Below, piece by piece: positions 1-64,000 of a stretch of DNA of 64,000 nucleotides. Both the position numbers and the translations under genes were made by a program. The stretch lies in the NCBI GenBank assembly GCA_027486675.1, contig JAIXOQ010000008.1, forward strand, positions 1-64,000. Direction: 5' to 3'. Source of the DNA: Pseudomonadota bacterium. Its GTDB lineage: Bacteria > Bdellovibrionota > UBA1018 > CAIMNF01. The notes under the pieces were generated by a model that did not search any database, was not told the DNA's origin, and worked only from the letters and a program-made list of their open reading frames with translations. Within the stretch, counting starts at the first letter, position 1. Each line of letters begins with the position of its first letter.

Positions 1-246
1 AGCGGAGTGGTATTAGTTAAGGGGCCAAACGGGGAAGTTTTGGATCAAATCCTTGCTTACGAAATCGACGAGTTTGACGAGAGGGTTCCAGAAGCAAAGA
101 CGCTTGCTCCGGCTCACGAACGATTTTCAGGACCACTGGGTCTGTCAGCGGGGCAGTTATCTCTGCCTTCTAGCGGTGACTGCGATGACATCGCCAGTGG
201 CAACCTACCCAGAAAAAAGCCGACAAAACCTGGTTTGCAGGGGTAA
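1..246 (+). CDS. Possible C-terminal end of an unknown protein (5' partial)
   Basis: An open frame enters from the left edge and stops with TAA at 244-246. The first 40 or so residues are acidic and look protein-like (a GPNGEVLDQ stretch, then EIDEFDERVPEAK). The last half is Ser/Gly/Pro rich and less convincing, and a second frame overlaps it. I recognise no family. It may be the tail of a gene that begins outside the window, or chance coding. It lies upstream of the thiamine riboswitch and on the same strand, with about 85 bases between its stop and the aptamer. Confidence 0.3.
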   Translation, partial: SGVVLVKGPNGEVLDQILAYEIDEFDERVPEAKTLAPAHERFSGPLGLSAGQLSLPSSGDCDDIASGNLPRKKPTKPGLQG

Positions 247-330
247 TGCATTTATCGCAGTAGGGTAAGCGCGGTACAAGTCGCAAAAAATGAATGGATA
301 GCGTGCGAGTCGTAGTGTAATTAGTTTGAA

Positions 331-418
331 TATTCGGGGAGCTGCAAATTGATGCGGCTGAGAGGCTTGGTCTTCCAGGCGACCCTCTAACTTGATCCAG
401 GTAATGCTGGCGAAAGGA
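331..418 (+). promoter_or_regulatory. TPP riboswitch (THI box)
   Basis: The core motifs of the thiamine pyrophosphate aptamer are present in order. They are GGGGAGCTG near 336, GGCTGAGA at 356-363, the ACCCTCTAACTTGATC stretch from 382, and GGTAATGCTGGCG ending at 412. A short P1 helix can form between TTCG at 333-336 and CGAA at 411-414. The Shine-Dalgarno AAGGA (414-418) abuts the 3' strand of P1, and the thiM ATG follows at 423. Ligand-stabilised P1 could therefore block ribosome binding directly. The genes downstream are thiamine genes, which supports the call. Control at translation is inference. Confidence 0.95.
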
Positions 419-422
419 ACAT

Positions 423-1247
423 ATGGGCACGCTTTCAAATCGTTTCGATTCTCATTTTCTCTATAGACAAATCAGTCAAGTTCGATCTCGTTCGCCGTTG
501 ATTCTGAATCTGACGAACACAGTCGTGATGAATATCACAGCTAATGCCTTGCTTGCTGTAGGCGCATCCCCAGTGATGGCCCATGCAAAAGAGGAACTCG
601 AGAATCTCGTTTCAATCGCTCACGGCCTCTTGATTAACGTTGGTACTCTTGATGCGGCATTTTTGGAAAGTGCCAAGCTCGCAGTGCGGTGCGCAAAGAG
701 GTCAGGTTTACCCATAGTCCTTGATCCAGCGGGCGCTGGCGCTAGTTCATTCAGAACCGAAGCTGTTCGAGCGCTTCTTACCGGCGGTGGCGTCTCCGTT
801 CTACGTGGAAATGCATCGGAAATTTCAGCAATTGTCGATTCAGGTGTGAAGACTCGGGGAGTTGACACTTCAGTCTCTTCATTAAGCGCCCTAAGCGCGG
901 CACAAAATTTATCCTTGACTTACGGCGTAACCGTTGTAATCAGTGGTGAGGTCGATCTTGTCGTCAACAAAGAACAAGTAGCAAGTATCAGAGGCGGTCA
1001 TTCCATCATGTCCCGAGTGACTGGAATGGGTTGTACCGCAACTTCGCTAGTCGCAGCATTCTCGGCAGTGTGTGACTCGACGTTTGACGCAGCTGTCTGC
1101 TCGATGGCGATTGCCTCAAAGGCCGGTGAGATTGCAAAGGAGAACTCGCACGGTCCCGGCACGTTCGTCCCTGCTTTCCTCGATACTCTATATTCTCTAG
1201 ATGAGACGCAGCTACAGATTGATATTGAGGTGATGAATGCGCCGTAA
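423..1247 (+). CDS. thiM: Hydroxyethylthiazole kinase ThiM
   Basis: This cytoplasmic enzyme phosphorylates 4-methyl-5-(2-hydroxyethyl)thiazole with ATP in the salvage branch of thiamine synthesis. The 274 residues are the usual family length. Family features are the N-terminal LNLTNTVVMNITANALLAVGASP stretch (about residues 28-50), the VLDPAGAGASSFR segment near residue 100, and the anion-hole/catalytic segment VTGMGCTATS with Cys204. The ATG at 423 is set by AAGGA at the end of the TPP riboswitch. It is the first gene of thiM-thiE-thiD and overlaps thiE by 11 bases, so coupled translation is likely. With no thiC or thiG in view, the operon points to salvage rather than full de novo synthesis, though those genes could lie elsewhere. 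Confidence 0.96.
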   Translation: MGTLSNRFDSHFLYRQISQVRSRSPLILNLTNTVVMNITANALLAVGASPVMAHAKEELENLVSIAHGLLINVGTLDAAFLESAKLAVRCAKRSGLPIVLDPAGAGASSFRTEAVRALLTGGGVSVLRGNASEISAIVDSGVKTRGVDTSVSSLSALSAAQNLSLTYGVTVVISGEVDLVVNKEQVASIRGGHSIMSRVTGMGCTATSLVAAFSAVCDSTFDAAVCSMAIASKAGEIAKENSHGPGTFVPAFLDTLYSLDETQLQIDIEVMNAP

Positions 1248-1890
1248 AACAGATATGCGTCTCTATCTAATAGCTGATGTGAATTCTATCGGGGAGCGTG
1301 ATCCATTAGAAGTGATTGTGCCCGCCATTGAGGGGGGAGTGACAGCGGTGCAATTACGCGCTAAAAATCTGAACAGATCCCAGTTTTCATCGCTTGCCGC
1401 GCGGATTCTCACAGTTCTGCGACCTAAAGAAGTTCCCCTCATCATCAACGATGATGTTCAAGTGGCATTTGAAGTAAGGGCCGACGGAGTGCATGTCGGT
1501 AAAGATGACTGTTCTTCTACTGAGGCAAGAGAAATTCTTGGTCCAAAAGCGATCATTGGATACTCGATTGAGAATGACGATCCATGGAAATCTGCACTTT
1601 CGTATCCAGTCGATTACTTAGGATTGAGTCCGACATTTCCGACGCAAACGAAATCTGGATTTAGGTCTTATTGGGGCTTAGAAGGGCTTAGGTTCGTGAG
1701 GGGACAGACTTCACTTCCGCTGATCGCGATTGGCGGTATCAGCATGGATAATGTCAAAAGTACCTTGGATGCTGGGGCGGACGGAGTAGCTGTTGCCTCC
1801 GCGATCTGCATGGCCGTTGATGTAGAAAAGACAACTCGAAGCCTTCGAAGCGCGATTGAACAAGCTCCCGTCGTCCGGGGGATCTCATGA
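1237..1890 (+). CDS. thiE: Thiamine phosphate synthase ThiE
   Basis: ThiE joins HMP pyrophosphate and thiazole phosphate to give thiamine monophosphate. The 217-residue TIM barrel shows AVQLRAKN near residue 37, LIINDDV (substrate loop, about 68-74), ADGVHVGKDD (about 81-90), LGLSPTFPTQTKSG (phosphate-binding loop, about 129-142) and IAIGGIS (about 164-170). I chose the ATG at 1237 because GAGG at 1227-1230 sits at normal spacing. An in-frame ATG at 1255 lacks such a site. The start overlaps the end of thiM and the stop overlaps the start of thiD by 4 bases, so the three proteins are probably made from one message under the TPP riboswitch. Confidence 0.95.
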   Translation: MRRKTDMRLYLIADVNSIGERDPLEVIVPAIEGGVTAVQLRAKNLNRSQFSSLAARILTVLRPKEVPLIINDDVQVAFEVRADGVHVGKDDCSSTEAREILGPKAIIGYSIENDDPWKSALSYPVDYLGLSPTFPTQTKSGFRSYWGLEGLRFVRGQTSLPLIAIGGISMDNVKSTLDAGADGVAVASAICMAVDVEKTTRSLRSAIEQAPVVRGIS

Positions 1891-2705
1891 GCAAATATAT
1901 TCGATGCCTGACGATCGCTGGGTCTGATTGTGGGGGTGGAGCAGGAATACAGGCAGACCTAAAAACCTTTTCAGCCTTAGGTTGTTATGGGATGTCAGCG
2001 ATCACAGCGCTGACTGCACAGAATACAATCGAAGTTAGGTCTGTGTTTCATGTCCCTCCAAAGTTCATCGCTGAGCAGATTGATGTACTGCTCGATGACA
2101 TTGGAGTCGATGCAATCAAGATTGGGATGCTCGCAAATAAAGAAGTGATCGAGGTCGTGGCCGATCGCATGAAGAAATGCGCGAATGTTCCTTTAGTCGT
2201 TGACCCGGTGATGATCTCAAAAAGTGGACACACTCTTCTTCCGAATGATGCGATCCAGCTCCTTTCAAGCGCGCTGTTACCTTTAGCGACCCTGATTACC
2301 CCAAATCTAGAAGAAGCTGAAAAGATGACTCGTACAAAAATTGAGACACGTGACGACATGGCAAAGGCGGGCAGGGCGCTGACGATGCAGGGTGCGAGAG
2401 CTGTTTTGATCAAGGGTGGTCATCTCAGGTCTATCGATAGTCCTGACTGCTTAATCGAGGGGTCAAAGAACAGGGAGGTTCATTGGATTGAAGGCGATCG
2501 CATCGATACAATGAACACACACGGTACGGGCTGTACTTTGTCGGCTGCAATCGCAGCATATTTGGCAAAAGGAAGCTCGTTACTTCAGGCAGTAGTATCG
2601 GCGAAGCGTTACCTGAGCGGTGCCATTCATGCGGGTGCAAGGTACTCCATCGGAAAGGGAAACGGACCGGTGCTCCATTTTTACGGTCAGTGGGAGAATT
2701 GTTAG
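1887..2705 (+). CDS. thiD: HMP kinase / HMP-phosphate kinase ThiD
   Basis: ThiD phosphorylates hydroxymethylpyrimidine twice to supply HMP-PP to ThiE. It belongs to the ribokinase-like family and has 272 residues, the normal length. Visible motifs are TIAGSDCGGGAGIQADLKTF (residues 9-28), MSAITALTAQNT (about 36-47), VVDPVMISKSG (about 109-119), the ITPN segment near 138 and the C-terminal anion hole HGTGCTLSAAIAAYL (about 210-224). The start ATGA overlaps the thiE stop. A hairpin with a T-run follows at 2839-2869, so this is the last gene of the riboswitch-controlled operon. Confidence 0.95.
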   Translation: MSKYIRCLTIAGSDCGGGAGIQADLKTFSALGCYGMSAITALTAQNTIEVRSVFHVPPKFIAEQIDVLLDDIGVDAIKIGMLANKEVIEVVADRMKKCANVPLVVDPVMISKSGHTLLPNDAIQLLSSALLPLATLITPNLEEAEKMTRTKIETRDDMAKAGRALTMQGARAVLIKGGHLRSIDSPDCLIEGSKNREVHWIEGDRIDTMNTHGTGCTLSAAIAAYLAKGSSLLQAVVSAKRYLSGAIHAGARYSIGKGNGPVLHFYGQWENC

Positions 2706-2838
2706 TGAGCTACTCGAGGGTTTATATCTTCACAAGTTTTGGGGTACGTGCGGAGTTTTTTTCGAAATTGTTCTTCTTTCGATCCCATTGTGAACTCGGT
2801 TATTAGCCGCATGGCGCACTGAGTCTTGGGCCAACCGC

Positions 2839-2869
2839 AGTGATTGAGCTGAAGAATCACTCTATTTTT
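2839..2869 (+). terminator. Rho-independent terminator for the thi operon
   Basis: AGTGATT (2839-2845) pairs perfectly with AATCACT (2855-2861) across a 9-base loop, followed by CTATTTTT. It lies about 130 bases beyond the thiD stop. Its right edge touches the stop codon of the convergent gene on the minus strand, where no T-run follows, so it should act on plus-strand transcripts only. Confidence 0.65.
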
Positions 2870-4061
2870 GTGTACTCAATTCAATGAAACGGTTTTGAAG
2901 TTGGATGTTGCTTGCTTCGAAGCTGACGTGAGGGATTTCGTAGGGATCCGGACGGGCAGCCAACTGGTTGAAGGTAGCTCCAATTTCTGCAAAAGACGCT
3001 TGAAGGACGAGTCGTAATAACTTTGCCTTTTCCTCGCGACTAGCCGCGGGTGCGTAATGTTTTTGATAAAACCACTTACGAAATGGGGCAAAGTGCTCAT
3101 GGATTCCATTCATCAACCCAGCTTCGACTCTATTGAGCGATTTATAATCTAGATTATTCTCGAAATTTCGTGTCTCTTTCATAAAGATGAAATTGTCGCG
3201 CAATGGACCTGAGAGCGGAGCGTAGTAGGTCATAAAATCAGCTATAATCTGTGGCTGATTGCTTTGGTAAAGTGCGATCAAGTCTGCAAACAATTCGGAA
3301 TATGCGAGCACGTGATCTTCAAAAAACCGGAGGTTGAAATCGTAGTGCGGTTTTTTAAAGTCATTCTTGATTTGTTCAATTCGTTCAGCACTCTTCGACT
3401 GTTCATACTCTATTCTCAAATCGAGAACGTGATTAAACGCAACGGAAAGTGGATTGTCCCTTGCCCAGTTGAAAAAATTTTCGTGAAATAAAATGTGACC
3501 GTATTCATGAGAGAAAATGCCTAAATACAATCCAGTTTCAAAATCTTTAGAAGATTTCAAAAAAGATAGTTCTGCACCTCGTTCGATCACTGCTCTGGCC
3601 CAATTGGGCCGAATGATGGAAAGGTCTTGTTTGGCGATGGCTGTTTTGAACTCTGCTTTTGCTTCCGCGTGAGAATTCTCAAAAAATGACGTAATTCGTT
3701 CGGGAGCCGTTATCTCATTTGAAAAGCTCGCCGAAAAATCAGCGAGTCCTTGAACCGGCTTGCCGTCGAAGCCTTTCACCCAGTTGTCTGCTGGGGTTAT
3801 AGTTATAGAAATATCGCGGGGAAGGAGGATGAGATTTAAGAAGTTTTCATTGATCGAAGTGACGGTGGCAATCAAAGAAGTTTTCAGCTTCGCTGACTCT
3901 TCGATAGTTAATTCGGTTCTACCGACGAGGCTAGAGCATTCAAAGTTGATTTGAACTGCTGATGCAGGGCGAGCGATGGTCGCGAGTGCGATGGTCATGA
4001 GTGGGGAGAGAGCGGCGATTGCGCTTAAACGATGATTGCGACTCGCTTTGCTCAGGGTCAT
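2862..4061 (-). CDS. Secreted HExxH metalloprotease candidate
   Basis: This is an exported protein of 399 residues. An N-terminal signal peptide (basic start, hydrophobic core SAIAALSPLMTIALATIA, cleavage after ARPASA near residue 36) precedes a mature domain of unknown family. Zinc-site evidence is HEYGH at residues 185-189 in an SHEYGHILFHE context. A downstream ELFADLIALY helix has Glu256 placed as a gluzincin third ligand (ExxAD). The start at 4061 is needed for a full-length signal peptide. It is alone on its strand and convergent with the thi operon. A TTGACTACTTT element lies only about 19 bases upstream of the ATG. Substrate unknown; peptidase activity is inferred from the motif. Confidence 0.75.
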   Translation of the reverse strand: MTLSKASRNHRLSAIAALSPLMTIALATIARPASAVQINFECSSLVGRTELTIEESAKLKTSLIATVTSINENFLNLILLPRDISITITPADNWVKGFDGKPVQGLADFSASFSNEITAPERITSFFENSHAEAKAEFKTAIAKQDLSIIRPNWARAVIERGAELSFLKSSKDFETGLYLGIFSHEYGHILFHENFFNWARDNPLSVAFNHVLDLRIEYEQSKSAERIEQIKNDFKKPHYDFNLRFFEDHVLAYSELFADLIALYQSNQPQIIADFMTYYAPLSGPLRDNFIFMKETRNFENNLDYKSLNRVEAGLMNGIHEHFAPFRKWFYQKHYAPAASREEKAKLLRLVLQASFAEIGATFNQLAARPDPYEIPHVSFEASNIQLQNRFIELSTQK

Positions 4062-4067
4062 GCGTCA

Positions 4068-4083
4068 GCAAAGTAGTCAAATA
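4068..4083 (-). promoter_or_regulatory. Shared TTGACTACTTT element, copy 1
   Basis: On the gene strand this reads TATTTGACTACTTTGC. It matches the element at 7685-7700 at 14 of 16 bases and lies directly upstream of the secreted metalloprotease start. The TTGAC core resembles a -35 box, but it is too close to the ATG to give a normal leader from this start. Confidence 0.3.
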
Positions 4084-4248
4084 CTACAATGGCGTCAACG
4101 ATAATCGGGCCAAGACTGAACTTGGGTCAACCGCCCAAGGATTTCGTGCGAAAGAATCGGTGCGACTCTATGCGCCACCTTTGAGTTATAAGTCCAACAA
4201 GCTTCTTTCTGATCAGGGCATGATAACTCGTGTAAGCCCTCGGGTAGC

Positions 4249-4740
4249 CTAATCGCGCAACGATACTTCATGATCATCAATTGTAAGGACAACAACCTCA
4301 CCTTCGTTCCCGTCTGCATCGAGTTTGTTCAGGTAAACAAAACCACCAATTGTCATCACTGGATCCGAAAGTGTGCCACTGGAAAAGAAGCCCAGTTCTA
4401 GTTCTGCTTTTAATGATTTATCTTCGACCACGTGGACATTCTTCACATGAACAACTTGTATTTTGGAATTATCATTCTGAGTAATCACTTTATCTTGAGT
4501 CAGTTGAGAGGTTTCGGTGTCTGGATCTAGCGTGTAGGTTTTCGTTTTGTTAGTGCTTCTGTCTGTCAGCTGAATAACGATCGAGACAAACCTAGCCGTT
4601 TTCTTTTTTTTATCGAATTCAAAGTCGTAGGAAACCGTAGCTCCAAAATGCTCTGGATCTGAAGTCTCTGCCTCAAGGTCCTTCCCACCACGACATCCAA
4701 ATAAAGCGACCACAGCAAGCAGCGCAAAGAACTTCTTCAT
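4249..4740 (-). CDS. Predicted lipoprotein of unknown function
   Basis: A 163-residue protein begins with a short lipoprotein signal, MKKFFALLAVVALFGC, with lipobox LFGC and the lipidated Cys at residue 16. The mature part is mostly beta-strand-like and polar (FGATVSYDFEFDKKKKTARFVSIVIQ is typical), with no motif I recognise. Lipid anchoring in the cell envelope is inferred from the lipobox. It is monocistronic. Upstream on its strand, TTGACA preceded by TAG (4770-4777 region) could be a -35 box. Confidence 0.7.
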   Translation of the reverse strand: MKKFFALLAVVALFGCRGGKDLEAETSDPEHFGATVSYDFEFDKKKKTARFVSIVIQLTDRSTNKTKTYTLDPDTETSQLTQDKVITQNDNSKIQVVHVKNVHVVEDKSLKAELELGFFSSGTLSDPVMTIGGFVYLNKLDADGNEGEVVVLTIDDHEVSLRD

Positions 4741-4885
4741 GCGGGCAGACTAAACCAATTATCATTTTTGTCAACTATTTTGTTATCAGAGAGTGTTATC
4801 AATGCGGGCTGAGCAATTTATTCAGTTTACATAGAGTGGGCGTTGCTAATCCACAGTTACCGTCAGTTTAGGTGCCAGCATCACT

Positions 4886-5128
4886 TTGAACAACTCGGAT
4901 TGGTTAGCTTTGAGTAAGAACAGTGCGTGGGACGGGCTCGACGAGCTCATGATTCAGTTTGAACTGTTCGTGAAGGTTGCTGGATATCCTTCAGTTACTG
5001 TCTTACGGTCTGAAGCAAGCTTTGAAAGCCTATTAGGGTTGCTTGGGGGTGCATTCAAGAGCGGCACTGTGAGCATTCAGAATCCCGCAAATGAAACCGC
5101 GGCTCAGGTTCAAATTTCTCTTCTTTGA
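4886..5128 (+). CDS. Small open frame, possible gene remnant
   Basis: An 80-residue frame with a TTG start lies in an otherwise empty stretch from 4741 to 5306. The same frame is open back to 4850. The translation has plausible alternating strand and helix character (STVTVSLGASITL, then AWDGLDELMIQFELFVKVAG), but there is no ATG and no convincing ribosome-binding site. It may be a fragment of a larger exported protein that has decayed, or chance. I see no other gene in 4741-5306. Confidence 0.2.
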   Translation: MNNSDWLALSKNSAWDGLDELMIQFELFVKVAGYPSVTVLRSEASFESLLGLLGGAFKSGTVSIQNPANETAAQVQISLL

Positions 5129-5306
5129 GCATTGACGTCTCTTACGTGTATCTCAGCCGCTCCTCACCTGTAACGCAATCGCGTCGCATCAACAGGATCT
5201 GAATTTACGGAACAAGCCGTAAGTGGAGTTAGCGAAGGGCCTCTCGTGTTATCCTTGAACGGCAAATTGAGTGTGTCTCAAAAGCAAAAAAGGGAGAATT
5301 CGATTG

Positions 5307-5597
5307 ATGTCAAAATCTGAAAGAATATTTCAAATCCTGGGGAGGTCGTTTTTTGGTCTTGGAATCGTCTCATTCATTTTGATATTTGTACTTGGGTCCA
5401 ACAATGAAGAGTATCAGGACATTTTTCCAACGCTTGTTTCGTTCGCAGTCTTTACTCTCGCGTATTTTGGCAGTGTCATTGCGTTCTTTATGGCGAAGCG
5501 AACTCAATTGGCAAAAGACAATCCCATGGTAAGAAATGCATATGCGATTCAGTTTCTAGTCAGCCTGTTTGCCTTTCTGCTATCGATCTTTAGATAA
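5307..5597 (+). CDS. Small inner-membrane protein, three predicted helices
   Basis: A 96-residue protein starts at ATG 5307, preceded by AGGGAGA at suitable distance. A GTG at 5271 is possible but would add a charged stretch with no clear ribosome site. Three hydrophobic segments are visible: FFGLGIVSFILIFVLG (about 12-27), a PTLVSFAVFTLAYFGSVIAFF segment (about 36-56) and a C-terminal IQFLVSLFAFLLSIF. No family is recognised. It stands 10 bases before the SRPBCC remnant and might be cotranscribed with it. Confidence 0.6.
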   Translation: MSKSERIFQILGRSFFGLGIVSFILIFVLGSNNEEYQDIFPTLVSFAVFTLAYFGSVIAFFMAKRTQLAKDNPMVRNAYAIQFLVSLFAFLLSIFR

Positions 5598-5607
5598 TTG
5601 CATCGAT

Positions 5608-6102
5608 ATGAGACCCGAAATGAATATCGATCCGAAACTTGATCTCGTCTTTGAACGCACAACCTTAATCCCCGTTGAAAAACTCTGGAAGGGCTGGACC
5701 GATCCCGAGACGCTCATGAAGTGGTTTTGCCCAAAACCTTGGCGGGTTACGGATTGCCGGATAGATCTTCGCGCCGGTGGTGAATTCCTCAATGTGATGG
5801 AAAGCCCAAACGGAGAAAAAGCAGTCAACCCGGGTTGCTACCTTGAAGTGATTGAACATCAGAAGCTTGTTTGGACTGGAATGATGACGAAAGGGTTTCG
5901 CCCGCTGCCCTCATCTGATCCATTGGGATTCCAGTTTGTCGCGACTCTCCTTTTTAATCAGACCGACCAAGGGACCTTGTACCAAGCGATCGTTGCCCAT
6001 ACCGATGAAGAGGGTCGGAAGAAGCACGAAGCTATGGGTTTTTAAGAGGGCTGGGGAAAAGCTTTTGATCAGCTTGTGGAACTGATTAAGGACTCAAAGT
6101 GA
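5608..6102 (+). pseudogene. SRPBCC/AHSA1-like protein interrupted by an in-frame TAA
   Basis: The frame encodes a START-like (Aha1 C-terminal-like) small-molecule-binding domain. Typical features are FERTTLIPVEKLWKGWTDPETLMKWFCP, the RAGGEF turn and HTDEEGRKKHEAMGF. Translation stops at TAA 6043-6045 after 145 residues. The same frame then continues EGWGKAFDQLVELIKDSK to TGA 6100-6102, which is exactly the family's usual C-terminal helix. One sense codon has therefore become TAA. The product would lose its last 18 residues, a helix that packs against the binding cavity. Read-through, a functional short form or a sequencing error cannot be excluded. An alternative start is ATG 5620. Confidence 0.75.
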
Positions 6103-6266
6103 GCCAAGTCAGACAAACAAACGCGGAACGAAAGTCAGTGCGTACAAGGGTGGGTTCCCAAAAACCTAAAGTGAGCGTCGCCACGAGTGCTCAGCCCTGG
6201 AGCGATCCGAAAAGAAAGGATGCCCATTCTCAGCTGCGCAACCAATCAAACTCCTGTTACGGCAGT

Positions 6267-7652
6267 CTAAAACCCCGTCCACCAACCGGTCTTTTGATAT
6301 GACTTCATAAGCATCTCGGCCGGGTTCGGGCTTTTGCTGACGCTCGATTGATTTTGATCGGATCGAGGGTTCGGGAATAGGGATGTTACTGTTTGGTTGC
6401 GCCCAGCGCGTGACTCACGCTTGAACTCACGGGTTAATTGTTTCAGCAACCGGTCAAATCTTGCCCTTCGCTGGCCTAGCGCAGTCGTCCCTTCGGTGAG
6501 CGAACCTTCTTCGATGATCGCGGTGATTTGGGAGCGGTATGTGTTTGCAAGTGCAATCAAATACTCCAAATCATATACATAGGCTTCTTGCCTTCTATAG
6601 CCCTCGGAAACACTGGTGTACGGGGAGGAAAGGCTGGCAAGCAATCCATGCACATGCTGCAGTTCAAACTCACCTAATTGGTCAATCTCAACTCCATTCA
6701 ACACGCGCAGCTTTTGGGTAGAAAGCTTTGCTGGTGATTCAGTCTCAAATAGATCCAACAACTTTGGAATTTTGATCTTTTCAAATTCGAAATGGGAATC
6801 ACCTTTCTGCCAACCACCTATAATCTGAAGGGATTGCACTAAACGCGATTTGACTGTCTTCACAATCATGAAGAATACGCTGTAGAATCCCGACATTGTT
6901 AAAAGGGTTTTCGGGATAATCCCGTCAGCTTCATTTGCGAGGGTGAGAAACGAGACTCCCGTCGCCACAGTGAGTAAAACGAGCGGAATAAGTTCTTTCT
7001 TCATCCCAGTTGCCAAGTGTGTAACTTGGCTTTGCGAGCCCTGAATTGATAGCGCTGCGATTTTCGCAGTTGCGTAAATAAAGTCTATGTCCGCCTTGAT
7101 ACGGGCCTCCTCAGACAATTTGATCTTTGGATCCCGATGAAAGCGCCTATACCAAAGCATCAACTGGGTGTCACTGGTGCTTGTCGGTGTAACTAAGAAC
7201 TTTTCAGGATCAATGTAGTCGCTGGAGGATTTGTTCACCGAAGGCGATATGCTATCTTTAACGCCTGCCCAGATCAACTGCGCGGACTGTAGAAGACTTT
7301 CGATCGTTTCGTCCATTCTCCCTAAAGCCTCTACGTACGCCTGAGGTTGATTGGTTCCTTGTTTCAAATCTATTGCCGCTGCTTTCGCCAACCGCAGGAA
7401 TGATGCGGAATGCATATCTACCGTGTTGATAAATGCGGTTCTCAGTTCATCTGGCATCGATTGAACAACTGCATGCCATTTTAGGTCTTCTTTGAGCACC
7501 TCTTGGATTGTGTAATGTAGGCTTTCTGCGCCATTTGCAGAAAGTTTGCATGCGTTTTGGATTGAGAGCCAAACTGCAGAAGGCTCTTTAGCCTGGACGT
7601 TAAGGCTCAACAGTGAAATTGCGAATATTGCTAAGACATAAATTCGAGTCAT
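6267..7652 (-). CDS. Exported/membrane protein of unknown function
   Basis: About 461 residues from ATG 7652. The N-terminus MTRIYVLAIFAISLLSLNVQAKEPS is a good signal peptide. A TTG at 7697 would extend it by 15 residues without a ribosome site. The middle has two close hydrophobic segments (LIPLVLLTVATGVSFLTLA and LLTMSGFYSVFFMIV, about residues 225-270), suggesting a membrane hairpin. Flanking parts are helical and charged, and the C-terminus is basic and Ser/Asn-rich (RSDQNQSSVSKSPNP). I recognise no family. A TTGACTACTTTACT element lies just upstream, shared with the metalloprotease gene at 2862-4061. Confidence 0.65.
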   Translation of the reverse strand: MTRIYVLAIFAISLLSLNVQAKEPSAVWLSIQNACKLSANGAESLHYTIQEVLKEDLKWHAVVQSMPDELRTAFINTVDMHSASFLRLAKAAAIDLKQGTNQPQAYVEALGRMDETIESLLQSAQLIWAGVKDSISPSVNKSSSDYIDPEKFLVTPTSTSDTQLMLWYRRFHRDPKIKLSEEARIKADIDFIYATAKIAALSIQGSQSQVTHLATGMKKELIPLVLLTVATGVSFLTLANEADGIIPKTLLTMSGFYSVFFMIVKTVKSRLVQSLQIIGGWQKGDSHFEFEKIKIPKLLDLFETESPAKLSTQKLRVLNGVEIDQLGEFELQHVHGLLASLSSPYTSVSEGYRRQEAYVYDLEYLIALANTYRSQITAIIEEGSLTEGTTALGQRRARFDRLLKQLTREFKRESRAGRNQTVTSLFPNPRSDQNQSSVSKSPNPAEMLMKSYQKTGWWTGF

Positions 7653-7684
7653 GAGATCAACGTTTAAGGCACTCAGTCTAACTA

Positions 7685-7700
7685 GTAAAGTAGTCAACTA
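7685..7700 (-). promoter_or_regulatory. Shared TTGACTACTTT element, copy 2
   Basis: On the gene strand this reads TAGTTGACTACTTTAC, 14 of 16 bases identical to the element at 4068-4083. It lies about 35 bases upstream of the ATG at 7652 and could contain a -35 box (TTGACT). No strong -10 is visible at standard spacing. Confidence 0.35.
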
Positions 7701-7835
7701 AATCATGTTCTACTCAGGTGGTCCCCGTTGAGCGGATCTTGGTATCGAAGGGATTCCAAACGAACCTTTCTTCCCGCAAGCAGCGCTTAGCCTTGCAGCC
7801 ACCTCCTATCAGTCTTAGGGCTATGTTAACGCGGA

Positions 7836-8309
7836 GTGACTCAACGTTCATACCTTCCAGGATTTGGGGGTAAGCGCGCTTTGATCGGCTTGGATACACG
7901 CGTGACCGTTGATATTAACTTTGTTTGTCTGGATGAGGTGGAGCCAAATCAGCAGGCGCTTCGGCTGATGGCATTGGCGGAATCCATGGGATTGCCCGTA
8001 GAAGTCATCAATCAGGCGGGTAGCTACTTCTTTTCCAAAATTGAGGACGCAAAGGATCACTTGGTTTTGGTCCATGAATCTTCGAAATGCAGGATTTTCA
8101 GACCTGACGTCTATTTGTTCTTAGAGCTTAAGTTGGCAAGATTCACAGCGTCGGACTTTGAAGATTGTGTGGTCTTTGCACAAAAGAATGCGGATGAATT
8201 CAAACTCCACAAAAAGCAACTCTCTGGCTTGTGTAAAAAAGCGCTAAAAAAAATGACGCCAGAAGCGAAGCAGCGGGCGCTTGAGATGATTCGAATTCTT
8301 AAGCTGTAG
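7836..8309 (+). CDS. Nucleotidyltransferase-like (DUF6036-type) protein, probably degraded
   Basis: The 157-residue frame starts with GTG. The beginning, GFGGKRALIGLDTRVTVDINFV, aligns by eye with the GG-x-AL...TxDIDF core of AbiEii/DUF6036 nucleotidyltransferases. The later PDVYLFLELKLARFTASDFEDC matches the helix in that family that follows the catalytic strand. Two things suggest decay: the usual 15-20 residues before the GG motif are missing, and the second metal-binding Asp of DxD is Asn (DIN). It sits alone, 75 bases before the cobalamin riboswitch. Activity is doubtful; a diverged non-catalytic relative is possible. Confidence 0.55.
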   Translation: MTQRSYLPGFGGKRALIGLDTRVTVDINFVCLDEVEPNQQALRLMALAESMGLPVEVINQAGSYFFSKIEDAKDHLVLVHESSKCRIFRPDVYLFLELKLARFTASDFEDCVVFAQKNADEFKLHKKQLSGLCKKALKKMTPEAKQRALEMIRILKL

Positions 8310-8384
8310 GATGCAAGTTAAAGGGGAGTCCCTCTCCTGTAGCCCCGTCATACGGACCTCTTGCCACTCTCCCGGGGATCCAGT

Positions 8385-8525
8385 ACTGTCACCGCAACTT
8401 GGAACTGAGGGAATCCGGTGTGAATCCGGAACTGTGCCGCAACGGTTATAGCGGGTGTGCTCATGACATCACTCGCTTAAGTCTGGTCGCTCGCCAAGGA
8501 AGCTCGCGTAAGTAAGAAATTCCCG
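8385..8525 (+). promoter_or_regulatory. Cobalamin (adenosylcobalamin-type) riboswitch
   Basis: The core runs from TGAGGGAATCCGGTGTGAAT (8406-8425) through CCGGAACTGTGCCGCAACGG, which is the conserved L5/J6 signature. A hairpin follows, AGCGGGTG with CACTCGCT (about 8450-8478). Then comes a diverged B12 box, AAGTCTGGTCGCTCGCC (8479-8495), which matches the consensus at about 10 of 17 positions. The AGGAGA ribosome site (8529-8534) and ATG 8541 follow, so repression of translation by B12 is likely. The downstream gene is not a known B12 transport or synthesis gene. Confidence 0.9.
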
Positions 8526-8540
8526 CGCAGGAGATTTGTT

Positions 8541-9308
8541 ATGTTTTTTTGGTTCCTGATTCATCTCACCCTAAGTTTTCAGTCGCATGCAGCGCCAGAG
8601 ACAGATCCCGCACCGACGAGCTTAAATTCCTGCGCTCTTCACACAGACCCCGATCTGAGAGAGGCCGCAGTGAAGAATACGGAAAGGGCAGCACTCACGG
8701 ACTTAGATCAATCGTTACACCGTCAGGGGATTCCAGCGAACGAACGAAAATGGCGCGTAAAACTAGCCATGATGATCGGTGTTAATATTTTAGTCACAAC
8801 CGGCGTGATGGTGGGCATCCCGGATTCACTTGTAGTGCTGAAGACTGCGCTTGTATCCACGTGGCAATCCATAACGACCTATTACATCATGGCGTATGGT
8901 GCGCCTGCGATTGAGTTGTTTGTATCTAAGCACCGCTTACGGTCTTATCAATCGAGTCAGGATGCCACAGCCGCGCTGTCTGATTTAGATGATCTTTATC
9001 CTTCCACTCAAGGGAAGATCACTCTCAATGCACAGATGATCCGAAATACCATCCAGCAGATGAATATTTATGCCGATCCCCATCTTAAAAGGGCCCGTCG
9101 ATGTTATGACGCAGGCGACTTAGATCAAGCTGTCGAAGCAGTCCTTGTCATCCACAAGAGCTTGAAAGATGCCTATCCTGAGATTCCTCTGAGTCAGCGT
9201 TTCATTCAAGTTGAGGTCAGGATGGCGCTCGGGCGGAAAATGCTTGGGGATGAAAGAGTCAGAAAGCGACTCGAAGGCCATGCAGTTATCAATGACTGGT
9301 TCCTCTGA
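8541..9308 (+). CDS. Exported protein of unknown function under B12 riboswitch control
   Basis: A 255-residue protein with signal peptide MFFWFLIHLTLSFQSHAAPE (cleavage likely after SHA). One further hydrophobic segment, LAMMIGVNILVTTGVMVGIP (about residues 72-92), lies near a second weaker one (TTYYIMAYGAPAIELFV), so the mature protein may be membrane inserted. The C-terminal half is helical and charged, with tetratricopeptide-like spacing (RARRCYDAGDLDQAVEAVLVIHKSL). No family is recognised. Position right after the cobalamin riboswitch with a good AGGAGA site means it should be made when B12 is scarce. The secreted metalloprotease-like gene starts 70 bases downstream and may share the transcript. 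Confidence 0.75.
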   Translation: MFFWFLIHLTLSFQSHAAPETDPAPTSLNSCALHTDPDLREAAVKNTERAALTDLDQSLHRQGIPANERKWRVKLAMMIGVNILVTTGVMVGIPDSLVVLKTALVSTWQSITTYYIMAYGAPAIELFVSKHRLRSYQSSQDATAALSDLDDLYPSTQGKITLNAQMIRNTIQQMNIYADPHLKRARRCYDAGDLDQAVEAVLVIHKSLKDAYPEIPLSQRFIQVEVRMALGRKMLGDERVRKRLEGHAVINDWFL

Positions 9309-9378
9309 GATATCAGCGGGAACATCGCATTGCTTACACCTCAATGAGGAGTGATAAGATCATTTCTGGGAGGCAAGG

Positions 9379-10311
9379 ATGCAGCCAAAGGCCTATAAAC
9401 TCGTTAAGACTTTGCTCTGCTGTGCAGTGAGCCTGATCAGCCACCTCGCACTTGCCGGTCCGAACTCCAAGATTAAACCAGAGCCACCCCTCAGCGCAGA
9501 AATGGCTGACTCGCGTGAGTATCAAGGCATGCGATGGAAAGTGGAGTGCCGTCCAGGTGCATTTGAAGGGCAGGGGTTAAAAGCCCGCATGCTGATGCTG
9601 GATTTTGCGGAGCAAGTCTTAAAGGAAGGGTTAGCGCGACTTGAGCGAATCAATGGGAGTGCTGCATGTCAAATGCGAGAAGAGCTCAAAAAAAAGCCAT
9701 TCATATTCAAATGTGAAGGCCGTCTTGGAAAAAAGACTGTTGCGATTACTGCGCCGAGAATACTTGGGCGTATGGGTCTGGCAAAATTCCACTCGAATAT
9801 TTTAGCGCCAACAGTTGTAAAAACTCTTCTTGCTGGATCCGGGATAGAAAAACCAAGTTCCGATGAAATCAGAGCTGCAAAAAATACACTCTTTCATGAA
9901 ATACTCCATGCGGCCGGCGTGGAGAACAAAACTCTGCGAGCCCATAGGCGCGTCTACAAATCAAAGACTATGGATCAAGATGTGACCTTCTCTTGCGCAA
10001 ACTTCATCTTCCCAGATCCGAAAGTGGAGGCATGCATCAAGAAGATTGACGGTACGCCGTGTTTTTTTAAGAGCGCAATGTGCGCGACATGCGCTGAGTT
10101 TGAGCCCAAAGTGACCAGTTGCCGTAACCAGATGATTTATGTCTCGATCAATGGCGCCCCAGTCGGGTGTAGTGATCAGGAAGCAGATCCGACGATGACT
10201 CCGGCAGGTTGGCCTTCATCGAAAACCTCAGCGACTGTACCAGATGCAGTGAATCCAAATCGCGGTCCAGCAAATCCTACTGTAGACGCAGTGGTCGTTC
10301 CTGAGCTTTAG
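9379..10311 (+). CDS. Secreted Cys-rich HExxH metalloprotease candidate
   Basis: A 310-residue exported protein. Signal peptide KLVKTLLCCAVSLISHLALA ends near residue 27. HEILH at residues 173-177, in a LFHEILHAAGV context, is a classical zinc-peptidase motif. About ten Cys in the mature part, several clustered at about 210-260 (CFFKSAMCATCAEFEPKVTSC), suggest disulfides. The C-terminal 40 residues are Pro/Asn/Thr rich. GGAGG at 9368-9372 supports ATG 9379. It lies 70 bases after the riboswitch-controlled gene on the same strand, and its stop overlaps the convergent gene by 4 bases. Family and substrate are not recognised. Confidence 0.72.
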   Translation: MQPKAYKLVKTLLCCAVSLISHLALAGPNSKIKPEPPLSAEMADSREYQGMRWKVECRPGAFEGQGLKARMLMLDFAEQVLKEGLARLERINGSAACQMREELKKKPFIFKCEGRLGKKTVAITAPRILGRMGLAKFHSNILAPTVVKTLLAGSGIEKPSSDEIRAAKNTLFHEILHAAGVENKTLRAHRRVYKSKTMDQDVTFSCANFIFPDPKVEACIKKIDGTPCFFKSAMCATCAEFEPKVTSCRNQMIYVSINGAPVGCSDQEADPTMTPAGWPSSKTSATVPDAVNPNRGPANPTVDAVVVPEL

Positions 10312-10775
10312 CGATTCGCCGATACAATCCTAGAGCGTCCCTTTTCACCCACCATCAGTAAGACCCGCTCGCCTTTGGCAAATGTTTCATCCATTCCTTG
10401 CACGACACTCATCAGGGATTTGTTATCGAGCTCGACCACATACTCAAGTGCATCCTGGGTTTTCAGTGCCTTTTCAGCAAAAGCACCACCCACAGCGCCC
10501 GCCACGGCACCAATGAGGGTTCCTGCGAGTGCGCCTCCGCCACGACCGAAGCGGCTGCCAATCACTGCGCCGCCTACGCCTCCGACGATCGCGCCTGCTT
10601 TACTCTTTCCAAGCTCATCTGGGCCCACTCTGACCTTTGTAACGTTGAGCACTGTCCCTCTATAAGTTTTAGAAGCCTCGCCCACAGTTCGGTCCGAGTA
10701 ATGCTTTACGCCTAAGTCTTTTGCACAGCCGGTGATCAAAGTGAGTAGAAGCACAGCGATGGAAGAGCGTTTCAT
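10308..10775 (-). CDS. Glycine-zipper (SlyB/17-kDa antigen-like) lipoprotein, internal start of the fused frame
   Basis: If translated from ATG 10775, the product is a 155-residue lipoprotein with lipobox LITGC. A basic, Val-rich region follows, then a long Gly-zipper (GAIVGGVGGAVIGSRFG, GGGALAGTLIGAVAGAVGG) and a C-terminal domain with VVELDNKS and KGERVLLMVGEKG, as in outer-membrane SlyB-type proteins. No good ribosome site precedes the ATG. It shares frame with the protease, so it could be made as a separate protein, as part of a fusion, or both. Confidence 0.5.
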   Translation of the reverse strand: MKRSSIAVLLLTLITGCAKDLGVKHYSDRTVGEASKTYRGTVLNVTKVRVGPDELGKSKAGAIVGGVGGAVIGSRFGRGGGALAGTLIGAVAGAVGGAFAEKALKTQDALEYVVELDNKSLMSVVQGMDETFAKGERVLLMVGEKGRSRIVSANR

Positions 10776-11579
10776 ATTTGTAGCGATCAAGCATAATAAA
10801 AGTAGAGCTGCGAATTCCATCCATGCGTCTGGAAGTTTTCGTTGATCTGAGTCCCCTATGATTTTTTTGGTGGAGATTGGATTTAAGGTGCCGCATCCAA
10901 AAAAACCACCCGTTCCTGGTTCAGACCTTGGGTAAAGATAACTAATCCCATCCATATCATCTTTTGCTAAGGCCAGCTCACGTGTTGGGCCAGTGGAGTA
11001 GTACATGAGGGCATTGGTATCTGCTGAATGTCCCAGACCAAGGACGTGGCCAATTTCGTGCGCAAGGATGACTTTGACTAAAGTTGAGTCTAAGGTCGTG
11101 AAGTTAGCTGTACCGCCGGCCTCCGCATTCAGCACTAAGAATCCACCCACAATCTTTCCGCTCGCTTCAATATTCATCCCGCCCGCAAATCCTGGGATGC
11201 TGTTTGCGCTTAGGCCTGAGGTCGTTGAAAAGGCAGTATCGCAGTAAATAATAGGATTACCTTCAGGCGCATATGCAGTAGCACCTGATCCGATGTACGT
11301 CGTGATTGGATTGTTTAAGGTCGTGATCGCACCAATAGAAACCTCAAGTGCTGCAGTCGGAACCTCAGCCCAAAGATCAGATGCAGCGGTAACTGCTTCG
11401 CGGACCTGCGTTTCGTAAGGGCTGCAGCTGCTATCTAAATCAAATGTAATGGAGGATTTTTCCCAACCGGTATTGTTTTGATCCAAAGGCCCTAGTGTAA
11501 GAGTAAAAGCTTCCGCACTGCTGTGTGTGATCATCGTGAGTACAAGAGCAAATATAGAAGTATGTGGCTTAGTTTTCAT
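10308..11579 (-). CDS. Matrixin-type metalloprotease fused in frame to a glycine-zipper lipoprotein
   Basis: One open frame of 423 codons. Residues 1-25 are a signal peptide (MKTKPHTSIFALVLTMITHSSAEA). Residues 30-215 form a matrixin-like domain with HEIGHVLGLGHS from His174 (HExxHxxGxxH) and a Met-turn ALMYY. Residues 220-268 (GGFFGCGTL, then FAALLLLCLIAT and NMKR) look like a C-terminal Cys-plus-helix-plus-basic sorting signal. The frame continues without a stop into MKRSSIAVLLLTLITGC, a perfect lipoprotein start, and a Gly-zipper domain like SlyB/17-kDa antigen. The start at 11579 overlaps the upstream stop as ATGA. The parts are probably two genes; see the internal entry. Confidence 0.7.
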   Translation of the reverse strand: MKTKPHTSIFALVLTMITHSSAEAFTLTLGPLDQNNTGWEKSSITFDLDSSCSPYETQVREAVTAASDLWAEVPTAALEVSIGAITTLNNPITTYIGSGATAYAPEGNPIIYCDTAFSTTSGLSANSIPGFAGGMNIEASGKIVGGFLVLNAEAGGTANFTTLDSTLVKVILAHEIGHVLGLGHSADTNALMYYSTGPTRELALAKDDMDGISYLYPRSEPGTGGFFGCGTLNPISTKKIIGDSDQRKLPDAWMEFAALLLLCLIATNMKRSSIAVLLLTLITGCAKDLGVKHYSDRTVGEASKTYRGTVLNVTKVRVGPDELGKSKAGAIVGGVGGAVIGSRFGRGGGALAGTLIGAVAGAVGGAFAEKALKTQDALEYVVELDNKSLMSVVQGMDETFAKGERVLLMVGEKGRSRIVSANR

Positions 11580-12175
11580 AGGATCCCCCAACTGACCGTT
11601 AGAACCGGACTCAATGCAAATTTTGAAGAAAGAAACCCTGAGATCAGGAAAGAAGATTCCACTCTGAGTTTGTCCCAGATATAGGCTGCGCCCAGATCCA
11701 TGTAGAAAATCCTTGAGGTCACCGATTGATCTGGAAGGCCAAAGGTCGTCGTTGTCGCACCGTTGTTAAGATCTTTCGTCCCCCCTTTTCCTTTGATGTT
11801 GTAGAACATCACTCCGGGTCCCAGATGAAAATCGAAACTAGATATGCGCGGAGTGACTGCCCTCACTCCAAATGCATAAACTCGAGTCGCACTCCCTCCA
11901 TCCGGGCTGTCCTTACTGGTGATTGCGTAATTCAAATTCGGCGAGATCCGGTAAGAGTTCGTGTCACCGATCATCCCGGTGAGGCTCAGTACCGGATAAA
12001 GCTCGCTAAAAAAAGGTTTTTCTCCGCTGTCGGCATCCGTAACGGCAAGGCCTGCGTTACGCACAAAGACTCCGGCGCCTACAAAAAGGTAGGGAGCGTC
12101 CTCTGCGGAGGCTTGGATTGAGAATAAGAGAGTGAGGGTGAAGAGACTGAGTGAGAGTAATGATTTTCTACGCAT
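11576..12175 (-). CDS. Outer-membrane beta-barrel-like protein
   Basis: The 199-residue protein has signal peptide MRRKSLLSLSLFTLTLLFSIQASAED. Alternating amphipathic strands follow (YLFVGAGVFVRNAGL, SYRISPNLNYAIT, TRVYAFGVRAVTPRISSFDFHLGPGVMFY), ending in LSPVLTVSWGIL. This is the pattern of a small outer-membrane barrel, though the last residue is Leu, not Phe. Its stop overlaps the start of the matrixin gene (ATGA), so the two are probably cotranscribed and translationally coupled. No specific function can be given. Confidence 0.65.
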   Translation of the reverse strand: MRRKSLLSLSLFTLTLLFSIQASAEDAPYLFVGAGVFVRNAGLAVTDADSGEKPFFSELYPVLSLTGMIGDTNSYRISPNLNYAITSKDSPDGGSATRVYAFGVRAVTPRISSFDFHLGPGVMFYNIKGKGGTKDLNNGATTTTFGLPDQSVTSRIFYMDLGAAYIWDKLRVESSFLISGFLSSKFALSPVLTVSWGIL

Positions 12176-12274
12176 TTCCCTTCAGTGTCGCTTGAAACCG
12201 CCTGCTTCATCAAAAATGCAGTGGTCAGTGGCTTGACGGCTTGTAAGTTTAAGTTAGGAAACTAGAGTGGAGGG

Positions 12275-12637
12275 ATGTCACAACCCAAATGTCCGAAGTG
12301 TTCCCAGGCTGACTCTTATGAAGATGGAAGCTTGCTGATTTGCCCGCATTGCGGCCATGAATGGATTCCTGGTACACAGTCAGCGCAGGTTGAGGCTTCT
12401 GAAGAGTCTCAGGGTAGCGTGATTTTAGATGCCAATGGCGCGCCACTAGAAGACGGTGACTCGGTGGTCTTGATTAAAGATCTCAAAGTAAAGGGCGCGT
12501 CAAATTCGATTAAGGTCGGAACTAAAGTTCGCTCCATACGCTTAAGACCCGATGCCACCGATGGACATAACATTTCGTGTAAGGTAGACGGGTTTGGTGC
12601 CATGTATTTGAAATCAGAGTTTGTGAGGAAGGGGTAG
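12275..12637 (+). CDS. phnA: PhnA/YjdM-family zinc-ribbon protein
   Basis: A 120-residue cytoplasmic protein with an N-terminal zinc ribbon (CPKCSQADSYEDGSLLICPHCGHEW, Cys pairs near residues 6/9 and 23/26). The YjdM-type beta domain follows (DANGAPLEDGDSVVLIKDLKVKGASN, then IKVGTKVRSIRL and the C-terminal GAMYLKSEFVRK). Length and order match PhnA/YjdM. Despite the name, the family's role is not tied to phosphonate breakdown by this sequence. The nucleosidase gene starts 7 bases after its stop, so they form a likely two-gene unit. Confidence 0.9.
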   Translation: MSQPKCPKCSQADSYEDGSLLICPHCGHEWIPGTQSAQVEASEESQGSVILDANGAPLEDGDSVVLIKDLKVKGASNSIKVGTKVRSIRLRPDATDGHNISCKVDGFGAMYLKSEFVRKG

Positions 12638-12643
12638 ATAGAA

Positions 12644-13342
12644 ATGCATCAAAAGCTTCTGGTTCTGACTGCGATGCCAGAGGAACGCTTGGCGATTGAG
12701 GCTGAACTTCTTCGTTCACAGGGTTCAAATTCGAAAGTAGATATTCTTGAGTGCGGCGTAGGATCTATCTCTGCTGCTATACGATTGACCCGGTACTTAG
12801 AAAAACAGCGACCAGACGCGGTCCTCTTGATGGGCGTTGCAGGGGCATTGACAACAGATCTTGAGATTGGTGATTTTGTGGTTGCGACTCGCGTGTATCA
12901 GCACGACTCCGTGAGTACTTTTCCATTAGGGACGTTTTGGATGAATCCCGGACGTTTCATCATTGATCCGATCATGGCTGAGGCCAATGAAAATGCGGGA
13001 TGGTCATGTGACGCAGCTTTCTTGGATTACTTTAGAAGCAAACTCAGCGATGAGCCTGTACGCTACGGAGTTTTAGCGTCAGGAGCGGAATTCGTTGCAA
13101 GCTATGAACGGAAGCAAGCGATTGCAGATCACCCGCCACGACCTATCTTTGTAGAAATGGAAGGAGCGGGTGTTGCAGCAGTGTGTGCTGAGTACGGAGT
13201 GCCCTTTTTGATCGCAAAGACCATTGCTGATCGTTTGAACCCGGATCATTCCATCGCCACCGATTTTTCAAAATGTTTGGAGCAAGCGGCTGCTCATGCT
13301 GCACTTATGGTGTCGCGCGTCCTTGCAAGCGAGCGGGGGTAA
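12644..13342 (+). CDS. MTA/SAH or futalosine nucleosidase-type phosphorylase-fold enzyme
   Basis: A 232-residue member of the PNP/UDP family. It has LVLTAMPEERLAIEAEL at the start, VLLMGVAGALTTDLEIGDFVVAT (ribose/base-binding strand), FVEMEGAGVAAVC (Glu for ribose contact) and TIADRLNPD near the C-terminus, where the catalytic Asp sits in this family. The first loop matches MtnN (TAMxEE). Cleavage of the glycosidic bond of methylthioadenosine/S-adenosylhomocysteine is the most likely role, but futalosine hydrolase (menaquinone synthesis) shares the fold and cannot be ruled out. Confidence 0.78.
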   Translation: MHQKLLVLTAMPEERLAIEAELLRSQGSNSKVDILECGVGSISAAIRLTRYLEKQRPDAVLLMGVAGALTTDLEIGDFVVATRVYQHDSVSTFPLGTFWMNPGRFIIDPIMAEANENAGWSCDAAFLDYFRSKLSDEPVRYGVLASGAEFVASYERKQAIADHPPRPIFVEMEGAGVAAVCAEYGVPFLIAKTIADRLNPDHSIATDFSKCLEQAAAHAALMVSRVLASERG

Positions 13343-13359
13343 GGATATTTTGGTGAGAT

Positions 13360-14016
13360 ATGAAATCGAAAAAATTCTCCTTCAGTGTCGCCATTGCCAT
13401 CGTCCTTAGCCTCGGATTCGTCTCCACGCAAACCTTTGCCGCAACACAGAGCGGGAAAGCTCGAGTCAATTCGAAGAAGTCTTCTAATACCCGTCAGAAA
13501 GCTCCAGCGCTGGCCCCTGTTGCTACCGCACCGTCAAGTAGTGCGCCACTCGACATTCGATTCGCAGCGACAGTTGGGGTCGGGATCGACGATGGAAACT
13601 TTGGTTTCGGTGCGGGCTTTCGCGCTGACCTTCCTGTAAACCTGGAGCAACTGCGCCTTCGTGTCGGTGGGGAGACTGGGATCTATCGCTTCTCAGTAAC
13701 AGGTGGATCCTTCTTGGTTTTCCCAATTGCAGTCACAGGCCAATATGTGATCGAAGGAACAACTCTTCCCTTTAAGCCATACGTCAGAGCCGCGATCGGG
13801 ATCGATATTGTGTCTTTCTCAACCGACGCCTCGGCAAGTGTGACATTGCCCAACGGGCAAGTCGTGTCGAGCAGTGCATCTTCTTCCAGCACAGAGTTCC
13901 ATTTTGTGGTGTCCCCAGGCGCGATGATTCCAGAAACTCAGTTCTTCGCCGAACTTCCTCTCGGGGCCTTTGCCGGCGGATTCCTGATCATGCCAACGGT
14001 CGGTTATCAGTTCTAA
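13360..14016 (+). CDS. Exported outer-membrane barrel-like protein
   Basis: A 218-residue protein with signal peptide (KKFSFSVAIAIVLSLGFVSTQTFAA, cleavage near residue 29). A basic, Ser/Ala/Pro-rich linker (about 30-62) is followed by strands typical of a small barrel: IRFAATVGVGIDDGNFGFGAGFRADLP, LRVGGETGIYRFSV, KPYVRAAIGIDIVSF. The end, GGFLIMPTVGYQF, carries the C-terminal Phe preferred by outer-membrane proteins. It starts 17 bases after the nucleosidase gene and ends 4 bases into the convergent YgjP-like gene. Confidence 0.65.
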   Translation: MKSKKFSFSVAIAIVLSLGFVSTQTFAATQSGKARVNSKKSSNTRQKAPALAPVATAPSSSAPLDIRFAATVGVGIDDGNFGFGAGFRADLPVNLEQLRLRVGGETGIYRFSVTGGSFLVFPIAVTGQYVIEGTTLPFKPYVRAAIGIDIVSFSTDASASVTLPNGQVVSSSASSSSTEFHFVVSPGAMIPETQFFAELPLGAFAGGFLIMPTVGYQF

Positions 14017-14570
14017 ATTTTTGGGTTGAGCGTTCTTTGGATCGCCCGCCAATTGGGGATGTGGCGATCCATCTCTGCTTTGAAGTCCGGCCCATGATTG
14101 TGAATGCGTAAGTGAACGAGCTCATGAACCAAAACGTATTCCAGACATTCTATATCGAACTGACCGAGCGTTAAGCTGAGAGTGATTTTCTTTCGTCTTG
14201 GATTGCAGGTGCCCCAGCGGGTGCGCATGTAGCGCAGGCTCCATGAGACTTGCTCAATATTCAGTCTTTGCATCCAAGGGTAGAGCAGTTCCGGAACCGC
14301 GTTATGAAGCTTTGTGCGCCACATGAGTTTTTGGAAGCGAAGCCGCTCGGCTGGTTGTAAATGCCGCAGCTCTGGGGGCACCCGAGCCTCCAGAGCTTGA
14401 TGACGCTTCAGGATCTTCTCCTGCTGTGCATGGATCCAGTCCTGCTTTTCGGCGAGCATGAGTTCGACCTGGGGCCGGCTCATCCAATAGGGGGCCGAGA
14501 CTCGGACCTCACCGATGGGGGGATGAATGGCGATGCGCACGCATTTAACCCGCTTAAAAGTGATCCTCAT
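14013..14570 (-). CDS. YgjP-like (WLM/SprT-type) metal-dependent hydrolase
   Basis: A 185-residue cytoplasmic protein. The hallmark is HELVH at residues 149-153 in EYVLVHELVHLRIHNHGPDF, where the following HNHG gives the third ligand. Upstream are the family segments MRTRWGTCNPRRKKITLSL (about 115-133) and an N-terminal KRVRIAIHPPIGEVRVSAP-like strand pair. The family (DUF45) is described as metalloprotease-like, with a UTP pyrophosphatase activity reported for E. coli YgjP. Which applies here is open. Convergent with the barrel gene; monocistronic. Confidence 0.85.
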   Translation of the reverse strand: MRITFKRVKCVRIAIHPPIGEVRVSAPYWMSRPQVELMLAEKQDWIHAQQEKILKRHQALEARVPPELRHLQPAERLRFQKLMWRTKLHNAVPELLYPWMQRLNIEQVSWSLRYMRTRWGTCNPRRKKITLSLTLGQFDIECLEYVLVHELVHLRIHNHGPDFKAEMDRHIPNWRAIQRTLNPKI

Positions 14571-14644
14571 TGATGGTCCTCTCCCCCCGCGCTTAGGGTG
14601 ACAAAATTCGCATAGAATTCATAGACTTGTGCCAACACACCTCC

Positions 14645-14671
14645 TTGCATGTAGAGTGTCAAGGCTATAAA
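14645..14671 (+). promoter_or_regulatory. Candidate sigma-70 promoter
   Basis: TTGCAT (14645-14650) and TATAAA (14666-14671) are separated by 15 bases, 41 bases before the next ATG. The spacing is short, but the -10 is strong. It would drive the exported protein, S41 protease and PPK2 genes. Confidence 0.4.
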
Positions 14672-14711
14672 AGTTGACCTTTTTTTACGGAAAAGGTAAA
14701 CCCTTGCAGCC

Positions 14712-15836
14712 ATGCGCTTTTTTACCCTGTCGCTGTCTATTCTTCTGGTGCTGACCTTGTCGGCGCCGGCAGTTGCACGGACATTCCAGGGTTCCGTCTT
14801 TTGTAGACTATATGGGGACGAGTCCCTTACCTTTCAGCACAAGTTTTTGAAGCGTCCCCTGGTGGTGGAGTTCGCGAAGAACAATCCCGAGTTCAGAGTT
14901 GTCCTTGAAGAAAAGACATTCGAGTGGGGACCGGAAGGATCTTGGATCAATAAGGATCCAAGCCTTGCCTACGCGGTGAGTGTGATCAAAAACTTAAAAA
15001 AGCAAGCCAACCTGTTAGGACGTACTCAAAGTCGGTCACCTGCACAAAAGTGGGAGCTCTTCGAAGCTCTATTTCTTGAGCATACTGAGGCCGTGGATGC
15101 CTATATCGCAGAGAAATATCCACACATTCATCTTTCGTGGCGGAGGTTTACGGCTGTTCTTAAACAGGATCTTGACCGTGAAAAAAGTGAAGGCGTTCAA
15201 GAGGCTTCAACATCCACTTTTTCTTTGTGGACTTACATTGATTTCTACATCACCCAGTTAGACGCTCTCATTCATCTTCCAAATGTTCAGGCCTTTCAGG
15301 TTTCTTTGGCGACCTTGCCTGAGGAGAATGAATACACCAGCGACGCCCGCATGCTGATCTACCAGCTTTCGGGCTTATTGCCCGCTAGAATTGAAAAGAA
15401 ACTTTCTAACCCTGGAAAGTTTTATAAAAAGTTTAGGACTTATCACGATCACTTGATGAACAAGCCGTCGACTGCCACGCAAGAGCATTATCTTGAAACT
15501 TGGATACGTTCGAAGGTTCATGATTTTTTGATTGAGATAGACGGGGATCTTTGTTTTGTTAAGGCAAAGGAATTTCACCAGAGAGTCACATTGCAGTACT
15601 ACTTCGGTGTAGTCGGACCCGCTGCGAAGAATCACCACAAGTCGCTGTTGCTTCAAATGAACGAGCTCCACAGTTTTAACGAACTGCTGGGCTACGATAA
15701 AGAGCAGCAAAGGACTCGGTTTAAGATCGCTACTTATTTTTCCGGCGAATTTGACCCAGAGGTCAAAAAAAAGATCCAAAACAAGAAGTTAATCTGGCTA
15801 GATCCCGCCGAGTATTCTGAAAAAATCGAATGGTAA
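14712..15836 (+). CDS. Exported protein of unknown function
   Basis: A 374-residue protein with a clear signal peptide (MRFFTLSLSILLVLTLSAPAVART, cleavage near residue 22). The mature part is mostly helical and charged, with no transmembrane segment, no HExxH and only two mature Cys. I recognise no family. It starts a same-strand run with the S41 protease, which begins 18 bases after its stop, and then PPK2, so it may be a partner, regulator or substrate of that protease. That link is inference from position. Confidence 0.7.
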   Translation: MRFFTLSLSILLVLTLSAPAVARTFQGSVFCRLYGDESLTFQHKFLKRPLVVEFAKNNPEFRVVLEEKTFEWGPEGSWINKDPSLAYAVSVIKNLKKQANLLGRTQSRSPAQKWELFEALFLEHTEAVDAYIAEKYPHIHLSWRRFTAVLKQDLDREKSEGVQEASTSTFSLWTYIDFYITQLDALIHLPNVQAFQVSLATLPEENEYTSDARMLIYQLSGLLPARIEKKLSNPGKFYKKFRTYHDHLMNKPSTATQEHYLETWIRSKVHDFLIEIDGDLCFVKAKEFHQRVTLQYYFGVVGPAAKNHHKSLLLQMNELHSFNELLGYDKEQQRTRFKIATYFSGEFDPEVKKKIQNKKLIWLDPAEYSEKIEW

Positions 15837-15854
15837 TCGTGTAATGTCTGGTGG

Positions 15855-17534
15855 GTGGGATTTGGGGTAAAAATTTGGCTTTTTGGATTTCTGGTACTCG
15901 GTCTTCCTTTGGCCTGGGCGGAGACTCCAACTTCAGAGTGGGATTCCACGGCAGTTAGATTTAGATCCTTTGAAAAATACGTTCTGCCCCAATGTCATAA
16001 AAGCGTTCTGATCTCTTTAGGTTGCTTAGAAGCCCTCAACACTCTTGCTGCTCGGCTGAAAGATCCAACGATCTTGCTTTTTGAAGGGATGGAAAGCGCA
16101 TATCCAGATCGGCTTGGACCACTCTTTGAGCAGCACCCAAAGCAGCATCAGTTGGTCAGAGAGTACAGCTTACGGATTCGGATACGTCCCACCTCTTACC
16201 AAGAGCGTGCTCTTGCGATTGGTAGCAGATTAGATCTTTTTGAGTCGCATCTGCTTAGACTTCGAAACTCTGGGGCATACTTCCCTTTTCAGTATTTCTT
16301 TAAAAATCTTTCCTTTCGTTTTTTGAAATCAAAGACCAAGCGAGTGTCTGAGGCAGCTGTCGCCTCTGAGATGATCAATGCATTCCTCGCAACCGCTTTT
16401 GATCCACACACCCATTTGATCGCTGCAGGTAAAGCGGAAAGTACCAATGATTCAGACGATTCAAAGAAAAATGTAATTCCCACGGTAGGGATTGGAGTGC
16501 TTTTAGAAAAGTTCCCTTTCGGATGGGGAATTACCCACGTAGATCGACTTGGGCCTGCGGCTCAAGCCGGAGTAAGGCCTGGGGATGTACTTCTCCGTGT
16601 GGATGGGGAACTGACCAAACGCATGAATCTCTGGACCCTTGCCGAAAAAATTTCAGGTCATCCTTGTGCGGCTCATCGTTTGACACTACTCAGGAATGGA
16701 AAGAGACTAGATCTTTCCGTAACACACTTTTTGTACACTCCATCCACAGTTGAGTTTCAAGTGCTTCGATCAGGCGGTCGCATCGGGCACATTAAGATCC
16801 GTACATTCAATGAGGCACGGCTTCCTCGAAACGCAGATGACTTCCTACGGGCAATTGACCCATTCGTGGATTCTTGGGTGCTGGATCTTCGTGGAAACGG
16901 GGGAGGCAACCTCCAAGATGGGATCTCGGTGGCTTCCATGTTTCTTGGAAGGAAAGAGATTGTTCGAATCGTCAGTGATGAAGGCGTGGTCCAGCGGAAA
17001 TATGGGAAGTTTGAGGCGGTTAGTCGTAAGCCATTAGTCGTGTTGATCGACAATGAGTCTGCAAGCGCATCTGAGCTTGTCGCGCAAAGTTTGGAGGATC
17101 ACAAACGTGCCTGGATCGTGGGGGACCGTTCCTACGGGAAGGGGACTGGGCAAAGGGTGATTTCCTTGCCTGGGGATGTACAGCTGGCAACAACGGCCTT
17201 TACATTCTTTGGCCCCCGAAAAATTACTCCGCAGGTGCGTGGTGTTTTTACTGATTTTTCCGTTCCCCATCGGCCGGATCAGCCCTTAGCGGATCTCAAT
17301 GTGCTTCGGGAAGAGTCGTATTACGCGCGGCCTCGGGAAATTCAGGGAGCCCAATGGAGCCACGCAAGGCCCAAGGATCTGGAGTGGATGAAGGTCTGCG
17401 TGGATAAAACGGGGAGCGCAAAGAAGCTGTTTGAAGATTCAATAAAGAAATCCCGTGTTCCCGATTACAGGATGTTTGTTGCGATTGATGTGGTCCGGTG
17501 TCAGTACTGGTTACAAGATGCCAAAAGACTCTAA
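15855..17534 (+). CDS. Secreted S41 (carboxyl-terminal-processing type) serine protease with PDZ domain
   Basis: A 559-residue exported protease from a GTG start, with signal peptide KIWLFGFLVLGLPLAWAE. After a helical N-domain, a PDZ domain spans about residues 205-290 (VDRLGPAAQAGVRPGDVLLRVDGE). The S41 core follows (about 300-470): IGHIKIRTFNE, WVLDLRGNGGGNLQDG, then the Ser404/Lys429 dyad in ESASASE and SYGKGTGQ. The 25-residue Ser-Lys spacing equals that of CtpB-type enzymes, so it should be active. The C-terminus extends about 90 residues beyond the core. It overlaps PPK2 by 17 bases. Confidence 0.9.
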   Translation: MGFGVKIWLFGFLVLGLPLAWAETPTSEWDSTAVRFRSFEKYVLPQCHKSVLISLGCLEALNTLAARLKDPTILLFEGMESAYPDRLGPLFEQHPKQHQLVREYSLRIRIRPTSYQERALAIGSRLDLFESHLLRLRNSGAYFPFQYFFKNLSFRFLKSKTKRVSEAAVASEMINAFLATAFDPHTHLIAAGKAESTNDSDDSKKNVIPTVGIGVLLEKFPFGWGITHVDRLGPAAQAGVRPGDVLLRVDGELTKRMNLWTLAEKISGHPCAAHRLTLLRNGKRLDLSVTHFLYTPSTVEFQVLRSGGRIGHIKIRTFNEARLPRNADDFLRAIDPFVDSWVLDLRGNGGGNLQDGISVASMFLGRKEIVRIVSDEGVVQRKYGKFEAVSRKPLVVLIDNESASASELVAQSLEDHKRAWIVGDRSYGKGTGQRVISLPGDVQLATTAFTFFGPRKITPQVRGVFTDFSVPHRPDQPLADLNVLREESYYARPREIQGAQWSHARPKDLEWMKVCVDKTGSAKKLFEDSIKKSRVPDYRMFVAIDVVRCQYWLQDAKRL

Positions 17535-18267
17535 ATACAAAAGTGTTCTGACGCCTAAAATCCAGGCTGCATCTCAGAGTTTTTTTAGCTCAAAAGAGGC
17601 ATACGAAGCAGAGCTGCTTGAGCGTCAGATTGAATTGCTCTCGGTGCAGCAGAGGATCCACAGCCAAAAAAGGAAAGTGGTGATTGTTTTTGAGGGCCCA
17701 GACGCTGCTGGAAAAGGTGGAATCATCAAACGCCTCACTGAAAAGTTAGATCCAAGAGGCGTACGGGTGCACGCGACCTCGAAACCCGATTTTGTAGAAT
17801 CCAAGCAGCACTATTTTCAAAGATTTTTTGAACGACTTCCAGAACCGGGTACGATCGCGATCTTTGATCGCAGCTGGTATGGCCGTGTCTTAGTCGAGCG
17901 GGTCGAAGAATTGATCACCGAGGAAACTTGGGAGCGAGCGTTTACTGAGATCAATGCGGTGGAAAAGATGTGGGTCGATGACGGAGTGATTGTTCTCAAA
18001 TATTTTCTGGACCTCACCTGGCAAGAACAGAAAGTGCGTTTTTTAGAGCGAAAGAGGGATCCTTTAAAATCTTGGAAGCTTGGTCCAGAGGATCATCGCA
18101 ACCGCAGCCAGTGGGTCGCCTACCATCGTGCCTTTAAAGCAATGCTCAAAGAGACAGATACCCAGTGCGCACGTTGGCGGGTTATCCCCGCAGATAGCAA
18201 ATGGTTTGCAAGAGTTCAGGTCTTAGGTGACATAAGAAAGCGCTGTACGAAGAATTTAGAGCAATAA
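17518..18267 (+). CDS. ppk2: Polyphosphate kinase 2 family protein
   Basis: PPK2 enzymes transfer phosphate between polyphosphate and nucleotides. From ATG 17518 the protein has 249 residues. It shows Walker A FEGPDAAGKGGIIKRL (about 59-74), the Walker B-like AIFDRSWYGRVLVERVE (about 117-133) and the lid RKRDPLKSWKLGPEDHRNRSQW (about 181-202). Longer versions starting at 17455 would run through the end of the S41 gene and are less likely. It has a single kinase domain, but I cannot assign class I, II or III by eye. Last gene of the exported protein-S41-PPK2 run. Confidence 0.9.
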   Translation: MPKDSKYKSVLTPKIQAASQSFFSSKEAYEAELLERQIELLSVQQRIHSQKRKVVIVFEGPDAAGKGGIIKRLTEKLDPRGVRVHATSKPDFVESKQHYFQRFFERLPEPGTIAIFDRSWYGRVLVERVEELITEETWERAFTEINAVEKMWVDDGVIVLKYFLDLTWQEQKVRFLERKRDPLKSWKLGPEDHRNRSQWVAYHRAFKAMLKETDTQCARWRVIPADSKWFARVQVLGDIRKRCTKNLEQ

Positions 18268-18313
18268 ACGACTCTGATCCTAAAAATCACCTTGTGCCGG
18301 TTCGAAGAGGCAA

Positions 18314-18342
18314 GCTATTGTTATTGAGAATCAATATCAATA
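18314..18342 (+). promoter_or_regulatory. Fur-box-like operator upstream of the TonB receptor
   Basis: ATTGA-GAA-TCAAT is a perfect 5-3-5 palindrome inside TATTGTTATTGAGAATCAATATCAATAG. It resembles overlapping GATAAT/ATTATC-type Fur repeats. It sits 10 bases before the ATG of an iron-type TonB receptor and abuts its AGGGG ribosome site. Iron-dependent repression is therefore likely; the call rests on sequence resemblance and context. Confidence 0.7.
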
Positions 18343-18351
18343 GGGGTGCAG

Positions 18352-20487
18352 ATGGGTCGTTTTAGGCTGTTGTTTGGTATTTCTTGTTTCCTGGGACTTC
18401 AGGCTTTAGGCGCCGAATCTGAAATGCCTAAGGAAAAGCTGCCTCGGGCCTTTGAGACGGTTATAGGCGACAGGTGGTCTAAGGCTTCGGCCTTTGAAAC
18501 CCAAGGCTATGACCAGAAGGGGAGGCTCCTATCGGGAAAAGGATCGACCAAGACGGAACTAGAGACACTTCCCTCTGTGCCCACGCAGAACTTCCGGCAA
18601 TTGTTTTCAAAAACGCCAGGGCTCTTGACCAGTGAAGTCGCAAACGAAAGTTTTGCTTCCATTTCCTACCGGGGATTAGGTGATCCGCACGAAGGTTTTA
18701 ACATCCTCATGCTTCAAGACGGCATACCCATTTCGCCCGACATGTATGGCTATCCTGCGAACTACTACATTCCATCCACCGATAGCTTAAGCGCGACCGA
18801 ATTTGTGCGCGGAGGCGCAAGTTTGTTGTACGGCCCTCAACCCGGGGGTGCGCTGAACTATGTCACCCGAAAGCCGCGTTTGGATCAGGGAATTAAGTCC
18901 CGATTGAGTCTTAGAGGTGGATCAAAGAATTTCCTGTCTGCTTCAGGCGAAATCACAGGGTCAGTGGGAGACACTGCAGTCTTAGGCTCGATTCAAAATC
19001 GATCCTCAGATGGATTTAGGTCGGGGAATAGTGATTTCTCAGTCACAAATGTTTCTATAAAAACAGCGACTCGCATCAATGACAAAACACAGGTTTCTCT
19101 AGACGGCGGTTACAACCAAGGCAGATTCGCTGAAGCAGGAGGAGTTGCCTTGAGTCCCGCAGCAGGGCTTGTTGCTTTGGATGATCCATATCGAAATTCT
19201 CTTAGTTTTGATCATCTAGACATCGAGCGCTCTTATGGTGTCTTAGGTGTCACCCACGAAATGAGCTCAAGGTCCTTCTTGGCTATCAAACTTTTTGGAT
19301 CCGTGACTGAGAGAAACAGCTATCGGCAAAACTTAGGCACAGCCACCCAGTTTGGCGGAATACCAAACGCGGATGCAAATACGATTCAAAAACAAAGCTT
19401 CAGACAGTTAGGCCTGGATGCGCGCTACCAGCTCGACTCTGAAATCCTAGGCGGTAAAAATACATGGACTGCGGGGATATTGGGTTATGCGGTGGATTCT
19501 CCTTTTGTGCAAGAGCTTGGAGAGACCGCGAAGGCTTCTTCTGGTGCTACCCAGAAGGACATCGATCGAAAGACACGGGTTCTTTCATTGTTTACAGAAA
19601 GTAGATTTTCTTGGGGGGGTTTTTCGATCACCCCAGGCGTGAGACTTGAAAATATTTATCAAAGCATCGCGGAGCTTAAAAATGTAGGCGCCACGGTTCC
19701 ACTGAGGTCCGATAAAAACTTTGTCATGAAACCGCTCTTTGGCGGTGGTGTTGAATACAGAATTGATACCTCGAATACAACCTATCTCAACGTATCTCAA
19801 GGCTATAAGCCAGTTACCTTTCAGGATGCGATCCCGCTTCGCGTGGGTGACGGCATCAGTGAAGATATCCGTGCTGCAAACACGGTCAGCAGTGAAGTCG
19901 GAGTGAGAGGGCAGGGAAGTGATTGGTGGTCTTATGATTCGTCTGCTTTCTATATCACTTATGACAATCAGTTCGGCCGAGTAGGAAGTGTGATTCAGAA
20001 TACCGGTGGGGCAAGGCACTTTGGGCTGAACGGTGCATTTGAGATGGATCTATCAACGCTGATCGATCGATCTGTCGGTTCCGCTTTGCATAAAGATATC
20101 GGTGCCTTTCACCTCTTCGGAAATGTACAGGCTTTAAATGCGCAATTTGATCAGGGGCCATTGCGTGGAAACCGGCCGCAATATGCGCCTTCCTATTTGG
20201 TACGTTCAGGCGTGACCTATTACCCGGTTCCGTCTACCAAGTTCATGCTTCTGAATACTTTTGTGAGTCGCCATTTCGGGGATGACGGCAATAGTGGAAA
20301 CTTCGTGATCCCAGCTTACCGAGTTTGGGATCTCACGGCAGAGGTTGAGGTTTTTCAGGATCAACTGTCCGTCGTAGGTGGAATCTATAATCTGTTCAAT
20401 AACTTTTATTGGTCGAGAGTCCGGTCCAATGGAATTGAACCAGCAAACCCACGTAATTTCTACGTGGGTTTGACTGGTAGAATTTAG
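18352..20487 (+). CDS. TonB-dependent receptor, FecA/siderophore type
   Basis: An outer-membrane active transporter of 711 residues from ATG 18352 (AGGGG upstream). The signal peptide is MGRFRLLFGISCFLGLQALGA. The plug domain (about 65-175) has NFRQLFSKTPGLLT, SYRGLGDPHEGFNILMLQDG and FVRGGASLLYGPQPGGALNYVTRKP. The 22-strand barrel follows and ends in PRNFYVGLTGRI. The plug resembles FecA-like ferric citrate/siderophore receptors more than BtuB. No N-terminal FecR-signalling extension is evident. The Fur-like site upstream supports iron uptake. The last 40 bases hold a 12-bp perfect inverted repeat. Confidence 0.9.
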   Translation: MGRFRLLFGISCFLGLQALGAESEMPKEKLPRAFETVIGDRWSKASAFETQGYDQKGRLLSGKGSTKTELETLPSVPTQNFRQLFSKTPGLLTSEVANESFASISYRGLGDPHEGFNILMLQDGIPISPDMYGYPANYYIPSTDSLSATEFVRGGASLLYGPQPGGALNYVTRKPRLDQGIKSRLSLRGGSKNFLSASGEITGSVGDTAVLGSIQNRSSDGFRSGNSDFSVTNVSIKTATRINDKTQVSLDGGYNQGRFAEAGGVALSPAAGLVALDDPYRNSLSFDHLDIERSYGVLGVTHEMSSRSFLAIKLFGSVTERNSYRQNLGTATQFGGIPNADANTIQKQSFRQLGLDARYQLDSEILGGKNTWTAGILGYAVDSPFVQELGETAKASSGATQKDIDRKTRVLSLFTESRFSWGGFSITPGVRLENIYQSIAELKNVGATVPLRSDKNFVMKPLFGGGVEYRIDTSNTTYLNVSQGYKPVTFQDAIPLRVGDGISEDIRAANTVSSEVGVRGQGSDWWSYDSSAFYITYDNQFGRVGSVIQNTGGARHFGLNGAFEMDLSTLIDRSVGSALHKDIGAFHLFGNVQALNAQFDQGPLRGNRPQYAPSYLVRSGVTYYPVPSTKFMLLNTFVSRHFGDDGNSGNFVIPAYRVWDLTAEVEVFQDQLSVVGGIYNLFNNFYWSRVRSNGIEPANPRNFYVGLTGRI
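20444..20472. repeat. 12-bp perfect inverted repeat at the 3' end of the TonB receptor gene
   Basis: CAAACCCACGTA (20444-20455) and TACGTGGGTTTG (20461-20472) pair perfectly across a 5-base loop. It is inside the coding region, 12 bases before the stop codon, between two convergent genes. It could end or stabilise transcripts from both sides. The T-run on either strand is only three bases. Confidence 0.6.
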
Positions 20488-20506
20488 ATCTGAAGGGGCC
20501 GGAGGA

Positions 20507-21955
20507 TTACTGTCCCTGACCTGCGGAATAGCCCTTTTCTCCATCAAAGAGGTAAAGGTTTTCTGTCTTAATCACTTCGATCCCGGCAGTGACGAGGTCT
20601 CGGAGCAGCATCCAGATGACGGCAGGATTGCTGATGCTACCCTCTTTGGCTACAAGGCGGCAGCGCCAATGGTCTGTGCAGAAGGTTTCATCAAATCCGT
20701 CTGGATAAACCTTTACACCCCGATTGGTGATCATCTGTAGCTCAAGAGGAACGTGACTTAAAACCTTCTTGATGCGTGCAGCGAGGGTTTCGACGTTTTT
20801 GTTGTCCTCTTGCACAAACACATCGACGCCGACCAATTCTTTGTAAGCTCTTTTTTGTGCCGATCTTTTGTAAATGAGATTGAGTGGTTTCTCCTCAGGA
20901 TAGTTTGCAGATGGCAGAGTTTTTGGTTCCTCCTTGAGCCGTGCAATCACTGCCTTCGCAAAATCACGAGTCCCGACCCTTTTTGTGCTGACTCCTTCTT
21001 GAAAGATGTCATAGGTGTGCATTCCGTCCTCAATGGTCTTTAGCCAAGCATTATGTACCTTCTCTGCGCATTGATTTTGGCCAATATGGATCAGCATCTG
21101 CACTGCTGCTAAAATGAGGCCGCTTGGATTTGCAAGATCCTGTCCCGCCCTTCGGGGTGCAGATCCATGGATTGCCTCAAACATGGATTGGGTCTCGCCC
21201 ACGTTTGCCGATCCTGCAAGTCCGACAGAGCCAGCGATTTGGGCGGCCACATCACTTAAGATGTCCCCGTAAAGGTTTGGCATGACGATCACATCAAAGA
21301 CCTCTGGCGTGTCCGCAAGCTTTGCAGCACCAATATCGACAATCCAGTGTTCCTTCTCAATGCTTGGATACTCGGATCCGATTTCATCAAATACCTTATG
21401 AAAGAGTCCGTCGGTCATCTTCATGATGTTGTCTTTTGTGAAGCAGGTCACTTTCTTGCGGCCTGCACGTTTTGCGTATTCAAAAGCATAACGAACGATT
21501 TTTTCGCATCCAGGACGAGTAATGAGTTTCAGACATTGATAGACCTCATCGGTTTGCCGGTGTTCAATGCCAGCGTAAAGATCTTCCTCGTTTTCACGGA
21601 TGATCACTAAATCCATCTTAGGGTGCTTCGTTCGAATGAAAGGTGAGTACGCTCGACAAGGGCGAACGTTCGAGTAGAGTCCTAGAGTTTTACGAATCGT
21701 AACATTGAGGCTTTTAAATCCTGTTCCCTGAGGCGTAGTGATTGGAGCCTTGAGGAAGACTTGATTGCGTCTGAGGATATCCCAAGATTTATCCTCGATC
21801 CCTGCTTTAAAGCCACGGTTGTAGACCTTTTCACCAATTTCGATCGTGTCGATTGCGATGTCGGCGCCTGCCGCCTCTAGGATAGAAAGTGTGGCGGCCA
21901 TGATTTCCGGCCCGATGCCATCTCCAAGAGCCACAGTAATGCGTTTTGTAGTCAT
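20507..21955 (-). CDS. icd: Isocitrate dehydrogenase (long, Thermus/Rickettsia-like type)
   Basis: A 482-residue cytoplasmic TCA-cycle enzyme converting isocitrate to 2-oxoglutarate. The core has ITVALGDGIGPEI at the N-terminus, LNVTIRKTLGLYSNVRPCRA (substrate-binding Ser/Thr-Arg region), IIRENEEDLYAGIEHRQ, the metal-binding MPNLYGDILSDVAAQIAGSVGLAGSAN and FEAIHGSAPRRAGQDLANP. The last 130 or so residues are the extra domain of the Thermus-type enzyme (FVQEDNKNVETLAARI...). A longer family member than E. coli Icd. Coenzyme choice cannot be fixed by eye. It is divergent from a LysR regulator with a shared 95-base intergenic region. Confidence 0.93.
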   Translation of the reverse strand: MTTKRITVALGDGIGPEIMAATLSILEAAGADIAIDTIEIGEKVYNRGFKAGIEDKSWDILRRNQVFLKAPITTPQGTGFKSLNVTIRKTLGLYSNVRPCRAYSPFIRTKHPKMDLVIIRENEEDLYAGIEHRQTDEVYQCLKLITRPGCEKIVRYAFEYAKRAGRKKVTCFTKDNIMKMTDGLFHKVFDEIGSEYPSIEKEHWIVDIGAAKLADTPEVFDVIVMPNLYGDILSDVAAQIAGSVGLAGSANVGETQSMFEAIHGSAPRRAGQDLANPSGLILAAVQMLIHIGQNQCAEKVHNAWLKTIEDGMHTYDIFQEGVSTKRVGTRDFAKAVIARLKEEPKTLPSANYPEEKPLNLIYKRSAQKRAYKELVGVDVFVQEDNKNVETLAARIKKVLSHVPLELQMITNRGVKVYPDGFDETFCTDHWRCRLVAKEGSISNPAVIWMLLRDLVTAGIEVIKTENLYLFDGEKGYSAGQGQ

Positions 21956-22009
21956 TTGCTTCTCCTCGGGTAGAGTTTCTAACGGAGATAATCAGTAATA
22001 AAATATATA

Positions 22010-22045
22010 AAATATCAAAAAGCATTCATAAAATAGATGATATTT
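22010..22045. promoter_or_regulatory. Inverted repeat between icd and the LysR gene
   Basis: AAATATCA (22010-22017) and TGATATTT (22038-22045) are perfect inverted 8-mers with a 20-base AT-rich centre. They lie in the divergent intergenic region and just before the LysR gene start. The arrangement fits a LysR-type operator that controls its own gene and icd. This is inference from symmetry and position. Confidence 0.45.
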
Positions 22046-22050
22046 GAGGA

Positions 22051-22953
22051 ATGCAGGCACTCAACTTTCACCACCTTTATATCTTTCTGGTCCTTGCAAC
22101 AGAGGGCGGTTTTACTAAGGCTGCAAAGAAGCTTTCGATTTCCCAATCTGCGGTTACATCGCAAGTGAAGACGCTTGAGGCCCAGCTTGGAGTCGTCCTG
22201 ATCGATCGATCGACCAAACACAAATTTGCACTCACTGAAGAAGGCTTAAGCGTGGTTGAATATTGTCGCACGATTTTTAAAGAGGGGGATGCATTACTCC
22301 AGTGGACAAGGACTCGGGAAGCTAAAAGGAGGGAGGTCCTTCGTGTCGGGGCACTCTCCGGGCTTTCAAGAAATCTTCAATACGAATTTCTAAGACCTGC
22401 GATTGAGTCCTCAGCAACCACACTCCAAGTAACAACGGGTGACCAAGAAAAGTTGGTGCGTTTGCTTTGCGACCACGCGATCGATTTAATCCTGTCTTCC
22501 CACAATGTATCGAGTGAAAACGCAAAGACACCCTTTTTCGCTCACGTGCTTTGTGCTTCGCCGGTAGTTTTTGTGACTCAAAAAAGTTCACGACTCCGCG
22601 ATGGTAGGCTCAGTGACTATCTGAAACGGAGTCCTCTTTATATTCCGGGAAAAGACTTCGAGGCAAGGCCGGAACTCGATGCTTTTTTACAAGGGTTAAA
22701 GGTACCTTTCAAGGTGAAGGGAGAGGTAGACGATATAGCGCTTTTAAGGCTGATCGCGCTCAGATCAGGAGCTGTAGTAGCGGTACCACGATTAGGAGTA
22801 GAAGCAGAGATCGGCAGCAAAGAAATCATTGTTCTAAAAAGTGCAGCCCAGATTCAGCAAAAATTTTATGCAATTACCCGCTTCCAAAGATTATCCAATC
22901 CGCTGCTCGCCGCTATGGTGAGTCGGGTCCGAGGCGACGATAAAGCTCGTTAG
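22051..22953 (+). CDS. LysR-family transcriptional regulator
   Basis: A 300-residue DNA-binding regulator. The N-terminal winged helix-turn-helix is clear: FHHLYIFLVLATEGGFTKAAKKLSISQSAVTSQVKTLEAQLGVVLIDRS (about residues 6-54), then an effector-binding domain from about 90. GAGGA directly touches the ATG at 22051, which is unusually tight spacing. No better in-frame start is seen, since the HTH begins at once. Divergent orientation suggests control of icd or of carbon flow. The 3' end overlaps the convergent M3 peptidase gene by 41 bases. Confidence 0.9.
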   Translation: MQALNFHHLYIFLVLATEGGFTKAAKKLSISQSAVTSQVKTLEAQLGVVLIDRSTKHKFALTEEGLSVVEYCRTIFKEGDALLQWTRTREAKRREVLRVGALSGLSRNLQYEFLRPAIESSATTLQVTTGDQEKLVRLLCDHAIDLILSSHNVSSENAKTPFFAHVLCASPVVFVTQKSSRLRDGRLSDYLKRSPLYIPGKDFEARPELDAFLQGLKVPFKVKGEVDDIALLRLIALRSGAVVAVPRLGVEAEIGSKEIIVLKSAAQIQQKFYAITRFQRLSNPLLAAMVSRVRGDDKAR

Positions 22954-25024
22954 GGTCCTCGCTTGCGCCTTTTTCTAAAACCTCTTTTCGAAAGAGTGCG
23001 GCCACCTTTTGGTTAAAGACACCCTGTTCCTTGAAGTAACGATAGAACCGATCCGCAAGCTCCATATCCCAAGCGTAGCCATAGTATCCTGCGTCGTAAC
23101 CCCCCGCGATAATATGGCTCAAGTCTGTGCTCTGAATGGAGCCATAAGTCTCAAATTGCCGAAAGTGAGCTCCCGCACGGTGCTCTAGGTCTCTGAGATC
23201 AGCTGCATTCCTTAAGTTTGCTCCTTCTTCCGAATGAAGTTTCAGATCGATCATAGCAAGCTCAAGGGAGTGGAGTTTGTGCATTGCCTGAATTCCATCT
23301 TGGCTCTTCAGCATACGCATCATGCGATCATAAGGGATGACCTTGCCTGTTTTGTGATGCTTTGCATACGTTTGCATAACTTCAGGGTCAGTGGCGAGGA
23401 GTTCAAACATCTGCGACGGAAATTCAATAAAATCCCATGGCACATTAACGCCGCCAATCGATGGATAAGAGACCTTTGAAAAAATCCCATGAAGGATATG
23501 CCCAAACTCGTGAAACACACCTTTCACTTGTTCCAATGGAAGAAACACCAGCTGACCTTCTTTTGGCACAGGAAACTGATGAACCTGAATCACATGGGGC
23601 CTTCGGTTCGATTTAGCCCTAAAGCTTCCGTCCCGAAGTGTTGTCATGAAAGTCCCACGGGTCTTACCTTCGCGCGCGTAGGGATCGACATAAAAGAGAC
23701 CTATATGTTCACCGGTTTTTATGTCCGTCACTGCGTATGTCTGGACCGAATCGTCCCAAGCGGGCAGGTCCGATCGAGCACTGATCCTGATTCCATAGAG
23801 ACGTTCTGCTGTTTGGAAAGCGCCTTTTAATACGGTATCGAAAGAAAAATAGTTCAGAAGCAATGTATCATCGACACGAAAACGTTCGGTGGACAGACGC
23901 GTTTCATAAAAAGAAATATCCCAGGGCTCAAGTTTAAATCCAGCGTATTTCTCAAGGGTTCGAAGTTCCTCTTCTGCTTTAGGTCGTACTTGGTCGGCAC
24001 GTTCGTTGAGAAACTTCATGGCGGTCTCGGGTGTTTTTGCCATCCTACCCGCCAGAATACGATCCGTGTGGGATTTATGACCTAAAAGTCCTGCAATTTG
24101 GTGCCTCAGTTGTGCAACTTGAATCACGATCTTTGTATTGCTATAGCGTCCTTTTGTATAAGCACGGCGTTTCGCTTTCCACATGCGCTCACGTAAAGCA
24201 CGGTTCTCACAGAGGTAAATGATCTGTGCGTAGTCCTCGTCTTCCACCAAGAAGGACCATTTCCCTGATTTACCAAGGGTTTCTGCAAGATCTGCGGCCC
24301 TTTGAATGACCGCTTCAGAGAGCCCGCGCATTTCGTCTAGCTTTCGTACTTCAAGAACTGTTTTGCTCGCTATTGATTCGATATTTTTTTCGTAACGTTC
24401 TTCAAGTTTTGAGAGTGTGTTCCTGAGACTACTCAGTAGTTCTTGATCCACTTCACTGAGCAGTGCTCCTTCTTCAACAAATGTTTGGTAGATAGTTTGA
24501 AGTAACGCCCGCTTTTCGTCGTTGAGATGAAGTTTTGCTTGGTCCTGATAAAGAACTCGCACTCTTTCAAAGACGTTTGCATCTAGGAAAATACTCCGTT
24601 CCATCGCTTGAAGAATAGGGTCGATCTTTTTTAAGACCTCGGTGATTTCTTCGGTTTCTTTTAGAAGCTCTAGGTGGTGCATAAAAGACAGCAGCTCTCC
24701 TGCGGGCTCCCAAATGAACTCTAAGGCTTCGATCGTATTCTCAAATGTTGGTGTGCTCCGGTCCGCCTTAAAGAGTTGCATCCGCGCTTGCACTGCTTTG
24801 AGCACTATTTCTAAGGCCGGTTCATAATCCGCGGGGGTGATTTGATGATAGGGAATGGCGTGGTCAAAAAGGCGTGATACCTGAAGCAGCGCATTATCCC
24901 GGACCTCTTGGGGTACCCCCGCAGGCAGATCCACGATGTATTTGCAGCCGGACCAAGCTAGAGCAGAACCTGACCAAAATTGTGCAGCCGTGCACAACAG
25001 TATCAACAGCGCATAAGCCTTCAT
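22913..25024 (-). CDS. Exported M3-family oligopeptidase (oligopeptidase A/Dcp type)
   Basis: A 703-residue zinc peptidase with HEFGHILHG at residues 505-513 and the downstream Glu-containing segment typical of thimet oligopeptidases. The domain (about 120-690) includes TFMTTLRDGSF-type substrate contacts and the C-terminal GGYDAGYYGYAWDMELADR block. Unlike most M3 enzymes, it begins with a signal peptide (MKAYALLILLCTAAQFWSGSALA), so it probably degrades peptides in the periplasm. A 14-bp palindrome overlaps its likely -35 region. Confidence 0.92.
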   Translation of the reverse strand: MKAYALLILLCTAAQFWSGSALAWSGCKYIVDLPAGVPQEVRDNALLQVSRLFDHAIPYHQITPADYEPALEIVLKAVQARMQLFKADRSTPTFENTIEALEFIWEPAGELLSFMHHLELLKETEEITEVLKKIDPILQAMERSIFLDANVFERVRVLYQDQAKLHLNDEKRALLQTIYQTFVEEGALLSEVDQELLSSLRNTLSKLEERYEKNIESIASKTVLEVRKLDEMRGLSEAVIQRAADLAETLGKSGKWSFLVEDEDYAQIIYLCENRALRERMWKAKRRAYTKGRYSNTKIVIQVAQLRHQIAGLLGHKSHTDRILAGRMAKTPETAMKFLNERADQVRPKAEEELRTLEKYAGFKLEPWDISFYETRLSTERFRVDDTLLLNYFSFDTVLKGAFQTAERLYGIRISARSDLPAWDDSVQTYAVTDIKTGEHIGLFYVDPYAREGKTRGTFMTTLRDGSFRAKSNRRPHVIQVHQFPVPKEGQLVFLPLEQVKGVFHEFGHILHGIFSKVSYPSIGGVNVPWDFIEFPSQMFELLATDPEVMQTYAKHHKTGKVIPYDRMMRMLKSQDGIQAMHKLHSLELAMIDLKLHSEEGANLRNAADLRDLEHRAGAHFRQFETYGSIQSTDLSHIIAGGYDAGYYGYAWDMELADRFYRYFKEQGVFNQKVAALFRKEVLEKGASEDPNELYRRLGPDSP

Positions 25025-25073
25025 GCGTGCCTCACATTCTATTCAAAATGTTTAGCAGCAGGTCGGCAGTAAA

Positions 25074-25087
25074 GTCAATGCATTGAC
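25074..25087. promoter_or_regulatory. 14-bp perfect palindrome, candidate operator
   Basis: GTCAATGCATTGAC is perfectly self-complementary. It lies 50 bases upstream of the M3 peptidase start and just past cheX. Read on the minus strand it supplies a TTGACT -35 box with CTAAAC 17 bases further on. A dimeric regulator bound here would block that promoter. Confidence 0.4.
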
Positions 25088-25095
25088 ATCATCAT

Positions 25096-25584
25096 CTAAA
25101 GGGTCTTATTTTCGGTGCAGATTTCGATGTGAAACTCCCCTGCATCGGTCAGAAAGGGGAGAACGATCGAGAAGCCGCTCGTCAGGTGCTTCGTCTGAAT
25201 ATTTTTTCCACGCAGGATCGTCGGAATGGCCTTTTGAATGTCGTAACTCTTTTGGTCATTGAGTACGCGCTTGGCGTGTCCAAAAATAATATTCAAGAGT
25301 TCAGCAGCACCATCTTGAAGGTCGTCTGTGATCTCTTCAAATTTTTCGCCGAGCATATTGTTCATGAGCGCTAAAAACACCGGCTTTGTAAAACAAAGGG
25401 CAATCGTCCCACTAAAAGCCGTGCTGGTTAAGCCGATAACAGCCGCTATTTCACAATCGATAGATGGGCCTTTGCCTTTCATGAAAGGTTTTCCTGGCTT
25501 CGCTTCTAAGCTGCACTGGACTTTCAAAGTGTGGAGCGTCCCATCAATGAAGGGCTTAAAGAAATTCACGTCGAGTTTAAGCAT
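25096..25584 (-). CDS. cheX: CheX-like chemotaxis phosphatase
   Basis: CheX-type proteins dephosphorylate CheY-P. The 162 residues contain the family helix with ExxN (ELLNIIFGHAKRVLND, about residues 94-109), where Glu and Asn drive the attack on the acyl phosphate. The N-terminal VNFFKPFIDGTLHTLKVQ and the beta segment SGTIALCFTKPVFLALMNNM match too. It starts 14 bases after the cheY-like gene on the same strand, so enzyme and substrate are probably cotranscribed. No methyl-accepting protein or CheA is nearby. Confidence 0.85.
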   Translation of the reverse strand: MLKLDVNFFKPFIDGTLHTLKVQCSLEAKPGKPFMKGKGPSIDCEIAAVIGLTSTAFSGTIALCFTKPVFLALMNNMLGEKFEEITDDLQDGAAELLNIIFGHAKRVLNDQKSYDIQKAIPTILRGKNIQTKHLTSGFSIVLPFLTDAGEFHIEICTENKTL

Positions 25585-25598
25585 CAGGGAGGGTCCTT

Positions 25599-25994
25599 CT
25601 ATTTGGCGAGCTTGGCGTAAACGGCTTCAAGTTTTGATTTTAGGGTGTCTTTGTCAAAAGGTTTGATCACATAGTTGTCGACACCTGACTTAACGGCTTC
25701 TGCAACCTGATGGCCTTCCGCCTCAGCCGTTACCATCAGGAAGGGGAGTCCTTTGTAGCGCCCGTCTCCTCGTACCCTTTTTAAGAAATCAAGGCCCGTA
25801 CAGTTCGGCATATTCCAGTCCGATATAATGAGTCCGATCGGTGGATTCGCATTCGTGAGAGCTTCCCAAGCCTTAACCCCATCTGCGGCCTCCGTGAAGT
25901 CAGTGAAGCCCAGTTCTTTGCAGACCTTTGAAACGAGTTTCCTCATCGTCATCATGTCGTCTACGACCAAAATACGTGTGCTTGGATCAAACAT
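25599..25994 (-). CDS. cheY: CheY-like single-domain response regulator
   Basis: A 131-residue receiver domain with no output domain. It shows the acidic pocket in ILVVDDMMTMRKLV (residues 9-22), phosphoacceptor Asp in LIISDWNMPNCTGLDFL (Asp near residue 57), the Thr switch in FLMVTAEAE (about 87) and Lys in VIKPFDKDTL (about 110). A CheX phosphatase gene follows directly, implying a short-lived phospho-signal. The partner histidine kinase is not in the window. Confidence 0.92.
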   Translation of the reverse strand: MFDPSTRILVVDDMMTMRKLVSKVCKELGFTDFTEAADGVKAWEALTNANPPIGLIISDWNMPNCTGLDFLKRVRGDGRYKGLPFLMVTAEAEGHQVAEAVKSGVDNYVIKPFDKDTLKSKLEAVYAKLAK

Positions 25995-26109
25995 TTAAAG
26001 ATTATTTCATCGAGCCTCCCTAGGCGCCACCCAATTTGAGGATCAGCCTCCGGGTAAGGAGCGTCAGAGAATCGTTGTGTCTAGGGGCAAGAGAGCGCAC
26101 GTTAAGAGG

Positions 26110-26670
26110 ATGCAAAGTGCTATTTCGAAATTCCCCCTATTTTTTTTGTGTCTTTTGACATTAGAAGGCTGTGGTTCCATGAGTTTTAAAGACCTTCCTG
26201 AGCAGAAAACGGTCGGCCGCGTTGAACTTCAAAAATTCATGGGCCGCTGGTACGTCATCGCAAGTATCCCGACCTCTTTTGAGGAAGGTGCAGTGAACGC
26301 TGTGGAAACCTACACGTGGAACGAAGAAAAGGAACGAATCGATATTGATTTCAGATTTCACAAAGATCGCGCGGATGGCCCCGAAAAAGTCATCCCCCAA
26401 AAAGGATTCATCTACAACAAAGACACCAATGCAGAATGGCGAATCCAGCCCTTTTGGCCACTCAAATTCGCCTACTTAATCGTGGATCTGGCGGACGACT
26501 ACAGTGATACCATCATAGGTGTACCGAATCGAAAGTACGTCTGGATTATGGCGCGTAGCCCTAAGATCGCAGATGCGCGTTATGCTGCGTTGGTGGAAAA
26601 GGTTCGAGTGCTGGGTTACGACCTCACGCAACTGAAGAAAGTCCCACAAACCGCAAACCCGAAGCCTTAA
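26110..26670 (+). CDS. Bacterial lipocalin (Blc-like) lipoprotein
   Basis: The mature protein is a lipocalin. The first conserved region is KFMGRWYVIASIPTSFEEGAVNAVETYTW. The Blc-type middle NAEWRIQPFWPLKFAYLIVDLADDYSDTIIGVPNRKYVWIMARSP follows, and the C-terminal helix is YAALVEKVRVLGYDLTQLKKVPQ. A lipobox (TLEGC) follows a hydrophobic segment, so it is probably anchored to the outer membrane. The start is uncertain: ATG 26110 has AAGAGG touching it, and GTG 26077 would add 11 basic residues. Membrane lipid or hydrophobic ligand handling is the family role. Confidence 0.88.
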   Translation: MQSAISKFPLFFLCLLTLEGCGSMSFKDLPEQKTVGRVELQKFMGRWYVIASIPTSFEEGAVNAVETYTWNEEKERIDIDFRFHKDRADGPEKVIPQKGFIYNKDTNAEWRIQPFWPLKFAYLIVDLADDYSDTIIGVPNRKYVWIMARSPKIADARYAALVEKVRVLGYDLTQLKKVPQTANPKP

Positions 26671-28454
26671 CTCCGGGTCATCTGTTCAAGCTCGGCCCAC
26701 CTGGCATACATGCGTTCAATGTCTGCATGCAGTTGTGCCATCTCGGTGGTGATGTCGGCTAAAGTTCGTCCTGGCCCTTGCTTTTCAGATTCCACGAAGG
26801 AAAGCCGAGCTTCAGTTTTTTGTATATTTTCTTCGATATGATCGAGTTCGTATTGATCTTTAAAAGAGATTTTCTTTTTCTTCGTGGTCGCCTGGCCCGA
26901 GGATTGTGTGCTGACTGGACGTGTGTGAACGATATCGACGGGCTTGTTTTTCGTAATCCATTCGCTCCACTGAGAAAGTCCTTCAAACATCACTAGATCC
27001 CGCGGGCCTGTCGGGTTTGGGACGAAGGCTAGGATTTGTTCCGAGACCTGATCTAAGAAAAAACGATCGTGGGTGACCAGCACCACGCCGCCTGGAAAGT
27101 CCCGAAGCACTTCCTCCAGCACATCTAAGGTCGCGACATCTAAGTCATTGGTCGGTTCATCTAAGATCAGAAGATTTGCTTCTTCAAGCATGAGGCGTGC
27201 AATCAGCAATCTGCTTTGTTCTCCCCCTGAAAGACGGCCCACTCGCATTTGCATTTGCTCAGGCGTGAATAAAAACCGACTCAAATATCCACGCACGTGA
27301 ACACTTGAGCCGCGAAAGATGACTGAATCCCCAGTCGGGCAGACGGTCTCTTTTAACGTGAGATTTGGATTTAAGCTTTCGCGATTCTGTTCAAAATAGA
27401 TGGCTTGCAGCTGGTCTGATCGGACAATCGATCCAGTGTCGGATTCTTCCTGCCCGAGCAGCATTCGGATCAGGGTGGACTTTCCTGCGCCGTTTGGACC
27501 CAATAGCCCAATGCGCGTCTGAGGTGTGATCAAGAGATCTAAGTGAGGAACAACTCTCTTCCCGCTGTAGGATTTGCTAATTCCCTTTGCTTCTATGAGT
27601 TTTTTTGGCTGTTTTTCAGCACTTTGAAAGTCAAGACTCACTTTTCTTGTCTGGTTTCGTGCAGAAAGGTCACTGACGGTATCGCCTAAGTTTTCGGCAC
27701 GCTTGATCCTAGCCTGTTGTTTGGTGGTCCTTGCCTTAGCGCCTTGCCGTAACCACTCGACTTCGCGTCGTAAAGTGTTCTTGAGACGGACTTCTTGTGC
27801 TTCACTCGATGCGACCATCTGTTCTTTGACTTCAAGATAATCTGCGTAATCTCCATTGACGCTGAGTAGGCCATTCGGATTGCGCGGATCGAGTTCTAAG
27901 ATCCTAGAGGAAACATTTTGCAAGAAAGCTCTGTCATGGGTGACACAAAGCGAAGCAAAGGGAGCCTTCTTTAAAAGTTCTTCAATCAGCTGAATGCTTT
28001 CCACATCGAGGTGGTTGGTCGGTTCATCGAGCAGCAGTAGATCCGGCTTCCGACAAAGCTCACGCGCCAAGGCGACCCTCTTTTTCCAACCGCCAGAGAG
28101 TTTTGATATTTTCCCATCGGGGGACAGATTTAGTTTTGAGAGCAAAGTCAGCGTGTAGTTTTCATCATAGAGCCCATCGTTTGCCTCTTCGATGGTTTCT
28201 AGGATGTTCAAGGATTCGTTAAACTGGGGAACCTGCTCTAAGAAGCCAAGTCTTAAGCCTTTTTGCGTGCTGAGTTTCCCTGAGTCTTGAGCCATCCTTC
28301 CGGCGATGATTTTGAGCAGCGTGGATTTACCCGCTCCGTTCGGGCCGATGAGCCCAATGCGTTCCCCGGTTTCAATACCAAAAGAAATGTTGTTAAACAG
28401 GGGGCGCGCGCCAAAGGACATCGAAAGTTGATGGGCATTGATCAGGATAGACAT
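26667..28454 (-). CDS. uup: ABC-F ATPase, Uup type
   Basis: A 595-residue soluble protein with two ABC ATPase domains and no membrane segment. Walker A motifs are GPNGAGKSTLLKI (about 37-49) and GPNGAGKSTLIRM. Signatures are LSGGWKKRVALAREL and LSGGEQSRLLIARL, each followed by LLLDEPTNHLD or LILDEPTNDLD. The C-terminal extension is Lys-rich then a coiled coil (YELDHIEENIQKTEARLSFVE). That tail and the interdomain linker fit Uup, which acts on ribosomes and branched DNA. Its stop overlaps the convergent lipocalin gene by 4 bases. Confidence 0.9.
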   Translation of the reverse strand: MSILINAHQLSMSFGARPLFNNISFGIETGERIGLIGPNGAGKSTLLKIIAGRMAQDSGKLSTQKGLRLGFLEQVPQFNESLNILETIEEANDGLYDENYTLTLLSKLNLSPDGKISKLSGGWKKRVALARELCRKPDLLLLDEPTNHLDVESIQLIEELLKKAPFASLCVTHDRAFLQNVSSRILELDPRNPNGLLSVNGDYADYLEVKEQMVASSEAQEVRLKNTLRREVEWLRQGAKARTTKQQARIKRAENLGDTVSDLSARNQTRKVSLDFQSAEKQPKKLIEAKGISKSYSGKRVVPHLDLLITPQTRIGLLGPNGAGKSTLIRMLLGQEESDTGSIVRSDQLQAIYFEQNRESLNPNLTLKETVCPTGDSVIFRGSSVHVRGYLSRFLFTPEQMQMRVGRLSGGEQSRLLIARLMLEEANLLILDEPTNDLDVATLDVLEEVLRDFPGGVVLVTHDRFFLDQVSEQILAFVPNPTGPRDLVMFEGLSQWSEWITKNKPVDIVHTRPVSTQSSGQATTKKKKISFKDQYELDHIEENIQKTEARLSFVESEKQGPGRTLADITTEMAQLHADIERMYARWAELEQMTRS

Positions 28455-28479
28455 AGGGGTTATGCAGTCGGATTATAGA

Positions 28480-29310
28480 TCACTTGGTTAAAAAAGCCGT
28501 AACCAACTGATCCCTTGCCCAGTAAAGTTCTTCTTTCGTAAGACCCAATCTAAATCCCCAAAGCGTAGCCAGGAGAATGCGGAGTTCTTCAGTAAACACC
28601 AATTGCTCTTCGCTCTCTGAACCAATTCGTCTAAGTAAGCGAATGATTCCGTCGGGTCCGCTTGCAATATTGTTATCTGTTTTCCACTTCACGCTATGAA
28701 AAACCCAGTCGATTAAGGCGAGTTTCTTCGGATTCTTGAGCCAAATGTTGCGCGCCCGGCGATACGCGATTTGGGTGTGCACATAGTGACCAAAGTACGT
28801 TCTCTTTTGATCGGGTGTGAGAGGGGCTTTGGGAGTGAGGGGGACTTCGGGCTTGGAGTGGGATAATGGGTGATATGCCAGAAGACGCCGCATCCATGAA
28901 TTCGTCTTGTTTTCCAAATCCTTTAAGGCCTCCTCGAAGGATGCAGCACCCAAGTGTATGGGGAGCAAGGGAAGGGGTAGAAATTCATTCTCTTCAAATA
29001 TGGAAAAGGGGCGATCGAATTGAACAATGGCTCCAAATCGATACTGAGATAGCTCCTTTTTCTTCAAAGTCAGGAGCGGCACATCCGTGGTCTGCGCAAT
29101 CTGATCCAGGATGTTTTGTAACTGCGCTGGCAGGGGTGAGTCCAGGGGCGGCAGCGTCTCAGGGTCTGAAAAAAGTTTTGTAATCGCATTCCCCGCAATT
29201 TCGGAAACTAAAAGGCCTTCAACAAGCGTGACGCAGCGGCTATCCCCCTGAGGGGTTGTGGCATAGGAAGGGGTGGGTAGGAAGGTAAGGAGTATCCACA
29301 GCCAATGCAT
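28480..29310 (-). CDS. Exported protein of unknown function
   Basis: A 276-residue protein with signal peptide MHWLWILLTFLPTPSYATTPQ. The mature chain is helical. It has a central Pro-rich stretch (SKPEVPLTPKAPLTPDQK, about residues 154-171) and a Trp-containing C-terminus (LYWARDQLVTAFLTK). One Cys is near the start of the mature chain. No family is recognised. It lies 25 bases upstream of the ABC-F gene on the same strand and may be the first gene of that unit. Confidence 0.6.
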   Translation of the reverse strand: MHWLWILLTFLPTPSYATTPQGDSRCVTLVEGLLVSEIAGNAITKLFSDPETLPPLDSPLPAQLQNILDQIAQTTDVPLLTLKKKELSQYRFGAIVQFDRPFSIFEENEFLPLPLLPIHLGAASFEEALKDLENKTNSWMRRLLAYHPLSHSKPEVPLTPKAPLTPDQKRTYFGHYVHTQIAYRRARNIWLKNPKKLALIDWVFHSVKWKTDNNIASGPDGIIRLLRRIGSESEEQLVFTEELRILLATLWGFRLGLTKEELYWARDQLVTAFLTK

Positions 29311-29340
29311 GACTGTCGAAATCTATACTTAATTCATCCA

Positions 29341-29847
29341 CTATGTCAAAGGTGAGTCGTGGGGGGCGCGATTCTTACGTAGAGGGCGTTCTAAGAGCAA
29401 GATTAGGGAAAGGAAGATCAGGCCCCATTTCAGCCAGGCACTGAGGGTCCCAACATAAAACAGGGGTGAATCAAACAAGATCCGGTCCGAGATCAAGCTG
29501 TAGTGCACAGCGTTTTCAATTTCATCAAAAAAGGCTGCAAAGAGTGGGATTACGAAGGCCCGTGGTTTAGTTTTACCTGGCGCTTGAGCGAGGAGCAGGC
29601 GACTTAATAAAGCGCCATAGGCGAGGGGATAGAAGATATCGATCCAGTAGTGTGTACGGACCAGTTCCACACCCATGGGCCCAAGCTGATTTAAGATCTC
29701 CTGGAACTGGATTGGGGAACAGGACAGCTGCAGTTTGAGAAGAAGTGCGGGATCTTGCACGGCCCGAAAATGCCAAAGCAATGCGCCTTGCAGCAAGGCA
29801 GTGAGGATTCCGAAAGTAGATCTGGACATGAGGCGAGGGAGTCGCAT
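29341..29847 (-). CDS. Integral membrane protein of unknown function
   Basis: A 168-residue protein with about four hydrophobic segments: TFGILTALLQGALLWHF, IFYPLAYGALLSRLLLA, FVIPLFAAFFDEIENAV and VGTLSAWLKWGLIFLSLILLL. Acidic residues lie inside or next to the helices (FFDEIENAVHYSLI). The C-terminus is basic. Family not recognised. Divergent from the DUF2892 gene with 29 bases between the starts. Confidence 0.6.
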   Translation of the reverse strand: MRLPRLMSRSTFGILTALLQGALLWHFRAVQDPALLLKLQLSCSPIQFQEILNQLGPMGVELVRTHYWIDIFYPLAYGALLSRLLLAQAPGKTKPRAFVIPLFAAFFDEIENAVHYSLISDRILFDSPLFYVGTLSAWLKWGLIFLSLILLLERPLRKNRAPHDSPLT

Positions 29848-29876
29848 GCAAATTCAGCTTATGCTAAAATGGGCAC

Positions 29877-30086
29877 ATGAAAATCAACGTCGGCGGTGCT
29901 GAGCGATTTCTGCGTGTTCTTGTTGGAGTTGTGCTGCTTTCGGCAGTTGTGTTGTGGGATAACCCATTCCATTTTTGGGGTCTGATTGGAATTGTGCCGC
30001 TTCTCACCGGCATGATGGGAAGCTGTCCTGCTTACTCGATTTTTGGCTGCAGCACCTGTGGTGCGGCTCCAAAAGACCAACACTAA
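29877..30086 (+). CDS. DUF2892-family small membrane protein
   Basis: The 69-residue protein matches the YgaP C-terminal-like domain. It has an N-terminal NVGGAERFLRVLVGVVLLSA helix, a second helix FWGLIGIVPLLTGMMGSCPAYSIFGCSTC with the characteristic Cys-rich end (SCPAYSIFGCSTC), and a short tail. It probably forms a two-helix membrane hairpin. Single gene, divergent from the membrane protein at 29341-29847. Confidence 0.85.
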   Translation: MKINVGGAERFLRVLVGVVLLSAVVLWDNPFHFWGLIGIVPLLTGMMGSCPAYSIFGCSTCGAAPKDQH

Positions 30087-30100
30087 GTTGAGTTGAATCT

Positions 30101-31597
30101 TTAAAACAGCTTCCGTCTCTTCCCCGAAGGAAGAACGCCTAACATTTCTCGGTATTTTGCGACTGTGCGTCTTGCGATATCGACCCCGTCGGTTTTTAGC
30201 AATTCAACCAACTGTTGATCAGACAGCGGCGCAAGCGGGTCTTCTTTGCCGATCAAATTCTTAATTTTGTCCTTCACAGCACTGCTGGCTAAAGCATCTT
30301 TGCCATCGCTGGAGGCGATGCTGCTGTTAAAGAAGTATTTGAGTTCAAAAGTGCCCACTGGAGTGTGCATGTACTTGTTGGTCGTAACCCTAGAGATTGT
30401 AGACTCGTGCATCCCCACATCTGCAGCGATGTCTTTTAAAACCATGGGCTTTAAGTGCTGAACTCCATGCGCAAAAAAATCGCCTTGGCGTTTTAAGATC
30501 GCTTCAGTGACTTTGTGAATGGTCTTCTGGCGATTCTGAATAGATCTGATGAGCCAAAGGGCAGACTTGAGTTTCTCCTGCACATATTCTTTAGTGACTT
30601 TTGAATCCGCACTCGTGGAGCCCTTTTGGTCCGCTAAAATTTTTCTGTAGTAGGGGCTCACTCTTAAGCGCGGCAACCCATCCTCATTCATTGCAATCAC
30701 ATGCTCTTCGCCCACTTTATGGATAAAAATTTCAGGCGTGATGTACTGCGGTTCAGTATCGCGGAATGCAGATCCCGGCTTCGGCTCAAAGTCGGTGATG
30801 ATCTTATGCGCTTCGGCGACCTTTTCTAAAGAAACACCCAAAGCGCGCGAAATCGCGGGAAGGTTGCGTTTTTCAAGCTCGGGCATGTGACTTAAAATAA
30901 TGCTCTCAACCAGATGCTGCTTGGGATCAAGCATCTCTGCCTGCACCAGTAAACACTCTTGAAGATTACGTGAGGCAATACCTACCGGATCGAAGGTCTG
31001 AATCACCTTAAGAAACTCAGTCGCGTCCTCAAAGTTGAGCCCAGCTTGGGTAGCAAGCTCCTGCAGGTCTCCAGTGAAATACCCGTCATCCCCTAAATTG
31101 CTGATCACCCCGATCGCAAAGGCATATTCGTTCTCAGAGCAAGCGATCATGGAAAGCTGCCATTGAAGATGATCCTCCAGTGTGACCGCTTTGGTCAGTA
31201 CGTTTTCTTGCGAGGACATCTCTTCCGGAATTTCCCGCATCGAGGGCGCCGAACTTAGGGTGTTGTTATAATCCTCTAAGTACTGCTCCCAGTTGATTTC
31301 TTCTTTGCCGGACAGAGCTTGTTGTTCTTCTGGAACAGGGCTTGGCTGCTCGTCTCGTTGTCGCTCAAATTCTGGATCTGCCGTCTCACCACTTGCCGCT
31401 GTTTCAGAGTTATCTTGCGGCGCATCGCCATCACTTTCCCCGAGCTCCTCCAACACAGGGTTTTCTACCAGTTCCTGATTCACAAGCTCAGCAAGCTCTA
31501 AGTGATTGAGCTGCAGCAGCTTAATCGCTTGCTGGAGCTGCGGCGTCATGACCAGGTTTTGTCCAAGTCTGAGACTTTGCTTAAGTTGAATAGCCAT
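30101..31597 (-). CDS. rpoN: RNA polymerase sigma-54 factor RpoN
   Basis: A 498-residue sigma-54 with all regions. Region I is Gln/Leu-rich (LKQSLRLGQNLVMTPQLQQAIKLLQLNHLEL), region II is acidic (about 55-110), and the core-binding and HTH parts include MHESTISRVTTNKYMHTPVGTFELKYFF. The C-terminal RpoN box is ARRTVAKYREMLGVLPSGKRRK. It follows lptC and lptB on the same strand with 17 bases to lptB, an order common in proteobacteria. It needs AAA+ activators, which are not seen here. Confidence 0.97.
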   Translation of the reverse strand: MAIQLKQSLRLGQNLVMTPQLQQAIKLLQLNHLELAELVNQELVENPVLEELGESDGDAPQDNSETAASGETADPEFERQRDEQPSPVPEEQQALSGKEEINWEQYLEDYNNTLSSAPSMREIPEEMSSQENVLTKAVTLEDHLQWQLSMIACSENEYAFAIGVISNLGDDGYFTGDLQELATQAGLNFEDATEFLKVIQTFDPVGIASRNLQECLLVQAEMLDPKQHLVESIILSHMPELEKRNLPAISRALGVSLEKVAEAHKIITDFEPKPGSAFRDTEPQYITPEIFIHKVGEEHVIAMNEDGLPRLRVSPYYRKILADQKGSTSADSKVTKEYVQEKLKSALWLIRSIQNRQKTIHKVTEAILKRQGDFFAHGVQHLKPMVLKDIAADVGMHESTISRVTTNKYMHTPVGTFELKYFFNSSIASSDGKDALASSAVKDKIKNLIGKEDPLAPLSDQQLVELLKTDGVDIARRTVAKYREMLGVLPSGKRRKLF

Positions 31598-31614
31598 CCT
31601 GGGCTAGTTTACTC

Positions 31615-32358
31615 TTAGAACCTGAATTGTTCGCCGAGATATTTTTCGCGAGCCCGGGGCGAGTTTGCAATCTGTTCGGGGGTCCCGGACTCAAACAGCA
31701 CGCCGTCGGTGAGGATATAGGCCCAGTCGCAGATGGACAGTGTCTCCCTGACGTTGTGGTCCGTAATCAGGACTCCAATTCCACGCTCCTTCAACTTCTG
31801 GATCATTTTCTGAATGTCTGTTACCGCCAGTGGATCCACTCCCGCAAACGGTTCATCGAGCAGAATGTATTCAGGCTCTAAAGCGAGTGCGCGTGCAACC
31901 TCAACTCTTCTGCGTTCACCGCCTGAGAGAGTGTAGGCGAGTTGTTGCGACACATGATTGAGGCTGAAGTCGTCTAAGAGTGCTCGCAAAAGTTTAGTGC
32001 GGTCACCTTCTGACAAGGGTCTGGTTTCTAAAGTAGCCAGAATATTTTCTTCCACTGTGAGTTTCCGGAAGACAGAGGGTTCTTGGGGCAGGTACGCGAT
32101 TCCGGCCCTCGCGCGCTGATGCATGGGCCAGGTAGTGATGTCTTGATCCCCCAAGAAGACACTGCCCTGATCTGGAACAACCAGCCCAGTGATCATGTAG
32201 AATGTGGTCGTCTTTCCAGCTCCATTGGGGCCAAGTAGGCCGACAATCTGGCCACAAGACATTTCCAAACTGACGTCGCGAACGACTTCGCGTTTTTTAT
32301 AAGACTTGCGTAAGTTGCGGGCGGAGAGTTTGGGTTTGTTAGTTTCTGTTGCTTGCAT
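31615..32358 (-). CDS. lptB: LPS export ABC transporter ATPase LptB
   Basis: The cytoplasmic ATPase of the LptB2FGC complex, which pulls LPS out of the inner membrane. The 247 residues show Walker [18 protein letters not shown] (about 36-52), [18 protein letters not shown] (Q-loop), signature [16 protein letters not shown], Walker [17 protein letters not shown] and H-loop [11 protein letters not shown]. The [10 protein letters not shown] and [20 protein letters not shown] segments are typical of LptB. Its start lies 20 bases inside the end of the lptC-like gene, so the two are coupled. Confidence 0.96.
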
Positions 32359-33406
32359 TGCTTTGGTCCGCGAATACCGTATCAGTTTTTCTATCGTACA
32401 CGATTTTCTCTCCGTTTACGGTGTCATTCTCTTGGTAGACCACAGGAAATAGAGTGAGTGTTAGGAGGTCGGTTTTAGTTTCAAATACGGCATGCCCTGC
32501 TGATCCTCGTGTGATGGATTCTGGATCCTGTTTATCGATAAAACTCACATCATCGATTGCAATCGCGCGGTCTAACGACTTGCCTTCTTCGATGAGTCCA
32601 GTCAGTTTCCTAGATTCCACATGCAGTTTGTTGCGATCCGTTTTGACGAACTGTTTGGCAAAAGCTTTTGTATCCTCCATCCAAAACTCCATACGGGATT
32701 CACCTCTAAAATAGGTGCCCCGGTCAGAATGAATCAACGTATCGCCTTCTTTTCCAGTAAACGTCACGAAAGTGCGGCTCAAGAGCTCGATCTTGTTTGT
32801 AGATGCATCATAGGTCATCCCGTAGCCTTGAAAAGTAGTCCGGGCGGCTAGGGGTTTGCCGTCGTGGCCATTCACTTCTGTATCCATGGGAACTTCCATA
32901 CGTTTGCTCGGCTTCAGATAAAGTTTCGCTTTTGCGGCCATGAGCTCCGAACCGTCGTCGAGCCTAGCGATCACGTCTCCTGCCGCGTCGATGACGCCGC
33001 CGTTCGCATTGTGGGTGGCTTCTAAGCTCTGCACGTAGGTGGTGGACTGAGGCTCCTCAAGCCAGAGATGCGGCTCCTGAAGGTGCATCTGTTTTCGGTC
33101 TGGGTATGACAAAGCCTTCTTTGCGAAAATCCGAGTTGGAGTCTTGCCAGGCTCGCTCGAGTAAAGCTTCAGGTCCCGCAGGGCATAGAGGGGTGGAGTC
33201 TCCGGCAGCGGCTGGAGGCGGCTCAGTCGTTCAGGGATGATGAAGTCGAGCAGCTCTTTCCGGGCGATCGCCCGCATCCCGTTCCCGTCCTGCTCTAGAT
33301 CAACGGGAGATAGGATGGCGAGATCAAAGGCCAAGATCCCAAGGAAAACCACTAGAACAGTAGATCTCATCTTGTGGGTCAGGGTGCTTTGGGGCTTTTT
33401 GGTCAT
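32339..33406 (-). CDS. lptC: LptC-like protein with extra LptA/OstA-like region
   Basis: A 355-residue protein, about twice the length of E. coli LptC. An N-terminal anchor [18 protein letters not shown] (about residues 14-31) leads into a periplasmic LptC-type beta region (about 75-230: [57 protein letters not shown]). The last 120 residues repeat the beta-jellyroll style of LptA ([25 protein letters not shown], then [17 protein letters not shown]). No separate lptA is adjacent, so a fused LptC-LptA bridge is possible. Overlaps lptB. Confidence 0.82.
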
Positions 33407-33509
33407 GGAGGCTCTCTCCTAAAGCCTATTACACTTTTTGCCTAAACTAGAGTCTTGCAACACGCCGGAAGAGCGCGTAGCTCTAAAAAGCTCACCCAAA
33501 AATTATAGT

Positions 33510-33520
33510 AAGGAGGTGAT
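33510..33520 (+). promoter_or_regulatory. Full-length Shine-Dalgarno of rpsU
   Basis: AAGGAGGTGAT is fully complementary to the canonical 16S rRNA 3' end and sits 3 bases before the rpsU ATG. An imperfect hairpin (AGAGC with GCTCT, about 33470-33484) lies upstream. S21 itself is known to affect use of such sites, so very strong initiation, or autocontrol, is plausible. Confidence 0.7.
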
Positions 33521-33523
33521 TTC

Positions 33524-33724
33524 ATGCCGGGTATCGTAATTCGAGAAGGCGACTCTTTTGAGTCGGCTCTCAAGCGTTTTAAGAAACAAGTTGAAAAGGC
33601 AGGCACGTTAGCTGAAGTGCGTAAGCGCGAAGCCTACGAAAAGCCATCCGTAAAACGTAAGAAAAAAGACATTGCCGCTAAAAAGCGCGGAAAGAAAACC
33701 TCCTCCTCAAGACGCAGCTACTAA
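33524..33724 (+). CDS. rpsU: Ribosomal protein S21
   Basis: A 66-residue basic 30S-subunit protein. It contains the family segment [38 protein letters not shown] and a Lys/Arg-rich tail ([22 protein letters not shown]). It is the first gene of rpsU-yqeY-dnaG-rpoD, the macromolecular synthesis operon, preceded by an 11-base perfect Shine-Dalgarno. The operon links ribosome, primase and sigma-70 supply to growth. Divergent from lptC. Confidence 0.97.
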
Positions 33725-33765
33725 GCTGACTTTTTAAGGTGCGCAGGTTTTTTGGAAATAGATTC

Positions 33766-34212
33766 ATGACGCTTAAGGAAAAAAACACAGAAACGATGAA
33801 GACCGCGATGAAAAGCGGGGATAAATCCACGACTCAGTATGCTCGTACTCTTCTTGCGGCCATCCGTAAGAAAGAGATCGATGACAGAAAAGACGCGACG
33901 GACGAAGACGTGATTCGATTGGTTTCTACGATGCTGAAGCAGCGTGAGGAATCGATACAAGCGTTCCGTTCGGGTGGACGTGAAGACCTTGCTGTGCAGG
34001 AAGAGGCGGAAGCCGTTTACTTAAAACAGTTCCTTCCAGAGCAGCTCGGCGATGCCGAGCTGCTAGCGCTCGTCCAGTCCGTGATTACGGAAGTGGGCGC
34101 AAAGGATGCCAAAGATTTAGGTAAAGTGATGAAGGCGCTCCTCCCAAAGGTTCAAGGTCGCGCCGATGGAAAAAGAGTGACACAGGTCGTTAAGGAAAAA
34201 CTCGGAGGCTGA
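33766..34212 (+). CDS. yqeY: GatB/YqeY-domain protein
   Basis: A 148-residue protein of the YqeY family, which resembles the tail domain of the amidotransferase subunit GatB and may bind tRNA. Visible features are LLAAIRKKEIDDRKDATDEDVIRLVSTMLKQREESIQAF, the EEAEAVYLKQFLPEQL segment, and the C-terminal DLGKVMKALLPKVQGRADGKRVTQVVKEKL. I use ATG 33766 (GGAAA upstream) rather than 33739. Placement between rpsU and dnaG is common in several phyla. Confidence 0.92.
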   Translation: MTLKEKNTETMKTAMKSGDKSTTQYARTLLAAIRKKEIDDRKDATDEDVIRLVSTMLKQREESIQAFRSGGREDLAVQEEAEAVYLKQFLPEQLGDAELLALVQSVITEVGAKDAKDLGKVMKALLPKVQGRADGKRVTQVVKEKLGG

Positions 34213-34222
34213 GTTTCGCCAA

Positions 34223-36070
34223 ATGAAGGGTCGTCTGCCCGAAGCGTGGATCGCAGAGCTCAAGGCGAAAGTCTCCCTGATCGATGTCGCACGCGAAAAC
34301 TTAGATTTAAAGAAGTCTGGCCGCCGCTTCACGGCGTGTTGTCCCTTTCACGCAGAACGCACGCCATCGTTCTCGGTCAATGAGAAATTCTTTTACTGCT
34401 TTGGCTGTAAGAAGACGGGCGACATCATCGACTTCGTCCGGGAACTTCAGGGACTTTCGTTCGAGGAGACATTGCAGGACTTAGCAGAGCGAGCTGGAAT
34501 GAAGCTTCCAGAATCATTGTTGTCCCCGCAAGATCAAGGGGCCGCTCAAAAATTAAAGACATTCTCGCGGCTGAATCTATTTGCAGCAAAATACTATCAA
34601 TCCAAACTGAAAGAACCAGTCGCAGCGCAAGCCAATGAGTATTTAAAGAAGCGCGGCATCAACGATGATTCGGTTCAGATTTTTCAGATCGGCGTAACGC
34701 CTCCACACTCTGACGGTTTGGCTCAGCATTTGATTAAATCAAAAGCTCCGTTGCCTGAAGTATTAGAGCTGGGTTTGATCCGTAAATCGCAGCGCAATGA
34801 GGGTTACTATGACCAGATGAGGGACCGACTAGTGTTCCCGCTGGTCGAACCTCGGGGCCGTGTTGTTGGTTTTGCTGGAAGGACTTTGCCATCCGCGGAA
34901 GCACGAGGTGAGTCAGGCCCTAAGTACCTCAATTCCTCAGAATCGATGATCTATAAAAAGAGCCAGTACCTCTATGGCCTTTACCAAGCTCGTCCTCACA
35001 TCCGCGCTGCCGATAGAGTGGTGATTGTAGAAGGCTACATGGATGTCATCGGGCTGCATCAAGTGGGAATACAATATGCAGTTGCGGTTTCGGGAACGAC
35101 GTTGACTGAGGATCACCTCAAGCAGCTTCTTAGAATCACGTCAAACATTGTTCTACTTTTTGATCGCGATGCTGCTGGGGAAAACGCCCGCATCAAAGCG
35201 ATGGAACTCGGTCTGCACATGGGCCTGGTTTTGAAATCTCCTCTGTATGAAGACAAGCGGGATCCAGATGAGTTTGTTTTGCAGGATTCTTCGAATATAA
35301 AAATCTTGTCAGATCTTTTGGCCGCTGCAGAGCCGGTGCTTGATCTTGAGATCGAACGCCTTCGTCAGGAAACCGAAGGAAACATGGAGGCCCGAGCACA
35401 GGCAGTGAAACGTGTGGGACAATGGTTAAAGAGCTACCGCGATCCAGTGGGGCAGGCCTTGCGCGTGAAAGACTGGGCTAAGAAGTGGGAAATTCCACCC
35501 CATTTGCTCAAAGAGTTTCAGCTTTCAGAGGTGGTGAATGCAGCACCTCAGAGACTCACGCCTAAGCCTTCCACCGCTGTACGAAAATCAACGGGTCCAA
35601 TTTCAGGGCAGGATCATCTTTTACTTTTGGTTTTTTGCCGATGGGACCAATTTTCGGCTCTCTTTAGCGAAGCCCGTAGGAAGCTCCCTGAAAAAAATAC
35701 AATAGCTGACTTATGGGGTGACACTCGGATTGCTGAGTGGGTGCGCGACATCTTTCGGGACCCATCCGGTTTTGAGCGCTGGCGGCATGCTCCCGAATTG
35801 TGTGTTCCAGGCGAAGGAGATGAGCAATTTCGCGGTCTTATTCTCGCGGCACTCTTAGACCCTGAGCCCAAAATCGATGCGCCACTTGCAAAATCTGCGA
35901 TAGAGTCTGCAATTCGTTCAAGTTGGGCACGATTTTCGCATCAAATAAAACGGGAGATTGCTGCGGCAGATGAGCGCCAAGATAGCGAAACCTCAGCGAA
36001 ATTGTTACAACAGTATCTAGACCTCCAACGCAAACTAAAGGAAATTGAAATTTCTAATGAAGAATCCTAA
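34223..36070 (+). CDS. dnaG: DNA primase DnaG
   Basis: A 615-residue primase that makes RNA primers at the replication fork. The N-terminal zinc domain has [24 protein letters not shown] (about residues 38-61). The catalytic core has [31 protein letters not shown] and the TOPRIM domain [15 protein letters not shown] and [13 protein letters not shown]. The C-terminal region (from about 440) should bind DnaB helicase and is diverged. The stop overlaps rpoD by 14 bases. Confidence 0.97.
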
Positions 36071-37913
36071 AGAATCTGGGACGGCTTCTGAGACCGTTTT
36101 GACCATCAACGGAAAAGTGAACCGTAACCACAAAGACGTAAAAAAACTCCTCGACCTAGGTGTTCAGCGCGGCTTCCTGTCATACATCGAAGTGCATGAA
36201 CTGCTTCCAACAGAGCTTGTCGCACCGGCTGAAGTCGATGAGATCATGCAGCTACTGGCTGAAAATGAAGTTGAAGTCACGGACGGAAAAAAACGTGCCG
36301 AGGATGAAGAGGAAGAAGAAGGCACAGACGGGTTGATCGTCGACTTCACGGGCCAAGGCGCTCCGACGGAAGAGCTTCAAGCAGATGAGTCCGGCGATCT
36401 TGTGTCCACAGCTGAATATGCAAAGGGCACCGATCCGGTAAAACTTTATTTAAAAAAAATGGGCTCTGTTTCTCTTCTCACCCGAGAAGGGGAAGTTGAG
36501 ATTGCAAAGAGAATTGAAGCCGGTGAATTGGAAATCCTGCGCGCACTTCTAGCTTCGCGACTCGGAACTATGGCGATTGTCGAATTGGGCGATCGTTTAG
36601 AGACCGCGAAGACCAAAGTAAAAGATGTCATCCGGGGTGTTGAGGATGAGGTTTCTCCGGAAGACGAAAAAGAGTACCTCGCAAAAGTCACAAAAGCGGT
36701 CACCAAAGTGAAAGCTCTCTTGGCATACCAGGAAAAAATGGATCCCAAGCTGGTGGGCCCGGATTCAAAGAATACTTCTGCGGCCGAAAGAGCTCAGATC
36801 AAAGAAGAGACTGTCAAGAGGGAGCGCCAGGTTGAGAAAGCATTTGAAAACATCGCTTTCAATCGGAAGACGATCAATGTGCTTTCGGCTCAAATTAAGG
36901 ACTATTCAGTTCGTGGAAAAGAGCTGAACGAGGATCGCAACAAGGGTTATCAGTACTTGGGTGTAAAGGGCCCGGCCGATTTTGCGAAGTTGATGGAAGA
37001 AGCGAAAGTCGCTGAAAAGCTTCCAGCACTCCTGAAGAAATACGATGTCACAGAGCAGAAGCTTCAGCAGTTAGCGCAATCGGATGAAGACGTCACCAAG
37101 AAGCTGAATCGTTTAGAGAGCGAGTCGGGCGTAACGGTCGACGAGCTCAAGCGCATCAACGAGAGCCTCATGATTGGTGAACGTCGCGCAGACATCGCTA
37201 AGTCTGAACTAGTTGAGGCCAATCTTCGGCTTGTGGTTTCGATTGCAAAAAAATACACCAACCGAGGTTTGCAGTTCTTAGACCTGATCCAAGAGGGAAA
37301 CATCGGTCTGATGAAGGCTGTTGATAAATTTGAGTACCGTCGGGGTTACAAGTTCTCGACCTATGCTACTTGGTGGATTCGTCAGGCGATCACCCGCGCA
37401 ATTGCGGATCAGGCTCGTACGATTCGGATCCCTGTCCACATGATTGAGACCATCAACAAGTTAGTACGAACTTCGCGGACGCTGATGCAGCAGCTCGGGC
37501 GTGAGCCGCAGCCGGAAGAAATTGCGGAAAAAATGGAGATGCCGGTCGATAAGGTTCGTAAGGTCTTAAAGATCGCGAAAGAGCCAATTTCTCTGGAAAC
37601 ACCTATCGGGGAAGAAGAAGATTCGTCTCTCGGTGATTTTATTGAGGACAAGAACATTATCAACCCAGCCGAAGCCGTCATTAGTCTGAATTTGTCGGAG
37701 CAGACCCGCCGAGTTCTATCGACTCTGACACCTCGGGAAGAGAAAGTTCTTCGCATGCGATTTGGAATCGGGGAGAAATCGGACCACACCCTAGAGGAAG
37801 TGGGTCAGGATTTCTTCGTCACTCGTGAGCGGATCCGGCAGATCGAGGCGAAAGCCTTGAGAAAATTGCGTCATCCCTCCCGATCTAAGATGCTCAAAGC
37901 GTTTGTGGATTGA
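36057..37913 (+). CDS. rpoD: Primary sigma factor RpoD (sigma-70)
   Basis: A 618-residue housekeeping sigma factor. Region 1.1 is at the start ([21 protein letters not shown]), then an acidic linker with EDEEEEEG, region 1.2 ([29 protein letters not shown]), a large non-conserved insert (about 170-370) and region 2 ([31 protein letters not shown]...[17 protein letters not shown]). Region 3 follows, and region 4 ends in [32 protein letters not shown] 36057 is preferred to TTG 36045. Region 4 reads [11 protein letters not shown] where many sigmas have [11 protein letters not shown], so -35 recognition should be standard. Confidence 0.97.
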
Positions 37914-37942
37914 TTCGGGCTCCCGGGTCGACAGTGGAATAA

Positions 37943-37970
37943 TTGACATTTGCTACGGCTTTTGTGTAGC
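37943..37970 (+). promoter_or_regulatory. Candidate promoter between rpoD and the S41-like gene
   Basis: TTGACA (37943-37948) is a perfect -35 box. TGTAGC 16 bases further, preceded by TTG, is a weak -10. The next ATG is at 37999 behind a run of G residues that can serve as ribosome site. It suggests that the protease-like gene is transcribed apart from the rpoD operon. Confidence 0.4.
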
Positions 37971-37998
37971 CTCCTTGCAGTCAAGGGGGGGTTCATCG

Positions 37999-39741
37999 AT
38001 GAGCCGCATTGCTTTTTATGGAATAGTGTTCACAGCGATCGTGGGTTTTCCACTGGGTGCTTGGGCTGATGATTCCCCTGGAGTTCAAGAGCTTCGCCAA
38101 GCTGCCGTTGAGACTCTGCAGGCGATGAAAGCCACTTATGCAACCCAGTACGCCCCTAAGGCCTGGAAGAAAGAGTACGCAGGTTGGGATCTTGATTCAG
38201 CTTATGAAAAGGCCGAAGTAGAAGCGGAATCGGCAAATACACTCCAAGAGGCGCGCGCCTCCGTGGTTCGATTCGCCTCCTCGATGAAGGACTACCATCA
38301 TTCGGTCAGTTTCTTTTCGACGGAAGGGGCGACCCTCCCATTCACCGTTAAGACCGTTCAGGGGCGAACATTCTTTGTGAATATTGATCGGGATAAACTC
38401 CCGAAGTCTGCGTTCCCATTTGCCCCGGGCGATGAGGTTCTCAGCTTTAACGGAAGGTCTATAGCAGAAGAACTTGGCAGTTTGATTCAGCTCGTGGCCG
38501 GAAACGTACCTGGGACTGATCTTGCTTTAGCGGACCAGCAGCTGACTGAGCGGTACGGATTCCGAGGAGTACCTGTTCCACAGGGCAAGGTGGTGATTGG
38601 AGTGCGCCAGCTTGGGGACACTCAGGTGAAGAAATACTCATTGGTCTGGGATTATTCTCCGGATCAAGTTGGAGTCCCTTTTTCCGTTCCAAAATCTGAA
38701 CCAGACTTAAAAAATCAATTGCAGGATATCAAGATGGTCGGAGGCCTCCGGCTCGATTCAAATATGAGGGCCCATGCGTTTAGTGTGGGCAACCGTTCTT
38801 CCTTTATTCCGGTCCTGGGTGAGGAGATTTGGACCAATCCCGAAGAAATTGAAGAGACCATTGAGCTTGGCCCCTTCTCAATGAAAAAAAAGAGAAGGAC
38901 AGAGTTTGATGCCTATATCTATAAAAATAAGGCAGGTCGCTCGATCGGAGTCATCAGGATTCCAAATTACTCCCCTAGAGATGCTCAATTGGCGGTGAAG
39001 GATTTTGGCGAGATTATAAATAAATTCGAGTCCGAAACAGATGGGCTCGTGATTGATCAGATCAACAATCCGGGTGGGGGAGCCTTCTATCTTTATGCCC
39101 TTGCATCCATGCTCAGCCCTGAACCTCTTAAGACCTTACGGCACAAATTTGCGATTACTCCTGCAAAGATCGCTCGAGCAATCGGTGAGGTGAATCGGCT
39201 GAGTCAAATCGAAACGGATTCCGAGATCCAGGCGATACTGGGTCCGACACTTCAAGGTTTCCCGGTCACGTATTCTTTGGCGCAATCGCTGAAGAATTAT
39301 TTTAGGTCTCTGATTGAGTCCTGGCGACAAGGGCGAGCGATCAGTGAGCCCCTTTTTCTTAAGGGGCTCGAAATGATTAATCCTAGTACTCAGGCAGTAT
39401 ATTCTAAGCCCTTGCTCGTTGTGGTGAATGAACTTTGTTTTAGTGGTGGGGATTTTTTTCCAGCGATTTTACAGGACAATAAGCGAGCAACTATTTTAGG
39501 GCATCGCACAGCGGGCGCAGGGGGGTTAGTCGAGGAAAGCGAAATTGCAAGCATACTAGGTGTCGATTCTTTCAGCGTCACAACTTCGATCGGAGAGCGA
39601 AACGATGGGAATCCCATTGAGAACCTTGGAGTGTCTCCAGATATTGTGTACGACCTCACTGTTGATGATGTGCAGTCTGGCTTTCGAGGTTATGCCGCAG
39701 CCATTCAAAAGGGCATTGATTCGTTGCTTACGAAAAAGTGA
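37999..39741 (+). CDS. Exported S41-fold protein without the catalytic lysine
   Basis: A 580-residue protein with signal peptide MSRIAFYGIVFTAIVGFPLGAWAD. A PDZ-like segment is near residues 130-155 (FPFAPGDEVLSFNGRS). The S41 core has IGVIRIPNYSPRD, LVIDQINNPGGGAFYLYAL and NELCFSGGDFFPAILQD with Ser482. The position 25 residues on, where CtpA-type enzymes have Lys, is Ala507 in GHRTAGAGG. It is therefore either a tricorn/IRBP-like S41 enzyme with a different catalytic set or an inactive binding protein. I use ATG 37999; an upstream start at 37903 would run through the end of rpoD and the promoter. Confidence 0.82.
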   Translation: MSRIAFYGIVFTAIVGFPLGAWADDSPGVQELRQAAVETLQAMKATYATQYAPKAWKKEYAGWDLDSAYEKAEVEAESANTLQEARASVVRFASSMKDYHHSVSFFSTEGATLPFTVKTVQGRTFFVNIDRDKLPKSAFPFAPGDEVLSFNGRSIAEELGSLIQLVAGNVPGTDLALADQQLTERYGFRGVPVPQGKVVIGVRQLGDTQVKKYSLVWDYSPDQVGVPFSVPKSEPDLKNQLQDIKMVGGLRLDSNMRAHAFSVGNRSSFIPVLGEEIWTNPEEIEETIELGPFSMKKKRRTEFDAYIYKNKAGRSIGVIRIPNYSPRDAQLAVKDFGEIINKFESETDGLVIDQINNPGGGAFYLYALASMLSPEPLKTLRHKFAITPAKIARAIGEVNRLSQIETDSEIQAILGPTLQGFPVTYSLAQSLKNYFRSLIESWRQGRAISEPLFLKGLEMINPSTQAVYSKPLLVVVNELCFSGGDFFPAILQDNKRATILGHRTAGAGGLVEESEIASILGVDSFSVTTSIGERNDGNPIENLGVSPDIVYDLTVDDVQSGFRGYAAAIQKGIDSLLTKK

Positions 39742-39754
39742 TACTAGGGTTCGT

Positions 39755-39831
39755 GCGCCCATAGCTCAGCTGGTTAGAGCTTCCCGCTCATAACGGGGTG
39801 GTCCCAGGTTCAAGTCCTGGTGGGCGCACCA
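39755..39831 (+). tRNA. tRNA with CAT anticodon (elongator Met, or Ile2 if lysidine-modified)
   Basis: A 77-base cloverleaf. The acceptor is GCGCCCA paired with TGGGCGC, then ACCA (CCA is encoded). The D arm is AGCTCAGCTGGTTAGAGC. The anticodon loop CTCATAA has CAT at 39789-39791, and the T arm contains GGTTCAAGTCC. G1-C72 and the lack of the three G-C anticodon-stem pairs argue against the initiator. Elongator Met and Ile2 cannot be told apart without the TilS determinants. It stands alone, 13 bases after the S41-like gene. Confidence 0.95.
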
Positions 39832-39868
39832 AAAATTTGCAGGAGCAAACTTTAGAGGCGCGCAGCGG

Positions 39869-39906
39869 GTCGCCAGCGGCGACATCCCGAGCGTGACGCG
39901 AGGGAT
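39869..39906 (+). repeat. Two adjacent perfect hairpins downstream of the tRNA
   Basis: Hairpin 1 is GTCGCC-AGC-GGCGAC (39869-39883). Hairpin 2 is nested: ATCCC (39884-39888) with GGGAT (39902-39906), enclosing GCGT-G-ACGC. They are immediately adjacent, and a T-rich stretch (CTTCTTGTTTTC) follows about 12 bases later. They may end the tRNA transcript or be a REP-like element. The rest of 39832-40054 holds no gene I can support. Confidence 0.5.
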
Positions 39907-40031
39907 AGCGAGCACCTTCTTGTTTTCTCTCTCCTGATTCATACCCATCAACTCACGACAATCCTTATGGGTTCGTGATGTGGTTTCAGAAGGGGGAGAA
40001 ATGCAGGGGGAAGGGTGGGCCCTGGGAAAAC

Positions 40032-40052
40032 GGATAATGGATAATGGATAAG
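40032..40052 (+). repeat. 7-bp tandem repeat (GGATAAT x3) next to a start codon
   Basis: GGATAAT, GGATAAT, GGATAAG occur head to tail and end two bases before the ATG at 40055. The only ribosome-site-like bases of this gene are in the repeat, so copy-number change could alter translation. Confidence 0.75.
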
Positions 40053-40054
40053 AG

Positions 40055-41167
40055 ATGATCGTTCACGCACCGGCACTCTATAGGAAGTCTGACTACATTG
40101 AGGTGTCGGCTCGGGTTGAACTTCAGACGAAGAGAAAGAAGAGTCTTCCAGAAACACTGTGGTTTCGGTTTCCGGCTGAATCAAATCCAAGCACAGACGC
40201 CGACCCATTTGTCGTGGCCCTACTGTTACTTGGGATGCAGCTTAAGGAAAATATCGAGGTTCGGGGTCCAGTTTCAAGAAAACTAGCCTTAGGGTTGGCT
40301 GAGTACCAGAAGCGGTTTCATGAATGGTACTCAGATCGCTTTCATATCATCGTTATTCTTGCAGACTCCTTCAGAGTAGATCAGGACATATCGCCTGCGC
40401 CTGGTGTGGGTGTCGCTTTTTCTGGAGGGGTCGATTCTTTCTATTCCTTCTTAGAGCTTCGGCCACAAATCACTCATACGCTCTTTATGGCAGGTTTTGA
40501 TATGCCACTCAATCTTGTGGATTCAGCTCGCGCTCTCAGCACAAGCTTTCAGGAAATGATGGAACAAGAGGCGGTTCAGTTCATTCACGGAAGTACCAAT
40601 GTTCGTGCATTTGTAAATACTGTGGACTGGACTAACGCTCATGGGACCGCACTTGCGGCCAGTGCACTCTTTTTTAAAAAGTCGTTCGGGCAGTTTGTTA
40701 TTCCTTCTAGCTATACGGAGTCGACCTATCCAAAGTGGGGAACCCATCCGGATTTGGATCCTCTCCTGTCCACCGGCGAGCTGAGTTTTTATCATCATGG
40801 CGCGCAGGCAGATCGAGTAACAAAGCTGCAGACAATAACGAAATATCCAGGAAGTTTTACACGCTTGAGAGTCTGTTGGATTCAAGATCTTGGGCTAAAG
40901 AACTGTGGAAATTGTGAGAAGTGTGTTCGAACGATGATTGCGCTTTCGCTGGTGGGGGCACTTTCTTCCTGCGTCACCTTTCTGCCGGGCGCCCTGACCA
41001 GGAAAAAGATTCGTGCTCTGCCTATGAGGACCCACCAAGCCAGGCTTTTTGCACTGGAATTGATGGGGCATGCGATGAAACGGCATAGATACGGGGTATT
41101 TTTTGACCTCATGTGTGCCTTGATTCAGCGTGAATGGTTCTTTAGGGTGGGCCACCTTTTCGGATAA
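40055..41167 (+). CDS. QueC-like PP-loop ATPase with Cys4 zinc site
   Basis: A 370-residue protein of the adenine-nucleotide alpha-hydrolase fold. The PP-loop is FSGGVDS (Ser123-Ser128), the ATP pyrophosphatase motif of QueC/TilS/asparagine synthetase-like enzymes. A zinc site is suggested by Cys274-x9-Cys284-x2-Cys287-x2-Cys290 (CWIQDLG then NCGNCEKCVRT), the same layout as QueC. The N-terminal 120 residues and the C-terminal 75 residues are extra and unlike housekeeping QueC. No other queuosine gene is nearby. It probably activates a carboxylate or amide with ATP, but the substrate is unknown. Its 3' end lies just ahead of a beta-barrel gene. Confidence 0.75.
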   Translation: MIVHAPALYRKSDYIEVSARVELQTKRKKSLPETLWFRFPAESNPSTDADPFVVALLLLGMQLKENIEVRGPVSRKLALGLAEYQKRFHEWYSDRFHIIVILADSFRVDQDISPAPGVGVAFSGGVDSFYSFLELRPQITHTLFMAGFDMPLNLVDSARALSTSFQEMMEQEAVQFIHGSTNVRAFVNTVDWTNAHGTALAASALFFKKSFGQFVIPSSYTESTYPKWGTHPDLDPLLSTGELSFYHHGAQADRVTKLQTITKYPGSFTRLRVCWIQDLGLKNCGNCEKCVRTMIALSLVGALSSCVTFLPGALTRKKIRALPMRTHQARLFALELMGHAMKRHRYGVFFDLMCALIQREWFFRVGHLFG

Positions 41168-41180
41168 GCTCTGGGAAGGC

Positions 41181-41804
41181 ATGTCGAACCGGAAGTGCAT
41201 CTTTCTGCTCATTATCCTCTTGATCTTCTTTTTGAAGAAGGACGCTTCGGCTGCGCCATTTCAATACATACTTGCTGTGAGTGGGGTGGCCCAGAGGCTC
41301 AATTATTCTGCGGTACCTGCTGGGCAAACGATCGGAACTGAAGGCCGTATGGGTTATGGAGTGGGGTTGTTGCGGGGCGTTCCGCTCGGTCAAACACTCA
41401 GAGCCGAATTCGGTTTGTTTTACCAAGAACGAACATCTAGGGTCTTGACTACATTTCCTTCGGGCACGAGCACTGATATTCGGTGGAAATTTACGTCCAT
41501 AGATATTCCCGTTCAGATCCGCACTTATTTTTATGGGGAGTTATTCAGTATTGGTGGTGGGTTAATGCTTTCCCAAGGAATTGGAAGTGTGGGCTCCAGT
41601 AGCGGTAGCGTCACTTATGATTCTATTGGTCTAAAGAAGACCAATTTCCAAGCAGTGGGTGGTTTTTCCTTCCAACCCAAGTTCGGAAACGTGCTGGTTA
41701 TGCTGGGTCTGCTCGGTACTTATGGACTCAGTGATCTGAATTCTCTGGGCACAGGATCAATCAAGACGACTGGATTTCAATTCCTACTTGGATTTGGAAT
41801 CTAG
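41181..41804 (+). CDS. Outer-membrane beta-barrel-like protein
   Basis: From ATG 41181 the 207-residue protein has signal peptide MSNRKCIFLLIILLIFFLKKDASAAPF. Strands of a small OmpW/OmpX-like barrel follow (MGYGVGLLRGVPLGQTLRAEFGLFYQERTS, FTSIDIPVQIRTYFYGELFSIGGGLMLSQ), ending in TTGFQFLLGFGI. Longer starts at 41130 would overlap the QueC-like gene and disrupt the signal peptide. It starts 14 bases after that gene and overlaps the convergent FHA gene by 21 bases. Specific role unknown. Confidence 0.68.
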   Translation: MSNRKCIFLLIILLIFFLKKDASAAPFQYILAVSGVAQRLNYSAVPAGQTIGTEGRMGYGVGLLRGVPLGQTLRAEFGLFYQERTSRVLTTFPSGTSTDIRWKFTSIDIPVQIRTYFYGELFSIGGGLMLSQGIGSVGSSSGSVTYDSIGLKKTNFQAVGGFSFQPKFGNVLVMLGLLGTYGLSDLNSLGTGSIKTTGFQFLLGFGI

Positions 41805-44498
41805 CACGTGTTTCTGAAAGAAATGCTCTTGAAAAACCCTAAATTTCCTATAGCGTTCGGGGCTTCCTAATAGTCTCTTCAAATCTGCGACAGCACTCGC
41901 TTCTGCCTCCCTCATCCGATCAATCCCTTCTTTTTCAAACTGCGGGTTGATGTAGGAACGAAGCTTGATGAGTTCTTTGAGAAGATTAGTCTCGACAGGT
42001 GCAAAGTTTACGATAACTTTTTCACTCATTTCAAATTCTCTTTGAAACCAGCGATTCATCTCAAGCACCCACTTATTTTGATACTCCTGATCCTCAGCCA
42101 TCTCTGCAAAGCCCTTTAAGAATAGGACGTTTTCTGTATAGCTGTCCCGAAAGCTTGTGTCTTGATAAGGCTGATATTTACTCTTCGCAATACGATCGCT
42201 TTGCATCTGTTTGATATAGGCATCTGACTGCTCAGATCGCTCTTTCATTTGCTCGACAGCACCGGCTGTGACACGATTCACGTTTTCCCGGAAGACAGTA
42301 AATAGAAGTGTGACTAAAAGCACAAGACTTGCGCCGATGCCAACACGAATCCAATACTTCTGAGCGCGTAGCCTAGAACTTGGGTCGACTAAGCCAAGCC
42401 TCTTCAGTTCCTCTGCCGATTCAGGCGAAGAGCTTGGAGTCAGTATACCTTCGACAATTGTTTCTAAGTCGCTCCAAGCCTCAAGTATTCTTGCGGTTTC
42501 GGTGGCACTCATTCCACCTTTCTTCAGCAAGGATGCAGCTGACTTCAGTAGGGACCGTGAGATGACTCGTACCTCTGATTTTCGCTTCGACTGCAACTCA
42601 CGAAGCTCCGACTCGCCCTGTGAGCGTGCCTCGGTTAGAGCTTGTGCTTTGGCTTGAGTGATTTCCAACTCTGCTTTTTTACGCAGTTCTTGTTTTTCTC
42701 TCTCAAGTTGCGACCGCATTGAAGCTAATTCCGATGCATGCTTTTCTAGGCTTTGCTTGATTTCCGCTTCATTGGAAGCAAGCTTTTGTCGAACTGACTC
42801 TGCCGCTTCGGTCACGATGCGTTTTGCCTCACTTGTAGCATGCGATTCAATCGCTGAGGCTTTAGACTGGGCAGCTTCTAATATGGAATCTGCAGATGAC
42901 TCCGAGGCCTTTAGAATCTGTTCCGCTTTGATGCTTGCTTGTTTTTCTAGGTTTAAAACCCTCAAGTCCGCTTGTCCTAATTTTTCCTCCGCCTCAGATT
43001 GAATCCTAAGACGGGCTTCTTCTTCCTCCATCTTCAGCTGCTGCTGGGCGCGGGCACGCTCTTCAAGGATGGTCTGACGTGTGGAATCGAGTTCAGCTTC
43101 AATTCGATCTTTTAAGGTATGGGCATTGAGAGTTGCAGCCTCTAAAGAGGATTTCTCTTGAGTGAGGTCGTCTAGCCGTTTGGACAACCGTTCGATGTCA
43201 GACCGTAGGGCAAGAGATTCCTTTTCATGGGCGTCCTTTGTGAGACGAGCGGTCTCTTCAGCAGACACCGCTTCGTCGCAACGTTTTCTAGCACTGAGTG
43301 CAGCCTCTTCATTTCGTACGCGATCGTTTTCGGCACGGCTTAAGCGGGTGATTGCCTCTTCGATCTCCCGATTGATCTGAGCTAATCTCATCCCCCGTTC
43401 AGCAGCCTCGGTTTCCTCGACTGCGCGTAGCTTTCTTTCCCGCAGTTCATGTTCGCGTCTATGCTCTTCTTCGGTTTGTTTTGCTTTCTCGAGCGCCTTG
43501 TAGATAGAACGTGTCTCTTGGGCGGCAGCTTTCTCATCTTCTTGATGCTTAAGGAGTGTAGTGCTGAGACGTGAACGCTCTTCCTCGAAGTTTTCAGTCA
43601 ATGTTTTGAGCGATTCTTGAAGGGCTAAAGTCTCGCGTTCCGCCTTTTTACGGGCTTCGATCAAGGTCTGATCTAGATTCTTGAAAAATTCCGAGGCTTC
43701 GAGCTCCCTGGATTCCTTCTTCTGAACGAAAGCTTGCTCTAACTCGCTCAATTGCAATTCAAACTTAAGTTTAGCCTCTTCTAAAATGGACTCGGCCTTC
43801 TGTGCCCGAGAGTCGATCTTCTCTTGGAGTGCCACTTTTCGTTCCTGATAGTCGCGCTCTAAACCTTCTAGTTCTTCGGCCTTTGCAACAGTCTCGGTGA
43901 TCGCTTTATCCCTCTCGGCTCGCGCTTGATTTAGATCCATCAGGGCTGCCTGCCAAAGGGTTTGCACCTCGGCAATCGCCGCCTTTCTTGCTTGAAGGTC
44001 CGCTTCTAAAAGCTCGATCTGATCGTTGAGTTTCTGTTCCCTGATAAAGTGAGCTTTTGGGATCCCAGCCAGCACTGCTGAACCATGCGTGCTGGGTTGC
44101 GCAGCCATGGAGGGTTCAGCCCGCTCTTTGGGCGGACTCAGTTGAGAAGGTACTAGGCTTAAGCTCGGTTCTCTTGGCACTGCTTTGGCGGAAATGCGGA
44201 CAGTAGCGCCTTGGGATCCAAGGACGATCGGAATAGATGGGTCATGCGGTATCAGCGCTTTTGGCTCAAGGCGCTGGCCTTTGATAAATGTTCCGTTCGA
44301 GGAGCCATTGTCCATCAGCCAGATTCCATCCTCCTTAAGAAGGATGATCAAGTGTTCGCGACTTATAGTTTCGTCCGGGATCGTAAAATCTGCCTCAGTA
44401 GAGCGGCCAATTCGTATACGATCCAGAGAGGAAAAGTCGTTTGAGCGACCTCCTTCAAGTTCGATTCGAACTATTGGCTTGCGTACTCCGCCCTGCAT
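41784..44498 (-). CDS. FHA-domain protein with giant coiled coil and membrane anchor
   Basis: A 904-residue protein. The N-terminal FHA domain (about 1-110) has RIRIGRSTEADFTIPDETISREHLIIL and DNGSSNGTFIKGQRL, with the Arg, Ser, His and Asn residues that bind phosphothreonine. A short linker leads to an almost unbroken coiled coil of about 530 residues (about 155-690) rich in Glu, Lys, Ala and Arg. One membrane helix follows (VGIGASLVLLVTLLFTVF, about 715-736), then 168 residues predicted to be periplasmic. The FHA and coiled coil should be cytoplasmic. It is the third gene after the MotB-like and MotA-like genes, with 18 bases from the latter. No known family of this full architecture comes to mind. 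Confidence 0.85.
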   Translation of the reverse strand: MQGGVRKPIVRIELEGGRSNDFSSLDRIRIGRSTEADFTIPDETISREHLIILLKEDGIWLMDNGSSNGTFIKGQRLEPKALIPHDPSIPIVLGSQGATVRISAKAVPREPSLSLVPSQLSPPKERAEPSMAAQPSTHGSAVLAGIPKAHFIREQKLNDQIELLEADLQARKAAIAEVQTLWQAALMDLNQARAERDKAITETVAKAEELEGLERDYQERKVALQEKIDSRAQKAESILEEAKLKFELQLSELEQAFVQKKESRELEASEFFKNLDQTLIEARKKAERETLALQESLKTLTENFEEERSRLSTTLLKHQEDEKAAAQETRSIYKALEKAKQTEEEHRREHELRERKLRAVEETEAAERGMRLAQINREIEEAITRLSRAENDRVRNEEAALSARKRCDEAVSAEETARLTKDAHEKESLALRSDIERLSKRLDDLTQEKSSLEAATLNAHTLKDRIEAELDSTRQTILEERARAQQQLKMEEEEARLRIQSEAEEKLGQADLRVLNLEKQASIKAEQILKASESSADSILEAAQSKASAIESHATSEAKRIVTEAAESVRQKLASNEAEIKQSLEKHASELASMRSQLEREKQELRKKAELEITQAKAQALTEARSQGESELRELQSKRKSEVRVISRSLLKSAASLLKKGGMSATETARILEAWSDLETIVEGILTPSSSPESAEELKRLGLVDPSSRLRAQKYWIRVGIGASLVLLVTLLFTVFRENVNRVTAGAVEQMKERSEQSDAYIKQMQSDRIAKSKYQPYQDTSFRDSYTENVLFLKGFAEMAEDQEYQNKWVLEMNRWFQREFEMSEKVIVNFAPVETNLLKELIKLRSYINPQFEKEGIDRMREAEASAVADLKRLLGSPERYRKFRVFQEHFFQKHVLDSKSK

Positions 44499-44516
44499 TG
44501 CTCCTACTTCATCGGC

Positions 44517-45521
44517 CTAAGCCGCATCTTCTTTTTTGGGTTTAGTTTCAACGGTACCTTTCGGGCGGCTTCCGTCGTCCTCAAGTTTTTCTTGCTTGGC
44601 GAGTTCCTGTTGCACCGCGTACTCAGCAAGGGCTGCTATTGGATCACGATTTTCATCAAACTTCGGCAAGTTCTCAGGCAGTTGATTGTTATCGCAGGCC
44701 TGCCAGAGGAGTTCTAACGCAAGTTCGAATCGATTTACAACCGAAGCAAATACCCGTTCAGGGGACATAAATGCATTGAGCGTGGTCAGCATGACTGAGA
44801 GGAAGATCCCAGTGACAGATGCGCCCATTGAGAACGAAATCCGGAGCAAGAATGTATCCATGACTAGCTTCGTGCCCTCAGCATCACTTAAGTTCATTCC
44901 GCCCAGTTCAGGAAGGGCTTTCATGATTCCTAAAAATGTTCCAAAAATACCACCGATGATCAGCAGCCCAGGAAGAATATTGATCATCTCATTGACTGGT
45001 GCTGCAGGGACCACGGCGAATATTCGATTAAAGCAGGGGTTATTCTGAAAGACTGCTTTTGAGATCGCTAGAAACTTAGGCCGCTCTTCGCCGTAACGAA
45101 GAAAACGAATCTGCTTCAAAGAGTGTTTCACCAGGAATGCAGCGCCGGCCTGTATCATAAAAAAGCGGTCACTCGGTGCCATCACGTAGTCGAGCTTTCT
45201 ACGACGCATGATGCCTCTCACTTCAAAGAGTTCGTAGTAGGTTCGCTCTAAGAGTTCTTTCATGAGGACATAGAAACTAAGACCTGACTTAGGTCGTTCG
45301 CTTTCAATGAAAGTATTGATCCGTTTATCGAGTTCTTTTGCAAACCACTCACTCCGTTTTACGGTATAGAAGATCAGAACTCTAAGGGCCGCACCTAAAA
45401 TGAATAGGAAGACCAGAGAGGGGAGGAGGAGCTCTTTTGCAAAGAGGGCTGCGCCAGTGATAAATCCTTCGATCAATGGCTTGTTGGCTACTACCTGTTC
45501 TACAACTGCTTGTTCGTTCAT
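44517..45521 (-). CDS. MotA/TolQ/ExbB-family ion channel subunit
   Basis: A 334-residue membrane protein with three helices: TM1 LPSLVFLFILGAALRVLIFYTV (about 33-54), TM2 INILPGLLIIGGIFGTFLGIMKAL (about 185-208) and TM3 ISFSMGASVTGIFLSVMLTTLNAF (about 235-258). The PGLLIIGGIFGTFLGI segment is the proton-channel signature of this superfamily. A 130-residue cytoplasmic loop and a charged, Lys/Glu-rich tail (from about 290) flank it. It is wedged between the MotB-like gene (4-base gap) and the FHA gene (18-base gap), so the three should form one operon. TolQ of this genome is separate at 58676, so this is not the Tol system. Confidence 0.85.
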   Translation of the reverse strand: MNEQAVVEQVVANKPLIEGFITGAALFAKELLLPSLVFLFILGAALRVLIFYTVKRSEWFAKELDKRINTFIESERPKSGLSFYVLMKELLERTYYELFEVRGIMRRRKLDYVMAPSDRFFMIQAGAAFLVKHSLKQIRFLRYGEERPKFLAISKAVFQNNPCFNRIFAVVPAAPVNEMINILPGLLIIGGIFGTFLGIMKALPELGGMNLSDAEGTKLVMDTFLLRISFSMGASVTGIFLSVMLTTLNAFMSPERVFASVVNRFELALELLWQACDNNQLPENLPKFDENRDPIAALAEYAVQQELAKQEKLEDDGSRPKGTVETKPKKEDAA

Positions 45522-45525
45522 TTCG

Positions 45526-47037
45526 TTAGTCCTTCAAGTTAAACTTAATAATTACGCGTTGTGCTTTACGGCAATTGTACTTCTGACAAAACTCATTCTC
45601 TGGAATACCACTCTGAATCTCTGAGGCGGCTTTACCGTCTGGAAGATACCCTCGCCCAACTACCTTTACCATGGGGAGAAGTTCTTTCTGGTGTTCGTAC
45701 TGCAGTCGGTTTGGATCGAAGATATGTTTAAAAATTGAGTTAGCTCGGCTAAAGCTGAGCTTTAGGTTATAGTCGATCGCTTCACGATCCTCAGGATTTA
45801 AGCTCGTAGGATTCACAAACTTCCCTTTGTAGGTAGAGGAAGCAAAACCAACGATTTCTACGTTGGCTAACTTTGCAGCTGTCTTTGGGTCGCTAAAAAG
45901 TGCCTTGGTGTATTCTGGAATCATCTTTTCAAGACGGCTTCTCATAGATGGTTTTAGGTTGGATGATCCAGTCTCAAAGTAGTCGTCACCAAAGGAAAGA
46001 GTGACTTCTCCGGTCTTTTCATCGACGGCTGCCTGAATACCTGCTCGTTTAAAGTTGTTCATGATTTGTTGGGATAGTTTTTGCTTAGCTTCGAGTGTTT
46101 CCCGAGCCTTCTTGAGGTCACCCGAAAGACCCTGAATGCTGGATACGTATTTGCTTTCGCGTTCTTTTGCTGCAGCAAGTTGTTGCTCCTTCCCAGCGAT
46201 TTCGGCTTCCTTCTGACGCTTGAGGGCCTCTGCTTGTCTCTGTGTCGCGGTCAAGTTCGACGCAGTCTTTTCAAGCTCCTGGTTCGTAGACTGTAAATTC
46301 TCCTGCACGCTAGAGAGTTCCTTCGCAACTTGTCTGTTTCGGCGTTCGAGTTCCTGAAGTTCCTGCGCACTCTTTTCTTTTAATTGAGCAATACGTTTTT
46401 CTAAAAGTTTCTTCGATGATCTGGCTCGCTTTTGTTCGTTCGTAGCCTTAGTGATCTGCGCTCGGAGCTCATTATCAATCTGATTCATTCGTGCTTTGTT
46501 TTCATCCAGTTCATCTGCGAGGTTAGCGATCTGTGTGTCGCGATCCTTGAGTTGTCCCTGCTTCTTCACAATTAAAGTGTCGCGTTGCTTGAGTTGACGT
46601 TTAGCGAGCACGTTTGCATTAATGATGTTTCGTATCATCTGTTGATATTGGTTTAACGCTGCTGCTTTTTGATCATTGTCTTTAGCCTGCTTCATCAGGT
46701 CATCACGCTCTTGTTTGGCGTCACTTTGAAGAAGGTTGAGTTTTTCCATTAGATTTTCGTACTGTTCCTGCTCTTTTTCTGAAGCATTTGCCATCTGTTC
46801 TTCGCGTAAAGTGTTGTAGACCCGGATCTGCTGTTCAAGATCTTGGGAATGTTGGGTCATCTTTTGGAATTCGATCTGTTTTTGGATGCCTTGAGTTCCA
46901 CTTCTTACGCTGGCCACGACATAAAGAAGAAGGAATATCACCGAAAGCACGGTAAAAAGATCGCTATAAGCGGTCCAGAAGGTGCCACCTTCATCGTTAC
47001 GGTGCTGGATTTTGTCGTAATCAAAGCCCACGGTCAT
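45526..47037 (-). CDS. MotB/OmpA-like stator protein with very long coiled coil
   Basis: A 503-residue protein. After 18 cytoplasmic residues, a single helix FWTAYSDLFTVLSVIFLLLYVVASV carries Asp26, in the place of the ion-binding Asp of MotB/ZorB/TolR. About 270 residues of coiled coil follow (about 55-330, rich in Gln, Lys, Glu). An OmpA/MotB peptidoglycan-binding-type domain ends the chain (about 345-503: VEIVGFASSTYKGK, LSFSRANSIFKHIF, VKVVGRGYLPDG, CRKAQRVIIKF). The coiled coil would be longer than needed to cross a normal periplasm if straight. First gene of the operon; a two-state hairpin covers its ribosome site. Confidence 0.85.
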   Translation of the reverse strand: MTVGFDYDKIQHRNDEGGTFWTAYSDLFTVLSVIFLLLYVVASVRSGTQGIQKQIEFQKMTQHSQDLEQQIRVYNTLREEQMANASEKEQEQYENLMEKLNLLQSDAKQERDDLMKQAKDNDQKAAALNQYQQMIRNIINANVLAKRQLKQRDTLIVKKQGQLKDRDTQIANLADELDENKARMNQIDNELRAQITKATNEQKRARSSKKLLEKRIAQLKEKSAQELQELERRNRQVAKELSSVQENLQSTNQELEKTASNLTATQRQAEALKRQKEAEIAGKEQQLAAAKERESKYVSSIQGLSGDLKKARETLEAKQKLSQQIMNNFKRAGIQAAVDEKTGEVTLSFGDDYFETGSSNLKPSMRSRLEKMIPEYTKALFSDPKTAAKLANVEIVGFASSTYKGKFVNPTSLNPEDREAIDYNLKLSFSRANSIFKHIFDPNRLQYEHQKELLPMVKVVGRGYLPDGKAASEIQSGIPENEFCQKYNCRKAQRVIIKFNLKD

Positions 47038-47063
47038 TCCTCCATGAGGATAGAGATCCTCAT
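47038..47063 (-). promoter_or_regulatory. Two-state hairpin at the ribosome-binding site of the stator operon
   Basis: On the minus strand, ATGAGGAT (47063-47056), loop CTCT and ATCCTCAT (47051-47044) form a perfect 8-bp hairpin. The same 3' arm contains TCCTC, which can instead pair with GAGGA of the Shine-Dalgarno (5 bp, loop ATG). The two helices exclude each other. An ATG in the arm opens a mini-frame ATG-GAG-GAA-TGA whose stop overlaps the real start as ATGA. Confidence 0.45.
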
Positions 47064-47081
47064 AAGGCGTTTCGGAGACGG

Positions 47082-47117
47082 GACAGCGGGACTTGATCTT
47101 TAAGTGAGCCCGCTGTC
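47082..47117 (-). repeat. Long hairpin between the GT-C gene and the stator operon
   Basis: GACAGCGGG (47082-47090) pairs with CCCGCTGTC (47109-47117). Inside, ACTT and AAGT can extend the stem after a small bulge. It overlaps the stop codon of the upstream gene. There is no T-run on either side, so it may be a Rho-linked terminator, an RNA end-protecting stem or a processing site. Confidence 0.45.
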
Positions 47118-48615
47118 AGGAACTTGCCGCGGTAAGATCGACGGGCGCAAGCAGTGTGTTGCTCTGTATCGTTTCGGAGTCGGACTTACTGGTGTCGTCG
47201 ATCCAATAGTGGCAATGCTTCGGATCCTTGATCATGGGGTCAGGAAGATTCTTGTAATCAATTCCCCAGGTCCAGAGCCAGCCTTCATACCCGCGAACAA
47301 CAGGTTGACCCGTTAAGTTGGGCAACCAATGATTATGACGCTTTGTCCCACAAAGCCTTGCTGCTCCATCATGGGGTGTCTTAATCCAGGCTCTTGCCGA
47401 TGCAAGTTCAAGGGGCTCAAAAAAACGGACAGCTTGCACCCCAGCATGAATTCGGTAGTGATCCACTATGGCGGGTAGCGTTATGTAACCTAAAATTGCG
47501 ATTGTCCTAATCTTCACGCTGAGCTTTGGACTCTTTAACCAGCCGAGCAAGGTCTCAGAAGCGGCTAAGCAGGACAATCCAACTGCAAGCCATATCACCT
47601 TAATGTTGTCCCATTGAAAGGGCTGCAGATTGACGATCAGGCAAAGTCCAAGAAGCAGAGCGCTTGTGACGCCAAGACAGCGCAGCAATCCTTTGGATTT
47701 CCAAACGCCGATGAGCACCACAAAAGGGAGAAATGTGAAGTTCCTAAAAGTGGAGGAAAGAATGTCCTTCGAGTTAATTAGCCAACCTGGGCTGAGCCGA
47801 TTCCATTCAGAAAGGGCAGGCCCGCGAAAGACGAACAAGAGTCCTACTACTGACGCGAACGCAAAGGGGAGTACGAACTTTAATTGAAGGATACGGTTTC
47901 TTGCGTCATCGGGATTAAGAATCACAAGCATGCCTAAGATAGCAGAAACAACGATCCAGGTGTGCACATGCATGAAGGGCAGAAGACCCAAGAGGATGGC
48001 CGATACGGCAAGATTTTTGTTACGAAGGAGAACGGCAACAAGTGCCTGAATGAGACCGAATAACATTGCGCGTTGTGGCAGTAAGCCAGCGATGATCGGA
48101 TTGGCATACTCATTGCCCTGGGCGGGCCAATGAGAAGCAAACTGATTTTGAGCTCCCGGCAAATTCAGAATATCGAGTCCAAAGCTTCCGCTGAAAGCAA
48201 AGATGAAAAATCCAAGAGTTCTTGCAGCACGGTCTGGCACGAAGTCTCGAACCACTCGATCATATAAAAGGGGGAAACCTGCGAGAAGGGTGGCGGAGAG
48301 GACTCGTGTGCTTTGTAGTAGCGCGCTCACTGGGTCTGCGCCTAAAGTGATTCCGACCTGTGCAAAAGCAGCCGTCAAAGCGTGGCTCAGGCTTGGATAA
48401 CGAAAAGGCTGCCCTACGGCAAGCGGTGAGTCGTGAAGCCACCAGCCCCATTCACGATGTAGGTAGGAGGAAATGAAGGTGAAGTGTGCGCCCCAATCAC
48501 CCCAAACACCATAGTGCAGCGCCATCACAGATCCATCATCGAGTGTATAGATGGATCTTAGACCTAAGAATCCAAGCAGCAGTGATATCCCAATCAAAAG
48601 TGGGTGAGGACGCAT
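47116..48615 (-). CDS. Polytopic membrane protein, GT-C glycosyltransferase-like
   Basis: A 499-residue protein with about 11-12 hydrophobic segments through residue 400. The first periplasmic loop has GVWGDWGAHFTFISSYLHRE, with acidic and His residues placed like the DxD/ExD loop of GT-C enzymes that use lipid-linked sugars. The C-terminal 90 residues are soluble (ARLCGTKRHNHWLPNLTGQPVVRGYEGWLW). I cannot name a specific family. It is transcribed toward the stator operon, 78 bases ahead, but a hairpin separates them. Divergent from pepF. Confidence 0.65.
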   Translation of the reverse strand: MRPHPLLIGISLLLGFLGLRSIYTLDDGSVMALHYGVWGDWGAHFTFISSYLHREWGWWLHDSPLAVGQPFRYPSLSHALTAAFAQVGITLGADPVSALLQSTRVLSATLLAGFPLLYDRVVRDFVPDRAARTLGFFIFAFSGSFGLDILNLPGAQNQFASHWPAQGNEYANPIIAGLLPQRAMLFGLIQALVAVLLRNKNLAVSAILLGLLPFMHVHTWIVVSAILGMLVILNPDDARNRILQLKFVLPFAFASVVGLLFVFRGPALSEWNRLSPGWLINSKDILSSTFRNFTFLPFVVLIGVWKSKGLLRCLGVTSALLLGLCLIVNLQPFQWDNIKVIWLAVGLSCLAASETLLGWLKSPKLSVKIRTIAILGYITLPAIVDHYRIHAGVQAVRFFEPLELASARAWIKTPHDGAARLCGTKRHNHWLPNLTGQPVVRGYEGWLWTWGIDYKNLPDPMIKDPKHCHYWIDDTSKSDSETIQSNTLLAPVDLTAASS

Positions 48616-48646
48616 AATAGGTCCTCAGTGTAGACTTAAACCCGAC

Positions 48647-50434
48647 ATGACTGAATCTTCAAAAGAGCAAAAAAAGTACCGATGGAACCTTGAATCTCTC
48701 TATCCCACCTTGGATTTGTGGGAGGCGGATTTCAACTTACTCGAAGCGCATTTGTCCGAGGTGCAGAAATGGAAAGGCCGATTGAATGAAGGCTCGGCAT
48801 CATTTCTTGGGGCTTTTGAGTCTATGGAGCGTCTCGATCGACTTCTAGAGAAGCTGTACTCCTATGCTTCTCACCGCGCAGACGAGGATACCAGGGATTC
48901 AGTTCGGCAAGGGTTTAGCAGTCGCATTCGTTCGCGTGCGTCGCAGTTGAGTGCGGAGCTCGCTTGGTTTGAGCCCGAAGCGCTCTTAGTTCCCGATGCG
49001 CGATTTGTTGAGATGCTTCAAGATGAAAAACTGAATGCATACACGCATCGCCTCCGTATGTTGCGGAGATCAAAACCTCACACTTTATCTGAGGCTGAAG
49101 AAAAACAGCTCAGTGTACTGTCCGATGCCTTAGGCGGTTCATATAAGGTTTTTAACCTTTTGCAGAATGCCGATATGCAGTTTGAAACCGCCAAGGATTG
49201 CTTGGGCGCCTCCCATTCGGTCTCTCATGCCACCTTTATGCGGCTTCTGGAGTCTGAAGACCGCGAACTCAGAAAAAGCGCATTTCAGAACTATGGGAAG
49301 CAGTTTGTTCAGTACCGAAATACCCTGGGGGCAACCCTAGAAACGCATGTGAAAAAGCAGGTCGCTATTGCAAAAGTGCGCAAGTTTAAGAATGCGATCT
49401 CCGCATCACTTTTTTCTGATCAGGTGAGTGAGAAAGTCTATGACCAACTGATCGGGGTGGCTCACTCGGGTCTACCGCAGCTCCACAGGTGGTTTGCCCT
49501 CCGAAAGAAAATTTTAAAACTGGACGAGTACCGGCCGTATGACCAGTTTGTTCCAGTGGTTCCTGGGTTAAACCGAGAAATCCCTTATGAAGAGGCACTC
49601 GATTGGGTTTTAGCGGGCGCGAGGCCTCTAGGTGACGCTTATATGAAGGATTTGAGAACCGCGATCGATGATCGATGGGTGGATGCCTTCCCACGGGCGG
49701 GAAAAAGATCTGGGGCCTATTCTGGTGGGTGTTACGATAGTTATCCCTTTGTATTGATGAACTACAACGGCGGCTTAAACGAACTATTCACGTTGTCCCA
49801 TGAGCTCGGCCACTCGATGCATAGCCTGTTAGCTCGGCGATCACAGAGTTACGTGCATTCTCAATATCCAATCCTACTTGCAGAGGTCGCTTCGACCACC
49901 AACGAGATGCTTCTTCATTTTCACTGGATGGATCAGGCAAAAGATCAAAATACGCGCATGAGTCTATTGGCGCATCTCTTCCTTCAGTTTCGGTCGACGT
50001 TTTTTCGTCAGACGATGTTTGCTGAATTTGAGCAGCTGATCCACCGTCTGGAAGAGCAGGGAGAGCCCCTCACAGCAGAACGCCTATCGGGAGAGTATCG
50101 AGCATTAAATACGAAGTTCCATGGGGAGTCCGTGATTTTAGACCCTGAAGTTGATGTGGAGTGGGCGCGCATTCCACACTTTTATTACAATTTCTATGTC
50201 TATAAGTATGCGACGTCCTTTGCGGCCGCTCAGTACTTCGCACGTGCCATTTACTCCGGGGACAAGACCGTTCTCAAGAATTATTTAGAATTCTTAAACT
50301 CCGGTGGGAGTGACGATCCGTTGAAACTTCTTAAAAAAGCCGGAGTAGATCTTGAGTCCCCTGAAATTCTCACAGCTGCTGTGCGCGAATTTAAAACGGC
50401 CTTAGATCAGTTTGAGAGCGATTTACAGAAGTAG
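48647..50434 (+). CDS. pepF: Oligoendopeptidase F (M3B)
   Basis: A 595-residue cytoplasmic zinc oligopeptidase. HELGHSMHSLLARRSQSY begins at His385, and the conserved Glu helix (LAEVASTTNEMLLHF) lies 25 residues beyond. The N-terminal RWNLESLYPTLDLWEADFNLLEAHL and central FKNAISASLFSDQVSEKVYDQLI segments are typical of PepF. No signal peptide, in contrast to the other M3 enzyme of the window. The 3' end overlaps the convergent GT22-like gene by 28 bases. Confidence 0.95.
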   Translation: MTESSKEQKKYRWNLESLYPTLDLWEADFNLLEAHLSEVQKWKGRLNEGSASFLGAFESMERLDRLLEKLYSYASHRADEDTRDSVRQGFSSRIRSRASQLSAELAWFEPEALLVPDARFVEMLQDEKLNAYTHRLRMLRRSKPHTLSEAEEKQLSVLSDALGGSYKVFNLLQNADMQFETAKDCLGASHSVSHATFMRLLESEDRELRKSAFQNYGKQFVQYRNTLGATLETHVKKQVAIAKVRKFKNAISASLFSDQVSEKVYDQLIGVAHSGLPQLHRWFALRKKILKLDEYRPYDQFVPVVPGLNREIPYEEALDWVLAGARPLGDAYMKDLRTAIDDRWVDAFPRAGKRSGAYSGGCYDSYPFVLMNYNGGLNELFTLSHELGHSMHSLLARRSQSYVHSQYPILLAEVASTTNEMLLHFHWMDQAKDQNTRMSLLAHLFLQFRSTFFRQTMFAEFEQLIHRLEEQGEPLTAERLSGEYRALNTKFHGESVILDPEVDVEWARIPHFYYNFYVYKYATSFAAAQYFARAIYSGDKTVLKNYLEFLNSGGSDDPLKLLKKAGVDLESPEILTAAVREFKTALDQFESDLQK

Positions 50435-51912
50435 ACGCTTTGCAGGTGTAGTTTTTTTCCAAACGGTAACTTGGCCAATGGGCGAAGGAGTAGTGGGGGG
50501 ATCGCACTCGTCTTCTCTTTGCATTCGTTTGCTTCCAGGGCCTCTAGGATGCCCTCCCGTGCAGGATCAAAGTAAGGGATGTCAACCATCACATAACTTG
50601 GACCATTTTGTGATTTAATACTCATACGAAGGTCTTCTCCGGTTCCATAGGGGATCAATGGTTTACCCGGGACATCATAGAAACGAAAAGAGGAAGTGGG
50701 ATCAGGCCTAAAGTTGAGGTTGGAAATCCAGTCGGGCGCGCCGGGTGCATCGAGCGAATGAGCTGCGACATAAGGCCACACTTTGAATGCCGAGGCTCGA
50801 AGCGAGGAGACAAAAAATGCGGGAAAATTTAGGGCGATCCACCCGAAAATCAGACTCCGACTGTGCTGTTTGGTCCGCAAACAATCTGAAAATGCCTGTG
50901 CAAACCAAAGTGGAACGAGGTTCACTAGTGGGAAGAGAAATCGATACTCCTTGTTGGTGAGCAACATATGCAAAAGAAAGAATGTAGTAGCTGCAAGAAT
51001 ACTTGGGTCAGTTTTGTTTCTCCTAAATAACAGGATGCAGGCCGCAAGAATGCAAAGGTTGACGACAGGATGAAGCTCAAGGAGCCATACGAAATATTGA
51101 TACCAAGGGTAAGGATTGAAGGTGGCTGCAACTCCTTGCACGAGGTTGACATCAAAATACCGGAGCGGGGTAAGAACCCAGCTCCCATACCCAATGCGAT
51201 CGGCAACGACTCCGACCACTGCTGCACAGCAGAAGCCTAGTGCTAAAAATGAGAACTTCTTCCAATCGATTCTATCCTGAATTAGCCGCGCCAGACCTAT
51301 GCCAAGTCCTGCGAGTGCCATTTGCGGTCGTACAACAAAAGAGAGTCCAAAGAGGAAGCCGCTTTTTAGACTAATTGCGTTTTGGCTATTGTCCCGGATT
51401 GCGGCAAATTCCTTGGCGAGTGCAAATGTGAAGAGTATGCCGCTTAAATTTTCTGCAGATGTGCGTGAATGAACGTAGGGAAAGAACCATAGAGTTGCGG
51501 CAGTGAACCAAAATACTGACTTGCATGCCTTCGTAGGATTCGGCATTGCTTGAGACAAAGCGTGAAGTGAAAAGAGATTGAGTGCTGCGTAGAGAACTCT
51601 TGAGAAGAGGGCCCAGTCTACACCAGAGCTTAGGCCAAAGAACTCGAGACCACGAAAGAGGCCGGCCATGAGCAGCGGCTGGAGCCAAGGTCTAATCTGG
51701 GCTGCATACTCCCATGGCAACACCTCATAGGGTGTTCTTCCTAAGAAAGCGTTGGCAAATTCGAGTATCTGGTAGTGTTCATCTGGATGGTGATAACCAA
51801 CAGAGAAAATCGCAGCTAGAACATGCGTCACCAGAGCGAGAAGAATCAAAAGAGATAGCTTAGGCAAGGCCCTAAGGTAACAAACTTTTCCCAACAGAGT
51901 AAAACAACGCAA
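50407..51912 (-). CDS. GT22-like (ALG9/PIG-B type) membrane mannosyltransferase candidate
   Basis: A 501-residue polytopic protein. The first loop reads HHPDEHYQILEFANAFLGRTPYEVLPWEYAAQIRPWLQP, which closely follows the signature of GT22 enzymes (HPDE-hxQ-E, then W-E-x-x-x-x-IR-S/P-x-l-x-P). These use dolichyl- or polyprenyl-phosphate sugars at the membrane. About ten further hydrophobic segments follow. The C-terminal 110 residues are soluble. The bacterial acceptor is unknown. It starts inside the end of the ChrA-like gene (41-base overlap), so the two are probably cotranscribed. Confidence 0.8.
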   Translation of the reverse strand: MRCFTLLGKVCYLRALPKLSLLILLALVTHVLAAIFSVGYHHPDEHYQILEFANAFLGRTPYEVLPWEYAAQIRPWLQPLLMAGLFRGLEFFGLSSGVDWALFSRVLYAALNLFSLHALSQAMPNPTKACKSVFWFTAATLWFFPYVHSRTSAENLSGILFTFALAKEFAAIRDNSQNAISLKSGFLFGLSFVVRPQMALAGLGIGLARLIQDRIDWKKFSFLALGFCCAAVVGVVADRIGYGSWVLTPLRYFDVNLVQGVAATFNPYPWYQYFVWLLELHPVVNLCILAACILLFRRNKTDPSILAATTFFLLHMLLTNKEYRFLFPLVNLVPLWFAQAFSDCLRTKQHSRSLIFGWIALNFPAFFVSSLRASAFKVWPYVAAHSLDAPGAPDWISNLNFRPDPTSSFRFYDVPGKPLIPYGTGEDLRMSIKSQNGPSYVMVDIPYFDPAREGILEALEANECKEKTSAIPPLLLRPLAKLPFGKKLHLQSVYFCKSLSN

Positions 51913-52960
51913 CGCCTAGGATCAGAATTGGAGCCGAGATGTTTCTAGATTTCGGCGTCAGAAGGCCTAAGACCCCGATACATAGGCCGAGCGCCGGGCT
52001 TAAGTGAGGGAGGAGATAGGTAATCAGTTTGAGTGTGGAACCTAAGAGGGCTCCGGCCACACCGATCCAAATGCCGTCGAGAAAAACTAACCCCAAACGC
52101 GCATTTAGGAGTCGACTACGCAGCTTAGGAATGACGAAAAGTCCAAAGAGGAAGGCTGGCAAGAACGCAGCAATCGTCGTGACGACAGCCCCTTGGAATG
52201 CGTGTGCTTTGTATCCAAGGTAGGTCGCGATAATCAAAAGGGGTCCAGGTGTGATTTGTGCAAGCAGTAAGCCGTCTAAGAATTCATTTGGTTTGACCCA
52301 CCCTGTTTTTGCGACCAGGAGTGATTCGAGTGCTGGAACGATTGCGATACCAGAACCAAAAGTGGTGAAGCTTGCGCCCAAAGTGAAAAGGAACAAGAGC
52401 AGTAACGGGGCTCCATCTAAAAGTTTTCCTTTGGATTGATGCAGGATCACGCCCAAGAGGCCCGATGAAATGACCGCAACGGGTTCATAGGCTGAGAAAT
52501 GAAAAGTGACGTAGGCTACGGTGCTCAACCATAAAAAGAGTCTTGGAGACTCGTACTGGGCTTTACAGAGGCGATAGACAGAGAGAATGGTAACGACCAC
52601 TGCGCCGAGCTGCAGTCCGATCAGTGCCTGGTCGAGTCCTTGGAAACGCTGTACGGAGTTGAGAAGCATCCCAAGCAGGAGAATCAGAAAAAATGCAGGC
52701 AGAATGAATGCAGACCCTGCAAGCCAAGCGGTACGGAGGCCAAACTTCTTCCGAACCAGAGAAATCGCCACCAAAGTTGAAAGAGGACCAGGAAAGATCT
52801 TGGCGATCGCTACCTCAGTCTGAAATTCCTCCAGGGAGAGGTATTTTCTCTTTTGCACCCACTCGTCCTCAAGCATTCCGAGCAGCGCGATCGGGCCACC
52901 AAAGCCCATAGTTCCAAGTTTTAAGAAAAACCTCACAACCGAGCGTGTTGTTCGGGCCAT
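51872..52960 (-). CDS. chrA: Chromate transporter family (ChrA) protein
   Basis: A 362-residue membrane protein with two CHR halves. The first shows VRFFLKLGTMGFGGPIALLGMLEDEWVQKRKYLSLEEFQTEVAIAKIFPGPLSTLVAISL. The second shows FTTFGSGIAIVPALESLLVAKTGWVKPNEFLDGLLLAQITPGPLLIIATYLGYKAHAFQGA. FGG and PGP motifs are intact in both halves. Chromate efflux is the named activity, but substrate cannot be told from sequence. It runs into the GT22-like gene. Confidence 0.92.
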   Translation of the reverse strand: MARTTRSVVRFFLKLGTMGFGGPIALLGMLEDEWVQKRKYLSLEEFQTEVAIAKIFPGPLSTLVAISLVRKKFGLRTAWLAGSAFILPAFFLILLLGMLLNSVQRFQGLDQALIGLQLGAVVVTILSVYRLCKAQYESPRLFLWLSTVAYVTFHFSAYEPVAVISSGLLGVILHQSKGKLLDGAPLLLLFLFTLGASFTTFGSGIAIVPALESLLVAKTGWVKPNEFLDGLLLAQITPGPLLIIATYLGYKAHAFQGAVVTTIAAFLPAFLFGLFVIPKLRSRLLNARLGLVFLDGIWIGVAGALLGSTLKLITYLLPHLSPALGLCIGVLGLLTPKSRNISAPILILGVALFYSVGKSLLP

Positions 52961-53114
52961 TCTTTCATCGTCCGGGTTTGTGCCGATTTGTCTAATTTTT
53001 TGACAGGAGTCTACTGTTCTTAAGGTCTTTTCTCCCTAGAATCCACTAAAGTTGAGCAATATCAAATACCTACGCTGGGCATGACTCTGGCAATGTAAGT
53101 CCACAGAAGGAATT

Positions 53115-54290
53115 ATGCTGTCCACCATTCGCTCACCCTCCACACTCGTCCTGATGGCGGTCCTCTTTTTAGCGGGCTTCTGGCTGACGCGCCCCAAGGC
53201 CCCACTCAGTGGGACGGTGTCCTCAGTTTCAAGCGCTTTGGTACAGCAAAAGCCATTTCCTGCACCTGCGCTGCCGAGCGTGGTCAGGGCCATTGCCATC
53301 CCCGCAGTAAACGAACCATCGATTCAAATGACAGCAAGCTCAGAGACGATCATTCCAGTGATTCCTGGCAACGAGGTCGCGATTCCTATTGGCGAGGGCG
53401 CACCCATTTCTAACGAGCCACCTTTAGTAGAGATTCCTGCGGCGAACAATGAGCCTGAGTTTTACGGCGAGGCGATACCGATCGCACCCGTTGCTCTTGC
53501 CGCACGGACCGATGTTCAATCGGAGGCGCAACCGATAGTGGGAAGCGCAGGCGCTGGCTCATCCTCAGCGTTCCCCCCAGTCTTAAGCGGTGTCGGAAAG
53601 CCAAATTCAGCATTGGGAAATACCGGAACGGCAGCTGGTGCTTCTTTTGGCACCTCCGGCGCCGCTTCAACCTCCGCGGAAAATTCCGCTACGACCTTAA
53701 GTGCAACCGATACCGCCCGGATTGTGCAGCCCATGTCTGCCGCTCTTGATTTGTCGGCCTTAGATGTGAGTGCTGAGCAGTGCATCGCAGGTGAATCCAC
53801 CTGTGCAGCCCCTGCCACCGTAAGTTTTCCAAGAAGCCGCTGGTCGCTGACCCAAGGGATCCTATCCGCTGCCACTGTTTCTGCGCAGGCGATCGCGGGA
53901 GCTATCCCAGTGCGTTTTGCGGTTACGTTTACTCTGCAAGGAGTGAGCGGAGCAAATACCCCGGTGTCTCTTTCTTTGACCCCAAACGCAGTCAATAGTG
54001 TCCCGATGGTAACAACTGCGCAGGGGCAACAGAAAATTTATGAGTTTGATTTCGCAAATACCAGTACGTCTGCAGCAGGACAGCTGAAAAACCTTCATGT
54101 GAAGTTGATCTATGTTGTGACCCAAGGTGGTGCGGTGCTGCAAGGTGGTTCTTACCTTCAGTTCGAGCGCACTGGATTTGAGTCGATGACCACGCCGTGG
54201 TCCCCAGGAGGTTCTAATCCTGAGGTGACACAATCAGTGCCTTTCATACGAGTTGCCAGTGCAAACTACCGTGTGATGCTTGCACCTTGA
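53115..54290 (+). CDS. Anchored Ala/Ser/Pro-rich exported protein of unknown function
   Basis: A 391-residue protein with AAGGAA before ATG 53115. An N-terminal hydrophobic segment (TLVLMAVLFLAGFWLT, residues 11-26) followed by RPKAPL suggests a membrane anchor rather than a cleaved signal. Residues 30-210 are low complexity, rich in Ala, Ser, Pro, Gly and Glu, a likely flexible spacer. A C-terminal beta-rich domain (about 240-391) has IPVRFAVTFTLQGVSG and LKNLHVKLIYVV and one Cys pair just ahead (CIAGESTC). Looks like an envelope-spanning adaptor; no family recognised. Confidence 0.65.
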   Translation: MLSTIRSPSTLVLMAVLFLAGFWLTRPKAPLSGTVSSVSSALVQQKPFPAPALPSVVRAIAIPAVNEPSIQMTASSETIIPVIPGNEVAIPIGEGAPISNEPPLVEIPAANNEPEFYGEAIPIAPVALAARTDVQSEAQPIVGSAGAGSSSAFPPVLSGVGKPNSALGNTGTAAGASFGTSGAASTSAENSATTLSATDTARIVQPMSAALDLSALDVSAEQCIAGESTCAAPATVSFPRSRWSLTQGILSAATVSAQAIAGAIPVRFAVTFTLQGVSGANTPVSLSLTPNAVNSVPMVTTAQGQQKIYEFDFANTSTSAAGQLKNLHVKLIYVVTQGGAVLQGGSYLQFERTGFESMTTPWSPGGSNPEVTQSVPFIRVASANYRVMLAP

Positions 54291-54997
54291 ATAAATTCAC
54301 CATCCTTTTTGTAGACCCATTCTCCTGCAAGAAAAAGCTTTCTTGAGGCTCGTTGAGAAGCTCGAAAAAGATTGAAATACTCCGCACGTGCCACCTCATT
54401 GCCACCGAAGGCTTCAATCACTGGCGTCACCATCTGAGTATCAATCCAGGCCACCTGGTTTTTTTTCAGTACAAAATGCAGAAACGCTAAGGCGGCTTTA
54501 GATGCATTGCTCCTGAAGTGAAACATGCTCTCGCCACTAAAAATCCCTTTCATCCACACCCCGTAAAGTCCTCCAATCAATACATGATTCTCCCAGACTT
54601 CCACGCTGGCTGCGTGGCCTTCCTGAAAAAGATCTATATAGCTTTCAAGTAGGGGATTTGTAATCCAGGTGTCCTCTTGATCTGGACGTTTCATGCCTTT
54701 GCAGTTTTTTATGACGGCCAGAAAATCCTGACTGAGGGTGTACCTAAAGTTCGCTTTTCGAAGCGCTTTTTCCGTACTACTAGGAATCTTAAAGCGATCG
54801 AAAGCTAAGATTCCTCTTGGATCAAGCGAAACCCACGGGATGATACCGCTATTGTCTTGGGGGAATGGGAAAATCCCGTGTGAATAAGCCTCTTTGAGGA
54901 GAATCGTATCGAGATGATCACTCACCGCAACAAGGGTTTCCCCGTCGGGTAAAGAAAGTGGATCAGGAAAAATCTTAGAGTGTTTAAGCGGCCTCAA
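54266..54997 (-). CDS. aat: Leucyl/phenylalanyl-tRNA-protein transferase Aat
   Basis: A 243-residue transferase of the N-end rule pathway, adding Leu or Phe to proteins with N-terminal Arg or Lys and marking them for ClpS/ClpAP. Family motifs are GIFPFPQDNSGIIPWVSLDPRGIL (about residues 40-63), TWITNPLLESYIDLFQEGHAASVEVW and GGLYGVWMKGIFSGESMFH, then SNASKAALAFL. The start overlaps the thiolase stop by 14 bases, and the stop overlaps the convergent Ala-rich gene by 25. Confidence 0.95.
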   Translation of the reverse strand: MRPLKHSKIFPDPLSLPDGETLVAVSDHLDTILLKEAYSHGIFPFPQDNSGIIPWVSLDPRGILAFDRFKIPSSTEKALRKANFRYTLSQDFLAVIKNCKGMKRPDQEDTWITNPLLESYIDLFQEGHAASVEVWENHVLIGGLYGVWMKGIFSGESMFHFRSNASKAALAFLHFVLKKNQVAWIDTQMVTPVIEAFGGNEVARAEYFNLFRASQRASRKLFLAGEWVYKKDGEFIQGASITR

Positions 54998-56231
54998 TGA
55001 TCATGACCGAACCGAGTCCGCCCGCTGCACACACAGAGATTAGCCCATAGCGTTTTCCACGCGCGCGAAGTTCCTCCAATGTTTGCAAGATCATGCGGCC
55101 ACCGGTGGCTCCAAAAGGATGTCCAATCGCGACACTTCCGCCATTGACGTTTAGTTTTGTGCGGTCGATTTTACCTGTTCCATTTTGTTCGAGTGCCTTA
55201 ATCGTAGAGAGGACTTGTGCTGCGAACGCTTCATGAATTTCAAAAAGGTCAATATCAGCCAAACTTAAGCCCGCATCTTTCAGTGCTTTGGGAACGGCAT
55301 AAATCGGAGCGATTAGGAGTGCTTCCTTTTTGATGTCGATCGCTGCTGCAGCGTATCCACGGATGTATCCTAAAGGCGGTAAGCCAAGCTCTTTTGCGCG
55401 AGATTCTGAGGTGAGCATGACAGCGGATGCGCCGTCGGTCAGGGGACTTGCATTGGCAGCAGTGATTGTCCCGTCCTTATAAAAAACCGGGCGAAGTGTC
55501 GCCATTTTTTCTAAGGTTGAGTCTCCGCGAATATCCGGATCTTGCGAAATCACTTTGCCAGCTGGAGTTGCCACTGACATAACGTGGCGAGCATAAAAGC
55601 CGCGATCCCAGGCTGCCTTTGCATTTTGATGGCTGAGAAGCGCAAATTCGTCCTGCTCTTTTCGGCTGATTTTAAATTCACGAGCCATCAGATCCGCACT
55701 TTGCCCCATGCTGAGTCCCGTGGTGGGTTCTTTGATCCCAGGTGCCTGCGGAGCGAGGTATTTCATCTTAAATTTTGCTAGGTGCATCAGCATCTGTGCT
55801 TTGCTCTTCATCTTCGCGATGTCTTGAAAATAATCTGTGGCTTCATTGCTAAAGAGCGCCCGAATGGAACTAATGGACTCCACCCCGGATGCGATTCCGA
55901 GCTGAATCTGGCCTGCCTGAATCTTAGCCCCGATAGAAGCTGCGGCCTCTAAAGAAGAAGCACAGTAGCGGTTGATGGTTGTGCACGGGATACTCGGGGG
56001 AAGACCTGAATCAAAAAGAGCTTCGCGCGCGATGTTTGACCCCTCTGCAGGAGAGCTAACGATTCCCATAAACACTTCATCAATCAGCTTTGGATCAATG
56101 CCGGTTCTTTGAACCGTTTCCTTCAGAGGCAATCCTCCCAGCTGAGCTGGCGACATTTTTTGAAATACGCCCCGCGCTCTAACGAATGGGGTTCTGACTC
56201 CGCCGACAATCGCAACTCTCTCTTTTTGCAT
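54984..56231 (-). CDS. Thiolase (acetyl-CoA acyltransferase)
   Basis: A 415-residue thiolase. The nucleophile Cys lies in TTINRYCASSLEAAA (about residue 89). The second half has ANASPLTDGASAVML, EIHEAFAAQVL (His), NVNGGSVAIGHPFGATGGRMI (His) and VCAAGGLGSVMII (second Cys). It resembles the beta-subunit type used in fatty acid oxidation (FadA/FadI) more than PhaA by its PLKETV and GSNIAREAL segments, but direction of the reaction is not certain. It begins 4 bases after the tolB stop and overlaps aat. Confidence 0.9.
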   Translation of the reverse strand: MQKERVAIVGGVRTPFVRARGVFQKMSPAQLGGLPLKETVQRTGIDPKLIDEVFMGIVSSPAEGSNIAREALFDSGLPPSIPCTTINRYCASSLEAAASIGAKIQAGQIQLGIASGVESISSIRALFSNEATDYFQDIAKMKSKAQMLMHLAKFKMKYLAPQAPGIKEPTTGLSMGQSADLMAREFKISRKEQDEFALLSHQNAKAAWDRGFYARHVMSVATPAGKVISQDPDIRGDSTLEKMATLRPVFYKDGTITAANASPLTDGASAVMLTSESRAKELGLPPLGYIRGYAAAAIDIKKEALLIAPIYAVPKALKDAGLSLADIDLFEIHEAFAAQVLSTIKALEQNGTGKIDRTKLNVNGGSVAIGHPFGATGGRMILQTLEELRARGKRYGLISVCAAGGLGSVMIIEAA

Positions 56232-56235
56232 GTTG

Positions 56236-57549
56236 CTAGTTTAGGGCCGGGGACCACTTTGGAGCAACACAGTTACCTAAACCAAAAGTCAGGCGCTTGA
56301 CCACGTTTCCTTCCATATTGATGACATAAACGCTGCGTGTTCCTTCTCGACTGGACGAAAACACGACAAAGCGGCCATCTGGGCTAAAGTGAGGGTCTTC
56401 GTTTGACCCTTCATTTTTGGTCAAGCGCTCAATGGTGGTTCCATCTGAGTTCATCGTGAATAGGTCAAATCGATTGTCGATCCAGCCTGCAAAGGCAATT
56501 TTCTTTCCATCAGGGCTAAAGCTTGGCGAAGCATTGTATTGACCGGCATAGGTCAATCGTTTGGCAGATTGAGGTTCAGTGGCGGGCATGATGTAGATCA
56601 TCGGTTTACCGGCCCTGGAAGAGACGAAGGCTATTTTCGTCCCATCTGGGCTAAATGCGGGGTCAACATCCACGCCGATGGACTGGGTGAGGCGAGTCGC
56701 TTCCCTGGAATCTGGATCCAGGAGAAAGATTTCTGGGTTGCCCAAGTGGGACAATGTGAGTGCAATTCGATTTTTCTTGGGGTCATAATTGGCTCCAGAG
56801 TTAATCCCCGTCTTATTGCTGAGAAGTCGGAGAAGCTTCTTCGTGAAGTCGAACTCAAAAAGATCGAGATTCTTGGTGTTGTCCTCGTGACGATTATAAA
56901 CGGAATAAGCGATGCGTGTGCCATCTCGATTCCAGGCAGGACTGACAGTGGTTGATCGGTGCTGAGTGACTTGCTGTGGATTGGAACCATCGAAGTCAAA
57001 GACATACACTTCTTTTTTTCCTGAACGATCGCACACTGCAGCGATCTGAGATTTGAATACCGATGGTGTGCCTGTGATTGCTTGCACGATATCATTGGCT
57101 GCGGTGCGGATGGTGATCTTCCAGTCATTGGGAGCGCTAACGTATCGTTTTGAGAGAAGACTCTTTCCGGAAGGTGTCTGGTAAAGATGGATTTCAGCGA
57201 TGGTCTTATCCGCGCTAGAAGTGAGCGTCCAACCCACCACAAAATCGGCCCCAATTTTAGACCAGTCCTCTCCTTTCGGATTGATCCCGCCCTCCAGTTC
57301 CGCTTGGGGATAAGCGTTCTCAGAGACAATGCGAAAGAGTTCAGCGAAATTGAGGGTATTTGAAAGTTCCCTTTTCAATCTGCCGGCAAGTTCACCCGAA
57401 GGAGACTTTGGGTTTGGGATCGCAATCGAAGGCTTTTTGGTCTTTGCACTTCCCACTTCGAGGTAAACCCCATCGGCATTTGCGGTGGCAACTGGGAGGG
57501 TTGGTACAAGAACAAGGGCAAAAAGGAGCGCAAAGAAAAGCTTCATCAT
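56236..57549 (-). CDS. tolB: Tol-Pal system protein TolB
   Basis: A 437-residue periplasmic protein with signal peptide MMKLFFALLFALVLVPTLPVATANAD. The N-terminal TolB domain (about 30-165) is followed by a beta-propeller of WD40-like PD repeats: SPAWNRDGTRIAYS, DPAFSPDGTKIAFVSSRAG, SPSFSPDGKKIAFAGW and DPHFSPDGRFVVFSS. It links Pal and colicin-like ligands in E. coli. Last tol gene here, 11 bases after tolA. Pal does not follow. Confidence 0.95.
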   Translation of the reverse strand: MMKLFFALLFALVLVPTLPVATANADGVYLEVGSAKTKKPSIAIPNPKSPSGELAGRLKRELSNTLNFAELFRIVSENAYPQAELEGGINPKGEDWSKIGADFVVGWTLTSSADKTIAEIHLYQTPSGKSLLSKRYVSAPNDWKITIRTAANDIVQAITGTPSVFKSQIAAVCDRSGKKEVYVFDFDGSNPQQVTQHRSTTVSPAWNRDGTRIAYSVYNRHEDNTKNLDLFEFDFTKKLLRLLSNKTGINSGANYDPKKNRIALTLSHLGNPEIFLLDPDSREATRLTQSIGVDVDPAFSPDGTKIAFVSSRAGKPMIYIMPATEPQSAKRLTYAGQYNASPSFSPDGKKIAFAGWIDNRFDLFTMNSDGTTIERLTKNEGSNEDPHFSPDGRFVVFSSSREGTRSVYVINMEGNVVKRLTFGLGNCVAPKWSPALN

Positions 57550-57560
57550 TATGAAGCTGA

Positions 57561-58259
57561 TTATAACGGGAAGCCCAAAAGAACGCCATCGGATGCAAGG
57601 GAATCGATCACATCCTGAGGGGGTAGAGCAAAGGGCGCTGATCTTTGCACGGCTCGTCGCACTTCTTCGTCGTAAACGTCATTGCCCGAAGGCCTCTTAA
57701 AAACGATGCGCAGAATATTTCCTTTGGAATTCAAAAAAAGCACGACCTGCGCAGAGAGTCCTTTGGTCTGAAGCCAGCTGGGTAGTTCCCAGTTTTCCCT
57801 GAGTTTCTGCAAGACTCCATCGTAATACGTTGCCTGTTCGCGCTCTTTCGCCTCTCCAGAAGTAGTTGCCCCTTTTGAAATCATGTTGCCCTTAAGAGCT
57901 TGAAGCTTTTCTAAAGCTCTCAGGCGCTCCAGTGCGCTTTTCATGCTTTTTGCGGTGGTCTTTTGCTTTTTGCTGAGAGAAACCTCAGCGCTTTCCATCT
58001 TTATTTTCGGCGCTGTCTTGACCTGCTTCTCTGGAGCGGGCGGAGTCGGAGCATTTTCTGGAGCTGGGAGCGATATCGGTTCATCTTTCTTTTGGTCAGG
58101 CAGCGCAACGAGGTCCACGCGAAGAGTAGGTACGATGCGCTCCCTAGGTCGCTCGGTGACCAAGGATCCTAATATTGCTAGACCCATCACAAGAGTGTGA
58201 GCCAAAACCGAGCGTTTGAAAGCGCGAGAAAACGAAGGTGCGCGAGCGGCATGCTCCAT
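57561..58259 (-). CDS. tolA: TolA-like protein with TonB C-terminal domain
   Basis: A 232-residue protein. An N-terminal membrane anchor (HTLVMGLAILGSLVTE, about 18-33) precedes a Pro/Lys-rich then helical linker (LPAPENAPTPPAPEKQ, AKSMKSALERLRALEKLQAL). A TonB/TolA-type C-terminal domain ends it (VLQKLRENWELPSW, VVLFLNSKGNILRIVFKRPSGNDVYDEEVRRAV). The linker is much shorter than in E. coli TolA (421 residues in all). Position between tolR and tolB fixes the assignment. Confidence 0.88.
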   Translation of the reverse strand: MEHAARAPSFSRAFKRSVLAHTLVMGLAILGSLVTERPRERIVPTLRVDLVALPDQKKDEPISLPAPENAPTPPAPEKQVKTAPKIKMESAEVSLSKKQKTTAKSMKSALERLRALEKLQALKGNMISKGATTSGEAKEREQATYYDGVLQKLRENWELPSWLQTKGLSAQVVLFLNSKGNILRIVFKRPSGNDVYDEEVRRAVQRSAPFALPPQDVIDSLASDGVLLGFPL

Positions 58260-58271
58260 AAAATTTTAATT

Positions 58272-58679
58272 TCACTCCTCAGAAGGCGATGTAGCCAGGC
58301 CAACTCTTGAGATCCCGGCCGCCTTCACAAGTCCCATCGCCCGTGCGACCACGCCGTACTCTACAGCTGCATCAGCCTGTACAACCACTTGTGTATTCTT
58401 TCCTTGGCTCGTAGATTTCAGTCGTTCTTTGAGTTGCGCCCAGCCAATCGACTTTCCATCCCAACTCAGTTCTCCTGATTTTTTTATACCGAGCATGATA
58501 GAGGTTTCTTCTGTAGTCATCGCTTGGGTTGCTACTTTTGGAAGTGCAACTTCGATCCCTTGCTGCATAAGGGGTGCAGAGACCATGAAGACGATCAGAA
58601 GGACTAGCATCACGTCCACAAGCGGGGTGACATTGATCTCTGCTAAGCGGCTTTTCGAGCCGCTTGTATTCATTTTCAC
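58272..58679 (-). CDS. tolR: TolR (ExbD/TolR family)
   Basis: A 135-residue protein with one membrane helix. INVTPLVDVMLVLLIVFMVSAPLM (about 14-37) carries the ion-binding Asp of TolR/ExbD. The C-terminal periplasmic domain includes VVVQADAAVEYGVVARAMGLVKAAGISRVGLAT, the family signature. Start overlaps the tolQ stop as ATGA, so the stator subunits are coupled. Confidence 0.95.
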   Translation of the reverse strand: MKMNTSGSKSRLAEINVTPLVDVMLVLLIVFMVSAPLMQQGIEVALPKVATQAMTTEETSIMLGIKKSGELSWDGKSIGWAQLKERLKSTSQGKNTQVVVQADAAVEYGVVARAMGLVKAAGISRVGLATSPSEE

Positions 58680-59386
58680 TGATGGGCCTCGGGAGACTGT
58701 TTGTTACGTTGCAATAAGCTTCTTTGGACGAGATTGAGAAAGTCCTGAGCAAAGCTGTCCATATCGACCGAGACCTTTTGAATGCGTTGAAGGAAGTGAT
58801 TGTAGCCAATTGCAGCAGGAATCGCTGCAGCAAGTCCCGCAGCCGTTGCAATCAGAGCCTCACTGATCCCTGGTGCGACGACGGCTAAGCTGGCGCTGCC
58901 GGTGGCTCCGATGTTTTGAAATGAGGTCATGATTCCCCATACGGTTCCAAAAAGCCCAATAAATGGGGCAGAGCTTGCGATTGTAGCAAGCCAGTCGACG
59001 TGACTTTCTAGGGCTGCCATTTGATTCGACATCGCTTTATTGAGCGATCTTGAGATGTTATTGACCTCAATATCGCCACTCTGTGTACCTTCGCCGGAGG
59101 AAAGCTTCCGTAATTCTTTGTAGCCGGTCAAAAAGGCTTGAGCGATGGGGGAGTGATGCAGAGGTTCAACACGTTGAAAAATTTCATCTAAGGACTTTCC
59201 TGCCCAAAATACATCCAGAAATTCTCTATTTCCTTTTTGTGCCGATCTCAGTCGGGTCCACTTTTGAATGACGACAGCCCAGGTGACCACGGATGCAAAA
59301 ACAAGTAGGATGAGGATGGCCTTAACGATCGGTCCCGCTTGAAGGACTAGTGCGATTGTGCTTAAACCTGCGTTTCCAGAATTCAT
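58676..59386 (-). CDS. tolQ: TolQ (MotA/TolQ/ExbB family)
   Basis: A 236-residue stator subunit with three helices: IVKAILILLVFASVVTWAVVI (about 19-39), TIASSAPFIGLFGTVWGIMTSF (about 138-159) and ISEALIATAAGLAAAIPAAIGY (about 173-194). APFIGLFGTVWGIM is the TolQ/ExbB hallmark. It energises outer-membrane constriction with TolR and TolA. Its start lies 65 bases inside the end of the upstream membrane-protein gene, an unusually long same-strand overlap. Confidence 0.95.
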   Translation of the reverse strand: MNSGNAGLSTIALVLQAGPIVKAILILLVFASVVTWAVVIQKWTRLRSAQKGNREFLDVFWAGKSLDEIFQRVEPLHHSPIAQAFLTGYKELRKLSSGEGTQSGDIEVNNISRSLNKAMSNQMAALESHVDWLATIASSAPFIGLFGTVWGIMTSFQNIGATGSASLAVVAPGISEALIATAAGLAAAIPAAIGYNHFLQRIQKVSVDMDSFAQDFLNLVQRSLLQRNKQSPEAHQ

Positions 59387-60155
59387 GAAAAAAACGGTAC
59401 CATACCCGAATTGCCCAAACCAACGCTGCTAACCCAACGCCTGCATATTCAAGGACGCGGAGGCTGTAGCCGGGTAGAGGCTGTAGCCTCACAATGCCCT
59501 CGCCCTCGATTCCAAAGAGACTCCAGCTGTAACCGGCAAATCCTGTCGTCAGAAAAGCGGCCAGAAAGACCAGTCCATCCGCAGGCGCAAGAAACAAAAA
59601 GGGCAATACTCCAAGCAAAAGCGCTTCATTGAGGGACGGCTCTAGCCACACGAGCATCACCCCAAGTAGGGGCAACGTTTGTAAGATGCGGGCTTCCAGA
59701 GGATGAGTGCGTTTTGGAAGCCTTGGGCTTAAAAGTTTGTCGATATTCCATCCCAGCAGCAGAAGGAAAATCAGCGGCAGGACGTTTTGTGCAATGGAGT
59801 CCAGCCTATAGGTGCGAACCTCTACCCGTTTTGAGGCGACAAGTAAAAGGGTGATCAGGCTTGCGGCGCCGACCCCTACGATGAAGGCGATGGTTCGTTT
59901 TTTTGCCGCTGAAAAAGTCCGATGACTCATTGTGAATTCGGGGTAGGCAAGCAGTGCAATAGCAAATTGTGCAAGCACTGCGGCGATCCAGCGCTGATTC
60001 TGCCAGGCCAGGCCTGCCGCTAGGAAGCGTTGACCGGGTGCCACAGTGCCGGAGTGAAAACTCCATGTAATCCCAATATTGAGTGCCACCGCCGCAAAGA
60101 GAGCGTTCCAGGCAATGTACAAAATCACTGAGATGAGCCAGCGGGAGTGCTTCAT
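59322..60155 (-). CDS. Polytopic membrane protein of unknown function upstream of tolQ
   Basis: About 277 residues from ATG 60155, chosen for AAGGAAG directly upstream. A longer frame to 60236 would add a Cys-rich, unlikely leader. Seven to eight hydrophobic segments include ILYIAWNALFAAVALNIGITW, WIAAVLAQFAIALLAYP, TIAFIVGVGAASLITLLLVA and VLPLIFLLLLGWNI, with a basic C-terminus. No family recognised. It overlaps tolQ by 65 bases and so is probably the first gene of the tol operon. Divergent from ftsE. Confidence 0.62.
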   Translation of the reverse strand: MKHSRWLISVILYIAWNALFAAVALNIGITWSFHSGTVAPGQRFLAAGLAWQNQRWIAAVLAQFAIALLAYPEFTMSHRTFSAAKKRTIAFIVGVGAASLITLLLVASKRVEVRTYRLDSIAQNVLPLIFLLLLGWNIDKLLSPRLPKRTHPLEARILQTLPLLGVMLVWLEPSLNEALLLGVLPFLFLAPADGLVFLAAFLTTGFAGYSWSLFGIEGEGIVRLQPLPGYSLRVLEYAGVGLAALVWAIRVWYRFFHEFWKRRFKHNRTSPSSGTDR

Positions 60156-60239
60156 GACTTCCTTAAACGGTATGAAACCCCGTAAAGTAATACAAGCAGT
60201 GCAAGTTTTAGGCGTTTCGCCGCAAGGAAATAGCAAGTC

Positions 60240-60902
60240 ATGCTCTTCGCTCTTAAGCTCGCAAAAAAATTTGGCACAAAGACGATCTTTGAGAACGTCA
60301 GTTTGTCTGTTGCACGAGGAGATTTTGCGTACCTCCTAGGCGGCACCGGCGCAGGTAAAACCACTTTGCTCCGGATTCTTTCCACCGAAGAGATGCCAAG
60401 CTCCGGGGATATCGAGTGGTTTGGATTTGCTCGCGCTTCATTGGGACAGAAACAAATCGATGACCTTCGGCACCGGATGTCTGTCATGCCGCAGTCTCTC
60501 GAACTCGTCCCTGACCTCACAGTCCAAAAGAATATAGAGCTCGCGCAGCTCGGCCTCCATTCATCTAGAAAGACCGACGATGCCTCGATGAAGGAGCTAC
60601 TCCAAACATTAAAGCTTTCCGACCGATTGACGGCACCCCTCCGCACCCTGTCGGGTGGGGAGCAGCAAAGAGTCGCATTTTTGCGTGCTTTGGCTCGTAA
60701 GGCAGACCTTTATCTGCTCGATGAACCTACGGGGGCTCAGGACATAGAGATGACTTGGAAAATGTTAGATGCATTGACACGGCTTCAAGTCGGTGGGGCC
60801 AGTGTGGTGGTAGCCACTCACGATCTTGAGATGGTTCGTCGGGTGAGAAGGCGTGTTTTAGTATTTCGTAACGGAACGGTTGAAGAAGGGAAAGCCCTAT
60901 GA
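60240..60902 (+). CDS. ftsE: Cell-division ABC ATPase FtsE
   Basis: A 220-residue ATPase that with FtsX controls septal peptidoglycan hydrolysis. It has Walker A LLGGTGAGKTTLLRI (about residues 32-46), Q-loop VMPQSLELVPDLTVQKNI, signature TLSGGEQQRVAFLRALA, Walker B LYLLDEPTGAQD and H-loop VVVATHDLEM. The SSGDIEWFG and VMPQ segments fit FtsE. GAQD replaces the more common GNLD. The stop overlaps ftsX by 4 bases. First gene of ftsE-ftsX-envC-ctpA. Confidence 0.9.
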   Translation: MLFALKLAKKFGTKTIFENVSLSVARGDFAYLLGGTGAGKTTLLRILSTEEMPSSGDIEWFGFARASLGQKQIDDLRHRMSVMPQSLELVPDLTVQKNIELAQLGLHSSRKTDDASMKELLQTLKLSDRLTAPLRTLSGGEQQRVAFLRALARKADLYLLDEPTGAQDIEMTWKMLDALTRLQVGGASVVVATHDLEMVRRVRRRVLVFRNGTVEEGKAL

Positions 60903-61753
60903 GCGTGGGCGTGAGTTTGGGGGGCCTTCTTTTTAAACGGCTTCCGGGAGTGACCTTAGTGTCCACTTTTGCACTCGCTGCATTGGTGTTGATCTTTTGG
61001 GGTGCGAGCGTCATTTCGCAGGACTTGGATAGAACCTTAAATGGCGTTGCACTCGAAAAGGTCGTCACTCTGACAGCAGCGGATTCGACCAGTGCCGAGG
61101 CCGTAGCGGAAAAGCTGAGACAAGAGGTGGGGAAAGTGACCATTGTCTCTCAAGCTGAGGTGAAGGACCTGCTGAGCGATATGGATCCGCAATTACGATC
61201 CCTTTTGCTGGGCGTAGGCGGAGAAGCGGAGAACTTAGTCCCTACGATGGTGACTTTCCGTGGTGCTATTGAATCTGAAGTTCTTGAGAGTCTAAAAAAA
61301 ATGCATGGAGTCATGAAACTCCATGAGCGCGCCGCGCTCGAAGGCCCGTATCGGAATGCATTGGTGCGTTTATTATTTCAGGTAGACCTGATCCGATATC
61401 TACTTTGGGCGGCCTCTCTTGCGATTGCTCTTTTATTCACCCGTATCTTGGGTCGCGAATTCCACCCGATCGCAAAAAACTTAGAACACTGGGGTGTTCC
61501 AATGTTTCGCATTCGTTTGCCCCTGACGATTGTTTGTGGTCTGGTGCTGGTCTTGGGACACCTCCTAGCGTTTTTAATCTGGAAGATCATGCTACCGAAG
61601 GGGGCTTTGGGTTTGTCGCTACTGACCGGCGTCAGCGTACCGGAAGTATGGTTGCTGCCGCTCAGAGCGGGGATATCACTTCTACTCACACAAATCGCAC
61701 TCGTGTTTCTGCTGACCTTTTCTAGGGTTCGTAAAAGGTCAAAAGTAAGATGA
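60899..61753 (+). CDS. ftsX: Cell-division permease-like protein FtsX
   Basis: A 284-residue membrane protein with the FtsX plan. TM1 is VSTFALAALVLIFWGASVI (about 21-39). A periplasmic domain of about 125 residues follows (KVTIVSQAEVKDLLSDMDPQLRSLL). Three more helices close it: LIRYLLWAASLAIALLFTRIL, LPLTIVCGLVLVLGHLLAFLIW and VWLLPLRAGISLLLTQIALVFLL. The periplasmic loop should bind the EnvC-type coiled coil encoded next. Overlaps both neighbours by 4 bases. Confidence 0.88.
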   Translation: MSVGVSLGGLLFKRLPGVTLVSTFALAALVLIFWGASVISQDLDRTLNGVALEKVVTLTAADSTSAEAVAEKLRQEVGKVTIVSQAEVKDLLSDMDPQLRSLLLGVGGEAENLVPTMVTFRGAIESEVLESLKKMHGVMKLHERAALEGPYRNALVRLLFQVDLIRYLLWAASLAIALLFTRILGREFHPIAKNLEHWGVPMFRIRLPLTIVCGLVLVLGHLLAFLIWKIMLPKGALGLSLLTGVSVPEVWLLPLRAGISLLLTQIALVFLLTFSRVRKRSKVR

Positions 61754-62844
61754 TTCCCTTCTGGGCAGTTACGATTGCCTTTGCGGGCCCTCCTTTGGCA
61801 GATCAACTCGCACAAATCAGGCAGCAGATGAGTGCAATTGAAAAATCGATTCAGCAAACGAATGGAAGTCGCAATGCTGTTCATGAGCAGCTTGAGCGCA
61901 TTCGCTCTCTTAAAATTCTTCAAGCCAAAGAAAAAGCACTCACCGAAAAACGCATCGCTCTTTTGGATGGAGAACTCGGCGGAATGAGACTCAAACGCAA
62001 CGAAGTGCAATCCCGCTTGGATTCTGCGCGTGTGAAGCTTAAACATGAAATTTCAGACCTTGTCCTTGCGACCCAGACAGCAGATTCGGTAAGCACCCAC
62101 GCCCGGGCATTCATGCTTGGAACTTGGGCACAGATTCGTTTTAAAGATTTTGAGGCGCTTCGAGCGGACGTAGAGGATGCGCTGTCTTTTGAACTCAAGA
62201 TCCAGGAAGAGAAGTCTCGATTAGAAGAACTTCGCTCCTCAATCGTTGAAACTGAGGATCTATTGAAGTTCCATGAAGGTCTGAGGGAAGAGCTCTCTCA
62301 AGAAAAACAAAAAGAACGCCTTTCGAAGCTCGAAGAGTATCGGAAACTGAGAGAGTCGAGCCTGGAGATGGAGCAGATGCTTCGAAGCTTTCATGAGCGA
62401 CAGTTATCGGAGCGGCAGAAAGCCCAGGCTAAGTTGTTGCGCTTGAGCCCAAGCTTTCAGTGGTTATGGCCAGTGCAGGGGAGTGTCGCACGAGGTTTTG
62501 GATTGCAGATGGATGAGGCGACGGGACTTCAGTACTTTCGAAAAGGTATTGAGATTCTTCCGACCTCCAAAAAACTTGGAGTGAAGGCTTCAGCCAGTGG
62601 GACGGTCCAGTTCGTGGGCAAACTACCGGGTCGTGGGTACGTAGTCATTTTGGCTCACAATGGAGATTTCTACTCGGTCTACGGGCAACTCGCATCTGTG
62701 ACTGTTGCGGCAGGGGCAGCCGTAGAGGCCGAGGCGCAGATTGCTGAACTCCCAAACGTCTCCTCTCCGCTGTACTTTGAGATTCGATCTCGCAACCTCG
62801 CTTTGAACCCGTTAAAGTGGTTGCAGAGCGAGGCTCATCCATGA
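61750..62844 (+). CDS. envC: EnvC-like murein hydrolase activator
   Basis: A 364-residue exported protein. A very short signal (MIPFWAVTIAFAGPPLA) precedes a coiled coil of about 210 residues (DQLAQIRQQMSAIEKSI onward) and a C-terminal LytM/M23-like domain (about 235-362: WPVQGSVARGFG, VKASASGTVQFVGKLPGRGYVVILAHNGDFYSVYG). The zinc ligands are gone: the HxxxD site reads FRKGIEI and the HxH site reads YFEIR. That is what is known for EnvC, which activates amidases and does not cut itself. Cotranscribed with ftsEX, matching that role. Confidence 0.88.
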   Translation: MIPFWAVTIAFAGPPLADQLAQIRQQMSAIEKSIQQTNGSRNAVHEQLERIRSLKILQAKEKALTEKRIALLDGELGGMRLKRNEVQSRLDSARVKLKHEISDLVLATQTADSVSTHARAFMLGTWAQIRFKDFEALRADVEDALSFELKIQEEKSRLEELRSSIVETEDLLKFHEGLREELSQEKQKERLSKLEEYRKLRESSLEMEQMLRSFHERQLSERQKAQAKLLRLSPSFQWLWPVQGSVARGFGLQMDEATGLQYFRKGIEILPTSKKLGVKASASGTVQFVGKLPGRGYVVILAHNGDFYSVYGQLASVTVAAGAAVEAEAQIAELPNVSSPLYFEIRSRNLALNPLKWLQSEAHP

Positions 62845-64000
62845 TTTTTTCAGTTTTCTTTGTTTCTTTTGCCCTAGCCAAGTCCACCCCTCCGGAGACA
62901 TTAAAATCCGATGCTGCAAAGTATCGTGAAATCGAACTCTTCCAAAAGGTGTTAGGTTTTGTGGAAAAAAATTATGTGGAACCCGTCTCCTCCGAGCGCC
63001 TCATGCAAGGCGCGATCCGCGGCATGATGGATACGCTTGATCCTCACTCGAACTATTTACCTCCCGAAGTTTACCGAGAGATGAAGATAGACACCGAAGG
63101 TCGCTTTGATGGCATTGGGGTCGAGGTCAGCGTCAAGGATGGAGTGCTGATGGTGATCACCCCGATTGAAGATTCTCCGGCTTGGAAGGTTGGAGTCAAA
63201 TCAGGGGACCGGATCATTCGCATCAACGGCGAAAGCACTAAAGGTCTCAGCATCTCTGAAGCCATACAGAAGATGAAAGGGAAACTTGGTACTGAAGTTG
63301 TTCTAGGAATCTATCGTAAGGGATGGAAGAAGTTTCGAGATCTGAAGATGACTCGCCAGTCGATTCAGGTGAAGTCTGTTCGTTCCGATATCTTAGATCA
63401 GAAATATGGCTATGTAGCCTTGGTGGGTTTTTCTGAGAACGCTGCCCGTGACGTCGATCAGGCGATTAAGAACTTAGAGTCTAAAGGGCCATTAAGTGGG
63501 CTCGTTTTTGACTTAAGAAACAATCCAGGGGGTCTGCTGGATCAAGCCGTCGATGTGACTTCTCTCTTTATCGATGAGGGGGTCGTTGTCTCGACCATTG
63601 GACGCGATCCTTTAGATAAGGAAGTCAGGTCCGCAAAGGCTGGAAAAGCCCGAAAGCAGCTTCCTGTTGTCGTTCTAGTCAACAGCGGAACTGCCTCAGC
63701 TGCAGAAATCGTGTCCGCGGCCTTGCAGGATCACCATAGGGCGATGATTTTAGGGGAGACCACGTTTGGAAAAGGTTCGGTGCAATCCGTGATTCCTCTG
63801 GGGGACGATCGGGGATTAAAATTGACGACTGCAAAGTATTACTCCCCCTCAGGACGGAGCATCCAGGAAGTGGGTGTCGTCCCAGACATCGCGCTTGAAG
63901 ACTTTGATCAACAGATTCTAGAGAAAGCGCGTCTCGCAAAAGAAGTTCAAAGAGAGAAAGATTTGAAGGGTCACCTGAAAGCAGTCCAGCCAGAAAGTGC
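62841..64000 (+). CDS. ctpA: C-terminal processing protease CtpA-like (S41), 3' partial
   Basis: The frame starts with ATG overlapping the envC stop (ATGA) and is still open at the right edge after 386 codons. It has a short signal (MIFSVFFVSFALA), then LFQKVLGFVEKNYVEPVSSERLMQGAIRGMMDTLDPHSNYL, the standard Ctp N-domain. A PDZ domain spans about residues 85-170 (DGIGVEVSVKDGVLMVITP...GDRIIRING). The S41 core has VFDLRNNPGGLLDQAVDVTSLF and the dyad Ser286 (TASAAE) and Lys311 (FGKGS). The 25-residue spacing implies an active enzyme. It probably trims periplasmic or peptidoglycan-enzyme substrates. Confidence 0.95.
   Translation, partial: MIFSVFFVSFALAKSTPPETLKSDAAKYREIELFQKVLGFVEKNYVEPVSSERLMQGAIRGMMDTLDPHSNYLPPEVYREMKIDTEGRFDGIGVEVSVKDGVLMVITPIEDSPAWKVGVKSGDRIIRINGESTKGLSISEAIQKMKGKLGTEVVLGIYRKGWKKFRDLKMTRQSIQVKSVRSDILDQKYGYVALVGFSENAARDVDQAIKNLESKGPLSGLVFDLRNNPGGLLDQAVDVTSLFIDEGVVVSTIGRDPLDKEVRSAKAGKARKQLPVVVLVNSGTASAAEIVSAALQDHHRAMILGETTFGKGSVQSVIPLGDDRGLKLTTAKYYSPSGRSIQEVGVVPDIALEDFDQQILEKARLAKEVQREKDLKGHLKAVQPES

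Follow-up and report, generated by a model that had tools for sequence, protein, structure and literature searches.

A cobalamin riboswitch before the gene of an undescribed exported protein, a candidate component of B12 acquisition in Bdellovibrionota

In the stretch of DNA analysed here (the window, 64,000 nucleotides), the forward strand carries a cobalamin riboswitch at about 8398-8542, upstream of an open reading frame for an exported protein of 255 residues. The family to which this protein belongs is undescribed in Pfam, in NCBIfam and in the literature searched. We can best understand the pair as a riboswitch of the translational OFF type and, behind it, an exported protein, associated with the membrane, that has a part in B12 acquisition, an explanation to which, as far as the role of the protein goes, we give an even chance. 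With its repeated position behind cobalamin riboswitches, in one case next to btuB, and its occurrence in auxotrophs most of which lack BtuC, the family makes a concrete candidate that can be put to the test, and its members are probably an unrecognised part of the way in which Bdellovibrio-like bacteria that are unable to make B12 acquire it.

The riboswitch and its expression platform

When all 4227 Rfam families are run with relaxed filters, the cobalamin model RF00174 matches positions 8411-8534 of the forward strand with 28.4 bits (E 2.1e-5), and in a scan of the whole genome (2.7 Mb) the window element is the sole match to this model (E 2.6e-5). The covariance-model scan that an earlier, sequence-only reading of this DNA had proposed as a check thus finds the element with relaxed filters, at a score (28.4 bits, E 2e-5) that is under the gathering cut-off of RF00174 (31.5 bits); at that curated threshold Rfam does not pick it up. 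The same reading had called the aptamer core convincing, and this is upheld both by the RF00174 match (E 2e-5) and by the core itself, CTGTGCCGCAACGGTTA, which has one mismatch against the consensus used here; in shuffled DNA, cores with three mismatches or fewer arise by chance at a rate of 0.0018 per 400 nt. The cobalamin riboswitch in the window is confirmed as real, and cobalamin is presumably the ligand of the RNA. The Rfam alignment has to be corrected at one place, where the model forces CAGGAGA into the 3' part of the aptamer: this segment is the Shine-Dalgarno/P13 region and belongs to the expression platform.

The aptamer extends from about 8398, at P2, to 8498 (Table 1). It has the conserved core of RF00174, with the GGGAA junction, the P4 hairpin and the P5/L5 element CTGT-CCGCAACGG, and it has both the closing P2/P3 helix (CUUGG/CCAAG) and an 8-bp P6, while comparison with relatives places the equivalent of the B12 box, AAGTCTGGTCGCTCGCC, at about 8479-8495. 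Over 16 riboswitches, the P2/P3 arms pair better with their own partners than with swapped arms (0 of 2000 permutations). Folding of the whole RNA (8340-8560) gives nothing better than shuffled sequence (z +0.58), a nested minimum free energy structure being unable to hold a kissing loop.

It is in the expression platform that the mode of control can be read. The P13 hairpin carries GCGCA in its loop (8525-8529), encloses the Shine-Dalgarno sequence AGGAG (8529-8533) and pairs the AU of the start codon, and the GCA of L13 (8527-8529) is complementary to the UGC of L5 (8435-8437). A CCG-N-G-Y-AGG motif directly before the start codon is common to 16 distinct riboswitches of the phylum, and in every one of them the middle base of L5 can pair with base Y of L13, as G:C in 10 and as C:G in 6, with no exception (Fisher p 1.2e-4, computed without correction for relatedness). 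Riboswitches of the new family include both types of pair, and so do those that precede other genes. A role of the L5-L13 interaction in the control of the ribosome-binding site by ligand has a precedent in the literature (PMC9600662), and the sequences compared here support a ligand-bound kissing loop that would bury this site. Because L5 and L13 covary, and because P13 holds the Shine-Dalgarno sequence, repression by B12 is the expected direction of regulation, in the form of a translational shut-off.

The window element shares P4, P5-L5, P6 and the B12-box equivalent with the RF00174 and AdoCbl-II (RF01689) riboswitches under translational L5-L13 control, as well as the kissing loop onto a P13 hairpin that bears the Shine-Dalgarno sequence. 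It differs from them in its score, which is under the curated cut-off, in some 13 extra nucleotides (~13) between the 3' arm of P2 and P13, and in the gene that it would regulate, which is undescribed.

Table 1. Riboswitch elements and downstream genes in the window (positions counted from its first nucleotide)
Feature	Position	Strand	Details or basis
P2 5' arm CUUGG	8398-8402	+	Partner CCAAG at 8494-8498, present in window
Aptamer core: GAGGGAA junction, P4, P5-L5	8407-8445	+	RF00174 alignment; common to btuB riboswitches of the class
P4 UCCGG/CCGGA	8414-8418 / 8426-8430	+	RF00174 alignment
P5-L5 CUGUGCCGCAACGG	8432-8445 (L5 UGC, 8435-8437)	+	RF00174 alignment
P6 helix AGCGGGUG/CACUCGCU	8450-8457 / 8470-8477	+	8 continuous pairs; direct sequence reading
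B12-box equivalent AAGUCUGGUCGCUCGCC, including P2 3' arm	8479-8498	+	By-eye alignment with AAGYCCGATCGCTC of relatives
P13 platform hairpin	8512-8542	+	Fold -7.4 kcal/mol, z -2.5
255-residue exported membrane-associated protein, unnamed family	8541-9308	+	Signal peptide, Cys31, hydrophobic hairpin about 66-119, helical C-terminal domain
310-residue secreted HEILH protein, many Cys	9379-10311	+	70 nt after the 255-residue frame

A protein family recurrently found behind cobalamin riboswitches

The gene that follows the riboswitch had been read from its letters as coding for an exported, membrane-associated protein of an undescribed family, and this description holds: the open reading frame is as it was given, and Pfam has no match for its product, nor for the 310-residue product of the next gene. 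When 12 members of the family were compared with Pfam and NCBIfam, PF01032 and the BtuC models included, none scored above cut-off. A search of the literature found no description of the family, which does not exclude an earlier mention.

Hydropathy gives the protein a signal peptide followed by one or two hydrophobic segments; positive charges stand at both ends of the hydrophobic hairpin, which is at odds with the topology that cleavage of a signal peptide would lead one to expect. All 11 members of the phylum alignment have a cysteine soon after this peptide, one that the two gammaproteobacterial homologues lack, and the family has a motif around S-x-N-x-Q-M-S-R-N, which in the window protein takes the form TLNAQMIRN. 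The AlphaFold model is all-helical, with a confident C-terminal domain and a low overall confidence (pTM 0.44). Submitted to Foldseek, this pTM 0.44 model has no match in the PDB at E 0.001 or better, and with VIA-align its best match (Z 6.0, rmsd 3.5 over 89 residues) is to generic helical bundles. Designed chlorophyll-dimer proteins of the PDB were considered as kin and rejected, the profile match spanning only some 37 residues (~37) of the C-terminal helices.

No relative was found when genome contigs were searched with the window protein by itself, and protein searches at the level of family and order gave none that was convincing. A match in L003, in the SecE/NusG region, is spurious. The family was discovered by reading which genes the other cobalamin riboswitches in the class precede and then comparing the product of one of them, in L005, with the window protein. 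This product, an exported protein of 314 residues, resembles it with E 9e-6 in that single comparison. A profile made of the two proteins led to relatives in the phylum and hence to an enlarged profile, with which the family is found in 19 of 368 Bdellovibrionota genomes; the enlarged alignment, with 11 members, is too diverse for a pattern scan. Those relatives that carry a name come from metagenome-assembled genomes (MAGs) labelled Bdellovibrionaceae, Bdellovibrionales, Bdellovibrionota or Deltaproteobacteria. As these genomes are among those of its own phylum, their names also assign the window to Bdellovibrionota. An Oceanospirillales MAG and Parendozoicomonas haliclonae have remoter homologues (L087 3839-4606, L088 3638-4390); these are without a riboswitch and lie between genes that, by eye, resemble mutM and trpS.

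The sequence-only reading had made its proposal depend on an association of homologues with B12 loci, and such an association is found: a cobalamin riboswitch stands directly upstream of the family gene in 10 of the 19 genomes, and in one (G285) the gene is divergent from btuB, identified as a TonB-B12 receptor (TIGR01779, E 1.7e-73). In the remaining nine of the 19 the gene has no detected riboswitch. The upstream riboswitches score 28.4 bits in the window, 47.6 in L005, 60.4 in L043, 43.8 in L044, 33.9 in L045, 57.3 in L046, 25.2 in L048, 41.1 in L051, 32.4 in L066 and 17.3 in G255; the last one (L081 2824-2957), which has an enlarged P4, was first missed by Rfam, is visible by eye and is the weakest case. 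In nine of the ten linked members the core motif precedes the start codon by 75-110 nt (chance rate 0.0018 per 400 nt), and the tenth, in G053, has a divergent core yet reaches 47.6 bits. Furthermore, of the nine genomes in which RF00174 detects the linkage, seven have no other match to this model than the one before the family gene. On the family tree, where many forks are weakly supported, the linked members stand apart from one another rather than in one clade, and their identity to the window protein is about 20%; the linkage is therefore either ancient and was lost in some members, or came about more than once. The intergenic region of G285 (L082 3335-3824) holds two cobalamin riboswitches on opposite strands, one leading to btuB and the other to the family gene.

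A proposed role in B12 acquisition and its rivals

B12-binding enzyme domains are present in all 16 family-bearing genomes examined and CbiC in none of the 16, and because of this absence synthesis of B12 de novo is unlikely in these organisms. A FecCD/BtuC permease is found in six and missing in ten, and only two of the 11 family-bearing genomes of best quality have it; the counts of FecCD and CbiC refer to family-bearing genomes only (n=16). The genome of the window contains MetH and the C-terminal domain of methylmalonyl-CoA mutase. It also has a BtuC-like (FecCD) gene that adjoins a BtuF-like gene, and in the presence of these two genes the window protein cannot simply replace BtuCD.

Taken together, the system might work as follows. 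With corrinoid bound, L5 of the aptamer would pair with L13 of P13, so that the Shine-Dalgarno sequence and the start codon would be locked, and it is when B12 is scarce that the 255-residue protein would be made. Once exported, the protein would be anchored by its hydrophobic helical hairpin and would have a helical C-terminal domain with the conserved SxNxQMSRN-type motif. In a B12 auxotroph it would then most probably aid uptake, either as an inner-membrane step or as a partner in the envelope, in which case corrinoid would be passed from a TonB-dependent receptor to the inner membrane. Both the biochemical function of the family and its part in uptake are what we infer here, and it speaks against uptake that a solute transporter would be expected to have more than two hydrophobic segments. 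A more specific proposal, tentative and in our view rather more probably wrong than right, is that the family represents a novel class of membrane protein for B12 uptake, small, exported, with a hydrophobic hairpin and a conserved cysteine near the N-terminus, which would perform or enable the import of cobalamin through the inner membrane in Bdellovibrionota that need B12 and are devoid both of its synthesis and of BtuC.

Known systems offer partial parallels. BtuM, a predicted inner-membrane B12 transporter (PMC6072759), is likewise a membrane protein of B12-auxotrophic Gram-negatives that possibly lack BtuCDF, and it has one nearly invariant cysteine, taken as a ligand of cobalt. However, BtuM has six transmembrane helices whereas the window protein has one or two hydrophobic segments after its signal peptide, and the cysteine of the new family lies near the mature N-terminus, so that on this point the likeness to BtuM is only suggestive. 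With BtuB and BtuCDF the family has in common control by cobalamin riboswitches in the phylum, as well as the divergent arrangement with btuB in G285; it differs in matching no model of a Btu protein in Pfam or NCBIfam. As with genes that were assigned to the B12 regulon by riboswitch context (PMC3766115), its function is suggested by the riboswitch upstream; in contrast to them, it has no description in the literature searched.

B12 acquisition is the best-supported function, and its main rival is a factor of the envelope that would respond to B12 starvation. The riboswitch would then be just as real and conserved, and the protein, instead of serving uptake, would for example adjust the state of the membrane or of the life cycle when the cofactor of methionine synthase and methylmalonyl-CoA mutase is missing. 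This is what one might expect from a group whose cobalamin riboswitches also precede genes that are not involved in transport, NrdA-like in L020 and 4HBT thioesterases in L019 and L117, and from a small protein with what is modelled as a helical C-terminal domain in place of a transporter fold. We nevertheless hold it to be unlikely, since the family gene is paired with btuB in G285, since it follows the sole RF00174 match, the place expected for an uptake gene, in seven of the nine genomes that RF00174 shows to be linked, and since many linked genomes are without BtuC. It might also be asked whether a btuB that has since been lost left its riboswitch behind in the window, decayed or hitch-hiking, and whether this remnant has no role for the 255-residue gene. 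Its score under the Rfam gathering cut-off would agree with this, and so would the fact that the closest genomes, at family level, have neither the gene nor any riboswitch; yet nothing is broken in the core, P2, P6, P13 or the L5-L13 pair, and across the phylum this linkage is met again with proteins of about 20% identity, which makes such decay very improbable.

There remains the neighbouring gene. The cysteine-rich HEILH frame that had been noticed 70 bases downstream is confirmed, with 310 residues, and it had been proposed that this candidate metalloprotease and the 255-residue protein might jointly free corrinoid from carrier proteins of prey or of the environment. Only 70 nt, in which no terminator-like site is seen, separate the two genes, and both products look exported, but no other member of the family has the protease next to it, and RF00174 has no match in the genomes of the order with its best-scoring homologues (G009, G034, G039 and G047; E 1e-5 to 1e-6). 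The corrinoid-releasing unit has therefore to be given up as next to incredible. What survives of the proposal is its aim, coping with scarcity of B12, which fits the present results, with uptake as a simpler reading of it than proteolysis. As the 70-nt gap has no terminator-like site, the HEILH gene may be co-transcribed with its neighbour; its vicinity to the family not being conserved, the protease was dropped as a part of the system, and its presence there is probably incidental.

Other riboswitches of the class and of the window

Most other cobalamin riboswitches of the class lie upstream of TonB-dependent receptors. Some precede genes of another kind, such as a 4HBT-type thioesterase in L019 (1500-2794, G033), where a nitroreductase comes next, and in L117 (G303), or, in L010 (1501-2179, G033), a different exported protein of about 193-205 residues without known family. 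In L118 (1050-1831, G122) a weak cobalamin riboswitch match stands before a membrane protein of the DUF6580 family (PF20221, E 4.6e-33), with a platform, CCCGAGGAGG, of the same type. This DUF6580 protein is another candidate B12 transporter; a literature search on DUF6580 found no paper. In the window itself, a siderophore-type TonB-dependent receptor (18346-20487; TIGR01783, E 4.5e-35) is without a cobalamin riboswitch, and a TPP riboswitch (325-436, 55.8 bits) is placed before genes that, named by eye, resemble thiM, thiE and thiD (423-2705).

Follow-up and report, generated by a model that had tools for sequence, protein, structure and literature searches.

The known ion-driven stators of the 5:2 type are regulated by plugs, by rotor contact, or by accessory proteins. 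The described systems closest to the locus analysed here are ZorAB, AglRQS-GltG, flagellar MotAB, and TolQR/ExbBD. ZorA carries its long cytoplasmic tail itself, and the B subunits of the Agl system (AglQ and AglS) are ExbD-like. In Myxococcus gliding, AglR binds GltG, a membrane protein of FHA-TM architecture, in a two-hybrid assay (PMC3169522). In the published structures the aspartate of ZorB packs on a Ser/Thr ring of ZorA and is crucial for defence, and the ZorB aspartates D24/D21, equivalent to the one discussed in the following, are critical (PMC11890865).

The window (the whole stretch of 64,000 nucleotides that was analysed) contains a trio of genes which the original prediction had taken for a stator that is ion-driven, not yet described, and equipped with an FHA arm. 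Its description of the trio, with three genes on one strand separated by 4 and 18 bases, proved accurate. We give a probability of about 60% to the reading in which the three genes code for a new family of ion-driven stators of the 5:2 type with a dedicated signal-input subunit, acting by the mechanism proposed in the last section. No description of this stator family was found in the open-access papers searched.

Genes and Domains of the Locus

The features of the locus are given below in the order in which the genes are read.

45526..47037, minus strand: MotB-like B subunit, 503 aa (ATG start; ZorB1 profile 3.7e-28; MotB_plug 5.6e-4)
46960..46962, minus strand: Asp26 codon of the MotB-like protein, predicted ion-binding aspartate (D in 87/87 family members)
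46048..46890, minus strand: coiled-coil arm of the MotB-like protein, residues about 50-330, predicted periplasmic (heptad-type periodicity)
45529..46035, minus strand: OmpA-like C-terminal domain of the MotB-like protein, residues 335-503 (alignment to the periplasmic domain of ZorB 8vvi)
44517..45521, minus strand: channel, MotA/ExbB/ZorA-type A subunit, 334 aa (ATG start; 4-base gap to the MotB-like gene)
44937..44939, minus strand: Thr195 codon of the channel, aligned with ZorA T147, predicted polar ring of the ion path (T in 64/64)
44817..44819, minus strand: Ser235 codon of the channel, aligned with ZorA S184 (S in 64/64)
44622..44660, minus strand: motif FDENRDPIAALAE in the tail of the channel (residues 288-300), where the FHA protein may dock (motif in 81/82 FHA-lineage channels)
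44520..44525, minus strand: Ala-Ala end of the channel, a putative degron or recognition tail (small end dipeptide in 100/115 channels)
41784..44498, minus strand: FHA-coiled-coil-TM-helical-bundle protein, 904 aa (ATG start; 18-base gap to the channel gene)
44235..44423, minus strand: FHA domain, residues 26-88, binding residues intact in the window protein (Pfam FHA 9e-15)
42429..44036, minus strand: cytoplasmic coiled-coil arm of the FHA protein, residues 155-690 (helical periodicity; 0% Pro)
42294..42350, minus strand: single transmembrane helix of the FHA protein, residues 717-735 (hydropathy 2.21; AlphaFold helices)
41787..42281, minus strand: periplasmic all-helical domain of the FHA protein, residues 740-904 (AlphaFold pLDDT 95-98 over most of it)

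Sequences resembling ribosome-binding sites lie directly 5′ of the ATG of the MotB-like gene (aggagga-type) and of the FHA gene (taggagca). The window genome has one copy of the channel and MotB-like pair, and a search against PHROGs returned no matches.

The MotB-like protein has one TM helix by hydropathy (residues 26-44), and the MotB_plug profile matches its residues 12-46 below the Pfam cut-off. A conserved aspartate in a single TM helix, as one would expect of a B subunit of the 5:2 stator superfamily, is present: Asp26 is invariant among the 87 family members. The MotB-like protein of locus L049, an outlier beyond these 87, lacks the aspartate. An apparent channel-MotB fusion in the same locus (819-aa frame) was rejected as an out-of-frame reading of the overlapping MotB-like gene in G+C-rich DNA. 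The arm at residues 50-330 has a periodicity well above that of shuffled sequences (z 6.7 at 3.5) and is retained in nearly all members, whose lengths range from 480 to 1083 aa. If straight, it would measure about 42 nm (at 0.15 nm per residue), which is longer than the normal periplasm; it would therefore have to be folded back or tilted, or else to reach across towards the outer membrane. The OmpA family of Pfam matches 4 of 13 relatives of the protein. At the site of the OmpA domain where MotB and OmpA proteins usually have a GHTD-type motif, the window protein has GFAS, and the usual acidic residue is absent.

In the FHA protein the arm (residues 155-690) is devoid of proline and again strongly periodic (z 7.4 at 3.67, well above shuffles). 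It would span about 80 nm if straight, at 0.15 nm per residue. It is followed by the only TM helix (717-735) and by a compact domain, helical and about 165 residues long, which is found in all members and has no significant PDB fold or Pfam match. The Arg/Ser/Asn residues of the FHA domain that bind phosphothreonine are present in the window protein and in most members, if not in all of them: Arg32 is kept in 64/77, Ser46 in 68/77, and Asn68 in 60/77, so that the loss, residue by residue, amounts to roughly 12-22% of the members. The original prediction spoke of a phosphorylation-gated motor; such gating would fit the conservation in most members, but binding of a phosphothreonine would not be universal in the family. 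The window genome has one strong Ser/Thr kinase (G000:C28:84463-85263), a candidate source of a phospho-signal for the domain. The prediction had also taken the FHA protein for the tail of the A subunit made into a separate protein. The length of the arm is indeed comparable to that of the ZorA tail; however, the FHA arm is N-terminal to its TM helix and the ZorA tail C-terminal, and the resemblance is therefore one of analogy and not of gene splitting.

Relatives of the Predicted Stator Pair

The channel has three hydrophobic segments (32-50, about 176-200, and about 225-252) and ends in a short tail of only about 60 residues. Pfam MotA_ExbB gives E=0.23 for the window protein alone, but matches 14 of 17 family members at E<=0.1, with 8e-5 at best. 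Among PDB chains, the family profile reaches the solved ZorA at E=1.3e-5 (8qyh) and none of MotA, ExbB, or TolQ. Foldseek with the predicted monomer places six ZorA chains and one ExbB in the first seven positions, the order being ZorA, then ExbB, then TolQ; for this single-chain prediction the E-values are weak (1.7e-3 at best) and the probabilities near 1. The nearest solved relative of the channel is ZorA, though a remote one. In a maximum likelihood (ML) tree the family is separated from the TolQ/ExbB/MotA-type proteins of the window genome by branches so long that only the structure within the family is reliable. Profile search, Foldseek, and tree agree in placing the channel outside both flagellar MotA and ExbB/TolQ.

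A polar Thr/Ser ring in the last two membrane helices, expected of channels of the superfamily, is also found. Thr195 and Ser235 are invariant in 64/64 channels and align with T147 and S184 of ZorA, which are the same residues in 3/3 ZorA proteins. A core that would act as an ion-driven stator is well supported by these sequences.

ZorA and ZorB are the nearest profiles and the nearest solved structures for the two subunits; the Thr/Ser ring and the aspartate of the B subunit align, the B subunit is OmpA-like, and the cytoplasmic coiled coil has a length similar to that of the ZorA tail. Hence the locus might be a divergent antiphage system of the Zorya type, in which the stator would detect a disturbed envelope and the FHA protein would pass the signal to an effector encoded away from the locus. 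Yet this is highly improbable. The cut-off of the ZorA profile NF033915 is reached in 0/241 genomes (17.6 bits for the window channel versus 100), and neither ZorC/ZorD nor ZorE was found nearby, either by Pfam on the flanking genes or as a recurrent neighbour. The coiled coil is carried not by the channel but by another protein, in which it precedes the TM helix and is tipped by an FHA domain, and the B subunit has a long coiled-coil insert. Furthermore, the distribution is broad and mostly single-copy, with the channel in about 40-50% of the phylum, and lacks the patchiness of defence islands; a genuine Zorya I with an EH_Signature gene coexists with the family in one genome (G097, L202); and the transcript is regulated in the attack phase in Bdellovibrio bacteriovorus HD100 (see following). 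The matches to the ZorB1 profile of PADLOC were discounted because this profile is unspecific: it picks up ordinary MotB and OmpA proteins in 239/241 genomes, and does so in controls too, E. coli and B. subtilis among them.

With MotAB the pair shares the MotB_plug-like helix with its aspartate and the OmpA-like C-terminus. One might then see in it an accessory flagellar stator, a MotAB paralogue for special conditions, and in the FHA protein a modulator of swimming; HD100 does swim, and a relative of the pair in a two-gene locus (L043) lies two genes from flagellin. This is extremely unlikely, as the channel crosses the membrane three times and its profile retrieves no MotA from the PDB, no flagellar gene recurs next to the three-gene loci, and the window genome has a separate MotA_ExbB protein of 299 aa with a MotA-like N-terminus (L007), on the far side of the tree from the channel. 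The three-helix topology and fold class are those of TolQR/ExbBD, but the profile misses TolQ and ExbB and the B subunit is not ExbD-like. In addition, the window has its own tolQRAB (a tolQ/R/A-like/B set at 56236-59386), as was originally predicted.

Distribution and the Third Gene

Named genomes were searched with conserved peptide patterns and the channel profile, and the best 80 of 135 matches were kept; genomes outside the phylum were covered by one scan, through the peptide patterns only. Nearly all of the best 80 of 135 matches are of the Bdellovibrionota type (Bdellovibrio, Bacteriovorax, Halobacteriovorax, Pseudobacteriovorax, and Oligoflexia). Odd names among them, Thioalkalivibrio and Streptomyces, belong to contigs of metagenome-assembled genomes that are probably misbinned. 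In the same best 80 of 135 matches the next gene upstream of the channel, on the same strand, is the MotB-like gene (79/79 loci), and the next downstream is the FHA gene (75/78 loci). This conserved gene order excludes that the three are neighbours by chance, and no other recurrent neighbour, or conserved fourth gene, was found across the loci.

The phylum set comprises 325 genomes and partly overlaps with the named ones. The channel is present in 165 of them at any strength, and strongly in 133. The C-terminal domain of the FHA protein (FHA_C) is found in 123, of which 118 also have the channel, an association that spans many families of the phylum (odds ratio about 294; Fisher p 3e-64, a value that ignores relatedness and is thus overstated). 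For 107 of 130 FHA_C matches, the channel lies upstream on the same strand at a distance of less than 7 kb; of the exceptions, about half are on separate contigs. The trio is therefore a conserved module of Bdellovibrionota. It is not universal there: no channel match is reported for G185, a complete genome, versus 19 other high-quality genomes of its genus that have one. In adjacency, in the position of the channel outside MotA and ExbB, and in the phyletic pattern of the FHA protein, the points at which the core of the original prediction could have failed, that core has stood. About ten FHA_C proteins are away from any channel (including L198, L203-L207, L209, and L210), so that the FHA protein may also have another role.

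In the phylum search, the channel matches of lower strength form a separate clade in the ML tree (support 99/98), the support for the FHA-linked group being only 69/45. In this sister lineage the gene directly downstream of the channel, on the same strand, codes for a cyclic-nucleotide-binding domain (cNBD) protein in 22/23 loci, and in the remaining one (L187) the cNBD gene is convergent. The protein consists of a single such domain of about 150-165 aa. Pfam cNMP_binding matches three of them at 5e-18, 2e-21, and 1e-15, and the phosphate-binding cassette (FGE and Arg) is conserved in nearly all. The MotB-like proteins of this clade are longer (559-1083 aa where complete). Both lineages occur together in some genomes; G097, for instance, has L197 and, on its contig 39, a three-gene locus. 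In a third lineage there is the stator pair only, with a short channel tail and neither an FHA nor a cNBD gene adjacent (L043-L048). Since the third gene codes for an FHA protein in one lineage and a cNBD protein in its sister, it would supply a signal-binding domain; it looks like an exchangeable signal-input subunit, with the stator pair as the constant core. The idea of gating is thereby generalised, and it is better supported in this form than as a phosphothreonine gate.

The tails of the channels differ accordingly between lineages. The motif FDEHRDPxEALAE is found in 81/82 channels of the FHA lineage, the sole miss (L067) being a close variant, and in 0/23 of the cNBD lineage, 0/9 two-gene channels, and 4/772 unrelated neighbour proteins. 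Because the pattern was broadened twice on FHA-lineage tails, it is the absence of the motif from the other lineages that is informative. The FHA-linked channels probably form a single clade, and each of the FHA and cNBD lineages seems to have a single origin; the correlation is therefore one contrast between clades and not a series of repeated events. The motif is a candidate docking site, predicted to bind the FHA protein. A second feature of the tail is a small C-terminal dipeptide (e.g., Ala-Ala or Ala-Ser), present in 100/115 channels of all lineages and 15/19 cNBD proteins, compared with 35/639 background, 0/115 MotB-like, and 0/70 FHA proteins. Such an end resembles that of ssrA, and may be a protease or adaptor signal.

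AglRQS-GltG also combines a stator with a single-TM FHA protein. By analogy with it, the FHA protein may be not a gate but the force-transmitting output, the stator pushing on its TM helix or periplasmic domain and so moving a structure of the envelope or surface, a role that has been proposed for GltG in Myxococcus gliding. The AglR-GltG contact and the FHA-TM architecture of GltG speak for this (PMC3169522), as does the preservation of the periplasmic helical domain in every member, and GltG is the nearest NCBIfam match of the FHA protein (1.5e-8). However, this match is limited to the FHA region (residues 20-166; 33.6 bits versus a cut-off of 650), and a search for a TonB-like C-terminus (TonB/PF03544) gave no match, the end domain being all-helical where GltG ends TonB-like. 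Moreover, the sister lineage has merely a soluble cNBD protein, with no output part, and the two-gene lineage has neither partner gene adjacent. On balance an output role is unlikely, if far from negligible. By the features compared, the trio does not belong to the Agl-Glt system either: its B subunit is MotB/OmpA-like and not of the ExbD type, no glt genes are adjacent, and its channel is of another lineage. AglR-GltG is the best mechanistic precedent in the sense that the trio may work like it, without being a member of it.

Bdellovibrio bacteriovorus and the Proposed Mechanism

The trio of B. bacteriovorus HD100 lies at 1,107,724-1,112,616 on the plus strand, upstream of ftsY. About 11 kb downstream there is an L,D-transpeptidase gene, which fits Bd1176, a locus tag that we take to designate an L,D-transpeptidase. 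The smc gene is Bd1158 (PMC11318664). Between smc and the transpeptidase one counts 21 reading frames versus 18 tags, which places the FHA gene in the range Bd1165-Bd1168, and among coiled-coil proteins only its product is compatible with Bd1167. From this gene counting we infer that the HD100 FHA gene is Bd1167, reported in 2010 by Lambert et al. as an attack-phase transcript and "coiled-coil crescentin-like" (PMC2797640). In the open-access literature searched, Bd1167 is published as a transcript and a cytoskeletal guess only, and is never tied to a motor. The complexes Bd2209-2212 and Bd2723-2726 (PMC12034629) were set aside, as their tags place them elsewhere on the chromosome. Transcription of the FHA gene in the attack phase makes it probable that the motor acts while the cell swims freely or meets its prey; such regulation fits poorly with a constitutive housekeeping role or an antiphage one.

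The 2010 annotation raises the question of whether the stator pair is real and the FHA gene a co-transcribed passenger with a cytoskeletal role, to which the FHA_C proteins without a stator neighbour would also point. We consider this very unlikely: adjacency and co-occurrence are maintained phylum-wide, the tail motif is confined to the FHA-linked channels, and a predicted TM helix with a periplasmic domain is ill-suited to a cytoplasmic filament.

Under the preferred reading, that of a stator with a signal-input subunit, five channel proteins of three membrane helices each would form a ring around the N-terminal helices of two MotB-like proteins. Ions passing between Asp26 and the Thr195/Ser235 ring would set the channel ring in rotation in the manner of MotAB and ZorAB; this rotation is proposed because of the invariance of these residues and the homology. 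The OmpA-like domain would anchor the MotB-like protein in the envelope, spaced by the arm of about 280 residues. The FHA protein, held by its one inner-membrane helix and with its small helical domain in the periplasm, would extend into the cytoplasm its arm, about 535 residues of coiled coil with the FHA domain at the tip. It would dock on the C-terminal tail of the channel, at FDEHRDPxEALAE, and a phosphothreonine signal or partner would, through it, switch or position the motor. In the sister lineage the small cyclic-nucleotide-binding protein would fill the same input role. The mechanical output is most likely a force on the envelope or surface.

A broader proposal, which we make tentatively and at somewhat less than even odds, is that these are rotary stators placed under exchangeable signal-binding subunits (FHA with phosphothreonine, Crp-like with cyclic nucleotide) and used by predators at the stage of prey contact. 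B. bacteriovorus HD100, which carries the trio, is a genetically tractable predator, and for this species a Tn-seq dataset and an ordered knockout library exist (PMC6561027). If the reading is correct, the gene whose product has passed for a cytoskeletal, "crescentin-like" protein since 2010 would gain a new interpretation, and the family would provide a stator with plug-in ligand control. If the swap of input chemistries holds, it would be a natural system for the control of ion-driven rotation by second messengers or phosphorylation.

Relatives of the stator pair

A sister lineage of the stator pair (loci L050, L051, L155, L157, and L179-L197) has as its third gene one coding for a single-domain cyclic-nucleotide-binding (cNBD) protein, which lies on the same strand and directly downstream in 22 of the 23 loci. 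The coiled coils of its MotB-like proteins are very long, these proteins reaching 1083 aa. At two loci of the lineage that has the stator pair only, L043 and L044, the channel gene is directly followed by a small conserved gene (about 97 aa), and at L043 flagellin is encoded two genes downstream of the channel gene. One G+C-rich relative (genome G015) has a MotB-like gene adjoined by a divergent channel:

L049 8450-9301, MotB-like gene

Its product has no long coiled coil and is missing the conserved aspartate, the sequence there reading PVSALFAV. This stator is possibly a non-conducting derivative.

Zorya and its profiles

Genome G097 contains a genuine Zorya type I locus alongside both the FHA-linked and the cNBD-linked stators:

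L202 3472-7947, ZorA (3.7e-226), ZorB, and an EH_Signature protein

In a phylum-wide profile search, the PADLOC profile PDLC00609 (ZorB1) matched 239 of 241 Bdellovibrionota genomes, and control genomes, E. coli and B. subtilis among them, give matches as well; hence, a match to this profile alone is no evidence of Zorya.

FHA paralogs and the end of the FHA gene

Paralogs of the FHA protein with the same C-terminal domain occur with no stator nearby at L207, at four loci of genus g132 (L205, L206, L209, and L210), and at

L198 6382-8457
L203 4484-7564
L204 4326-8363

The g132 neighborhood is conserved and includes apparent glycosyltransferase and patatin-like genes. In the window, the end of the FHA gene shares 21 bases with a convergent gene that does not recur in the relatives:

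41130-41804, beta-barrel-like secreted protein (224 aa)

A conserved C-terminal dipeptide

A small C-terminal dipeptide (AA, AS, VA, or GA) is kept on the channels of all lineages and on the cNBD proteins, and is absent from the MotB-like and FHA proteins. In the window channel it is encoded at

44520-44525, minus strand, C-terminal dipeptide

The dipeptide is a possible degron.
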